Below are positions 1 to 39,662 of a stretch of DNA of 39,662 nucleotides, piece after piece. The position numbers were made by a program, and so were the translations under genes. Source of the DNA: Candidatus Poseidoniaceae archaeon (GTDB lineage Archaea > Thermoplasmatota > Poseidoniia > Poseidoniales > Poseidoniaceae); the NCBI GenBank assembly GCA_028356125.1, contig JAOMTZ010000018.1:1-39662 (forward strand), read 5' to 3'. The notes under the pieces were generated by a model. The model did not search any database. It was not told the origin of the DNA and saw only the letters and a list, made by a program, of their open reading frames with translations. Numbering within the stretch: position 1 is the first letter of the stretch; each line of letters starts with the position of its first letter.

Positions 1-1
1 T

Positions 2-148
2 GGAGGTTGGGAGCCGCATCTTCATTTCCAACTTTCTTGGGAAGAGCCAACTGGCAATGATATGCCTGGTGTGGTATCGCGTGAAGATAGAGAATGGGCC
101 TTAGAAAAGTACCCTGACCCACGAATTGTGTTAGGCCAAATTTACTGA
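2..148 (+). CDS. C-terminal fragment of an M23 (LytM)-type peptidase domain protein (5' end outside window)
   Basis: An open frame runs from base 2 to the TGA at 146-148 with no internal stop; the gene begins before the window. The visible 48 residues contain W-x-PHLHFQL. The HLH is the HxH zinc-ligand pair that closes the active site of M23/LytM metallopeptidases. It is followed by D-M-PGV, a Trp and YPDPRIVLG. That spacing resembles the end of the M23 module found in some multidomain proteins, including those fused to class III aminotransferases (from memory of the family). The visible part cannot show whether other domains lie upstream. The last 7 bp overlap the 3' end of the opposing isomerase gene. 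The fragment is short, so the family call is moderate, but its status as a real gene end is supported by the intact frame and motif. Confidence 0.55.
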   Translation, partial: GGWEPHLHFQLSWEEPTGNDMPGVVSREDREWALEKYPDPRIVLGQIY

Positions 149-1227
149 TTTATCTGAGCCAGATATTCTTTAAGAGAAATAATTGGAACTATCGCTGAAG
201 GGTTTTTCCCGTGAAGAAGCCCTAAAGCAACGGATAGCCAATCCATCATAATGCACAAGTGTAGTAGGCATTCAAGCAGCGATTCTCCATCTCCGTGAAT
301 CCTCCAAGCCAAGTCAGTCGGACAATTGGAGACGAACCAATCCATCCTCTGCTCAACCCGATTGTGCATGCCGTCCCAAGATAACAATGCCAATGCCTGA
401 TTACTTGATTCAGGATCGTGATCATCTCCGACGCCTCCCCAAGCAACCGATTCATTGTGGTTTACTTCAGGGAATACTCCTATTCTAGCAAACCTTGCAG
501 AGTTCTCGTTTAGTTGGTTCTTGAATCGATTAATTGCAGGTAATAATTCACTAGGGCCTAAAATAGCGATTGGATTTTCCATCATGTTGAGTGCTAAACT
601 AGCCACATCACCTTCTGGGTGAGTTATTATGTCGCTATCATCCATGGCTTCTTGCAATCTATCCAGTGATTCATCTGTTATTTCTGATTGTAGGACTCCA
701 ATTTCCACTAGAAGTGATAATTGCCTTGAGAATATGTGTCCAAATGCCGAACGAGGAGGTTGACCACCTGGGCAGGATATCAGATACATAGATTCTGAAA
801 GTTCGCACATTCCAGATAATATTCCTCCACTTGAGATAACAACAATCGTTCCATCTTGAATCATTGCTTGCTCACAAGCCTCAAGAGTTTCTTCTGTATT
901 CCCCGAATAAGATGTAGCTACTACTAACCAGTCTGGAGTCCACCAATTTGGTAAATCATATCCTCTGTTACATCTTATTGGAATAGAACCGTCGTGATCA
1001 GATAGTGCCGAGATAAAATCTCCTCCAGCAGCAGATCCACCCATTCCAAGGAACAGAACTCCAGTCCAACCTTTGTCGATTTCTTTCAGCCAAGGAAGTA
1101 GTTCAGTATTTACCGAATCTCGGCCTTTTCTTAAGTCCTGAACAAATAGGCGAGTGAAATCAATCATCCCCTCGGTATCAAGGGCATTAGCAAGGCGGAT
1201 TATTCCTTCTTCCACTTCGATCACCAT
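142..1227 (-). CDS. Bifunctional phosphoglucose/phosphomannose isomerase, SIS-domain family
   Basis: The protein has 361 aa and should interconvert glucose-6-P or mannose-6-P with fructose-6-P in the cytosol. The SIS phosphosugar-binding signature GMGGSAAGGD lies at residues 61-70, SYSGNTEETL at 106-115, and the QPPR segment at 156-159. An NENS segment (E241) and PEVNHNE (H257) match the positions of the catalytic Glu and His in the crenarchaeal PGI/PMI family. Length and the C-terminal GxNP segment fit that family. The ATG at 1227 lies inside nmd3, giving a 41-bp same-strand overlap. The next in-frame ATG (1167) would remove the overlap and is an alternative start. The gene is last in the ccm-nmd3 run and converges with the M23-type gene. 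It could supply hexose phosphates for glycolysis, and fructose-6-P for the GlmS encoded downstream on the other strand. Confidence 0.85.
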   Translation of the reverse strand: MVIEVEEGIIRLANALDTEGMIDFTRLFVQDLRKGRDSVNTELLPWLKEIDKGWTGVLFLGMGGSAAGGDFISALSDHDGSIPIRCNRGYDLPNWWTPDWLVVATSYSGNTEETLEACEQAMIQDGTIVVISSGGILSGMCELSESMYLISCPGGQPPRSAFGHIFSRQLSLLVEIGVLQSEITDESLDRLQEAMDDSDIITHPEGDVASLALNMMENPIAILGPSELLPAINRFKNQLNENSARFARIGVFPEVNHNESVAWGGVGDDHDPESSNQALALLSWDGMHNRVEQRMDWFVSNCPTDLAWRIHGDGESLLECLLHLCIMMDWLSVALGLLHGKNPSAIVPIISLKEYLAQINQ

Positions 1228-2272
1228 CCATCCCTAGCCTCGGCAGACAAATCCATTCATCATCAATCCTTGCAAGCAATAGGTTCCTTCCTTGCGTATG
1301 TTCGAATGGTAGCCTAACAGCGGTCATCTTCCAAGTGTTCTGGTCTAAGAATTCAGCAACAGATGCGTCTTCACTAATCGAATCCATGTAAATGAAATCA
1401 ACCGTTCTTGCGACAACATTAGCATTCTCTAAGTCTCTCCAAGAAGCACCAGTGCGCTCTCTTCGTTCTACTTTCTCGAGAATGGCACCTTCACTTGTCC
1501 AACTCGCAGGACGCCATAAATCACCTCTCCATCTGATTACATCACCTAATGCGTATCCTGGTTTTCTGTAGAGTAGAGTAAGTCTTGTTACATCGGCACC
1601 ATCTTTTCTTCCTACTACAGATGTAGTGGCTGTAATTTGACCACCATGCTGTGAGATTAGATGGCGCCCCCAAGCTCTCGCTAGTGACTTAGAGCCAAGT
1701 ACAACATCGTATCCTCCTGTGACTGGCCCTTCTTTGGTTATGAAAAACATCGGGTCTTCTGGCATATCAGCCATTACTTTATCCAAGGTTGCTCTAAGAG
1801 TTTGAAATTCTTCTTCAGATAATCTTCGAGCACTTGAGCGTAATTGCACAGTTGCTTCGAAGTAATTACCTGCTCTGCGGGTGCATGTTAAACAAACACC
1901 GTTTGACATTCTTGCTCGCATAGTGTGTTTTTCACTGTATTGTAGGCCATCGATGAACCCATCAATTTCTAAGTGAACAAGTGTATGTCTCCCATCTACT
2001 TCCTGGGCGACTAATCCTAGTTCAAGATCTTCAATTTCAGTATGGAATTCGACATTTCTCTGAACTAGTTCATGCCACAAATCTTCTGGCTTCACGTCGC
2101 TCCATTTTCCTTGGAAATCTACAATTCCACACCTTGCACATCTTGTCCATGGCACGTTTTTAGGAACCTTGACCAATGTGACTCTGTCGCGAGTGCACTT
2201 TTCACACATGCGGCCACTGAATAATGGAGGCTCCGCCCCACAAACAAGACAGAAATCACCTCCTAAGTCCAT
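1187..2272 (-). CDS. nmd3: NMD3-family protein (large ribosomal subunit export/maturation factor homologue)
   Basis: The protein has 361 aa. The N-terminus has zinc-binding pairs CLVC (residues 8-11), CEKC (23-26) and CARC (45-48), then VCLTC further on, in the arrangement of NMD3 proteins. The YDVVLGSKSLARAWGR segment and the following HGG region match the conserved NMD3 core. In eukaryotes NMD3 is the adaptor for nuclear export of the 60S subunit. Archaea have no nucleus, so here a role in late 50S maturation is inference. The gene begins 18 bp after the ccmD-like stop, and its 3' end overlaps the isomerase start. It therefore appears to be transcribed with the cytochrome c maturation genes, although there is no obvious functional link. 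The C-terminal 25 residues are rich in Arg, Gly and Pro. Confidence 0.82.
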   Translation of the reverse strand: MDLGGDFCLVCGAEPPLFSGRMCEKCTRDRVTLVKVPKNVPWTRCARCGIVDFQGKWSDVKPEDLWHELVQRNVEFHTEIEDLELGLVAQEVDGRHTLVHLEIDGFIDGLQYSEKHTMRARMSNGVCLTCTRRAGNYFEATVQLRSSARRLSEEEFQTLRATLDKVMADMPEDPMFFITKEGPVTGGYDVVLGSKSLARAWGRHLISQHGGQITATTSVVGRKDGADVTRLTLLYRKPGYALGDVIRWRGDLWRPASWTSEGAILEKVERRERTGASWRDLENANVVARTVDFIYMDSISEDASVAEFLDQNTWKMTAVRLPFEHTQGRNLLLARIDDEWICLPRLGMDGDRSGRRNNPPC

Positions 2273-2290
2273 ATAACCACTCTCGATGTT

Positions 2291-2440
2291 TCACTCGGAT
2301 TCATCATTGGCTAAAGCCTTCTCCAACGAATCTATCTTAGATTCAAGGGATTTGGAACGGGCAAAGACAGTCCAAGTCCACAGTGCCAATGCTCCAATCA
2401 TACCTAGATATGCGGCGATTAAGTAGGTCTGACCACTCAT
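2291..2440 (-). CDS. ccmD: Small CcmD-like membrane protein (49 aa)
   Basis: This short gene reads from an ATG at 2440-2438 to a TGA at 2293-2291 and encodes 49 residues. It begins MSGQTYLIAAYLGMIGAL, forming one membrane helix (about residues 5-26). A charged helical tail follows (ARSKSLESKIDSLEKAL) with coiled-coil-like heptads. CcmD proteins are 40-70 aa, have one N-terminal TM helix and a charged cytosolic tail, and hold CcmC in the CcmABCD heme-export complex. The start overlaps the ccmC stop in an ATGA, so translation is probably coupled. Position, size and topology all support the call; sequence identity to known CcmD cannot be judged by eye. Confidence 0.72.
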   Translation of the reverse strand: MSGQTYLIAAYLGMIGALALWTWTVFARSKSLESKIDSLEKALANDESE

Positions 2441-3135
2441 CTTGACTCCTCCTCATATCGGTTTTGTAAATCTTCGAGGCGTAATTCCAATTTGGTCAGC
2501 CTCATGCCTGCCATTACATGTCCTATGATAAGTACGGTGAACGAAATCGCCCCAATCAACAGAACTGTGCCCATATCCGAGTTTAACGAACCTTCTGATG
2601 TAGCTACTACTGGGCCGGGATGTCTTATTTGCCAGAGTCTTGTTGCAATATATGTGAATGGGACAAGAACAAACCCATACATTCCAAATGCTGCAAAAGT
2701 ATCACGAGTCTCGACTCCGTCAGGTTGAGAACGTCTACCCAGTACCAAATATAGCGACAGTAAAGTTAGCATTGCAAATGTGTTGAGCCTGATATCTGTC
2801 CAATCCCAAGGAACTCCCCATTCAGCAGCGCCCCAAATGCATCCTGACCAGACACACATCAAGCCGGTTGCTAAGCCGGCTTCACTGCTCGCAACATGTA
2901 ATCTCCAAGCCCATTCACTTCTTTTGAAAAACCAAAAGATAGAACCGACGAATAACATTCCAAATGCGAGCATTGCAGCCCATGCGCTAGGCACATGCCA
3001 GTAGAAGATCCTCTGCGCTTCTGGTGCTTTGAAAGCATCAATAGAAACAGATGGAGCCCAAGTCATACCTAGCCAGAAAGTAAGACCTGCTCCGGCAAGG
3101 CCGAGTAAGGCCACTGCTTCCCCCCTTATGCTCAT
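2437..3135 (-). CDS. ccmC: CcmC-type heme-handling membrane protein of cytochrome c maturation
   Basis: The protein has 232 aa and about six membrane helices. The motif IFYWHVPSAW carries H47. A WWD-type heme-presentation segment, WGAAEWGVPWDWTD, lies at 101-114, and a second periplasmic His is at H172. The H47-H172 spacing is close to that of the two heme-ligand histidines of bacterial CcmC. The segment here is WGVPWDW rather than the usual WGxWWxWD, so it is a divergent member. CcmC presents heme on the outer face of the membrane for transfer to CcmE; no ccmE or ccmF lies in this window. The gene follows the ccmA fusion by 35 bp and overlaps ccmD by 4 bp. A 10-bp palindrome sits directly before its ATG. 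Confidence 0.85.
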   Translation of the reverse strand: MSIRGEAVALLGLAGAGLTFWLGMTWAPSVSIDAFKAPEAQRIFYWHVPSAWAAMLAFGMLFVGSIFWFFKRSEWAWRLHVASSEAGLATGLMCVWSGCIWGAAEWGVPWDWTDIRLNTFAMLTLLSLYLVLGRRSQPDGVETRDTFAAFGMYGFVLVPFTYIATRLWQIRHPGPVVATSEGSLNSDMGTVLLIGAISFTVLIIGHVMAGMRLTKLELRLEDLQNRYEEESR

Positions 3136-3145
3136 CTAATATTAG
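3136..3145. promoter_or_regulatory. Perfect 10-bp palindrome CTAATATTAG abutting the ccmC start codon
   Basis: The palindrome ends exactly where the ccmC ATG begins, inside the 35-bp gap after the ccmA fusion gene. It could be an operator or an AT-rich promoter element for a second start site within the operon. It is too close to the ATG to be the TATA box of a leaderless mRNA. Confidence 0.35.
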
Positions 3146-3170
3146 CCCGGAAGGCTTCAGACTTCAATGT

Positions 3171-4346
3171 TCATACTGATAGCGTATCAACGACCAGTGC
3201 CCATGGCAGAATTAAAATCGGGGTTAGTAACCTAACCATGACAGCATTAGGTCTTGACAATCGTAAAGTTGCATGACTCAATAAACCGACAATAGCTTCG
3301 GTACAAGCACCTAGTACAGCCCCTGCGGCAATTAATTTGACATCAAAATCTCCTGTGACTGTAGATGCTAGCACCGTGATTGCTCCACATGTAATGAGTG
3401 AATGGAAAAGTGCATTTGGGGGGATGGCAGATATGGTATTCCACCAAGCATATGCTCTATTTTCAAGGGTCAATCTGTGGATTGAATTACCGCAAAGTCC
3501 TGCGGTTAATGCTGGAGCTAAAATGAATGCTGTTAAGGTACGTCCTTCCAATTGTTCCGGGTTTAACATAGCCAGCATTGCTCCGAGAGTTAACAAACCA
3601 GCAATTCCATTATTTGCGACTCCAGATAGTGTCCTCAAATTCATTCTATGTCCAATATTTGTTTTACGTAGAACTCCACTTTCTAAGAGAGAGAATTTGC
3701 CTTTGACAGGATCTCCTTTTGTCTCAGTAAATGGAAATTGTATTACCCTATCTGCACTTTCAATGATTTTCGAATTATGACTGGCAACAAGTATTGCATG
3801 TCCTCCAGCGGCTAAATCCCTGAGTGTTTGAGCCAATTGTTCTACAGAATCATCATCTAGTCCACTATCTGGTTCATCCAATAGTATTGCTACCGGTTCG
3901 GAAGAAACCATTGCAGGAACTAATCCACTTAGTATTGCAACTCGTCTCCTCTGTCCCCCAGAAAGCATTGCAACTCTATCGTGAATCCTATGTCCGAGAC
4001 CCCAAGTTTTCAGTAGAGATGATACATCAAAATCACATCCTGCGGCATCGAGAATTCTTTCACCTACTAATTCGTCACCCATTATACAATCATCTTGTAA
4101 ACATAGTCCAAATTTAGTACGCCCTCGCCTACCTTCAGAGTCGCGAATTAGTTGGCCTGAAATTTCGCTGGAGCCTTTCTCCATAGAAACTAGTCCTGCA
4201 GCGGTTTCAATGACTGTGGATTTACCACATCCATTATCACCGGAAAGGCATACAACTTCTCCGCTGTCTATCGAAACCGACCAACTGTCTAGTACCTGAG
4301 AACGTCCTCTTCGGACGGTCACTTTTGACAGTTCGATGATTCCCAT
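3171..4346 (-). CDS. ccmA: CcmA-type ABC ATPase fused to a multi-helix membrane domain (CcmB-like position)
   Basis: The protein has 391 aa. Residues 1-205 are an ABC ATPase: Walker A GDNGCGKST at 36-44, signature LSGGQ at 128-132, Walker B AILLDE at 153-158 and the switch His at 190. Residues about 235-391 form roughly five hydrophobic helices (about 247-263, 272-287, 312-330, 336-355 and 371-388). Ordinary CcmA is about 200 aa and ends after the ATPase. CcmB is a separate six-helix protein of about 220 aa, and no separate ccmB is present here. The membrane part is therefore probably a reduced CcmB fused to its ATPase (inference; CcmB motifs were not verified). CcmABCD uses ATP to release heme from CcmC. 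The gene heads the minus-strand operon and diverges from the rhomboid gene across 54 bp of GC-rich DNA with no visible TATA box. Confidence 0.72.
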   Translation of the reverse strand: MGIIELSKVTVRRGRSQVLDSWSVSIDSGEVVCLSGDNGCGKSTVIETAAGLVSMEKGSSEISGQLIRDSEGRRGRTKFGLCLQDDCIMGDELVGERILDAAGCDFDVSSLLKTWGLGHRIHDRVAMLSGGQRRRVAILSGLVPAMVSSEPVAILLDEPDSGLDDDSVEQLAQTLRDLAAGGHAILVASHNSKIIESADRVIQFPFTETKGDPVKGKFSLLESGVLRKTNIGHRMNLRTLSGVANNGIAGLLTLGAMLAMLNPEQLEGRTLTAFILAPALTAGLCGNSIHRLTLENRAYAWWNTISAIPPNALFHSLITCGAITVLASTVTGDFDVKLIAAGAVLGACTEAIVGLLSHATLRLSRPNAVMVRLLTPILILPWALVVDTLSV

Positions 4347-4384
4347 CAGAAGTTCCGAGCGACCGCATGGGCTTCAAGCCGCCG

Positions 4385-4410
4385 CCTCCTCCGCCCTAAC
4401 ATGGAGGAGG
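4385..4410. promoter_or_regulatory. Inverted repeat that places the rhomboid ATG at its loop edge
   Basis: CCTCCTCC (4385-4392) pairs with GGAGGAGG (4403-4410). The 10-nt loop ends with AT of the start codon at 4401. In RNA the stem would fold the first codons of the rhomboid gene. The left arm also resembles the anti-Shine-Dalgarno end of 16S rRNA and the right arm resembles a Shine-Dalgarno sequence. This may simply reflect local Glu-Glu coding. Confidence 0.3.
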
Positions 4411-5312
4411 TGTTATTCGGGCTGTGGATCGTTGCGATTATCGGTCCTTTAGCTTGGTCCTGGTATCATAAGGCGTCAATCGCGATGGCCATGACACTGT
4501 CTCTTCTTTTCGGATATATTGTCCAATTAATGTGGGGATTCATTCTTGGGAAATATACCTCTGATTGGTGGGAGTTGTATATTCGTGTATTCATGATCCC
4601 TGCTTTGGTCGAGAACGGCCACTTTCATACACTGATTACCAGTGGTTTTGTTCACTCTTGGAACGACCCTCTTCACGTCCTTGGAAATATCATAATTATC
4701 GCACTTGTTGGCATACCTTTGGAAGAGAGGTTAGGCAGGGGTAGATGGTTGATATCTTACATGATAGGATTGTTCGGTGGTTCATTGGCTTGGACCCTTG
4801 CAAACGGAGGCTCTTTTACTCCCGCTCTGGGGGCATCTGGTGCTGCGTTTGGCATACTCGGTGCATATCTTTGCGGCTGGCCCGAAGATGAGGTATATTT
4901 TCCACTAATTTTAATCCGAAAATGGCCGGTTCAATTAATCGCATTATTCTACTTTGGATTCGAGATTTTCAAGGCTTGGCAGGTATATGGATTATCCGAA
5001 GTTAGCCATGTTGCACACATCGCTCATTTCGGCGGATTTATTCTCGCATATGCGACTCTTCCACTTCTGAAGAAAGGAATAGAATGGGAAGGCGAAGTGG
5101 AGATTACTGAAATCACTCAAGAAAACCCCTTTGAAGGCGTCGATGACCTAGTGAAAAGACTTCACGAGGAAGGCGATCAAAAAGAGACTAGGCAAGCTTG
5201 GTTAGAAGAGATCGCAGATAGAGCAACCTGTCCAATTTGTGGTGGTAGTTTGCACCTCAAAAAGATGAAAATCAGATGTGTTGCTGACTCTTCTCATGTG
5301 TCATGGCCTTGA
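4401..5312 (+). CDS. Rhomboid-family intramembrane serine protease with C-terminal zinc-binding tail
   Basis: The protein has 303 aa and at least six TM helices. The catalytic Ser lies in GASGAAFG (S146), and the catalytic His in HIAHFGG (H209). Between them are the rhomboid spacing features and an HVLGN segment (92-96) matching the conserved HxxxN region of the oxyanion site. Rhomboids cleave substrates within or near their membrane helices. The C-terminal 80 residues are cytosolic and acidic, then carry CPIC (277-280), C293 and H299, a probable zinc-binding knuckle. The ATG at 4401 is the only early in-frame start, so the SD-like GGAGGAGG just inside the gene cannot direct a nearby start. 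The stop codon lies in a hairpin. The next gene, on the same strand, encodes a second protease with a zinc-binding cytosolic tail. Confidence 0.88.
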   Translation: MEEVLFGLWIVAIIGPLAWSWYHKASIAMAMTLSLLFGYIVQLMWGFILGKYTSDWWELYIRVFMIPALVENGHFHTLITSGFVHSWNDPLHVLGNIIIIALVGIPLEERLGRGRWLISYMIGLFGGSLAWTLANGGSFTPALGASGAAFGILGAYLCGWPEDEVYFPLILIRKWPVQLIALFYFGFEIFKAWQVYGLSEVSHVAHIAHFGGFILAYATLPLLKKGIEWEGEVEITEITQENPFEGVDDLVKRLHEEGDQKETRQAWLEEIADRATCPICGGSLHLKKMKIRCVADSSHVSWP

Positions 5313-5327
5313 GTCCCGTAGGGACTC
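5311..5327 (+). terminator. Hairpin overlapping the rhomboid stop codon
   Basis: GAGTCCC and GGGACTC form a perfect 7-bp stem with a GTA loop, and the stem begins inside the rhomboid TGA. No T-run follows, so it does not look like a standard archaeal terminator. It could act as an RNA 3'-end stabiliser or processing site. It shares the core CCCGTAGGG with the hairpin 30 bp downstream. Confidence 0.4.
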
Positions 5328-5356
5328 GTAACCACCCAAGGTTCATGTGTTATGCA

Positions 5357-5376
5357 AACCGCCCGTAGGGCGGGTT
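5357..5376 (+). promoter_or_regulatory. Stem-loop 6 nt before the subtilisin start codon
   Basis: AACCGCCC (5357-5364) and GGCGGGTT (5369-5376) form a perfect 8-bp GC-rich stem with a GTAG loop. The subtilisin ATG is at 5383. In RNA it would be a 5' leader hairpin controlling translation or RNA decay. In DNA it could be an operator. Confidence 0.45.
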
Positions 5377-5382
5377 GAATCA

Positions 5383-8300
5383 ATGAGAGACGTCAAAGCG
5401 CTACTTTTGGTTATGGTATTCCTAATTGCAGACTTGTCAGCACTTGCTTCTGCTGAACCGGTTTCAACCGAGGAAATCGAGGTTGAGATAGAGGACAGGA
5501 TGCCATTCAGAGGTGAAAGAATGGCTTCTGAAGACTACGGTTGGTGGTTATCATATGGGCCAGATTCAAATTTCGATGGGATGGATGACCGCCTAGAGAA
5601 AGTCATAGCGGGTCAAGAATCAGTTTCTTCAACCGCAATCCTTGGTGCAGACGGAAGGATGACCGTTGCCATAGTAGTCGATTTTGCTTGGCATCCAGGG
5701 CAGGACGAAATCGATGAATTGGTAGCAGTTCTTCGTAGCCATGGCTGGGAAGCAGATGGTTCATGGTTCCAAGTAATGGATTCAATCGACTCAATTGTAG
5801 TCGATCACGTTCCAGTCAGTTCATTAGTCGAGATTTTAGCCTTAGAATCTGTAGTAGTAATCGAAATGCAGAACATCATGGACATTCATCTTGAGAGTGC
5901 AAATCCTGCAACTAGAATCATGCCATCTGATGTTTACTCTGGAACTGTTTACGATAGAGGTTACACCGGAGAAGGCATTGTAATCGCAGTATTGGATAGC
6001 GGTGTGGATAATGAGCATCGTTCTCTGAATGACTTCGATGATCAAGACGATGAACCAGATTTGGATGCTAATTCCTATGATGACCAGAAGTGGGTGGGTG
6101 GCTATGATGCAACTTCACAAGCATCTAACCCAGATGGTTCTCAAGACCCAGACGACGGCCAAGGACACGGGACCCACGTAGCAGGTATTGCTCTTGGAAC
6201 TGGAGACTCTTCTGCCGTTCACATTGGTGGGGCACCTGGGGCTTTCTTAGTTGATGTCAAAGTTCTGACCGATAGTGGTGGAACTAACTCGCAGAACTCC
6301 CTCAATGGAATTCAATGGATGATTAACAACAAAGATACAGATTGGGGTAACGGTGCAAAAGGAATTGACATTGGACAGATGTCTTTCGGTTCAATTGGTA
6401 CACCTCTGAATCCTGATGATACAGGAGATAACGGCTCAGGTGCAGAATCACGCCTTGTCAATAACGCAACCTATGATCACGGCATAGCATGCATTGTCGC
6501 AGCGGGTAATGACGGTAAGCAACGAATTGCTTCACCGGGTAGTGCAGATGGAGCAATTACAATTGGTTCTGCAGACAACTCAGATACGATTAACAGAACA
6601 GATGATTTCATGGCATCTTACTCTAACTCAGGTCCACGAGACACCGATAATGACGATGATGATTGGGACGAATTAAAGCCCGATATTACCGCATATGGTA
6701 GTGGAATCTATTCTGCTTCGGCAGCCACGGGTACATCCTTACCCGGAACTCCAAGGCCAGAAGCTGACAATTCTTACGAATCCAAAGATGGAACTTCCAT
6801 GGCAACTCCATTAGTTTCAGGAGTGGTGGCTTTGATGCTTCAAGCCAATCCAGATTTGACACCAGTAGAAATCAAAGATATTCTTAGGAATTCAAGCGAG
6901 GAGAAGGGAGGCGCTTCAGAATCTAGTGTTTCAGAACGTTGGAATAACGAATGGGGCTTCGGACTTCTCGATGCTTCTTGCGCTGTCGATATGGCGCTAG
7001 AACGTTCATGTACTCCTCTAAACGGTGGCGGAGGTGGAGTCATTCTCCCTCCTGATAACAGCACGGCCGAAGGAGTAGAAATCGAAAGTCTCAACAATGG
7101 AACTTGGTTTGTGGCTGGAGATATAACAAGGATATCAGGTAGTGTAATTGCTAACAGCGGCCCTTGGGATGATGTTGACATTAGAATCACCCAATATTAC
7201 GAAGACGACGACGAAGTAGTCCTTCTGGATTGGACCACCGCAGGAGGCGATATCGATTCATGGTATCTTGATGTTCTAATCAAAGATGAATGGTTCGATC
7301 TTGATGAGACTATTGTAGTAATCGAGGCCAATGCAATGGGAGATGGCGATCTCGTATCGAGTGACGTCAGATGGGGATACATTGGACGAATGAGTGTATC
7401 ATTCGGTTCACCTTCCTCAGGTTCAGTTTTGTCTGATACTGTCACTTTCACTGGAACAGGACAAGGAGTGGAGCCTAGTAATTTGATGTTCAGAGTAGAC
7501 TCTGGCGAATGGGAAGAGGTTCATAATTTCGATGAGACAGACAATTACACACAGGACTGGTCATTTACATGGAATTCAAATGAAGTCGGCGATGGGTCTC
7601 ATAAAGTCTCGATAAAACTGGTCAATGTTAGTGGTGCTGAATCAGACGTAGTGCGTCGAACATTTACCATTGATAATCTACCTGCTGCTCCTGAATTAAG
7701 GTTCCAAGGAACAGTCCAAATTTACGACCAAGACCTACCAGCAGAAAGTGCGGTTGCCGGAACGATTCTCGAGGTCCATTTCAGTGTGGTTAACACAGGA
7801 GATGCCGACGCAATCGACCTTCATCTGAAATTAGATGCACCTGGTTCAGAATCCAGCACTTATCCTAGCGAAGGGAAATTACCCCGAGTGGATCAGGGCG
7901 AGACAATATCTGTAATTTTGTGGTGGTGGGCTACAGAGGCTGGCATTCACGATGTTACAATTCAAATTGACCCTAATGCGGCCATGAATGACGACCAAAG
8001 TGACAATTACTACACATTCTCGTTCGAAATCGAAGAAAGACCGGTCGAACCAACTCTTCGTTTCCCAACTAGCGCAATTACTACGTCGCCTTCTATACCT
8101 TCACCAACTGTAGATGAAGATTCGCCTAATCCCTATACAATAACAGTCAGAGTTGACAACATGGGGCAAACAGATGCAACCAATGTCAAGATGTCACTTT
8201 CCACATGGGATGATGACTGTACTGCAAACACCTGTTGGGTTCCAGGAGATACTAGAACGATTTCAATAATTCCAGGTTCAACCAGTTCTTCAGGTAACGG

Positions 8301-10299
8301 GAAAGCCCAATTCACACATATTCACGACTCGGTTGGAGTTGTAAAGCACAGAGTATTGCTAGAAGGAAACGGAGTAGAAGCTCAATATTCTGAATTAAGA
8401 TTCACAGTAATCGTAGATGAATACGAGATGGGCTCTAAGACAGGATTAACAATCTCTGAAGGAGAGTCTGTTATCGGATTCGTTGGAATTCCGGGCGGTG
8501 TAGAGGGTGAAGATGGTGGCGGATTATTATTCTCTACAATAGATGGAGAACTACATGCTAGAACTCTAACATCTGGATTTGGAATGCCGGGAGATACCAT
8601 CATTGAAAGAAATTGGGCTGGCGAGTTTGCATTTGTACTCAGAGAAGACAACAGAGTACATCTTGCATGGACTAAGAGATTTGATGATCAACAAGGTTAC
8701 ACCATGGCCGATATAGGAATGGCAAGTATTGGATTACTAGGTGATATGTCAACATCGACTTCCCACCTTACACCTCTCAAACAATCTGAAGGTAATTACT
8801 GGGGTCTTGACCTGTCTGTAAGAGGAGATGAGATTGTATTAGCTGGTTACCATCGAGATAAATCTACAGGAGGATCGTGGAATGACATCACCAATATCTT
8901 CATGATTCACAGTGATGATGCTAAGTCATCTAATGGATGGACAACTAGAATGAATGTATTGACAGATGTCGACATTAAGTCACAAGATGGAGATTCTATC
9001 GCTGTGGCTATCGGACAGGATGATATCCACATACTGTATCAATCGATGAGAGATGACGTGACTGGAATTGAAAGAGTTGGTCTTTTCTATGCTCACGGCG
9101 TAATTTCTCAAACCCCGTTTAATTTCCAAGCGTCAGCAGGTGATGATGCTAGTATTCCTGAAATGCTAGTCGTAGAAGACGGAGATGACGACATACTTGT
9201 CGCTGCATGGATTGAAGGAAATGGTCGTTCATCGGAAATTATTAGTGTTGTACAAAACACAATTTGGTCAATTGATGAAGTTCAGAATATCTCTTCACCA
9301 GGTGCTACAAATATTATTATGATGCGAACCACCGATGAAGACATCAAGATTTATCATGATGAAATTGGGGTATTGGGTCCAGTCACAAGATATGGTATGT
9401 ACACTCTGGGTGATGACAAAATCGGTCTCTCAAACCTGATAGCAGAAGGTCATGTTATTGGAGCAGGCTCCATAGGTGACGACTCGATTGTAATCATGAC
9501 TTCACCATCTGGCCAAATTAGTGCAAAGAAAGTGGCCTGCATCTGTCAGGGTGGCGATGATGGCGAAGAGCGGGGAATTCTGGAGTACCTACTAATTCCT
9601 CTACCGGGAGATACTCAAGAAGAGAAGTTGACGTCTCTTGCCATGGTAGGTGGTTTCCTAATCGTGTTATTTGGTTCAGTACTAGTTATTCTCAAGCGCT
9701 CACATCGGCAAGAAGATGAGATCGAAGTGTCTGCAGAAAGTGGAGACCTGGAATTACTTATTGAGACAGAAGAGGACGATGGAGCACTAATTGCAATTAA
9801 TACAGATGGCTCTGATGAGTTGGTGATAAGTATCAGCCAACCAAAGGTCGTTCTAGACGATGAATTGGAATACGAAACTCCAGATTTATCATCTGAATTA
9901 GAAGCTAAGGTTGAAGCCGGAATTGCTTCTAAGAGGTTAGAACGCAGAATGAAGAGGAAAGGGGACAGAGAAGCGAAGGAGAAATTCGATGAGATTTCCA
10001 AGAATCTACCTCCGATTCCTCTACCTGGTACGATTAACGATAAGCCACTGCCAATTCTTGTAGATTTACCTCCTTTACCTATGCCGCCAGCCCCTGGTGA
10101 ATTACCACTACCCGAATTAGGCAAATTGCCTCCATTACCACTTCCAACATCTGGTAAGTTACCACCTCTACCATTGCCGGCTATGCCTGCTCCAGAGAGA
10201 AAAGTCACTTGTGGCTCATGTGGGGCAGGAATTACTGTCAAAGATATGACCTTGAGAAAGATGGCTTGTCCAATCTGTTCTGAGATCATTGAGATGTGA
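5383..10299 (+). CDS. Giant membrane-anchored subtilisin-like (S8) serine protease with cytosolic proline-rich and zinc-ribbon tail
   Basis: The protein has 1638 aa. ATG 5383 is preferred over GTG 5347 because it places a signal peptide (MRDVKALLLVMVFLIADL) at the N-terminus. Residues about 75-165 resemble an I9-type inhibitory propeptide. The S8 domain follows: Asp205 in VLDSGVD, His262 in GHGTHVAG, oxyanion Asn376 in AAGND and Ser472 in GTSMATP. A long extracellular stalk of Ig-like and CARDB-like beta domains runs to about residue 1410. One TM helix lies at about 1419-1438. The cytosolic part is acidic, then basic (ERRMKRKGDREAK), then proline-rich with repeated KLPPLPLP. It ends in a zinc ribbon with CGSC and CPIC. 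The protease probably degrades or processes extracellular protein at the cell surface. The Pro and zinc-ribbon tail is unusual and suggests a cytosolic partner. The stop overlaps the region just before glmS. Confidence 0.9.
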   Translation: MRDVKALLLVMVFLIADLSALASAEPVSTEEIEVEIEDRMPFRGERMASEDYGWWLSYGPDSNFDGMDDRLEKVIAGQESVSSTAILGADGRMTVAIVVDFAWHPGQDEIDELVAVLRSHGWEADGSWFQVMDSIDSIVVDHVPVSSLVEILALESVVVIEMQNIMDIHLESANPATRIMPSDVYSGTVYDRGYTGEGIVIAVLDSGVDNEHRSLNDFDDQDDEPDLDANSYDDQKWVGGYDATSQASNPDGSQDPDDGQGHGTHVAGIALGTGDSSAVHIGGAPGAFLVDVKVLTDSGGTNSQNSLNGIQWMINNKDTDWGNGAKGIDIGQMSFGSIGTPLNPDDTGDNGSGAESRLVNNATYDHGIACIVAAGNDGKQRIASPGSADGAITIGSADNSDTINRTDDFMASYSNSGPRDTDNDDDDWDELKPDITAYGSGIYSASAATGTSLPGTPRPEADNSYESKDGTSMATPLVSGVVALMLQANPDLTPVEIKDILRNSSEEKGGASESSVSERWNNEWGFGLLDASCAVDMALERSCTPLNGGGGGVILPPDNSTAEGVEIESLNNGTWFVAGDITRISGSVIANSGPWDDVDIRITQYYEDDDEVVLLDWTTAGGDIDSWYLDVLIKDEWFDLDETIVVIEANAMGDGDLVSSDVRWGYIGRMSVSFGSPSSGSVLSDTVTFTGTGQGVEPSNLMFRVDSGEWEEVHNFDETDNYTQDWSFTWNSNEVGDGSHKVSIKLVNVSGAESDVVRRTFTIDNLPAAPELRFQGTVQIYDQDLPAESAVAGTILEVHFSVVNTGDADAIDLHLKLDAPGSESSTYPSEGKLPRVDQGETISVILWWWATEAGIHDVTIQIDPNAAMNDDQSDNYYTFSFEIEERPVEPTLRFPTSAITTSPSIPSPTVDEDSPNPYTITVRVDNMGQTDATNVKMSLSTWDDDCTANTCWVPGDTRTISIIPGSTSSSGNGKAQFTHIHDSVGVVKHRVLLEGNGVEAQYSELRFTVIVDEYEMGSKTGLTISEGESVIGFVGIPGGVEGEDGGGLLFSTIDGELHARTLTSGFGMPGDTIIERNWAGEFAFVLREDNRVHLAWTKRFDDQQGYTMADIGMASIGLLGDMSTSTSHLTPLKQSEGNYWGLDLSVRGDEIVLAGYHRDKSTGGSWNDITNIFMIHSDDAKSSNGWTTRMNVLTDVDIKSQDGDSIAVAIGQDDIHILYQSMRDDVTGIERVGLFYAHGVISQTPFNFQASAGDDASIPEMLVVEDGDDDILVAAWIEGNGRSSEIISVVQNTIWSIDEVQNISSPGATNIIMMRTTDEDIKIYHDEIGVLGPVTRYGMYTLGDDKIGLSNLIAEGHVIGAGSIGDDSIVIMTSPSGQISAKKVACICQGGDDGEERGILEYLLIPLPGDTQEEKLTSLAMVGGFLIVLFGSVLVILKRSHRQEDEIEVSAESGDLELLIETEEDDGALIAINTDGSDELVISISQPKVVLDDELEYETPDLSSELEAKVEAGIASKRLERRMKRKGDREAKEKFDEISKNLPPIPLPGTINDKPLPILVDLPPLPMPPAPGELPLPELGKLPPLPLPTSGKLPPLPLPAMPAPERKVTCGSCGAGITVKDMTLRKMACPICSEIIEM

Positions 10300-10304
10300 T
10301 TACG

Positions 10305-12125
10305 ATGTGTGGTATTTTTGGTTTCATTGGAGATAGGTCTGCAGCACCTTTGCTTGTCGAAGGTTTACGCCGATTAGAATATCGTGGTTACGATTCTACA
10401 GGTCTAGTAGTCAAAAACGGCTCATTACAAATGTACAAAAAAGTAGGTAAGGTTACAGAGTTATCCAAAATTCTACCAAATCATATCGAAGGAGATACAG
10501 GTATCGCTCACACTAGATGGGCAACGCATGGTTCGGTAACAGATACAAATGCCCACCCACATCTAAATCGTGATGAGTCGATCGCAGTAGTTCATAATGG
10601 TATAATAGAAAACTTCCGCAGTCTGAAGGAGAGATTGGAAGCCAGAGGTATGCCTCTAGTTTCAGAAACAGACTCTGAAGTTCTTGTACACATGATCACT
10701 ATAGGTCTCGAATCAGGTCAAGAACCATTAGAAGCTGTAAGGCAAACACTGAACCGAGTAACTGGAACTTGGGGCCTTTGTGTTTTATTCAAGGAGCACG
10801 ACCTCATAGTTTGTGCTAGAAATGGTTCTCCTTTGATCATTGGACAAGGGGATGGAGAATCATTTGTTTCATCAGACCCACACGCTTTATCGCACCATAC
10901 TCAGAATATGTTCATTTTAGAAGATGGCGATATGGCTATATTAACCAGAAATGGAATCGAAATATCGAAACTTGACGGAGGAAGTTCGTCTACTAGTTTG
11001 ACAGTCTTAGAAGATGAATGGGGCGAGGCAGACATGGCCGGTTACCCTCATTACATGCTGAAAGAAATCCACGAACAACCTGAAGCATTACGAAGATGCA
11101 TAAGCGGTAGATTGGATAAAGCAAACGGAAGTGCAAGATTGGGTGGACTAAAACTAGAACCAGTTCGATTGAGAAATGCACCACTAGTCCGCTTAATTGG
11201 ATGTGGTACTGCATTGAATGCTTGCAAAATTGGGCAATTGGCGATAGAAAGTTTGGCCAGGATTCCAGCAATTGCACACATTTCTAGTGAATTTAGATAC
11301 AATGAGCACGTAATCAATCCCAATGCAATACATTTCGCTGTATCACAATCTGGTGAAACTGCAGATACTCTTTCCGCTGTCAAGGAAATTCAACTCAAAG
11401 GTGGCGAAGTTCACGGTATAATCAATGTTGTAGGGTCTACCATTGCTAGATTATGTGCCCAAGGAGTATACATTCATAGCGGACCAGAACAAGCAGTAGC
11501 GTCAACCAAAGCATTCACCAATATGGTGGCATCTTTGTTGTTATTCGCTATAAGAATTGGAAGAACCCGTTCTTTCTCTAGGGAAAGAGGCAGAAACATC
11601 ATAGAGAATTTTGAGGAGATTCCTAAATTAATGGAGTCTTATCTTTCCAATCCAGGACCTATTGATGAAGCGGTGGAATTGGTAAAGAATGCCAAGAGTG
11701 TGATGTATCTTGGTAGAGGACTTTCTGCTCCTGTTGCTAGTGAAGGCGCTCTAAAAATGCTTGAATTAGCTTACATTCCATGCCTCGCCTATCCTGCAGG
11801 AGAAATGAAACACGGCCCAATTGCTTTACTTGAAGAGGGAAGTCCAGTCGTTGTAATTGCTCCTAATGACAAACACAGAGAGAAGACAATAGCTTCAATG
11901 CATGAATGTAAAGCAAGAGGTGCTAAGATAATTCTAATTCATGAAGAGGGAGACATCATTTCTGACGAGGCAGATGTCGCAATATCAATTCCTTCTTGTG
12001 ATTCTCTTCTTTCCCCTCTTCTTTCGGTCTTGCCTACACAACTGATAGCGTACAAGACGGCGCTTGCTTTGGGATGTGACGTAGATAGGCCACGTAATCT
12101 AGCAAAATCAGTAACAGTCGAATAA
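10305..12125 (+). CDS. glmS: Glutamine--fructose-6-phosphate aminotransferase (isomerising), GlmS
   Basis: The protein has 606 aa and makes glucosamine-6-phosphate from fructose-6-P and glutamine, the entry to amino-sugar synthesis. The start must be the ATG at 10305. Removal of Met exposes Cys2 of MCGIFGF as the N-terminal nucleophile of the glutaminase domain. The upstream in-frame GTG at 10296 would bury it. The glutaminase half shows RWATHG and HNGIIEN. Two SIS domains follow, with SQSGETADT in the first and YLGRG and PAGEMKHGPIAL in the second. The C-terminal DRPRNLAKSVTVE is the typical GlmS ending. Full length for the family. The start lies 5 bp after the subtilisin stop, so the two may share a transcript. 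The gene meets the KaiC-like gene end to end with no gap. Confidence 0.96.
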   Translation: MCGIFGFIGDRSAAPLLVEGLRRLEYRGYDSTGLVVKNGSLQMYKKVGKVTELSKILPNHIEGDTGIAHTRWATHGSVTDTNAHPHLNRDESIAVVHNGIIENFRSLKERLEARGMPLVSETDSEVLVHMITIGLESGQEPLEAVRQTLNRVTGTWGLCVLFKEHDLIVCARNGSPLIIGQGDGESFVSSDPHALSHHTQNMFILEDGDMAILTRNGIEISKLDGGSSSTSLTVLEDEWGEADMAGYPHYMLKEIHEQPEALRRCISGRLDKANGSARLGGLKLEPVRLRNAPLVRLIGCGTALNACKIGQLAIESLARIPAIAHISSEFRYNEHVINPNAIHFAVSQSGETADTLSAVKEIQLKGGEVHGIINVVGSTIARLCAQGVYIHSGPEQAVASTKAFTNMVASLLLFAIRIGRTRSFSRERGRNIIENFEEIPKLMESYLSNPGPIDEAVELVKNAKSVMYLGRGLSAPVASEGALKMLELAYIPCLAYPAGEMKHGPIALLEEGSPVVVIAPNDKHREKTIASMHECKARGAKIILIHEEGDIISDEADVAISIPSCDSLLSPLLSVLPTQLIAYKTALALGCDVDRPRNLAKSVTVE

Positions 12126-12845
12126 TTACTGTATCGAGAATCTCTGGTCTGCAGAGTTCCATAGAATCGGAGAGTATCCTAATCTGTGATGAGTGTGACG
12201 CATTTTGATTACACCTATCTTTCGTGTAATGTCGTCTCCAACTCTGTCCATAGTCAGATGCATTACTCCGTCTGACAGGTAATCTTCTACGCCATACTCT
12301 CCGAATTGTTTGTGGTCTTCACCGGTCATTTCACAGATGAAGAAAGAAGTAAGCTCCAATCTTCGACATGCTTCGAATAAACGGAATATTTCATCACGAG
12401 GGTTTTCCATCTTAGTCAGTGTAAAGAATGCTCCTAGAGAGTCGAATACTAGTAATTCGAATCCAATAGATTGGCGGTAAGAAGTGAGTTGTTTGATCAA
12501 TTGGCCCATCCAATCTATACGGTTGCTCATGCCTTGTTCATCTAATTGTACGCGCAAATCGGATAAATCGATGATAGCGATGCGGTTACGAACTCGGGGG
12601 TCGTCAACGTTCATGCCCATATTGGACATGTGAGATCTGAGAGAATCCTTGCCCTGTTCTAATGTCACATAGATTCCACTTGTCTCACCGTACAGAACAG
12701 CGTTATACAATAGCGAAAATGTAACGGAAGATTTCATTGCACCGGACTGTCCAGCAACTATGCAAATGTGCCCCTGCGGTATACCACCTTGCATATTTTC
12801 ATCTAATCCTGCGATGTGTGTTGGAATCCTTTCTATGTCACTCAC
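12126..12845 (-). CDS. KaiC/RadA-like single-domain RecA-fold ATPase
   Basis: The protein has 239 aa. A KaiC-type opening (ITHIAGLDENMQGGIPQG-like) leads to Walker A GQSGAMKSS (32-40). A catalytic Glu follows in YVTLEQG (E63), and Walker B is LLVFDSL (131-137). The C-terminus has an IKMRHTHH segment, as in KaiC-like ATPases. Single-domain archaeal KaiC homologues are usually of unknown function, with suggested regulatory or signalling roles. The start is GTG at 12845; no better ATG is nearby. The gene is divergent from maf across 63 bp and converges with glmS with zero spacing. Met at the usual T/V position of the P-loop (GAMKSS) is slightly unusual. A FlaH-like role is less likely, since no archaellum genes are nearby. 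Confidence 0.75.
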   Translation of the reverse strand: MSDIERIPTHIAGLDENMQGGIPQGHICIVAGQSGAMKSSVTFSLLYNAVLYGETSGIYVTLEQGKDSLRSHMSNMGMNVDDPRVRNRIAIIDLSDLRVQLDEQGMSNRIDWMGQLIKQLTSYRQSIGFELLVFDSLGAFFTLTKMENPRDEIFRLFEACRRLELTSFFICEMTGEDHKQFGEYGVEDYLSDGVMHLTMDRVGDDITRKIGVIKMRHTHHRLGYSPILWNSADQRFSIQ

Positions 12846-12908
12846 GTCGTCTCACCGGTACGGTGTAACAGCGATGTTCTCTTCAAGGTGACCCCCGAAC
12901 GGCTTGAT
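12846..12908. other. Divergent intergenic region between the KaiC-like gene and maf
   Basis: The 63-bp spacer must contain both promoters. It holds a small inverted repeat, CACCG-gta-CGGTG (12853-12865). No convincing TATA box is visible on either strand. Confidence 0.3.
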
Positions 12909-13460
12909 ATGGGAATCTGGTTAGCGAGTGGTTCTGAGAGGCGCGCTCAGATTCTCCGAGATAGGTACGGGGCCGTTCACGTCGAGGCATTACCTGGTGT
13001 GGATGAGACTCCACCAACGGGGTCTGTATCATCACAAGTACTAGCGATCTGCCGCCGTAAGGCAGCAGCAGTTCCAAGCGGCCATGGTTTCAACGCAGTT
13101 TTGGTCGCCGATACTATGGTTGGGGACCCTGATGATATCAATGCAGCCATGGGTAAGGCTACTGATGAATCGGGTGCTTTGTCCATGCTGAAACGACTTT
13201 CTGGTCGGCGTCACCAAGTATGGACTGCTACAGGTATCCAAATTTGTGGAGATTGGACCTTTTTCGTAGAATTTGCAATTGTGGAAATAGATGAACTAAC
13301 TATTGAAGAAATTGGTAATCTAATAGAATCTGGTTCATGGATTGGTAAAGCAGGTTCGTATGATTTAGCAGGAGATATGGGTAATCATGCAAGATTGATT
13401 GAAGGTGATGAACTTGCAGTGCTCGGATTTGCGCCAAGTGCATTGATACTTCTCGATTAA
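12909..13460 (+). CDS. maf: Maf-family nucleoside triphosphate pyrophosphatase
   Basis: The protein has 183 aa from ATG 12909, which gives the family opening MGIWLASGSERR. Upstream extension of the frame to 12816 would run into the divergent ATPase gene and has no Maf-like sequence. Visible Maf features are LASGSERR (substrate-binding loop), the VADTMV acidic position (D68), KATDESGALSMLKRLSGR, and a GKAGSYDLAG segment near the end. Maf proteins hydrolyse non-canonical or modified nucleoside triphosphates such as dTTP, UTP or methylated NTPs to monophosphates. In some bacteria they inhibit septation. VADTMV stands where many Maf proteins have ADTVV. The stop overlaps the opposing gene's stop in a TTAA. 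Confidence 0.83.
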   Translation: MGIWLASGSERRAQILRDRYGAVHVEALPGVDETPPTGSVSSQVLAICRRKAAAVPSGHGFNAVLVADTMVGDPDDINAAMGKATDESGALSMLKRLSGRRHQVWTATGIQICGDWTFFVEFAIVEIDELTIEEIGNLIESGSWIGKAGSYDLAGDMGNHARLIEGDELAVLGFAPSALILLD

Positions 13461-14776
13461 TCATCGGTTGTAAATCCAGGACCTTGTCCTGGATGTTTCA
13501 GGTATTGGTCATAAAACATGGGGGTTTTGTGCCAGTTATCTAAACTAAACATTACTTCTTTTATCCAATGCAGTAATATTAGAACATATGATACAGCATA
13601 CACGCCGATTCCAATTCTAGGATATTGAATAATAGATTCACCAGTATACCAACTGTTCATCATTGAATATGTTGTAATTATGCTACCTACATTTAGTGAC
13701 ATAAATATTAGCCAAGTTGTTTTTCTTCTATGGAGTGACAACCTTTTGTGGTCATCATGGAGGTAACTTGCAAAGCCCCACAGTGCCTGCATTGCAAATC
13801 CAAAAATTAAGATCCATCTGTAAAAAGACATCATGCCTTCCGTCGTCATAACCAAACCCATTTTTTCTAAGTAGGCGGATATACCGATAACAGGCAGCCA
13901 AAATAAAGATGCTAAAACCATCTTACTGTGAGGCTGACTGTCAACTATTTGGTCGATTATTTTCTTAGGATTCAGTGCAATGAAAATGAACAGATATGGA
14001 AACATTGCTAGTGATGCAGAGACTCTTTTTGAGATGTCTCCGTTTTCATATAAAGGAACTGAGATAATCGAGACGAGCATCAATATTAGCAACGTGGCAA
14101 ATATTTTTCCGAGATTATCTGAATCGATCAACTGCCAGTCCAATCGCCTGTTAAAGTGGGAAATAATCGTTGAAATAACTGCTAGTGGGATGAATAGGTC
14201 GAATATGACGGCTTCTGACAAATAAATCGAGGTTTCATTGTCACGAGCAACCCAAGACACCAGTGTAATCAGCCCTAAAATTGGTAAAATCATTCCAATA
14301 GCGTACGAAAAAGGACCTAATCTTCGTGAATCAACACTTCGACTTTTGAAGATCTTCAATGCAGGTGAGCCAAGTATAAACAGTGATGTCGCAAGGAGGG
14401 TAATCCCAACCGTCGCCATCGAGTAGAATATGTCTTCATCTCCAATCATTATTCCCAACATAATAGATAGTTGGCCCAACATATTCATTCCAACATAACT
14501 TCGCATCAAGCTCTTATCGAATATTTTTACATCGTATATCAGTGGAAGTATACTGAATCCGAGACCACAAATAATACACATCATCCATCCAAGTCCAAGT
14601 TGAATTTTTAAAGCGTGACGAATATGTTCTGGATTTGAAGTCAGGAATTCATTTCCATTCGTGCCAACCCAAATCGCAGTTATTATGAAACAAATCTGCA
14701 TTATTACGGCGGCAAGAATTAGGTCAACATATGAACCTGCAGCCAGATATTGAGCACTCGTACGCTCATCATCCAT
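13457..14776 (-). CDS. Multi-pass membrane protein of unknown function (about 12 TM helices)
   Basis: The protein has 439 aa from the ATG at 14776 (an in-frame TTG lies two codons upstream). About twelve hydrophobic helices span almost the whole length. The segment HALKIQLGLGWMMCIICGLGF followed by LPLIYDV recalls the His-bearing helix of heme-copper-oxidase-subunit-I-like membrane proteins such as the NnrS type. The paired histidines of a true oxidase are not seen, so this is only a fold guess. A putative leaderless promoter and a 15-bp palindrome lie just before the start, so the gene has its own regulated promoter. It is not merely a tail of the SepF operon, which ends 50 bp upstream. It converges with maf, and the stops overlap by 4 bp. 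Confidence 0.6.
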   Translation of the reverse strand: MDDERTSAQYLAAGSYVDLILAAVIMQICFIITAIWVGTNGNEFLTSNPEHIRHALKIQLGLGWMMCIICGLGFSILPLIYDVKIFDKSLMRSYVGMNMLGQLSIMLGIMIGDEDIFYSMATVGITLLATSLFILGSPALKIFKSRSVDSRRLGPFSYAIGMILPILGLITLVSWVARDNETSIYLSEAVIFDLFIPLAVISTIISHFNRRLDWQLIDSDNLGKIFATLLILMLVSIISVPLYENGDISKRVSASLAMFPYLFIFIALNPKKIIDQIVDSQPHSKMVLASLFWLPVIGISAYLEKMGLVMTTEGMMSFYRWILIFGFAMQALWGFASYLHDDHKRLSLHRRKTTWLIFMSLNVGSIITTYSMMNSWYTGESIIQYPRIGIGVYAVSYVLILLHWIKEVMFSLDNWHKTPMFYDQYLKHPGQGPGFTTDD

Positions 14777-14781
14777 TGGCA

Positions 14782-14796
14782 AGAACGAATCGTTCT
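14782..14796. promoter_or_regulatory. Perfect 15-bp palindromic operator candidate
   Basis: AGAACGA and TCGTTCT flank a single central base. The site lies between the candidate TATA box (14798-14806) and the ATG at 14776, covering the expected transcription start region. A dimeric repressor bound here would block the promoter of the membrane-protein gene. It would also form a short hairpin in any longer transcript. Confidence 0.5.
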
Positions 14797-14797
14797 A

Positions 14798-14806
14798 GGA
14801 TATAAT
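14798..14806 (-). promoter_or_regulatory. TATA box of the 439-aa membrane protein gene
   Basis: On the minus strand the sequence reads AATTATATCC. Its centre lies about 27 nt before the ATG at 14776. That is the spacing expected if transcription begins at or next to the start codon (leaderless mRNA). Confidence 0.5.
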
Positions 14807-14826
14807 TGCTGAGTCTGCAATTTGCT

Positions 14827-15447
14827 TTACATCAGCAATGGGACTAATCCCAGGTCATTCCTGCCCTGATCCATGGTAACATCTCTTCCTGGAACGAGTA
14901 GTAATTTATCAGCATCGTCAAGTGCGTATATGTCAATACCAAGTTCATCCCCCATTTGCTTGAGACTTCTTCGACATGCATTAGTCTGTGTATCCATATG
15001 AATTAGACCATTTAGGTCTACGATGATAGTATCTCCTCTGCGCATTCTATCCTCTATTTTTCTTAGAGGTAGACGATGCATTTTGTCTGGCTCAACATAT
15101 CTCAATGCCCTATCTGGGAAATCTGTAGACGTTGATGAATAGTTGGACAGGTCATGAAATGCCACTCCATCTGGTGTCACAGGGCCAGTCCATCCTTTGG
15201 GTAATGTCGATGAGTGTCGAATTGGCTTTGGTATTGGAATTGGCGCTGGTGCTGAGTTGACTGCCGGGACTTCAGTAGTTGTAATCTCAGGTGGTTGAGT
15301 AAGTGGCTCGTCATCAGGGCTAACAATCGTGAGTTGGTGTCCTGTTGCTTCGGTCTTTTTAGCCTTCTTTTTCCTGGATTTTTTCATTGCCTCAGGGGGA
15401 GGTGCTTCAGGGTCAGGGAAACCAAAGAATTGCCAAAGTGTACCCAT
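14827..15447 (-). CDS. sepF: Archaeal SepF-like cell-division protein with long linker
   Basis: The protein has 206 aa. The first ten residues, MGTLWQFFGF, form an amphipathic membrane-targeting segment as in SepF. A Lys-rich stretch (KKSRKKKAKK, 22-31) and a long Pro-rich linker follow. The core, about residues 120-187, is the SepF/DUF552 fold: LRKIEDRMRRGDTIIVDLNG, then a helix and YALDDADKLLLVP. SepF anchors FtsZ to the membrane in archaea lacking FtsA. No ftsZ lies in this window. The linker contains LPKGWTG (82-88), a partial match to the LPxxWT motif in the tails of both upstream surface proteins. The gene follows the 1183-aa protein gene by 13 bp, so it is probably cotranscribed with it. 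The N-terminal linker is much longer than in compact archaeal SepF proteins. Confidence 0.78.
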   Translation of the reverse strand: MGTLWQFFGFPDPEAPPPEAMKKSRKKKAKKTEATGHQLTIVSPDDEPLTQPPEITTTEVPAVNSAPAPIPIPKPIRHSSTLPKGWTGPVTPDGVAFHDLSNYSSTSTDFPDRALRYVEPDKMHRLPLRKIEDRMRRGDTIIVDLNGLIHMDTQTNACRRSLKQMGDELGIDIYALDDADKLLLVPGRDVTMDQGRNDLGLVPLLM

Positions 15448-15460
15448 TATGTTTCACTGC

Positions 15461-18400
15461 TCAAATGTCCAAGTCGTCCAATAGATCGGCTAGGGCCTGC
15501 GATGCCTGTGTCGGTGCTGGTTCTTGAACCATCGTCTGATTGAGTAGTGATGGAGCCGGTTCTGCATAGGTCTGAGTTTGAACCGGTTCTGGTTGAGCAT
15601 AAGCAGGTGCTGCTGCAGGTTGTGCATAAGATGGTTCAGGCGGTAAGTTAGCTAGGTATTGTTCACCATAGTATGACCATTGTTCCATGGTCCATCCCAC
15701 TGGTAATCCTGCTGCAGGAATCGGCGGTCCGCTGTTAGCCATTTCGGCCGGTGCTGTAGGAATCGGCTCTTGAGTTTGAGCAGGTGGAGAATCCCATCCA
15801 TAATCAGGCATTGATTTTGTTTCGATTATCTCGGAGTCACTTTCTCTTCCTCGTAGTAGAAGTAATGCAAGAAGAACAACCATTACAACTCCTAAAATTG
15901 AGACCGCTGCAGTTGTACTTGTCATCCCGAACAGACCTTCAGGAGGTTTCTCTTCTACTTCCACCACTACAGTTGCAGTATTCATTTTCCCATCATCATC
16001 GATTACAGTAAGGTTAACGAAGTATTTGCCAGGTGTGTTGAACTTGATTGTGTAATTTTCACCAAATCCATCTTGTGTTGCTCCCGCTGTATTTGGGTCA
16101 TCCCAGATAAATTCCAAACTGGCTCTGTCGGTAGGTGAGTCGGTTGAATCACTTCCACTGAATGTAATAGAGTCTCCTTCAGTGATTACGAAACCACCTT
16201 CAGGTACGAATATGCTTGCAGCAGGAGGACGGTTAACGATGGTGACATCGATTGAGAAGGTATCTGTTGCGTTATCATCATCCCACACATTAGCAGTAAT
16301 TGTACGGAGTCCGGGGGAGGTCCAAGCATACACCAGTTCGGGTCCTTCTACATCACAGTCATCGGTTGCGATTCCATTTTCATCGGAATCGATCGATACG
16401 ATAAGGTCCCAGCAATATCGTAGTTCGTCAGCATCAGCAACATCCGTTGCAAATGCGGTTAAGTTCAAGACTTCATCCTCGAATAATGCCTGTTGAGCAG
16501 GTAATGAATCTAGAACAGGTTCAATGTTGTTAACACGAACATAGCCCATCACTTCATCGCTTACTATTCCATCATTGTCTGTTACAAATGCTCTAATCGT
16601 GTGCAGGCCAGAGTCGCCCCATGCCGCATCAATTGTGGAATCCGGTCCTGATGTTGTAACCGTCCAGTTTTGGTCAAAGTCATCTGGGTACCAGGTGATG
16701 AGTAAACTCTCTTTGTCAGATAGTGTATCATCACCACTAATCTGCAGAGATGCAATCACGTCTTCGTTGATTGTCCAAGTACCATCTTCTGCAGGGATGT
16801 AGGGTATTCCATCTACGGTGAATAACATCTCGCCGATAGTTGGTGCTACATTCAGCACCTCATAGGTCAGTATATCTGAAACAGATGCGTTGTCATCATC
16901 TGTGACAACAACTTCAATTTGGTGAACTCCTTCTTCTTCAGGATTGAAAGTACAGTATGGTCCAAACAGTCCTTCATCACAAGCACTATCTGGCCATGTA
17001 ATTGTTACATGTTGGCCCATAGGTGACACTGTATCGATATCTCCACTATCTGTAGCGTTGAAGGTTATCGCTTCACCTGCATTGACAGCAGGAGTAACCG
17101 TTGATAGGTTAACATACGGGTCACGATTTAGAATTGTAGCATCCATTACCATCTCGACTTCATCAAGTTCATTATCAACTACGATTACCTTGACTTCCCA
17201 TTCACCATCGTCAGCCCATGCCCAACTTGTCCTACAGTTTGGTGCATCAATGAATTCGGTTCTGACACCATCTTGAATTTCGAAGAAGCACCCTACGCTT
17301 CCCCCGTCAACATCATATGAGCCAGAAGCGTCGATTGATACATTTTCAAATGTGTAGACATCGTCCAGTAAAACCATATTCGCTACAGGCATTCTTCCAA
17401 TGAAAACGTCTAGCGATGCACCATTGTTAGATCTGTTAGCATCTGCGGTTACTGTTTCATCAGGGTCAACCATGAATGAAAGAGTCTTGATTCCAACAGG
17501 AGTGTTACTTGGGACTGTCCAATTAACATCAACACGAGCTTCAGAATATGGAGATAGAGCAGGTAGGACTCCTCTAACAGTCGAACCATCAGGAGTAGTA
17601 ATTTCCATCTCGGTTGCAGGAGAGGTTAACACTCCTCTATTTTGCGCAGGTACTGAGAACTGCATCATGTCCCCCGGCAATGCATTGTAGCCACTAGCCT
17701 GTGAAAGAATCAATGAATCATTTCCGCGTGTGCGTGTGACAATCATAGAATCTGGTTTAGCAACTAAGTCTACTCCAACAACGTTCAGATCCATTACAAT
17801 AGTCGAGGCGCCAACTACCTTGTTAACAGGGTCCCAAATAATGACACCATTACTAGTCCAATCATCAGATGCGTTGGAGTGGTCACGACTTGACCCAACA
17901 TCGAAGGTTGGATTTACCTTCCCATCACTATCTGTAGTTAAACTCATTATTATGCCATCAATTTCGTAACGAAGTTGCAAATTCTTACCAACTTCATTTC
18001 CTCCATTAACTGTCATGTGACCTTCAACAGGAATGTCTGAATCTGGCAATGTAGCGATGTATTGTGGCGTTACATCGATAATTAGATTTCTAATACCTGG
18101 TGATGATGAAGCAACATTTCCTGATGAATCCACAGGCGTGTAAGTCTTTAATTTCCAATCGATTTGGAATCCAGCAGGGTTTACAATTCTGTACCAAGCG
18201 AATGTTCTAACCGCTGGACAGTACCATTCGAAACCGCCTGCTGAGCCGGTATTATTCCAATTGTTCACTTTGTATGAGTCTGAACATCCAGTGTATGCTA
18301 TCGACGACCCATCTTCAGTTGGACTCCCGTCTGCAGTTACTTGGTAAGTTGTGTTGTCGTCGACGAAAGGTGTGTCGAATGAGGTTGGGTCAAAGTAATC

Positions 18401-19012
18401 AGAAGAACCGGTGACATTGGTACCTGAGTCATAACCACTTGTCCACTGATCACCTTTCCGTAATGGGAAATCATACTTCTCTCGTGGTGGCTCGTATACA
18501 GTTGTGAATGTAATGTCAGCAAGGTTTTGACTCAAGAATCCGAGGTTATATGGTGCGAAATCAACACCTAGGAAGAACGCTGAATCCCATACAGATAAAT
18601 CTCTGGCTAGAAGAATATCTGTTCCTTCATAGTCAATATCTAATCGACCCGAAATACCCTCTAACGTGGCACCATTATTTCCGGAACTAAATTCACCTTC
18701 TATATCTACCTCGTAAACAAGAGTCTGAGTTCCTTGAATTGTTTCAAATCTGATATCAACAACTTCCATTGTTGTGTCGCCAGAAAGTGTGCTTATCGAT
18801 GCGGACACATTTGCAGATTGTATCAATCCAGCAACATCGAACAGGGTTTCATACACCCATTTGTCTCCGATTCTCCAATCGGGGACATCATGAACGCCCG
18901 GTACTTCTTCACCGGCGAATTTGGTTTCCTTAATTTCCAAATTATCAATCATTGATAGGGGCCCATATGCAGTCATCAAGACGAGAATAAAGATGGGAAT
19001 AGCCTGTCGCAT
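15461..19012 (-). CDS. Giant PKD-repeat surface protein, membrane-anchored, paralogue 2 of a tandem pair
   Basis: The protein has 1183 aa. A signal peptide (IPIFILVLMTAYGPLS) begins the protein. A unique N-terminal domain follows (WRIGDKWVYE, YDFPLRKGDQWTSGYDSG, FEWYCPAVRTFAW) and then a CARDB-like domain. A series of PKD/Ig-like repeats comes next, with YxWxDDG and acidic DSDENGIATDDCD loops that probably bind Ca2+. One TM helix lies at about 1033-1055. The cytosolic tail of about 128 residues contains GLPVGWTMEQWSYYGEQYL, a YAQP-rich stretch and an acidic end, LADLLDDLDI. It is homologous over its length to the protein encoded just upstream, so the pair is a tandem duplication. The function is probably cell-surface adhesion, scaffold or substrate binding (inference). 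A perfect stem-loop abuts the ATG at 19012. Confidence 0.75.
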   Translation of the reverse strand: MRQAIPIFILVLMTAYGPLSMIDNLEIKETKFAGEEVPGVHDVPDWRIGDKWVYETLFDVAGLIQSANVSASISTLSGDTTMEVVDIRFETIQGTQTLVYEVDIEGEFSSGNNGATLEGISGRLDIDYEGTDILLARDLSVWDSAFFLGVDFAPYNLGFLSQNLADITFTTVYEPPREKYDFPLRKGDQWTSGYDSGTNVTGSSDYFDPTSFDTPFVDDNTTYQVTADGSPTEDGSSIAYTGCSDSYKVNNWNNTGSAGGFEWYCPAVRTFAWYRIVNPAGFQIDWKLKTYTPVDSSGNVASSSPGIRNLIIDVTPQYIATLPDSDIPVEGHMTVNGGNEVGKNLQLRYEIDGIIMSLTTDSDGKVNPTFDVGSSRDHSNASDDWTSNGVIIWDPVNKVVGASTIVMDLNVVGVDLVAKPDSMIVTRTRGNDSLILSQASGYNALPGDMMQFSVPAQNRGVLTSPATEMEITTPDGSTVRGVLPALSPYSEARVDVNWTVPSNTPVGIKTLSFMVDPDETVTADANRSNNGASLDVFIGRMPVANMVLLDDVYTFENVSIDASGSYDVDGGSVGCFFEIQDGVRTEFIDAPNCRTSWAWADDGEWEVKVIVVDNELDEVEMVMDATILNRDPYVNLSTVTPAVNAGEAITFNATDSGDIDTVSPMGQHVTITWPDSACDEGLFGPYCTFNPEEEGVHQIEVVVTDDDNASVSDILTYEVLNVAPTIGEMLFTVDGIPYIPAEDGTWTINEDVIASLQISGDDTLSDKESLLITWYPDDFDQNWTVTTSGPDSTIDAAWGDSGLHTIRAFVTDNDGIVSDEVMGYVRVNNIEPVLDSLPAQQALFEDEVLNLTAFATDVADADELRYCWDLIVSIDSDENGIATDDCDVEGPELVYAWTSPGLRTITANVWDDDNATDTFSIDVTIVNRPPAASIFVPEGGFVITEGDSITFSGSDSTDSPTDRASLEFIWDDPNTAGATQDGFGENYTIKFNTPGKYFVNLTVIDDDGKMNTATVVVEVEEKPPEGLFGMTSTTAAVSILGVVMVVLLALLLLRGRESDSEIIETKSMPDYGWDSPPAQTQEPIPTAPAEMANSGPPIPAAGLPVGWTMEQWSYYGEQYLANLPPEPSYAQPAAAPAYAQPEPVQTQTYAEPAPSLLNQTMVQEPAPTQASQALADLLDDLDI

Positions 19013-19031
19013 GGATATACGTAGTATATCC
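19013..19031. promoter_or_regulatory. Perfect 8-bp inverted repeat abutting the start of the 1183-aa gene
   Basis: GGATATAC and GTATATCC flank a 3-nt centre and fill nearly all of the 20-bp gap between the tandem surface-protein genes. The last stem base touches the ATG at 19012. It may be an operator or a translational or decay hairpin giving different expression of the two paralogues. Confidence 0.5.
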
Positions 19032-19032
19032 G

Positions 19033-22000
19033 TTACTCTTTATTCTGTTCGTTGCCGGTTTCTTGCATCTCAAGGTACTGATGACCGTAATGTTGCCACT
19101 GTTCTTCTGTCCAATCAGGAGGCAATCCTCCCTCCGGAATTGGTGGAGAATCAAGCAATTGATCAATTTCTTGAGCGAAAGTCTCAGAACTTCCAAACAG
19201 GCCCATGTCAGGGGCTTCCATAGGTGCTTCAATCATTGGAATATCGTCATCATCCCAAACCGATTTGCGTTTCCTTTGACCTTTTTTCAGGAAAATTACT
19301 AGCCCTGATATTACAAGCGCAATCATGACTAACTGAATGAAAGGATTTGCTTCATCCCCCGTTAGGGATTCAATGACTTCTTCGAATGCAGTTCGATCGG
19401 GTGAGTCCACTTCAATGACTGTACTCTTACTACTTGGTTTGAGTATTTCTTCATCCCATGCAATAGCCTTCACCGTGAACTTCCCTGCTCTAGGGAATTC
19501 GTATTGGACTACAGACCCAACTAAATCTGCATCATTGTCAACAATTCCATCACCGTCACTGTCCACGGAACAATCTACATCCCAGACCACTGTTAGGTAT
19601 TCTCTATCAATACTGGAATCAATAGTCATAGAAGCGTCAAGAGTTACCACTTCACCAGCTATTGCAGTACTAGGAACCTTCATTCTGATAATTGGTGGTA
19701 GATTCAATACAGTAACAGAAGCGGTTGAAGAGTTTCTTGCTCCATCATCGTCAGTAGCATGGAATACAATATTGTAAGTTCCAGCATTTTGCCATGACCA
19801 AGTAAGGTTTGTTCCTTCGACATCACAGTCATCGTCCGCTGAACCAATACCGTCTGTATCAGAACCTGGGTCGACATCCCAACAAATGATTAGTGAATCT
19901 ATGTCTGATGATGTGTCCCATGCTGCACCTGAAAGGCTAATGCTTTGGCCTTCTGCAACAGGCATCACTTCTGGTAATGGTTCGATTTGTGGTTCCAAGT
20001 TTTGAACATCAATCCAGCGTTCAACCCAGCCACTATCTTCGCCCTCGGAATCAATAGCTTTGACCAGAATTGTCTGCATGCCAGATTCACTCCAAACAGC
20101 AGGGATTCTCGATTCCCTTCCGTCTGTATCTACTCCAAAAGACCATTCATATCGTAACTCTTCAAGGTCATCGATGGAATCCTCAGCTCGTGCAGATAGT
20201 TCAACAGACTGATCTTCTTGAATATGCCAAGTCATTTGGCCTGTGGCATCAATCAGGTTGCCATATTCATCCCACATAGTTACAGCTACGTCATGTGGGG
20301 CGATATTCGTGAACTCGATATCTATCGTGGAATATGTTTGATTTCCATCATCATCAGTTCCAACGGCTGTGAATGTTTGCAGTCCTTCTTCCCATGCAGT
20401 AGTTGTGCATACTCTCGTATAGTATCCTTCATCGCATTTGGCATTGGGCCAATGTATGTCGACAAGGCCAGGCCATGCGTCTTCTGAGTCGGTGTCATTA
20501 GCAAATACATACAGAGTTACAGGGTGTTCTACTTTCACCTGGCTTCTCTGCGATTGAATAGAAACGCTTGGAGCACGGTTGTAAATTTCAACTTCAAGAA
20601 TCTCCTCAGTAGAGTCGCCTTCTTCATCATTGACAGTCACAAGAATAGAATAAATCCCATCATCCACCCATGTCCAGTTGATGTAACATCCACTTCGCAT
20701 CACTCTTTGGTGAGCCATTGAATATGATCCATCATCGAATTCAATATCGAACATACACCAAACATCTCCGCCATCTTCATCGAAACTAGAAGATGCATCG
20801 ATCAGTATTTTTTCGTTAGTCCAAGCACTCTGATTGCTTGCAACATATGTAGGTGCACTACCAATGAAGATAGGTACAACTCCAATGTCGTTGGATTGGT
20901 CTGCATCATTCGGGTTAGAGAGTTGACGGTCAACTTCCCAAACTACGGTTTGATTATCGATACTAGCATTGGAATCAATACTCCATTCAATCTCAAAGAG
21001 ATACTGCTCGTATAGTTCGAGTGCAGGTAGCGTTTCGACTACTTCGTAGCCATCAGGGAATGTGATATGTGTAGTAGTTGCAATACTGGTGGTAATTCCT
21101 CGGTTGTAAACTGGTAATTGGATAGTTAAGTTGTCACCTGGCAATACATTGTATCCCGAAATAGAGTTCAAAGTAGTAACTTCACCGCTACGATTACGAA
21201 GAATACTAACTCTTTCTAAAGCAGCAACTAAGTCCAGACCGACTATGTTTTCATCTAGAGTAATTGTCGATACTCCATACATCCCACCACTAGATGCAAC
21301 GATGCCATGGCTTGCCCAATCAACAGTCGTAGCGGAAGTGTCAGTAGCTTCCCCTACTGAGATAATAGCCCACGCACTTCCATTGGATGAAGTTACAGCA
21401 CTGGTGGTGAACCCATTTGCCTCATGTCTGATTTCAACATCTAGTCCTGATTGAGGATTACCTGCCGAATCAGTAATGTTAGCCCACACTTCAATTGGGG
21501 TATTCAGAGCGGTTATTTGAGTTGAAAGTTCTACATCGAGGTTCATGTTTCGATATCCCGGGTTGGTATTTGCAGTAACTCCTGATGACGCAACAGGCAG
21601 ATATTGCTTCAGTCTAAAATCAATTACTAATCCTATATCTTCTTGAGTGTTAGACCAAGCAAAATTCCTTACTTCTGGGCAGAACCATTCGTAGGATGTT
21701 TCAGTTCCATTGTCATCATAAGATGTCAGTTCATAGGAAGCATTACATCCACCATATCCTATTTGTTCTCCAAGATCATTAATCGGTTTGCCAGTATCTG
21801 TGATTTCCCAATTCGTGTGATTAGCACCACTTGTTGGTTGAGGGAAAGGCGTGATGTAATCTGAAGAGCCTGACCATGCGGTTGATGAAACATAGGAAGT
21901 GTTCCAGGTCTCTCCTATTCTGAGTGGGAAATCATAATTTTCACTCATCGGGTCATATGTGGTACTGATTGTAATATCTGCAACTTGTTGAGTGAGTGAT

Positions 22001-22449
22001 GATATTCCATAAGGAACATAGCGGACATTTAGTGATAAATCGGAAGATAATTTTGCTAAGTCTGAAACTCTACGCACTTCATCGACTTGATATTGGATGT
22101 ACAAGTTGCCAGTATAGGATTCAAGGGCAACTCCACCTTTGTCAAAATCTGCTTTTGATGAGGTCAGGTAAACCAATGTCGAAATCCCATCAATGTCAAC
22201 TTCGGTAACAGAATCAACAGTTGTAGTGGCATCACCCGTGATTGTCCCAACTACTGCGTCTACTCCAGCGTCCTGAATTAGAACAGTTGGGTCGAAATAA
22301 CCAGAGTAAATCCACTTGTCTCCAACACGCCATGTGACCACGTCTGAAACACCTGGGTCTTCGCTTCCAATGCCTCCTGCACTAACTTGCGGGAAGACCA
22401 CAAGGGACGAAAGCAGAAGGATGAGAGCCATCCCTACTTCTCGGCGCAT
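19033..22449 (-). CDS. Giant PKD-repeat surface protein, membrane-anchored, paralogue 1 of a tandem pair
   Basis: The protein has 1138 aa. The signal peptide is MALILLLSSLVVFPQVSAG. The N-terminal domain shares landmarks with the downstream paralogue: WRVGDKWIYS, YDFPLRIGETWNTSY, YEWFCPEVRNFAW and LKQYLPVASSG. Several PKD/Ig-like domains follow, with DSDGDGIVDNDAD-type calcium-binding loops. A TM helix lies at about 1034-1055, then a basic stop-transfer KKGQRKRK. The 80-residue cytosolic tail carries LPPDWTEEQWQHYGHQYL, the same motif as in the paralogue. The protein is therefore a type I surface protein with a conserved cytosolic signal. It heads the three-gene SepF operon, and a TATA element lies 28 nt before the ATG. 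Similarity between the paralogues is clear in the N-terminal domain and weaker in the repeats, so the duplication is not recent. Confidence 0.75.
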   Translation of the reverse strand: MRREVGMALILLLSSLVVFPQVSAGGIGSEDPGVSDVVTWRVGDKWIYSGYFDPTVLIQDAGVDAVVGTITGDATTTVDSVTEVDIDGISTLVYLTSSKADFDKGGVALESYTGNLYIQYQVDEVRRVSDLAKLSSDLSLNVRYVPYGISSLTQQVADITISTTYDPMSENYDFPLRIGETWNTSYVSSTAWSGSSDYITPFPQPTSGANHTNWEITDTGKPINDLGEQIGYGGCNASYELTSYDDNGTETSYEWFCPEVRNFAWSNTQEDIGLVIDFRLKQYLPVASSGVTANTNPGYRNMNLDVELSTQITALNTPIEVWANITDSAGNPQSGLDVEIRHEANGFTTSAVTSSNGSAWAIISVGEATDTSATTVDWASHGIVASSGGMYGVSTITLDENIVGLDLVAALERVSILRNRSGEVTTLNSISGYNVLPGDNLTIQLPVYNRGITTSIATTTHITFPDGYEVVETLPALELYEQYLFEIEWSIDSNASIDNQTVVWEVDRQLSNPNDADQSNDIGVVPIFIGSAPTYVASNQSAWTNEKILIDASSSFDEDGGDVWCMFDIEFDDGSYSMAHQRVMRSGCYINWTWVDDGIYSILVTVNDEEGDSTEEILEVEIYNRAPSVSIQSQRSQVKVEHPVTLYVFANDTDSEDAWPGLVDIHWPNAKCDEGYYTRVCTTTAWEEGLQTFTAVGTDDDGNQTYSTIDIEFTNIAPHDVAVTMWDEYGNLIDATGQMTWHIQEDQSVELSARAEDSIDDLEELRYEWSFGVDTDGRESRIPAVWSESGMQTILVKAIDSEGEDSGWVERWIDVQNLEPQIEPLPEVMPVAEGQSISLSGAAWDTSSDIDSLIICWDVDPGSDTDGIGSADDDCDVEGTNLTWSWQNAGTYNIVFHATDDDGARNSSTASVTVLNLPPIIRMKVPSTAIAGEVVTLDASMTIDSSIDREYLTVVWDVDCSVDSDGDGIVDNDADLVGSVVQYEFPRAGKFTVKAIAWDEEILKPSSKSTVIEVDSPDRTAFEEVIESLTGDEANPFIQLVMIALVISGLVIFLKKGQRKRKSVWDDDDIPMIEAPMEAPDMGLFGSSETFAQEIDQLLDSPPIPEGGLPPDWTEEQWQHYGHQYLEMQETGNEQNKE

Positions 22450-22597
22450 GATTGGATTATGTCAATGGCGGATAGATATAGATGAGGGCGACTCGAGTTT
22501 TCCAAAACTTCGAGAAAAGTAACAGTAAAACGGTCATTCAGCCCTTAAATGCCATAATAGGGAATACACTCATGACAAATGCCAAACTCGGCCAAAC
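22450..22597. other. Divergent promoter region of the surface-protein operon and the DHH-cysDNC operon
   Basis: This is the longest non-coding stretch in the window (148 bp). It contains the TATA box for the minus operon. On the plus strand, AT-rich TTAAAT (22545-22550) and ATAATA (about 22554-22559) are weak candidates for the DHH gene promoter; they would give a leader of roughly 15-30 nt. No tRNA or other RNA gene was recognised. Confidence 0.4.
22473..22480 (-). promoter_or_regulatory. TATA box of the surface-protein/SepF operon
   Basis: The minus strand reads TATATCTA. Its centre lies about 28 nt before the ATG at 22449, which suggests a leaderless or very short-leader mRNA. Confidence 0.55.
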
Positions 22598-23470
22598 ATG
22601 CGCTGGTTTGCCTTCAATGGCGATGCCGATGGAATCTGTTCAATGGTTCAATGGGGGCTAGTGCATGGCTTGGAAGGAAATACGGTTACAGGTGTCAAGA
22701 GAGATATCGAATTACTTAGTAAGATCGCTCCTGAATCTGGAGACGAAATTATTTGCATGGATATTTCACTTGCTAGGAATCATTCCAGAGCGAGAGAATT
22801 ATGTGAACGAGGCTTCAAGATTACTTGGTTTGATCATCACCTGGCCGGTGAGCCAATAGATGGATTAGATGCACATATCGATACATCCTCAAATGTATGT
22901 ACTGCTAAAATTGTTGAGAGTTTTTTGAGAGTAAAATCTGACTGGGCTCAAGTGGCACTACACGGCGACGGCCTCTCGGTTCACTCTACGAAACCCGAAT
23001 TTACCGAGTTGGGAGAACTTCTGAACTACAATGGATACGGTGCGGATTTGGAGGATTTGCACTTCCACCCTGATGTGTTGATGCGCCTTTGCTTAGAATC
23101 TAAGACACCTGAGAATTTTTTGCAGACTCCTGCATTTGAAACATTGAAGAAAGGTTTTGCTGATGATATGAAAAATGTGGAATCCATAAACGAAGTCGAT
23201 GGTATCTATCTCTTGCCCAATGAAGCATGGGCTCGGAGAGTAGTTGGTGTAATGGCCCACAGAATCAATTCAACAGGGCCTGGTCCTCACGTTATTGCAA
23301 TCGATAAAGGCCATACTTTGCAAGTTTCACTTCGTGGAAATGAAGGGATTGGAGAAATATGTTCAATGTTCGGTGGCGGAGGCCGTGCAACAGCTGGTGG
23401 CATCGATGCGCTCCCGAAGGAAGAAATAACAGCCTTGATGAATGAAGTCAACTCCCGTAGGTCTGCTTGA
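22598..23470 (+). CDS. DHH/DHHA1-family phosphoesterase
   Basis: The protein has 290 aa. It has FNGDADGI (Asp9 and Asp11, metal ligands), Asp55 in CMDISL and the name motif DHH at 79-81 in WFDHH. The C-terminal DHHA1 signature GGGGRATAGG binds the substrate. The family includes RecJ-like nucleases, pyrophosphatases, oligoribonucleases and pAp or cyclic dinucleotide phosphatases. The gene lies just before cysD and cysNC, whose APS kinase produces PAPS. Use of PAPS yields pAp, which DHH phosphatases of the NrnA type degrade, so a pAp phosphatase role is an attractive inference. A generic nano-RNase or other phosphoesterase remains possible. The stop codon lies within the ribosome-binding site of cysD. 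Confidence 0.82.
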   Translation: MRWFAFNGDADGICSMVQWGLVHGLEGNTVTGVKRDIELLSKIAPESGDEIICMDISLARNHSRARELCERGFKITWFDHHLAGEPIDGLDAHIDTSSNVCTAKIVESFLRVKSDWAQVALHGDGLSVHSTKPEFTELGELLNYNGYGADLEDLHFHPDVLMRLCLESKTPENFLQTPAFETLKKGFADDMKNVESINEVDGIYLLPNEAWARRVVGVMAHRINSTGPGPHVIAIDKGHTLQVSLRGNEGIGEICSMFGGGGRATAGGIDALPKEEITALMNEVNSRRSA

Positions 23471-23474
23471 GGTG
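23469..23474 (+). promoter_or_regulatory. Shine-Dalgarno site that sets the cysD start
   Basis: GAGGTG overlaps the DHH stop codon and lies 5 nt before the ATG at 23480. It favours this ATG over the in-frame TTG at 23477. It is one of the few clear SD sites in the window and fits translation of a downstream operon gene. Confidence 0.6.
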
Positions 23475-23479
23475 CTTTG

Positions 23480-24385
23480 ATGCAAGATAGAATGACCCAT
23501 CTTCAACGATTGGAAGCCGAGGCTATCCACATCATGAGAGAGGTTGTTGCAGAAGCAGAAAACCCGGTTATGCTCTATTCTATTGGAAAAGATTCATCGG
23601 TTATGCTCCATATTGCCATGAAAGCATTCTACCCAGCCAAGCCGCCATTTCCAATAATGCATATTGATACGATGTGGAAGTTCTCTGAGATGATTGAATT
23701 CAGAGAAAAGATGGCCGAAGACCTTGGCCTAGACCTGATAGTTCACATCAATCCAGAAGGGCAAGAGATGGGGATGAACCCATTCATCCATGGCTCATCA
23801 GTTCACACTGATACTATGAAGACTCAAGGGCTGAAACAGGCACTTGATGCTCATGGATTCGATGTGGCATTTGGTGGAGCACGAAGAGATGAAGAGAAAT
23901 CTAGGGCCAAAGAAAGGATATTTTCATTCCGAAATGAAAGTCACCACTGGGACCCAAAACGCCAACGCCCAGAACTATGGAATCTTTACAATTCACGAAA
24001 GAACAATGGAGAATCAATTCGAGTATTCCCACTTTCAAACTGGACAGAGTTAGACATCTGGCAGTACATACATTTGGAAAACATCCCAATCGTACCATTG
24101 TATCTAGCGAAGCCTAGATCTGTAGTCGAAAGAGATGGTGTTTTGATATTGGTTGATGACGATCGTCTTCCTTTGAAAGAAGGCGAAGAGCCGATGATGA
24201 AGACAGTTCGTTTCAGGACACTGGGCTGCTATCCGCTTACAGGCGCTGTCGAATCAGAAGCAGACACTTTACCTGACATCATTCAAGAGATGCTACTTAC
24301 TACTACTTCAGAACGTCAAGGCCGAGTAATCGATTTCGATAGTTCAGCATCGATGGAGAAGAAAAAACAAGAGGGGTATTTCTGA
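23480..24385 (+). CDS. cysD: Sulfate adenylyltransferase small subunit (ATP sulfurylase), CysD
   Basis: The protein has 301 aa. The PP-loop [11 protein letters not shown] near the N-terminus binds ATP. Conserved CysD segments follow: [45 protein letters not shown] and [15 protein letters not shown]. The C-terminal [14 protein letters not shown] is the standard ending. With CysN the enzyme makes APS from sulfate and ATP. Length is typical of the family. The ATG at 23480 is selected by an SD site. The stop overlaps the cysNC start by one base (TGATG), so expression is coupled. No APS or PAPS reductase or sulfite reductase lies in the window. Its use for reductive assimilation versus sulfation is therefore open. 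Confidence 0.96.
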
Positions 24386-26277
24386 TGGCACACGTCAGTG
24401 ACCTCATCGCAACCGATATTGAATCATATCTTGCTGCTCATGAGCAGAAAGAGTTGTTGAGGTTCATTACATGTGGTTCAGTTGATGATGGCAAATCAAC
24501 ATTAATCGGAAGGATGTTGTATGAATCACATATGCTATTTGATGACCATTTGGCTGCTCTTGAAGCGGATTCCAAGAGGGTTGGAACACAGGAAGGAGAA
24601 ATTGATTTCGCACTTCTAGTAGATGGATTAGCTGCTGAAAGAGAGCAAGGAATTACTATTGATGTTGCATACCGATTCTTTTCCACAGAGAAGAGGAAAT
24701 ACATTGTCGCTGACACTCCTGGCCACGAAGAGTACACTCGTAATATGGCTACAGGCGCATCAACTGCGGATGTTGCAATCATATTGATAGATGCCAGCCA
24801 AGGAGTGCTAACACAGACTCGCAGGCATTCTTTTATCGTGTCGATGGTAGGTGTGAAAAGAATAATTCTTGCTGTTAACAAATTAGATTTAGTGGATTAC
24901 TCAGAGGAAGTTTTCAATTCCATAGTTTCTGATTATCACAAATTTGCAGATGAGGCTTTACAGTTGGATGAGATTACTGCAATCCCAATCTCTGCATTGA
25001 AAGGTGACAATATCGTAGGAGCTAGTGAAAATACTCCTTGGTATGAAGGCCAGTCTGTAATGGAGTATCTGGAAAGTGTAGAAGTTTCTTCTACCTCACA
25101 ATCACGTTCTTTCCGCATGCCTGTTCAATGGGTAAACCGCCCAAACCGGGAATTCAGAGGGTTCGCAGGTCTTATTGGAAGCGGGATAGTTTCACCTGGT
25201 GATAAAATCAGAGTATTACCTAGTGGAACGGAATCTGTGGTCGAGCGGATTGTTACTTGGGAAGGGGATCTTGAAATTGCAGGGGCTGGCCGTTCAGTAA
25301 CACTAACACTTGCAGATGAAATCGATATCTCGCGTGGAGACATAATTACTGCTGCCGATAGTCCATGTAGTAGTGCTGACCAATTCCAAGCACGAATACT
25401 TTGGATGGATGAGGCTGCTATGATGCCAGGGCGTCAATATCTTCTCAAGTCTAGCACTCAAACCACTTCCATGACTTTGGGTCGACTTAAACACCGTATT
25501 GATGTTAATACATTAGAGGAATTACCTGCTAAAGTCCTTGACATGAACGAAATCGGAGTTTGTAATATCTCTTTGTCCAACAGAATTGCATTCGACTCAT
25601 ATGATGAAGATCCTACAATGGGCGGCTTCATTATCGTTGATAGAATGACCAACAACACAGTTGGCATGGGTTTGATTGACTTTGCTTTACGCCGAGCCGA
25701 GAATATCCATTGGCAATCAATGGATGTTACTAAGCAAAGCCGTGCTGAGCAAAAGAGTCAGAAGCCTCGATTGATCTGGTTCACGGGTCTGTCGGGTTCT
25801 GGTAAATCTTCTATTGCAAACATCTTGGAAAAGAAGTTACAAGCGATGGGCAGGCATACTATTTCTCTAGATGGTGACAATGTAAGGCATGGGCTGAATC
25901 GTGATTTAGGATTCACAAAAGCAGACCGTGTTGAAAACGTACGTAGAGTTGGAGAGACCTCGAAACTAATGGTAGAAGCAGGTCTAATTTGTATCACATC
26001 ATTCATTTCACCATTTGAATCTGAGAGAATGATGGTCCGTAATCTGATGGAAAATGATGAGTTCGTAGAAGTCTTTGTAGATACTCCACTAGAAGTATGT
26101 GAGCAGAGAGATGTCAAGGGACTTTATGCTAAAGCAAGAGCCGGAGACCTACCAAACTTCACTGGAATCTCTAGTCCGTATGAAGGACCAGTTAATCCAG
26201 AGATAAGAATCGATACAACTCAAGTTAGTGCTGAAAAAGCAGCAGACCTAATCATAGATTACCTGAGCAAAGCCTGA
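24385..26277 (+). CDS. cysNC: CysNC: sulfate adenylyltransferase large subunit fused to APS kinase
   Basis: The protein has 630 aa. The N-terminal CysN GTPase has GSVDDGKST (31-39), DTPGHEEY (110-117) and NKLD (165-168), followed by EF-Tu-like beta-barrel domains. The C-terminal third, from about residue 455, is APS kinase (CysC). It has P-loop GLSGSGKSS, LDGDNVRHGLN, FTKADRVENVRRVGE and a catalytic-core ISPFESER. The GTPase drives APS synthesis by CysD, and the kinase converts APS to PAPS. The fusion is intact with both P-loops present. The fused CysNC is common in bacteria and less expected in archaea, so lateral acquisition is possible. The last 19 bp overlap the opposing glycosyltransferase gene. 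Confidence 0.95.
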   Translation: MAHVSDLIATDIESYLAAHEQKELLRFITCGSVDDGKSTLIGRMLYESHMLFDDHLAALEADSKRVGTQEGEIDFALLVDGLAAEREQGITIDVAYRFFSTEKRKYIVADTPGHEEYTRNMATGASTADVAIILIDASQGVLTQTRRHSFIVSMVGVKRIILAVNKLDLVDYSEEVFNSIVSDYHKFADEALQLDEITAIPISALKGDNIVGASENTPWYEGQSVMEYLESVEVSSTSQSRSFRMPVQWVNRPNREFRGFAGLIGSGIVSPGDKIRVLPSGTESVVERIVTWEGDLEIAGAGRSVTLTLADEIDISRGDIITAADSPCSSADQFQARILWMDEAAMMPGRQYLLKSSTQTTSMTLGRLKHRIDVNTLEELPAKVLDMNEIGVCNISLSNRIAFDSYDEDPTMGGFIIVDRMTNNTVGMGLIDFALRRAENIHWQSMDVTKQSRAEQKSQKPRLIWFTGLSGSGKSSIANILEKKLQAMGRHTISLDGDNVRHGLNRDLGFTKADRVENVRRVGETSKLMVEAGLICITSFISPFESERMMVRNLMENDEFVEVFVDTPLEVCEQRDVKGLYAKARAGDLPNFTGISSPYEGPVNPEIRIDTTQVSAEKAADLIIDYLSKA

Positions 26278-27299
26278 ATTCGCTTTGCAACTTCATCCCA
26301 CTGAAGGGAATCACGCAATTCAACCATCGATTTGCGAGATGAATCAAGATCATCTTGACTGATTTTAGAAACGCTGGCTACTATGTCATCTACTGTTCCA
26401 CCACGCATTCTGATAGCCCCAGTTACATCATCAAAGATAGGAATTGGTGTCACAGCAAGAGGTACACCTGCAGCAACTCCCATTCTAACAGCGCCTGATG
26501 CAGATTCTTTGGTATTCTGATAAGGGAATACTAGAAGTTCACACTTAGCGAGACTTGCGATAACAACATCATCATCCAAGAAATCAGTAACTAGTTTTAC
26601 TCTTCCAGTGAGGCCTTTCTTCTCAATTAGTGAATTAATTTTGGCCTCCATTTTACCACTACGTTCTATGGTTGCGCAAAGTAGTAACAACTCATCCCAT
26701 CCAGGCAGTCTTTCGAATGCTTCAACCAATTCAAGTTGGCCTTTGTGTTTTAGTAAGAATCCAAATGAGCCCATGACTCTACCTTTTACGGGTAATGATT
26801 CAGCAGAATCTGATGGCGGAGGGTAGATGCCATGCGGAATCATCACAACATTGTCTTCAATTCCTAATGCTTTCAGGATTTCAACATCTGAATTAGAGTG
26901 CACCATGACTGTTGAGCAAGTCTTCAAACCTTCAACAGCTCTCTCAATTCTTTTACTCGGAAATACAAGTGAGCGGTCTCTAGTATTGTGCATTGTGATG
27001 AATACCTTGACATCCATTTCTGACAATTTCAATAACAATTCATTGAGATAAGAAAATCTTAACAATCCAGGTTGGTGTTGAATAACAACTGTATCAATTC
27101 CCTTTCCAGCAATTTGAGCAATGATGCCTCCAAAGAAGTTTGAATCTCTTTTCCAACAAGGAATTGCGCCTCCAACTTCGCCTTCACCGCTTTGGCACAT
27201 TACGACGACATCATCCATTTGCTCTATTAAAAAGCGAGAATAAGTGGCTATGCCACACCTGATTCCCCAAGTGCTAATCCAACCCAACATGATGCTCAC
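26259..27299 (-). CDS. GT4-type glycosyltransferase
   Basis: The protein has 346 aa with a GT-B fold of the GT4 type. The N-terminus has STWGIRCGIATYSR, a familiar acceptor-side opening. The middle has VMIPHGIYP and GSFGFLLKHKG, the nucleotide-sugar-domain start. The C-terminal LLVFPYQNTKESASGAVRMGVAAGVPLAV contains the ESxSGAxRxxxAxG donor-binding motif. It probably adds a sugar to a surface glycan, lipid or glycoprotein; donor and acceptor cannot be read from sequence. The start is a GTG overlapping the upstream stop as GTGA; an ATG three codons later is an alternative. It shares an operon with TBP and the sulfotransferase-like gene, and opposes cysNC with a 19-bp overlap. Confidence 0.83.
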   Translation of the reverse strand: MSIMLGWISTWGIRCGIATYSRFLIEQMDDVVVMCQSGEGEVGGAIPCWKRDSNFFGGIIAQIAGKGIDTVVIQHQPGLLRFSYLNELLLKLSEMDVKVFITMHNTRDRSLVFPSKRIERAVEGLKTCSTVMVHSNSDVEILKALGIEDNVVMIPHGIYPPPSDSAESLPVKGRVMGSFGFLLKHKGQLELVEAFERLPGWDELLLLCATIERSGKMEAKINSLIEKKGLTGRVKLVTDFLDDDVVIASLAKCELLVFPYQNTKESASGAVRMGVAAGVPLAVTPIPIFDDVTGAIRMRGGTVDDIVASVSKISQDDLDSSRKSMVELRDSLQWDEVAKRIQALLR

Positions 27300-27877
27300 T
27301 CCTTGAAATCAAAATCAGCGTAAATATCCAATACCACTTTGACATCTTTTGAACGAGGTGAATATTTCTTTTTTCTTTCACGAAGCGAGAAGCCGCTCAT
27401 ATCTACTTCGACACCTATTGATTCGAATGCTAGTATTGCTTCTTCGTTAGTGTATGGGTAGCGTAAGAAAGCAACTTTGTCGAGATTGTTTTCTTTCGCA
27501 TTACGGAAACTCTCTAAGAACATTGAGAACCCAACTGGGTCATCTGGGAAAGATTGTAAGAACCTAGATAGAGGAATCTCTGGTGCATTTATTCCCATGC
27601 ACATTTTTGCAGCGTTTGCAGTGAGAAACTTTCTCCTGTCCATTGAACGAATTGCATCCAAGTAATCTCCATGGATTACTAACACTGGTTTTCCGATACT
27701 AGTGCCAGGGTGTTGCTTATGACAAATCAACCCGTAATTGTCAGGTCTTGTTCGCAAGCCTTGGCTCTGCATATGGTCGCATAGAGCATTAGAAGCTACG
27801 CCACCATGAGAAACAACCCAGACATCGATGCTATCAGCATCGACATCACTAGGGCCTAAAGGCTGCATTGCAATCAC
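27296..27877 (-). CDS. Small sulfotransferase-like protein of uncertain function
   Basis: The protein has 193 aa. The opening IDVWVVSHGGVASNALCDHM has the beta-strand-loop-helix layout of the 5'-phosphosulfate-binding loop of sulfotransferases, where the usual form is SxxxSGTxW. Further features are LVIHGDYLDAIRSMDRR, a segment common in short sulfotransferase-like proteins, and a later VAFLRYPYTN. The Lys or Arg expected in the canonical PSB loop is not evident, so activity is uncertain. The neighbours are a glycosyltransferase on one side and, opposite, the PAPS-making cysDNC operon. This fits a role in glycan sulfation (inference). The frame starts with GTG overlapping the TBP stop (GTGA); an ATG three codons later (27868) is an alternative. 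It could instead be an uncharacterised glycan-biosynthesis accessory protein. Confidence 0.42.
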   Translation of the reverse strand: MIAMQPLGPSDVDADSIDVWVVSHGGVASNALCDHMQSQGLRTRPDNYGLICHKQHPGTSIGKPVLVIHGDYLDAIRSMDRRKFLTANAAKMCMGINAPEIPLSRFLQSFPDDPVGFSMFLESFRNAKENNLDKVAFLRYPYTNEEAILAFESIGVEVDMSGFSLRERKKKYSPRSKDVKVVLDIYADFDFKE

Positions 27878-28503
27878 AGCAAGTCCGCTAGTTCATCTTG
27901 GATAATCTGAACAGCCTCAAGGATCTCATCCTTGTGGCGAGCACCGGTGATTACCATCTTACCAGATCCGAAAATCAGGCAGACTACCTTAGGATAGTCA
28001 AGTCGGTAGATTAGTCCAGGGAACTGCTCTGGCTCGTACTCGACCTTATCGAAAGGCAAGTGGAAAGTTAGGTTGTTCAGGTTCAACTTACGTGGTAGTC
28101 CAGCAAGTGGGTCGCCTTTCTTCAATTCTTGAGTATCCATTCTCTGGGTACCTTCGTAATCTTCAGGGTAGTGTAGAGCATATGTTGCAACCATATTCTG
28201 TACTTCAATTTCAACGTCTTTTAGGTCCCAAGTTGTGATTCCTGCTGAGCGTAGATCGTTGATCATGCGCTCGATACCTGTGTGGATGTTATCCTCATCC
28301 TTTCCACCAGTGCATACTGCACGTCCGGAGCGGAACATAAGAATTGCAAGTTTAGGGTCAGCGACACGGTATACGACACCAGGGAATTGTTCTGGTTCAT
28401 ATTCACAATTCAATTGAATTGCGATATCTGGAAGATCAAGTTCTTCCGCTACTCGAGTGCTGGCAACGACATTTACTACAGTCAAACGGTCCTCATCGTT
28501 CAT
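27874..28503 (-). CDS. tbp: TATA-binding protein (TBP) with an inter-repeat insertion
   Basis: The protein has 209 aa. Two direct repeats each contain EYEPEQFPG (34-42 and 155-163) followed by a VxYR or IYR strand and a GSG/RSG-K/R-xVxTG segment. These are the saddle halves that bind the TATA box with TFB. From VNVVAS or VQNMVA to the EYEPEQFPG is 24 residues in repeat 1 but 54 in repeat 2. An extra block of about 30 residues (roughly 110-140, rich in charged residues and containing YPEDYEGTQRMD) has entered the second half. Typical archaeal TBPs are about 180-190 aa. The gene has a strong-looking TATA box for leaderless transcription. It overlaps the next gene by a GTGA, so TBP appears cotranscribed with two glycan-type genes. 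Confidence 0.95.
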   Translation of the reverse strand: MNDEDRLTVVNVVASTRVAEELDLPDIAIQLNCEYEPEQFPGVVYRVADPKLAILMFRSGRAVCTGGKDEDNIHTGIERMINDLRSAGITTWDLKDVEIEVQNMVATYALHYPEDYEGTQRMDTQELKKGDPLAGLPRKLNLNNLTFHLPFDKVEYEPEQFPGLIYRLDYPKVVCLIFGSGKMVITGARHKDEILEAVQIIQDELADLL

Positions 28504-28525
28504 GATTGGGCCGATTATAAACCCC

Positions 28526-28533
28526 TATTTAAA
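28526..28533 (-). promoter_or_regulatory. TATA box of the tbp gene
   Basis: The minus strand reads TTTAAATA, centred about 27 nt before the TBP ATG at 28503. This gives a leaderless start. It sits in the 39-bp gap after mevalonate kinase. TBP may thus bind its own promoter, allowing autoregulation (inference). Confidence 0.65.
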
Positions 28534-28542
28534 GAGAGGTAC

Positions 28543-29640
28543 TTATTCAAATGGATTCCAAAGAGGAGAATTGTCATCAGATTCGACAATTAATCCGTGT
28601 GCTGCAATCTTGCTAATCAGTGTTCTACCGCCTGCTAACTCGATAGCCTCACTGGTTTCCTTGGGATTGCGGGTGAGCGCAATCATACAACCGCCGCCGC
28701 CGGCTCCAGTCAGTTTGACTCCTAGAGACGAAGGTGCTGCTGCTGAGATCAGTGATTCAAGTTCTGGACATGATACTCCTATACTTCTGAGGAGTAGATG
28801 GTTTTCACTCATCGCTCTACCAACACCTTCCATATTACCTTCTTTTAGTGCGGCAATACCTCTTCGTGAAATTATTCCTATCGTCTCAATTTCTCGCATT
28901 CGCCCAGGTTGATTTTCTAGCAATCTAGCAACCTTAGCAACTTGCTCAGAAGTTGGCGCATGTATTCCTGTATTTCCAATAACGAGCCAAACATCATCGA
29001 TTTCTTCAGGCAAATCTACAGCGTGAACTTCCCATGAAACATCATTCAAGGTTCTAGAATAAAGCCAATTCAAGTCAGTTTCAACATTATCTGATAGAAC
29101 GATACATCCGCCATGCGAGCAGGTGCTAGAGTCTAGAGGTGAGGCACGACCACCTTGAGCAGATGCTTCTACAGCATGGCTCAAGATTGCACATTCATCA
29201 ACATCAACAGAATCCTTGCCAGTCTGCACAGAATCTCCCTGTTCGACATCCCAAGGGCCAGTGTATACTGCATTAGGCCTAGCTGCAGTCCAACCTTCGG
29301 CCCAATCATCATCCTTTATTTGGCGACCTCTTGCACATCTGAGTGCAGCACTAGCAGCTACTGATAGAGCAGCAGAAGATCCTAGACCACTCGCTGGAGG
29401 TATGTCTCCATTTACCTTAATCGATAGAGATGGGCCGTCTGCCCACAATCGTTGTTTTAGTGATTCAACGTGAGGGTGACGTTCTGGACTAAATCGCATT
29501 CCATCTATTCTCCAGACATCGCTAATCTCGAGGCTTACGGTCATTCTTTGGTCGATTGCAACCGCTACTGCTGGGTGGCCGTAAACCACAGCATGTTCTC
29601 CAAAGAGAATACACTTTCCCGGAGCACTGGCCTGCACCAT
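28543..29640 (-). CDS. mvk: Mevalonate kinase (GHMP kinase family)
   Basis: The protein has 365 aa from the ATG at 29640, giving the family opening APGKCILFGEHAVVYG. An upstream in-frame extension to 29715 would overlap the divergent gene and lacks family sequence. Other GHMP motifs are the ATP loop PPASGLGSSAALSVA, the region ASPLDSSTCSHGG, whose Asp is the likely catalytic base, and the C-terminal KLTGAGGGGCMIAL. Mevalonate kinase phosphorylates mevalonate in the pathway to isoprenoid ether lipids, quinones and carotenoids. The protein is longer than many archaeal homologues. Extra length lies before the catalytic Asp (an acidic stretch with DSVDVDECAIL). It is divergent from the EtfD-like gene across 66 bp with no clear TATA element. 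Confidence 0.9.
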   Translation of the reverse strand: MVQASAPGKCILFGEHAVVYGHPAVAVAIDQRMTVSLEISDVWRIDGMRFSPERHPHVESLKQRLWADGPSLSIKVNGDIPPASGLGSSAALSVAASAALRCARGRQIKDDDWAEGWTAARPNAVYTGPWDVEQGDSVQTGKDSVDVDECAILSHAVEASAQGGRASPLDSSTCSHGGCIVLSDNVETDLNWLYSRTLNDVSWEVHAVDLPEEIDDVWLVIGNTGIHAPTSEQVAKVARLLENQPGRMREIETIGIISRRGIAALKEGNMEGVGRAMSENHLLLRSIGVSCPELESLISAAAPSSLGVKLTGAGGGGCMIALTRNPKETSEAIELAGGRTLISKIAAHGLIVESDDNSPLWNPFE

Positions 29641-29706
29641 GTTGAGCGGTTGCGGCAGTGGTACTTGTCCGTTGGGTTGAAGGAGTGAGTCCTCTTCGAA
29701 TACCTG

Positions 29707-31731
29707 ATGCAACATCCACTTGATGTCACCTATGCCGGAATTTCGGGATGGTATATACTTCTAGTACTGGGACTTGTGTCTGTAGGATTTTTCATATTCC
29801 AAGTCCAAAAAGCGACCCGCTTAGTCCTCTTGGGTGCTAAGGACAATCGCTTCGATTCATGGGGCGCTCGCCTCAAAGAAACCGCTAGTGTTTGGTTAGG
29901 GCAACGTAAGGTGCTTGAAGACCCAATAGCAGGCGGTATGCACGTTCTGATGTTTTGGGGCTTCCTCATGCTGTCAACCGATATGTTTGACCTAGCAAGC
30001 GGAAACAGATTCAGTGAGCATCTTCTTCCAGATATACTAAATCCCATCTGGAACGGAATGGTCGAACTAGGTTATACAAGCGCTCTAATCGGCTGTTTCC
30101 TAGCATTGAATCGTAGAGTACTGTTTACTCCTGAGAAGTTGAAAGGTAAGAGTCAACTCGAAGGAAATGTAATTCTTCTACTCATCATGACAATCTGTAC
30201 TACTGCATTCGTAGTCGAAGCAGGAGAAGGTCCAGACCCTACCTACGAAATGATCGGCGCATGGGTCGAAAGTACATTTGAAATCACTCAAAGTACCGTG
30301 AATCTGGCTTACTGGGCGCACATGCTAGCAATCTGTGTATTCCTATTCCTAATTCCAGTCTCTAAGCACATGCACTTAGTTATGGCATTACCAAATGTGT
30401 TCTTCTTTGATACACAGGCAACAGGTAAAATGCGCCCATTACAAGTCGATGAAAATGGAACTGCGGTTTCATTGGATGAATTAGACTTGGAGACCTTCGG
30501 TGCTTCACAGTACACTCAACTGTCTTGGAGGAGTTTAATCGATGGGTGGGCTTGCACTTCTTGTGCTAGGTGCCAGGATGTCTGTCCTGCATATGCATCT
30601 GGAAAAGATCTGAATCCAATGCAAATAATTCACGATGTTCGTGGTTATGCAAACGAACACTCGGAACTTCTTCTGAAAGGTGAAGTGCCAGAAGAGGATA
30701 TCATCTCTAGGTTCGGAGAATCAGCAATTTGGGCTTGCACTACATGCAATGCTTGTGTTGATGTCTGCCCGGTAAACATTGAGCATGTTCCAAAGTTGAC
30801 CGATGCTCGCCGCCACTTAATGATGGAGAGAATGGAGTTTGATGAAGCTGTAGAAGACACAGTAATGCCTCTGATGGCCACAATCGAAAACCTTGAGAAT
30901 GATTCAAACCCTTACGGAATACCAATGCATGAGCGTGGAGACTGGGCTGCTGACCTTGATGTCAAGGTTGCAGAACCTGCGGAATACATCTACTTCGCTG
31001 GTTGTGCTGCTTCATTCGATGAGCGTAACAAGAAGGTTGCTCGTGACACGATTTCAATTATGAAAGAGGCAGGACTAGATGTCGGTATCCTAGGTATGCA
31101 AGAAGGATGTACTGGAGATGCGGCTCGACGTGCAGGTAACGAATACTTGTTCCAGATGCTCGCAGAAACAAACCTTGCAACCTTCGAGGAAATTGGCGTA
31201 AAGAAGATTGTAGCATCATGCCCACACTGTTTCCATACCCTTGGAACAGAGTACAAGGACTTCGGAGGACAAGACATCGAAGTTATGCATCATTCGCAAC
31301 TAATCAACCACTTACAAGGTGAAGGAAAATTACCTGCACCTGCTCATGATGGAAATGTGACTTATCACGATCCGTGTTACCTAGGGCGCATAGGTGGAGA
31401 ATTGGAAGCCCCTAGAGCCGCTATTGGTGGAGTGGATATAGAGACCGAAAACCATGGTAGAGGTTCATTCTGCTGTGGTGCAGGTGGTGCTCAAATGTGG
31501 ATGGAAGAGCACGTGGATGACGATCATGACCGTGTCAATATCATCCGTGCTAAGGAACTTGCAGAGACTGGTGCAGACACTGTTGCAGTAGGGTGTCCTT
31601 TCTGTTCTACTATGGTTACAGATGGCTTATCAAGTATTGATTCAAAGATGGAAGTCAAAGATATCGCTGAAATCGTTTGGGAGCAAATCAAGGCAAATGA
31701 TGCCAAGATTCAATCTGCTAAAGCAGAATAA
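29707..31731 (+). CDS. EtfD-like membrane Fe-S oxidoreductase (NarI-like TM domain, two 4Fe-4S, two CCG domains)
   Basis: The protein has 674 aa. Residues 1-240 have about five TM helices with His79, His205 and others placed to bind b-type heme. Two 4Fe-4S clusters follow: CTSCARCQDVCP (283-294) and CTTCNACVDVCP (344-355). The first CCG-type domain has YFAGCAAS and EGCTGDAARRAGNEYLFQ. The second has CPHCFHTLG, YHDPCYLGR and SFCCGAGG, the HdrD/GlpC-type cluster ligands. This order matches the actinobacterial EtfD type, which passes electrons from electron-transfer flavoprotein (fatty acid oxidation) to menaquinone. HdrDE-like and GlpC relatives are alternatives, but the N-terminal membrane domain favours EtfD. 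No etfAB lies in the window. It converges with the next gene across 17 bp. Confidence 0.82.
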   Translation: MQHPLDVTYAGISGWYILLVLGLVSVGFFIFQVQKATRLVLLGAKDNRFDSWGARLKETASVWLGQRKVLEDPIAGGMHVLMFWGFLMLSTDMFDLASGNRFSEHLLPDILNPIWNGMVELGYTSALIGCFLALNRRVLFTPEKLKGKSQLEGNVILLLIMTICTTAFVVEAGEGPDPTYEMIGAWVESTFEITQSTVNLAYWAHMLAICVFLFLIPVSKHMHLVMALPNVFFFDTQATGKMRPLQVDENGTAVSLDELDLETFGASQYTQLSWRSLIDGWACTSCARCQDVCPAYASGKDLNPMQIIHDVRGYANEHSELLLKGEVPEEDIISRFGESAIWACTTCNACVDVCPVNIEHVPKLTDARRHLMMERMEFDEAVEDTVMPLMATIENLENDSNPYGIPMHERGDWAADLDVKVAEPAEYIYFAGCAASFDERNKKVARDTISIMKEAGLDVGILGMQEGCTGDAARRAGNEYLFQMLAETNLATFEEIGVKKIVASCPHCFHTLGTEYKDFGGQDIEVMHHSQLINHLQGEGKLPAPAHDGNVTYHDPCYLGRIGGELEAPRAAIGGVDIETENHGRGSFCCGAGGAQMWMEEHVDDDHDRVNIIRAKELAETGADTVAVGCPFCSTMVTDGLSSIDSKMEVKDIAEIVWEQIKANDAKIQSAKAE

Positions 31732-31748
31732 GAGTGAACTGGTTAATT

Positions 31749-32948
31749 CTAATTAACATCGGCGTAAGCAGATATTTGCGATATTACCTTACTGTCCTCT
31801 TCACCTACACCAACCTTGGTTATTGTGACGTCCACTGTGCATCCCCCATTACTTCCATCACATAGGTTTGTGTTGTTACCTTCACCGATAGTGATCTCTT
31901 CAGATACTTCCCAGTACTTGTCATCGTCTATTGTGTACGTGCAATATGCATCTGCATCTGCCCAATCTGCCTCTTCACAATGGTAGGATGCTCCATCGTT
32001 TACAACAATACTAACGGATACTAGAGCCCAGTTAAGGCCGTCACCAGAAGTCATCATGATGTGTACTAGTGCATCTCCACCAGAATCAGACATGTCTCCT
32101 GCTGCATCTCTATCACTGAATGCGAAGGTATCTAGGCTACCACCAGATGAAGTTTCTGCTAAATTATTCGTGTCAGAGCAAGATGGGGCATCATCGTCGT
32201 CCATAATTTCTTCAGCGATGTTCTCCCAATCTTCTAACCAACTTTCCATTTCTGAATCATCGTCATCGAGATATCCAGAGGGGTTACTAATGTCACCGAC
32301 AAGTATGTTGCACTCCCCATCTACCTTCATAACTATGCCACGTTCCAAGGGGTATACTTTGATGCATTCTTCACCTTCGCCATCCATGTCAATACATATT
32401 TTGTAGTAATCACCTTTATCTTCAGAGGAATATTCATCAGGATCCATATCGGCTACACATATCCCTCCTGATTTTTTGAATTCTTCTTCCAAAAAGCCAT
32501 CGTACTCATCACAACCGCCTTCGTATAATGGGAATGCGAATGATAATCCATCTTCTTCGAAGATATATCCAAAGCCCATCTCTGACCAGTACACTTCGCC
32601 ATAGAAATCAGGTTCTGTAAGATAATCGTAAAGGAAATATCCGCCAGTGCCTGCTCCTCCTAGGACCAATACTGAAACAACTGCAATAGTAGACATTGAC
32701 ATTCCTCCACCTGCTGCAGCGGCTCCGCCTGCTGCCACACCACCAGCGGCCATACCGCCAGCAGGAGCTCCAAATCCTCCAGCAACCATTCCTCCCATCT
32801 CCATACTTCCAGGAGGTGGAGGGGTCATCATTGCCATTCCTTGGGCAGAGCCATCGAAATTAGGGTAGTATTGTTGAGTAAAGTGTGTTGCATCTGCGCT
32901 ACTGTAACCTTGTTGCATCAAATCTGCGTAGTATTGGTTAGGGTCCAT
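31749..32948 (-). CDS. Membrane-anchored exported protein with Gly/Ala-rich linker and pilin/archaellin-like outer domain
   Basis: The protein has 399 aa from the ATG at 32948 (an in-frame TTG six codons earlier is less likely). The cytosolic N-terminus begins MDPNQYYADLMQQGYSSADA and contains QQYYPNF, a Tyr-rich motif. A Pro, Met, Gly and Ala-rich linker runs to about residue 82. A single TM helix (STIAVVSVLVLGGAGTGGYF) places the C-terminus outside. The outer part is strongly acidic (DDDDSE and DDDDAPS stretches) with several Cys pairs. Its last 130 residues (FSDRDAAGDMSDSGGDALVHIMMTSGDGLNWALVSV) resemble the beta domain of archaeal pilin/archaellin-like surface proteins (inference). The motif suggests anchoring or sorting through the cytosolic side. 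An AT-rich palindrome lies upstream and may hold its promoter. Confidence 0.6.
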   Translation of the reverse strand: MDPNQYYADLMQQGYSSADATHFTQQYYPNFDGSAQGMAMMTPPPPGSMEMGGMVAGGFGAPAGGMAAGGVAAGGAAAAGGGMSMSTIAVVSVLVLGGAGTGGYFLYDYLTEPDFYGEVYWSEMGFGYIFEEDGLSFAFPLYEGGCDEYDGFLEEEFKKSGGICVADMDPDEYSSEDKGDYYKICIDMDGEGEECIKVYPLERGIVMKVDGECNILVGDISNPSGYLDDDDSEMESWLEDWENIAEEIMDDDDAPSCSDTNNLAETSSGGSLDTFAFSDRDAAGDMSDSGGDALVHIMMTSGDGLNWALVSVSIVVNDGASYHCEEADWADADAYCTYTIDDDKYWEVSEEITIGEGNNTNLCDGSNGGCTVDVTITKVGVGEEDSKVISQISAYADVN

Positions 32949-32993
32949 GGTTGCCGTATTATTCAATCTGACTTAGCCTTTGGGTAGGAATTT

Positions 32994-33012
32994 AATTTAT
33001 TTGAAATAAATT
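32994..33012. promoter_or_regulatory. 19-bp AT-only palindrome between the amidotransferase and pilin-like genes
   Basis: AATTTATTT and AAATAAATT flank one G. The site begins 4 bp after the glutamine amidotransferase stop. It could form a weak terminator hairpin for that gene. It also supplies a TATA-like element for the pilin-like gene, giving a leader of about 20 nt before the ATG at 32948. Confidence 0.5.
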
Positions 33013-33016
33013 TACT

Positions 33017-33658
33017 TCACTGCAACAGTGATTTAGTCACATCCAATTCTTGGATACCATCGCCATAAATTTCTCTTTCATCTTGAGTCATATCTCCGCA
33101 TTCTAATGAATATTCGAGAACCGAGTGAACCGCTTCAGGGTGGTATTGAACTGTCTTAATTGGCCTAGTCGGATGTTTACATACCGCTATTTTACAGTGT
33201 TCTGCTGAGCCAATAACTTCCATTTCTCCCGAGTCGACAACATGGTCTTGGTGAGTGAATAATTGCTTTGTTACAGTCCCGTCGTTGTAACTAACTTCTG
33301 AAATGAATTTAGAACTTGCATCTGCCCGAATAACCTCTCCGCCTAATGCTTTACAGATTATCTGATGTCCGAAGCATATGCCGTATAGAGGGACTGTACA
33401 TGTGCGGATTAAATCCGCAACATCATCCATCCATGGCTCCCATTGTGAGACATTTCTACGACTTCCTGTAATTACGATTACATCAGAATCTTCAGGCGAA
33501 TCAATTCTTTTTCCAAATTTGTAATCTACGCAATCATCGGTGTGCGGAGCCCAAAGTAGAACTTCATGTCCAGGGAAATGGCTAACAATTTCTTCAACAC
33601 CTTTCTTTCCAAATGCTTCTCTTTCTGCTAAGAGATCTACAACGAGTAATTTTTTCAT
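33017..33658 (-). CDS. Stand-alone class I glutamine amidotransferase-like protein
   Basis: The protein has 213 aa from the ATG at 33658. The nucleophile elbow YGICFGHQI carries Cys95. The other triad residues are His173 and Glu175 in QYHPEAV. ITGSRRNVS is the usual oxyanion-side segment. It is full length for a lone GATase domain. The synthetase partner is not visible: it is not an obvious GMP synthase subunit because no ATP-pyrophosphatase gene is nearby. A stand-alone gamma-glutamyl hydrolase or ammonia donor is possible. The upstream in-frame extension to 33700 would overlap the preceding gene. The start lies 4 bp after that gene's stop, in a three-gene operon with an SDR enzyme and a Frag1/DRAM-like membrane protein. 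Confidence 0.75.
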   Translation of the reverse strand: MKKLLVVDLLAEREAFGKKGVEEIVSHFPGHEVLLWAPHTDDCVDYKFGKRIDSPEDSDVIVITGSRRNVSQWEPWMDDVADLIRTCTVPLYGICFGHQIICKALGGEVIRADASSKFISEVSYNDGTVTKQLFTHQDHVVDSGEMEVIGSAEHCKIAVCKHPTRPIKTVQYHPEAVHSVLEYSLECGDMTQDEREIYGDGIQELDVTKSLLQ

Positions 33659-33662
33659 AGAA

Positions 33663-34343
33663 TCACTCTTCTTTAGATTTTGGAAGCACTTCTGACTCAA
33701 AAGAATATAGCGTCAAAAAGAAGGAAACAGCTAGTAAATATTCTAACGGTGCAGCCCAATTTATCCATGGTTGCATAGCAGCCATATCCCAGCCTCCATC
33801 GATAAATTCAGGATATTCTTTCAACCCTAAACTAATCGCATATGACATTCCCAAAAATCCAATGAAACCTAGAGTAATTGAAAGATATCGCAAATTCTTG
33901 CTGGTTTGATTCCCATCTTTGAATGCTAAATGAGTGAATAATCCCCATGCCAATCCAAACTGGAACACATTAACGGCGGTCGCAACATGAATCTCAATAT
34001 GGTCGTACATGTCCATGAATGCCATTACGGCCAAATTTGCTCCAACAAATATGCCGCTGAGAAGTGACAGATGCATCCAATACCATCGAGTATGGCGGTT
34101 GTTAATTTTGAACAGTCTCCATGATAAATACATCAGAACAATTCCTGTTAAAGCGAATCCTCCGGTGAAAATTATTCGCTGTATGCCAGGGTAATCTGCC
34201 TCGGAAATGAAAAATGGGAAGTCTCTGTAGTCTCCTGAAATTATGTGCACTAGAGTAGATAAAAAAATTGTTAGCGCTGGGAGAACCCATCCCAACCTTG
34301 CAAGCAATCTATCTTCGATCATTGTACTCAGCCACCGTGTCAT
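33663..34343 (-). CDS. Frag1/DRAM/Sfk1-like six-helix membrane protein
   Basis: The protein has 226 aa and about six TM helices. The first loop contains FFISEADYPGIQRIIFTGGF, matching the ISExxxxxPxxxIF segment typical of the Frag1/DRAM/Sfk1 superfamily. The helix HLSLLSGIFVGANLAVMAFM and the HIEIHVATAVNVFQFGLAWG segment match the next conserved region. The family is poorly characterised and acts in membranes, with links to GPI-lipid remodelling and autophagy in eukaryotes; the archaeal role is unknown. The ATG at 34343 overlaps the upstream SDR gene by 35 bp; ATG 34322 would reduce this to 14 bp. Tight packing points to cotranscription. Confidence 0.6.
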   Translation of the reverse strand: MTRWLSTMIEDRLLARLGWVLPALTIFLSTLVHIISGDYRDFPFFISEADYPGIQRIIFTGGFALTGIVLMYLSWRLFKINNRHTRWYWMHLSLLSGIFVGANLAVMAFMDMYDHIEIHVATAVNVFQFGLAWGLFTHLAFKDGNQTSKNLRYLSITLGFIGFLGMSYAISLGLKEYPEFIDGGWDMAAMQPWINWAAPLEYLLAVSFFLTLYSFESEVLPKSKEE

Positions 34344-35283
34344 GAATCATGTCATCGAAGGTTTTCCATTCGATTCCTAATTCTTCTTCGACCTTTTTAT
34401 TCGAATATCTTGAATCGCCATTGGAGAACGATTTTGCAGCAGAACGTGTCATCAACCTCTTGCCAGTGAACATTCCCATAATCCAATCTTGGAATACTAC
34501 AATTGGTAACATCCATAGCGGAATTCCAAGGCGAGGAAATTTCATTTTTGGATATAATTTCCTTGCTCTTTTGAGTAAGTCATGTATGTTGCCGCCTTGA
34601 TGTGGGGCCAATAGGTATCTGCCATTAGCATCATCATTTTCATATGCTAAACGGTGCGCAGTGGCAACATCTTCAACATGTACGAACGCTAGAGGAATCT
34701 TTGGTACAACTGGATATTTACCCTTCATGGCATCGCCAATTATGTCTGTTGAAGGAGTTGGTCTAGAAAATGAACCCCCGAGTACTCCACTCGGGTTGAT
34801 CACACGCAAATCAAGGCCTAATTCTTCGGCCAATTCCCATGCTCGCTTTTCAGATTCAGTTTTGGCCCTTGTGTAAGGTAGAGAGAAGTTACTATTCCAA
34901 TTAGACTCATCTTTGAAAACTTTTTTCGGAGTTGAACCGATTGCAGCAACTGAGGATGTATAGACTATCCTTTTGATACCAGCAGCAGCAGCAGCTCTGA
35001 ACACATTTTCAGTACCCAAATTGGCAGTATCAAGGATTAGTTGACCATCCTCGCTAGTAGAGTAAATTGTGGCAAGATGGAATAAGCCAGTAGTCCCTTT
35101 GAGAACTTCAGGCCAATCTCCTGGTTTCAATACATCGGCTTCAACAAAATCCATTTTGATATCTGGGGCTTTGTCCATACTACGAACTGTACCTTTAACC
35201 GAATATCCATGTGCAACTAATTCCTTGCAAAGATTGTTTCCAATGTGGCCGTTAGCACCTGTTACGACAACGACCCCATCCAT
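34309..35283 (-). CDS. Extended short-chain dehydrogenase/NAD(P)-dependent epimerase-like
   Basis: The protein has 324 aa. The Rossmann motif is TGANGHIGNN (GxxGxxG at 9-15). The catalytic pair lies in YTRAK (Tyr137 and Lys141), with Ser in YTSSVAAIG. PSGVLGG follows. This is the layout of extended SDRs such as dihydroflavonol reductase-like or sugar epimerase enzymes; the substrate is unknown. The segment FQDWIMGMFTGKRLMTR near the end is hydrophobic and may associate with the membrane. It heads a three-gene operon and is divergent from cysS across 71 bp. The start ATG at 35283 is the only good one. Confidence 0.85.
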   Translation of the reverse strand: MDGVVVVTGANGHIGNNLCKELVAHGYSVKGTVRSMDKAPDIKMDFVEADVLKPGDWPEVLKGTTGLFHLATIYSTSEDGQLILDTANLGTENVFRAAAAAGIKRIVYTSSVAAIGSTPKKVFKDESNWNSNFSLPYTRAKTESEKRAWELAEELGLDLRVINPSGVLGGSFSRPTPSTDIIGDAMKGKYPVVPKIPLAFVHVEDVATAHRLAYENDDANGRYLLAPHQGGNIHDLLKRARKLYPKMKFPRLGIPLWMLPIVVFQDWIMGMFTGKRLMTRSAAKSFSNGDSRYSNKKVEEELGIEWKTFDDMIHDTVAEYNDRR

Positions 35284-35340
35284 GGCAGGGCATTGGCCTC
35301 ACTGCTTTGAATCATGGCATTGTTTGAATAACAGTTAATC

Positions 35341-35354
35341 TACCCGCAGGGGTA
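35341..35354. promoter_or_regulatory. Small stem-loop abutting the cysS start codon
   Basis: TACCC and GGGTA form a perfect 5-bp stem with a GCAG loop. The last stem base touches the cysS ATG at 35355. A short stem like this could occur by chance. Its position matches the other pre-start inverted repeats. Confidence 0.3.
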
Positions 35355-36836
35355 ATGCCTCTGCGTGTACATGACACCCGCCGACGGGAAAAAGTGGATT
35401 TTACCACTATGAACCCCGGTGTTGTAAACATGTATGTTTGTGGTGTTACAGTGTATGATTTGTGCCACTTGGGGCATGCTAGGTGTTACCTTGCATTCGA
35501 TTTAATTCACCGTTGGTTAGAGAAGTCCGGTTATGATGTAAATTATGTACAAAACTTCACTGACATTGATGACAAGATCATCAAACGTGCAAATGAGACC
35601 GGTGAGGATTGGCGTGAAATCGTTGAGAATAACATCGCTACATACTACAGGGATATGGATGCACTAAACATCCTTCGTGCTGACAAGTACCCTAGGTGTA
35701 CAGAATATGTCGACGAGATGATTGCAATAACTTCTGACCTAATCGAAAAAGGAAATGCTTACGCTGTCGATGATGGCGTCTATTTCAGTGTTGAGAGCGC
35801 TCCTGAAAAGTATGGGGAATTAACTGGACAAAGCATCGATGCTGTTCGTAGTGGTGCAGGTGGAAGAGTTGGTAAAACCGGTTCAGGTAAGCGAGACCAC
35901 AAGGATTTCGCACTTTGGAAGGCAGCCAAGCCTGGCGAGCCGACTTGGGATTCACCATGGGGTCCTGGACGTCCTGGATGGCACATTGAATGTACTGCTA
36001 TGTCAATGGATTCATTTGGAGAACAATTCGATATTCACGGCGGAGGGCATGATTTGTTATTCCCGCACCATGAAGCTGAAATCTTCCAAGGTGAATGTCA
36101 TACAGGTTGCTCACCAGTAGTACATCATTGGTTGCATAATGGATTCGTCAATATCGATGGGGAGAAAATGAGTAAGTCACTAGGTAACTTCTGGACGATT
36201 TCCGAAATTTTAGAAAAGGTAGACCCGCATGTTTTGCGTTTCTCTTTGATTAATGCACATTACCGTTCTCCAATTGATATGAACGAGCAATTGCTCAAGG
36301 ATGCTGAAAAGAATCATGTTCGTTTGATGGGAGTTTACAAGGCGGCTTTGGAATTGATGGGGCTCAATTGCCCTCCGCTTCCAGAAGGTGATATAACCTC
36401 ACAGATTCCATTGGTAAAGAGTCTAGGGCTTCTCGAAAAGATGGCTCAAGGCTTTGCAATTGCAATGGATGATGATTTCAATTCTAGAGAAGCCTGTGCG
36501 AAAGTGTTGGGTGCTCTTAGAGAGATGAGTAAGATGCTTGGTTCATTAGAAGGAGATGACTTAGGAGCATATGCTCAGCACTCAGTCGAATGGTTAGAAG
36601 ATACTGCAGGAGCTGTACTTAATGTCTTACCTTCTCGCGAACAAACTCTAGCAGAACCAGAAGAAGACCCAAGGCGTGCTGAGATTGCTGACCAAGTCGA
36701 TTCTCTAATCATCAAAAGAAGTACGGCAAGGGCTGACAAAGACTGGCCTGCAGCAGATGCAATTCGTGATGAATTGGCAGCGCTAGGAGTAGTCGTCACC
36801 GACACTGCAGAAGGGCCGATCTGGGATCTAGTCTAA
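35355..36836 (+). CDS. cysS: Cysteinyl-tRNA synthetase
   Basis: The protein has 493 aa. It is a class I aminoacyl-tRNA synthetase. Residues 25-50 hold NMYVCGVTVYD with the zinc ligand Cys29. The HIGH-type motif is HLGHAR (38-43). FTDIDDKIIKRA is a CysS hallmark. GRPGWHIECTAMS and GGGHDLLFPHHE supply further zinc ligands. The KMSKS motif (KMSKSLGNFW) is at about 272-276. A DALR-like helical anticodon-binding end follows. The enzyme charges tRNA-Cys in the cytosol. Length is normal. Presence of CysS means this archaeon does not depend only on the SepRS/SepCysS route. It converges with the amidohydrolase gene with a 4-bp stop overlap (CTAA). Confidence 0.97.
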   Translation: MPLRVHDTRRREKVDFTTMNPGVVNMYVCGVTVYDLCHLGHARCYLAFDLIHRWLEKSGYDVNYVQNFTDIDDKIIKRANETGEDWREIVENNIATYYRDMDALNILRADKYPRCTEYVDEMIAITSDLIEKGNAYAVDDGVYFSVESAPEKYGELTGQSIDAVRSGAGGRVGKTGSGKRDHKDFALWKAAKPGEPTWDSPWGPGRPGWHIECTAMSMDSFGEQFDIHGGGHDLLFPHHEAEIFQGECHTGCSPVVHHWLHNGFVNIDGEKMSKSLGNFWTISEILEKVDPHVLRFSLINAHYRSPIDMNEQLLKDAEKNHVRLMGVYKAALELMGLNCPPLPEGDITSQIPLVKSLGLLEKMAQGFAIAMDDDFNSREACAKVLGALREMSKMLGSLEGDDLGAYAQHSVEWLEDTAGAVLNVLPSREQTLAEPEEDPRRAEIADQVDSLIIKRSTARADKDWPAADAIRDELAALGVVVTDTAEGPIWDLV

Positions 36837-39662
36837 TCTTTAGGCGGTTCCAGTGGTGGTAATTCTGGTACGAATTCCACTTCTTTTTCGATAGCTTCAG
36901 CCAATATTTCCTCATCTTTAGACATGAGAATTATAGTAATCGCCGCAACTAGAATAACTATCATCACCACAGCTAGTGTGACAATAGGATCACCACTTTC
37001 GGATTCTGCAGCATCGGTTACATCCTCGTCACAAATTCCAGTACATGCTTCACCATCTGTATTATCGGTTCCACCATTGTTGTCTGTTCCGCCGTTATTG
37101 TCGGTTCCACCATTATTATCCTCGTAAGTGCAACTACCATCTTCGATAACAGCTTGTGAATTGTAATTCAATGCGTCAGAGTCTTTGCATCCCAAAACTG
37201 GATCAGGATCGGTGTTCGAGTTGTTAGTGTAATCCGAGTCTGTCATGTATGGCCGATCACCATTTGCATCGTAAGTGATGTCATAGTAGTCGTATAGTTT
37301 GGACATGTCGATGTGATAGTTAGCGTGTGCTGAGCGATTAATGACATCGAAGTATCTCGAATCATCCATAGTGTAAATTGGGTCAAGGGTCATGCTCTTC
37401 AGGTGGTTGACATTATCTCTGTAATCTCCATCGAAGGTTGTTGCCAACCAATCTTCAAGTTGTGAGTCAGTCATGTCTTCTACTTCTTGCCAGTTTGCCT
37501 TGATGTCATCGAATTGGTTTAGCATTGCCATGGATAACCCTGATTCGATATTTTCCCAGGTTTGCATCCCTTCAACTTCAGAAGTTGAAGTAACATCCAC
37601 TGCTTTACTGAACCCGCTACCGTTGATGTATTCCCAATCATCTCCCTTCATTGCAGTCATTATGTCTACATCTCCGAAAACAGCCTTTCCTTGAACAACA
37701 GTTAGTCTGATGTCAGGATCGATTGCATCGATTAAGTTTCGATATGGATTGTCGTGGAATGTGTCAACAACCACAAGGTCTGCATACATTCCTGCTTCGA
37801 TTTGACCAACAAATCCTTGCCAACTTGCAATCTCTGCAGCGTTACTAGTTACCATCTGAACTAATTCATAGTCACTGAAATGGCCATCAAGAGATTCTCT
37901 GTTCCACATGTCTGCAACCTTCAACTCATGGAGGTTATTCTTCGAGCCACTAGGTCCCCAATCAGGTGCTAGCGAGATAGTTACTCCAGCGTTATCCGCT
38001 GCAACTACGTCGGTTGTATCTCCATACAATAGTAGATTGGAAATCGGCGACCATACAAGACCTGCATCAACTTGGGCCATCTTACTGAATTGGCTTGCGT
38101 CAAGAGCAGTGCCGTGAATTACTACTGTTTCATCCATGATTAACCCCTTGTTGTACAGAGCATCGAATTCAGATTTACTACTAGAGTCTACACCTTCTGA
38201 TAGATGGACGAACCATGCATTAAGTGTCCCAGAGTTGCTCTTGTCGATTAGGTGCTGGCCACCGTAATCAGCATCTGCTGCTCCACAGACTGCGCATGTG
38301 TACATGCCATCTTGTCCGAAGTTATACAATTCGACATTTCGAGATAGCATGCTATCCCAAGAGTCGGTTCCACTGGTAGGTGAACCCTGAACCGCTGTAA
38401 CTCCTCCAGCAACTGCTTGAACTTCTGCGTACTTCATTTGCTCTGATGCCATATCCCATCGGCTGTAAGATTGGACATTGTTTTTCATCCAAGTAATACT
38501 TGGTCCGTAATCATAGTTGTTACCCCATTGGTATCGGTTTGTGTAACCACCTTCGTCAGATTGTTGTGAACTTGACAAGTGTACGTCAAAGTCCCATAGA
38601 GGAATGTGGTTGTAGTGCATGTGATTGTGTAAGTCGATTAAACCAGGGTAGATTGTAGCATCAGTGTCGTGTACTGTAATACCATCTGTATTTCTTGGTG
38701 GAATTTGTCCGTCAGCCCAAACAGCAACAATCATTCCATCTTCGATCATGATGTTTCCGTTTTCAATAACATTGTTCTCGCCAGTCATTGGTACGACTCT
38801 GCCTTGTAGAATGTATGCTGACTCAGACGTATCTGCCTTCTTGTAACATGTTCCTTGTCGGTCAGCAGGGTTTGCATCGTTCTTGCCAAGAGTGCCATCT
38901 TCATTTAATGTGTAAGCAACATCGTAGAATGAATCCTTTGCCGGGTATGAAATCATGCTCTGGATTGTACCATCACTATCTTTCAATACAGCGAAGTCAT
39001 CTTCGAAGTAGTCGAATATAATCTGGGTTTTCGAGCGGAAAAATGTTATTGATTCGCCTGCAGCTAAAGTTGTATTCCAACCTATTGAACAAGGCGCACT
39101 TCCGCCTGCCAAATTGTCATCTAATGTCCAATCTGAAATGTCAACATCGGAGGTTCCGTCATTTGTTAGTTGGATATATTGCTCACTGTTAGAGAATACT
39201 TCTCCATCTCCATCTAAATCGACACCACCGAAATCTTCTCCAGATGATGAGGCTAGAATCTCTGAGATTCTAACACCGAGATAATTATTTTCGCTTACAG
39301 TCCACTCACCTACTCCTTGAGAAGAACCACCGCCACCGTTGTTGCCACCGTTTCCTCCTGAGTTTTGGTCTTCTCCTGGTGTACAGATACCAATTGTTGC
39401 AGATGGGTTAGGGTCGTTCTTTTCCAACATACCATTAGCACCGGCAGTGTATACCTGGTCCCAATATGAATCGTTAGCAGGGTAAGTGAAGGTACTCTGA
39501 ACTTCACCACTTGAATCAGTTAGTATTGCAGAATCGTCATTGAAGAAATCAAATTCGATGTTTGTGTCTGCACGGTAGAATGTGATTGATTGACCTGCTG
39601 TGATTGTTAAGTCACCGATTAGACAAGAACCACTTCCCCAGTTAGCCATGTCATCTATGGTC
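36833..39662 (-). CDS. Secreted amidohydrolase-family protein with lamin-tail-like repeats, membrane-anchored (N-terminus outside window)
   Basis: The frame remains open to the window edge, so at least the signal peptide and part of the first repeat are missing. The visible part, 942 residues or so, begins with two lamin-tail-like beta repeats. Both show QSITFYRADT or ESITFFRSKT, FDxFxDDxAxL and a KNDxNP end. The amidohydrolase barrel has the metal ligands HNHMH (about residue 340), VIHG (about 510) and the APDW Asp (about 562). A family C-terminal AGMYADLVVVD loop follows. After the catalytic domain come a GCKDSDALNYN...DGSC segment, three NNGGTD repeats, a TM helix (about 886-908) and an acidic, Pro-ending cytosolic tail (ELPPLEPP). 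It probably hydrolyses extracellular cyclic amides or dipeptides (inference). Confidence 0.8.
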   Translation of the reverse strand, partial: TIDDMANWGSGSCLIGDLTITAGQSITFYRADTNIEFDFFNDDSAILTDSSGEVQSTFTYPANDSYWDQVYTAGANGMLEKNDPNPSATIGICTPGEDQNSGGNGGNNGGGGSSQGVGEWTVSENNYLGVRISEILASSSGEDFGGVDLDGDGEVFSNSEQYIQLTNDGTSDVDISDWTLDDNLAGGSAPCSIGWNTTLAAGESITFFRSKTQIIFDYFEDDFAVLKDSDGTIQSMISYPAKDSFYDVAYTLNEDGTLGKNDANPADRQGTCYKKADTSESAYILQGRVVPMTGENNVIENGNIMIEDGMIVAVWADGQIPPRNTDGITVHDTDATIYPGLIDLHNHMHYNHIPLWDFDVHLSSSQQSDEGGYTNRYQWGNNYDYGPSITWMKNNVQSYSRWDMASEQMKYAEVQAVAGGVTAVQGSPTSGTDSWDSMLSRNVELYNFGQDGMYTCAVCGAADADYGGQHLIDKSNSGTLNAWFVHLSEGVDSSSKSEFDALYNKGLIMDETVVIHGTALDASQFSKMAQVDAGLVWSPISNLLLYGDTTDVVAADNAGVTISLAPDWGPSGSKNNLHELKVADMWNRESLDGHFSDYELVQMVTSNAAEIASWQGFVGQIEAGMYADLVVVDTFHDNPYRNLIDAIDPDIRLTVVQGKAVFGDVDIMTAMKGDDWEYINGSGFSKAVDVTSTSEVEGMQTWENIESGLSMAMLNQFDDIKANWQEVEDMTDSQLEDWLATTFDGDYRDNVNHLKSMTLDPIYTMDDSRYFDVINRSAHANYHIDMSKLYDYYDITYDANGDRPYMTDSDYTNNSNTDPDPVLGCKDSDALNYNSQAVIEDGSCTYEDNNGGTDNNGGTDNNGGTDNTDGEACTGICDEDVTDAAESESGDPIVTLAVVMIVILVAAITIILMSKDEEILAEAIEKEVEFVPELPPLEPPKD
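37067..37120 (-). repeat. Three 18-bp tandem repeats encoding NNGGTD
   Basis: Units start at 37067, 37085 and 37103 and differ by a few bases, mostly at third positions. They form a flexible linker just outside the membrane anchor of the amidohydrolase. Copy number could vary between strains. Confidence 0.8.

What the first reader, a model, noticed from the sequence alone, without database searches (positions are those of the whole stretch)
14827..22449. SepF operon with two giant tandem surface proteins that share a cytosolic LPxxWTxEQW motif
Two PKD-repeat surface proteins and SepF are packed with 20-bp and 13-bp gaps behind one promoter. Both surface-protein tails carry LP-x-x-WT-x-EQW-x-x-YG-x-x-YL, and SepF's linker has LPKGWTG. 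I infer a system that couples the FtsZ anchor to the outer surface layer. The tails could dock on the division machinery or on a common cytosolic adaptor that recognises WTxEQW. I know no described module of this kind.
Basis: partly seen in the sequence, partly recalled or inferred. Interest (0 to 1): 0.72.

Follow-up and report, generated by a model that had tools for sequence, protein, structure and literature searches.

The report
SepF paired with giant surface protein
In a group of marine archaea the gene for the cell-division anchor SepF sits right behind a gene for a giant membrane-anchored surface protein, which suggests that division and the outer protein coat are built together; the short motif first noticed is a general tail of many surface proteins there and is not specific to this pair.

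Summary
In detail: two 1,100-1,200 aa PKD surface proteins and a SepF protein lie head to tail (20- and 13-nt gaps), and both tails carry LPxxWTxEQWxxYGxxYL. SepF identity, missed by Pfam, is confirmed by fold and profile comparison. WTxEQW is an order-wide tail element (144 of 145 Poseidoniales genomes, up to 10 copies, several kinds of surface protein; 3 of 111 other Thermoplasmatota genomes), so it does not mark a SepF link. SepF's LPKGWTG belongs to a different linker element. The gene pair itself is strongly conserved: a PKD-B homologue lies before sepF in 40 of 40 regions with upstream sequence (21 genera; one with a broken frame), and in the sister family 14 of 14 sepF genes found follow a gene ending in a hydrophobic helix. 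In Poseidoniaceae the sepF neighbour also ends in LDDLD[LIF]-COOH (78 of 78 records, variants allowed), resembling SepF-bound parts of FtsZ tails (LDDFI, DLDV); a read-through fusion fold gave no sign of docking. Best reading: SepF made together with a transmembrane surface partner; physical bridging is plausible but unproven.

The parts
19033..22449 (-). PKD-A: giant surface protein (1138 aa), tandem paralogue of PKD-B
   Evidence: PF18911/PF00801 over cut-off; 33% identical to PKD-B over 1150 aligned columns
19282..19347 (-). PKD-A transmembrane helix (residues about 1035-1056)
   Evidence: hydropathy
19072..19131 (-). PKD-A tail element GGLPPDWTEEQWQHYGHQYL
15461..19012 (-). PKD-B: giant surface protein (1183 aa), the conserved sepF neighbour
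   Evidence: PKD and CARDB over cut-off; homologue before sepF in 40 of 40 regions with upstream sequence, 21 genera
15845..15910 (-). PKD-B transmembrane helix (residues about 1035-1056)
   Evidence: hydropathy
15653..15712 (-). PKD-B tail element AGLPVGWTMEQWSYYGEQYL
   Evidence: helix in the AF2 model of a relative's tail
15464..15484 (-). PKD-B C-terminal peptide LLDDLDI-COOH
14827..15447 (-). sepF (206 aa)
   Evidence: fold match to 3ZIG, 3ZIE, 7AL1 and other SepFs; hhalign 95.9% to PF04472-type SepFs; relative in 143 of 145 genomes of the order
15418..15447 (-). SepF N-terminal stretch MGTLWQFFGF, likely membrane-targeting helix
   Evidence: conserved; AF2 helix 4-8; function by analogy with PMC8178401
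15148..15204 (-). SepF linker element LPKGWTGPVTPDGVAFHDL (the LPKGWTG of the finding)
   Evidence: W.G in 78 and P..W in 77 of 78 records, none with W[TS]xEQ; FHDL aligns with the [YF]xDL element of other SepFs
13457..14782 (-). fourth same-strand gene, 441 aa hydrophobic protein, 44 nt after sepF
   Evidence: homologue just downstream of sepF in 51 loci

Best explanation
This is a conserved gene pair in which the FtsZ membrane anchor SepF is made together with a giant PKD/CARDB surface protein that spans the membrane near its C-terminus, probably by co-transcription and translational coupling (shown: order, strand, spacing, homology; inferred: co-expression). The surface protein most likely works at or near the division site as the extracellular partner of the SepF-FtsZ ring, so that the protein coat is laid down or held in step with constriction (inferred). 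In Poseidoniaceae its cytosolic tail has two conserved islands in a variable linker. The WTxEQW helix is a general tail module shared by several kinds of Poseidoniales surface protein and is probably read by a common cytosolic or membrane-associated factor (inferred). The C-terminal LDDLD[LIF] peptide is the better candidate for a specific contact, possibly with SepF's FtsZ-tail groove (hypothesis, not supported by the one fold test). PKD-A is a tandem duplicate of PKD-B kept in some genera.
For: 41 sepF regions from 21 genera: 40 have upstream sequence, and in all 40 the upstream protein is a PKD-B homologue: 37 as ORFs over 800 aa (29-78% identity over at least 1000 aligned columns) and three cut by contig ends (L104, L126, L325); it ends within about 100 nt of sepF except L111, where the C-terminal frame is broken. 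A second, partly overlapping set of 80 titled records (best 80 of 138): 78 have an upstream ORF, spacing 5-13 nt, 78 of 78 end in a DDLD-type peptide. Sister family f3: 14 of 21 genomes gave a PF04472 match and in 14 of 14 loci sepF follows an overlapping or abutting same-strand gene with a C-terminal hydrophobic stretch (peak hydropathy 1.46-2.62). Pende et al. call archaeal sepF context 'more variable' (PMC8178401 section 9) and give LDDFI and DLDV as groove-bound parts of FtsZ tails (section 8).
Against: Neighbourhood is not contact. In f3 the one full-length neighbour is related to PKD-B only through PKD domains, and in 10 of 14 loci only 6-9 residues follow the helix, so no tail docking is possible there. 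By the same mechanical rule 3 of 19 SepF loci of other Thermoplasmatota also have a short ORF with a hydrophobic stretch within 60 nt (L190, L199, L205; 141-160 aa, no Pfam hit), and one (L197) a 389-aa membrane protein with weak Ig-like hits 176 nt upstream. LDDLD ends also occur on a second surface protein family not beside sepF in the loci seen (6 of 6). The second Poseidoniales family has other acidic ends. FtsZ1-type proteins keep a modified tail (IEFVN for GIDFV), so SepF's groove probably still serves FtsZ. In the AF2 read-through fusion the LLDDLDF end has pLDDT about 60 and shows no sign of docking.
Confidence: 0.5

Rival explanations
1. Co-expression only: the pair is kept because both products are needed in growing cells or in fixed proportion, and the surface protein is an ordinary coat subunit that never touches SepF.
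For: The f3 neighbour seen in full is not a full-length homologue and most f3 tails are short; WTxEQW and LDDLD ends also occur on surface proteins elsewhere in the genome; the fusion fold showed no docking.
Against: The pairing is kept in all 21 genera sampled and the sister family while downstream genes change, and another helix-bearing gene holds the same place in f3, which points to a functional tie with SepF itself.
Confidence: 0.35
2. One reading: WTxEQW is a division-specific docking signal, and SepF's LPKGWTG is part of the same recognition system.
For: The motif is real, on the cytosolic side and conserved; 76 of 78 Poseidoniaceae sepF neighbours carry it in some form.
Against: Up to 10 copies per genome on at least six kinds of protein besides PKD-A/B; lacking in 15 of 18 second-family sepF neighbours; SepF element lacks W[TS]xEQ in 78 of 78 records.
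Confidence: 0.07
3. The 206-aa protein is not SepF but an unrelated small protein.
For: No Pfam or NCBIfam hit; PF04472 finds nothing in the own genome; phmmer against the PDB shows only weak WW-domain-like and other matches; PF04472-type search with the Poseidoniales profile finds only 1 of 26 outgroup genomes.
Against: First 11 fold matches are SepFs, probability 1.00, 5 of them at E 0.001 or better; hhalign 95.9%, E 6e-9; best PDB profile hit 3ZIE, though at E 0.035 only; PF04472 touches 6 of 37 members, best E 0.051; N-terminal helix and, as a rule, one copy per genome.
Confidence: 0.04

Closest known systems
Archaeal SepF-FtsZ anchor (Methanobrevibacter smithii, Haloferax volcanii)
   Same: SepF with N-terminal helix, linker and SepF core; occurs with FtsZ proteins
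   Different: Core diverged beyond Pfam's reach; fixed gene pair with a giant surface protein, whereas PMC8178401 reports a more variable archaeal sepF context
Archaeal divisome proteins CdpA, CdpB1 and CdpB2 (Haloferax)
   Same: Further proteins needed for FtsZ-based division
   Different: CdpB1/B2 are PRC-barrel proteins (PMC12186497, passages seen); that CdpA is a membrane protein is recalled. The passages seen mention no PKD surface protein
PKD/CARDB archaeal surface proteins
   Same: Hydrophobic N-terminus, beta-sandwich repeats, C-terminal TM helix
   Different: Fixed place before sepF and the conserved cytosolic tail islands
FtsZ C-terminal domain as SepF ligand
   Same: LDDLD[LIF] resembles LDDFI and DLDV, parts of FtsZ tails in the SepF groove (PMC8178401 section 8)
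   Different: Carried by a surface protein; ends at the carboxyl terminus without the C-terminal half of the FtsZ peptide; no binding shown

Membership tests
SepF | SepF core fold | tested here: met
   AF2 core blocks pLDDT above 90; Foldseek first matches 3ZIG, 3ZIE, 6SAT, 7AL1, 3ZIH; hhalign 95.9%
SepF | Pfam PF04472 over its cut-off | tested here: not met
   No hit for the window protein; 6 of 37 relatives, best E 0.051. Read as divergence because the fold and profile-profile tests are met
SepF | N-terminal membrane-targeting helix and variable linker | tested here: met
   (sequence and model only)
SepF | binds FtsZ and membrane | not testable with these tools
   needs experiment
FtsZ-CTD-like SepF ligand (PKD-B C-terminus) | short acidic-hydrophobic C-terminal peptide like LDDFI or DLDV | tested here: met
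   78 of 78 titled records with variants; exact pattern directly before sepF in 60 of 72 f1 genomes (searches compared by eye); second family f2 has other ends
FtsZ-CTD-like SepF ligand (PKD-B C-terminus) | docks in SepF's groove | tested here: inconclusive
   AF2 read-through fusion: end at pLDDT about 60, no sign of docking; no coordinates available, four fused rows only, no two-chain prediction possible
Common tail module of Poseidoniales surface proteins | WTxEQW element C-terminal to a TM helix in several protein kinds per genome, near-restricted to the order | tested here: met

The most novel reading that the evidence does not exclude
SepF in Poseidoniaceae is a two-way adaptor: it anchors FtsZ inside and, through an FtsZ-tail-like LDDLD[LIF] carboxyl terminus, grips a giant transmembrane surface protein, so that the Z-ring pulls directly on the external protein coat.
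Probability: 0.2. Interest if true: 0.85.

Novelty: new variant of a known kind. Interest (0 to 1): 0.6.

Why it matters
How archaeal division machinery is connected to the protein coat outside the membrane is open. A surface protein fixed next to sepF throughout a marine order gives a named candidate and short peptides that can be tested in vitro. The order-wide WTxEQW tail also points to a possible common handling system for surface proteins that I found in none of the papers searched.

Tried and rejected
Own idea that Poseidoniales FtsZ had lost its SepF-binding tail: rejected. FtsZ proteins of other Thermoplasmatota mostly end in GIDFV-type peptides and the corresponding Poseidoniales type in a modified IEFVN-type end (22 of 24); the other type ends mostly FQRFD. 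The FtsZ1/FtsZ2 labels are mine.

SepF linker as a WW domain: phmmer gave only E 0.24-0.75 to YAP1-related entries; not pursued. SepF linker and surface tail as one motif: rejected (its records were partly selected by T[PA][DE]G[EVD][AP]FHD, so conservation of TxDG and FHD there is inflated). Tail element as a known Pfam domain: no hit for two 30-aa peptides, sub-threshold hits for a tandem form. AF2 fusion docking: no sign.

Literature (open-licence library only): SepF, archaea, FtsZ, anchor: 57 papers, 20 listed; Poseidoniales with SepF: 1 paper, passages seen, unrelated; Poseidoniales, PKD, surface: 0; SepF, S-layer, gene cluster: 5, listing; GWTMEQW: 0; Marine Group II surface proteins: 2, listing; SepF, transmembrane: 30, 10 listed; 1; 104, 8 listed. 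Read: PMC8178401 abstract, passages and sections 8 and 9; PMC12186497 and PMC11733289 passages only.
Full report
Observation. The three genes are as described: PKD-A 22449-19033, PKD-B 19012-15461, sepF 15447-14827, all on the minus strand, with gaps of 20 and 13 nt. A fourth same-strand gene follows sepF after 44 nt. Both tails carry LPxxWTxEQWxxYGxxYL; its DNA form occurs twice in the window and in none of 100 shuffles. Both proteins have PKD domains over Pfam's cut-off, PKD-B also CARDB. Hydropathy gives an N-terminal stretch and a strong helix at 1035-1054 in both, plus a borderline peak in PKD-B at 399-417; the motif lies about 50 residues after the helix.

Is it SepF? Pfam, NCBIfam and PF04472 give nothing for the window protein. 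An alignment of 37 relatives gave an AF2 model with a confident core. Its first 11 PDB matches are SepF structures, 5 of them at E 0.001 or better. A profile-profile comparison with 15 PF04472-type SepFs of the phylum gives 95.9% probability and E 6e-9. Weaker lines: hmmsearch against PDB sequences gives 3ZIE first but at E 0.035; PF04472 touches 6 of 37 members, best E 0.051; the Poseidoniales profile finds a match in 1 of 26 outgroup genomes. A relative occurs in 143 of 145 genomes of the order. I take it as a diverged SepF.

The WTxEQW element. In a phylum-wide draw it occurs in 34 of 34 genomes of the order and in 3 of 111 others; the two outside loci examined lack the LPxGW and YG context. 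The own, incomplete genome has 5 copies. Of 35 loci of the order examined, 33 have a hydrophobic helix within 220 residues upstream, one is a broken frame and one masked, and in all the motif starts at most 77 residues from the C-terminus. Ten further proteins from four genomes all have a helix before the motif, nine also an N-terminal hydrophobic stretch. By BLAST they fall into six kinds without full-length matches between kinds or to PKD-A/B. AF2 gives a helix over MEQWNYYGEQWLAAN at pLDDT about 85. This is a general tail module of the order and not a SepF signal.

SepF's LPKGWTG. In 78 records with a readable linker, 78 have W.G and 77 P..W in the 14 residues before FHDL, and none has W[TS]xEQ. 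These records were partly selected by the TxDG..FHD stretch, not by the tryptophan. FHDL aligns with the [YF]xDL element of other archaeal SepFs. The likeness to the tail motif is superficial.

The gene pair. In 41 sepF regions from 21 genera 40 have upstream sequence (L122 has none). In all 40 the upstream protein is a PKD-B homologue: 37 over 800 aa and three cut ones. It ends next to sepF, except in L111 where the C-terminal frame is broken. PKD-A-like second copies (over 40% identical to PKD-A) are found in six genera (g1-g4, g6, g10), with a second copy of unclear kind in g16. In a second, partly overlapping set of 80 titled records (best 80 of 138; titles Candidatus Poseidoniaceae or Poseidoniales, or only Euryarchaeota archaeon), 78 have an upstream ORF, with 5-13 nt spacing. 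In family f3 of the same class 14 of 21 genomes gave a PF04472 match, and in 14 of 14 loci an overlapping or abutting same-strand gene ends in a hydrophobic stretch. Only one of these proteins was seen in full, an M6-peptidase/PKD protein related to PKD-B through PKD domains only; of three partial ones, two give sub-threshold PKD or CARDB hits and one none. As control, of 19 SepF loci elsewhere in the phylum three have a short ORF (141-160 aa, no Pfam hit) with a hydrophobic stretch within 60 nt, and L197 a 389-aa membrane protein with weak Ig-like hits at 176 nt; none shows a large surface gene abutting sepF in the stretch held. Pende et al. describe archaeal sepF context as more variable (PMC8178401 section 9).

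The second tail element. In Poseidoniaceae (tool label f1) the sepF neighbour ends in LDDLD[LIF]: 78 of 78 records allowing LDDFD, LLDGLD, LLGDLD, WDDLD and LDDLE variants. W[TS]xEQW is about as constant there: 72 as such, three as WTMDQW, one with a masked residue, two without. In 68 aligned tails, chosen for having such an end, the linker varies while the two islands are 82-100% constant at their main positions, the last residue 75%; the selection inflates the figure for the end. The exact DNA pattern for the end lies directly before sepF in 60 of 72 f1 genomes (searches compared by eye); the other 12 are variants, broken or missing cases. In the second family (f2) 15 of 18 neighbours lack WTxEQW and the ends differ, often EDIEALFEE. 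A second surface family of about 800 aa also ends LDLDDLDL or LDDLDV (6 of 6 loci examined). Pende et al. name LDDFI and DLDV as the parts of FtsZ tails in the shared SepF groove (section 8). This likeness is the ground for the bridging hypothesis.

Tests against it. One FtsZ type of the order still ends in a modified form of the archaeal GID motif (22 of 24 examined; outgroups mostly GIDF-type), so the groove is probably in use. In a read-through fusion of the L102 tail with its SepF (residues 55-61 = LLDDLDF) a helix covers 50-56 and the end has pLDDT about 60. No coordinates were available, only four rows were fused and the carboxyl end was not free, so this test is weak, but it does not support docking. 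In f3, 10 of 14 neighbours have only 6-9 residues after the helix, so the ancestral reason for the pairing cannot be a long tail.

Conclusion. A robust pairing of sepF with a giant surface protein that I found described in none of the papers searched; an order-wide surface-protein tail module; and a plausible but unproven FtsZ-tail-like peptide on the sepF partner. f1, f2 and f3 are tool labels; I recall f2 and f3 as Marine Group IIb and Marine Group III, but no call named them. Poseidoniaceae for f1 is taken from record titles.

Noticed in passing
L135-L140 (e.g. L135:2602-4965): A second, ~800 aa surface protein family with weak CARDB-like hits ends in LDLDDLDL or VDLDDLDV, the same kind of carboxyl end as the sepF neighbour.
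   Followed up: partly
window 12816-13460 and 12845-12126: A Maf-like gene (PF02545) and a KaiC-type ATPase lie downstream of sepF and keep that place in several Poseidoniaceae loci.
   Followed up: partly
window 13457-14782: A 441-aa hydrophobic protein without a convincing Pfam hit follows sepF on the same strand; a homologue sits just downstream in 51 loci, 116 loci having at least 600 nt downstream (two sets that overlap in genomes).
   Followed up: partly
L100, L102, L103, L106-L134 (many): A gene that looks like TATA-binding protein (recognised from recall, no family search) lies upstream of the surface gene in many genera.
   Followed up: no
L064: One tail carries a tandem form of the element (IPSGWTQEQY ... 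MPDGWTHEQW), suggesting a small repeating helical unit.
   Followed up: no
window 36833-39649: An amidohydrolase with a lamin-tail domain (LTD) in the same protein.
   Followed up: no
L090, L154 (G000:C12): A third, ~312 aa tubulin-family protein occurs in the order beside two FtsZ types; in the incomplete own genome it is the only one found.
   Followed up: no
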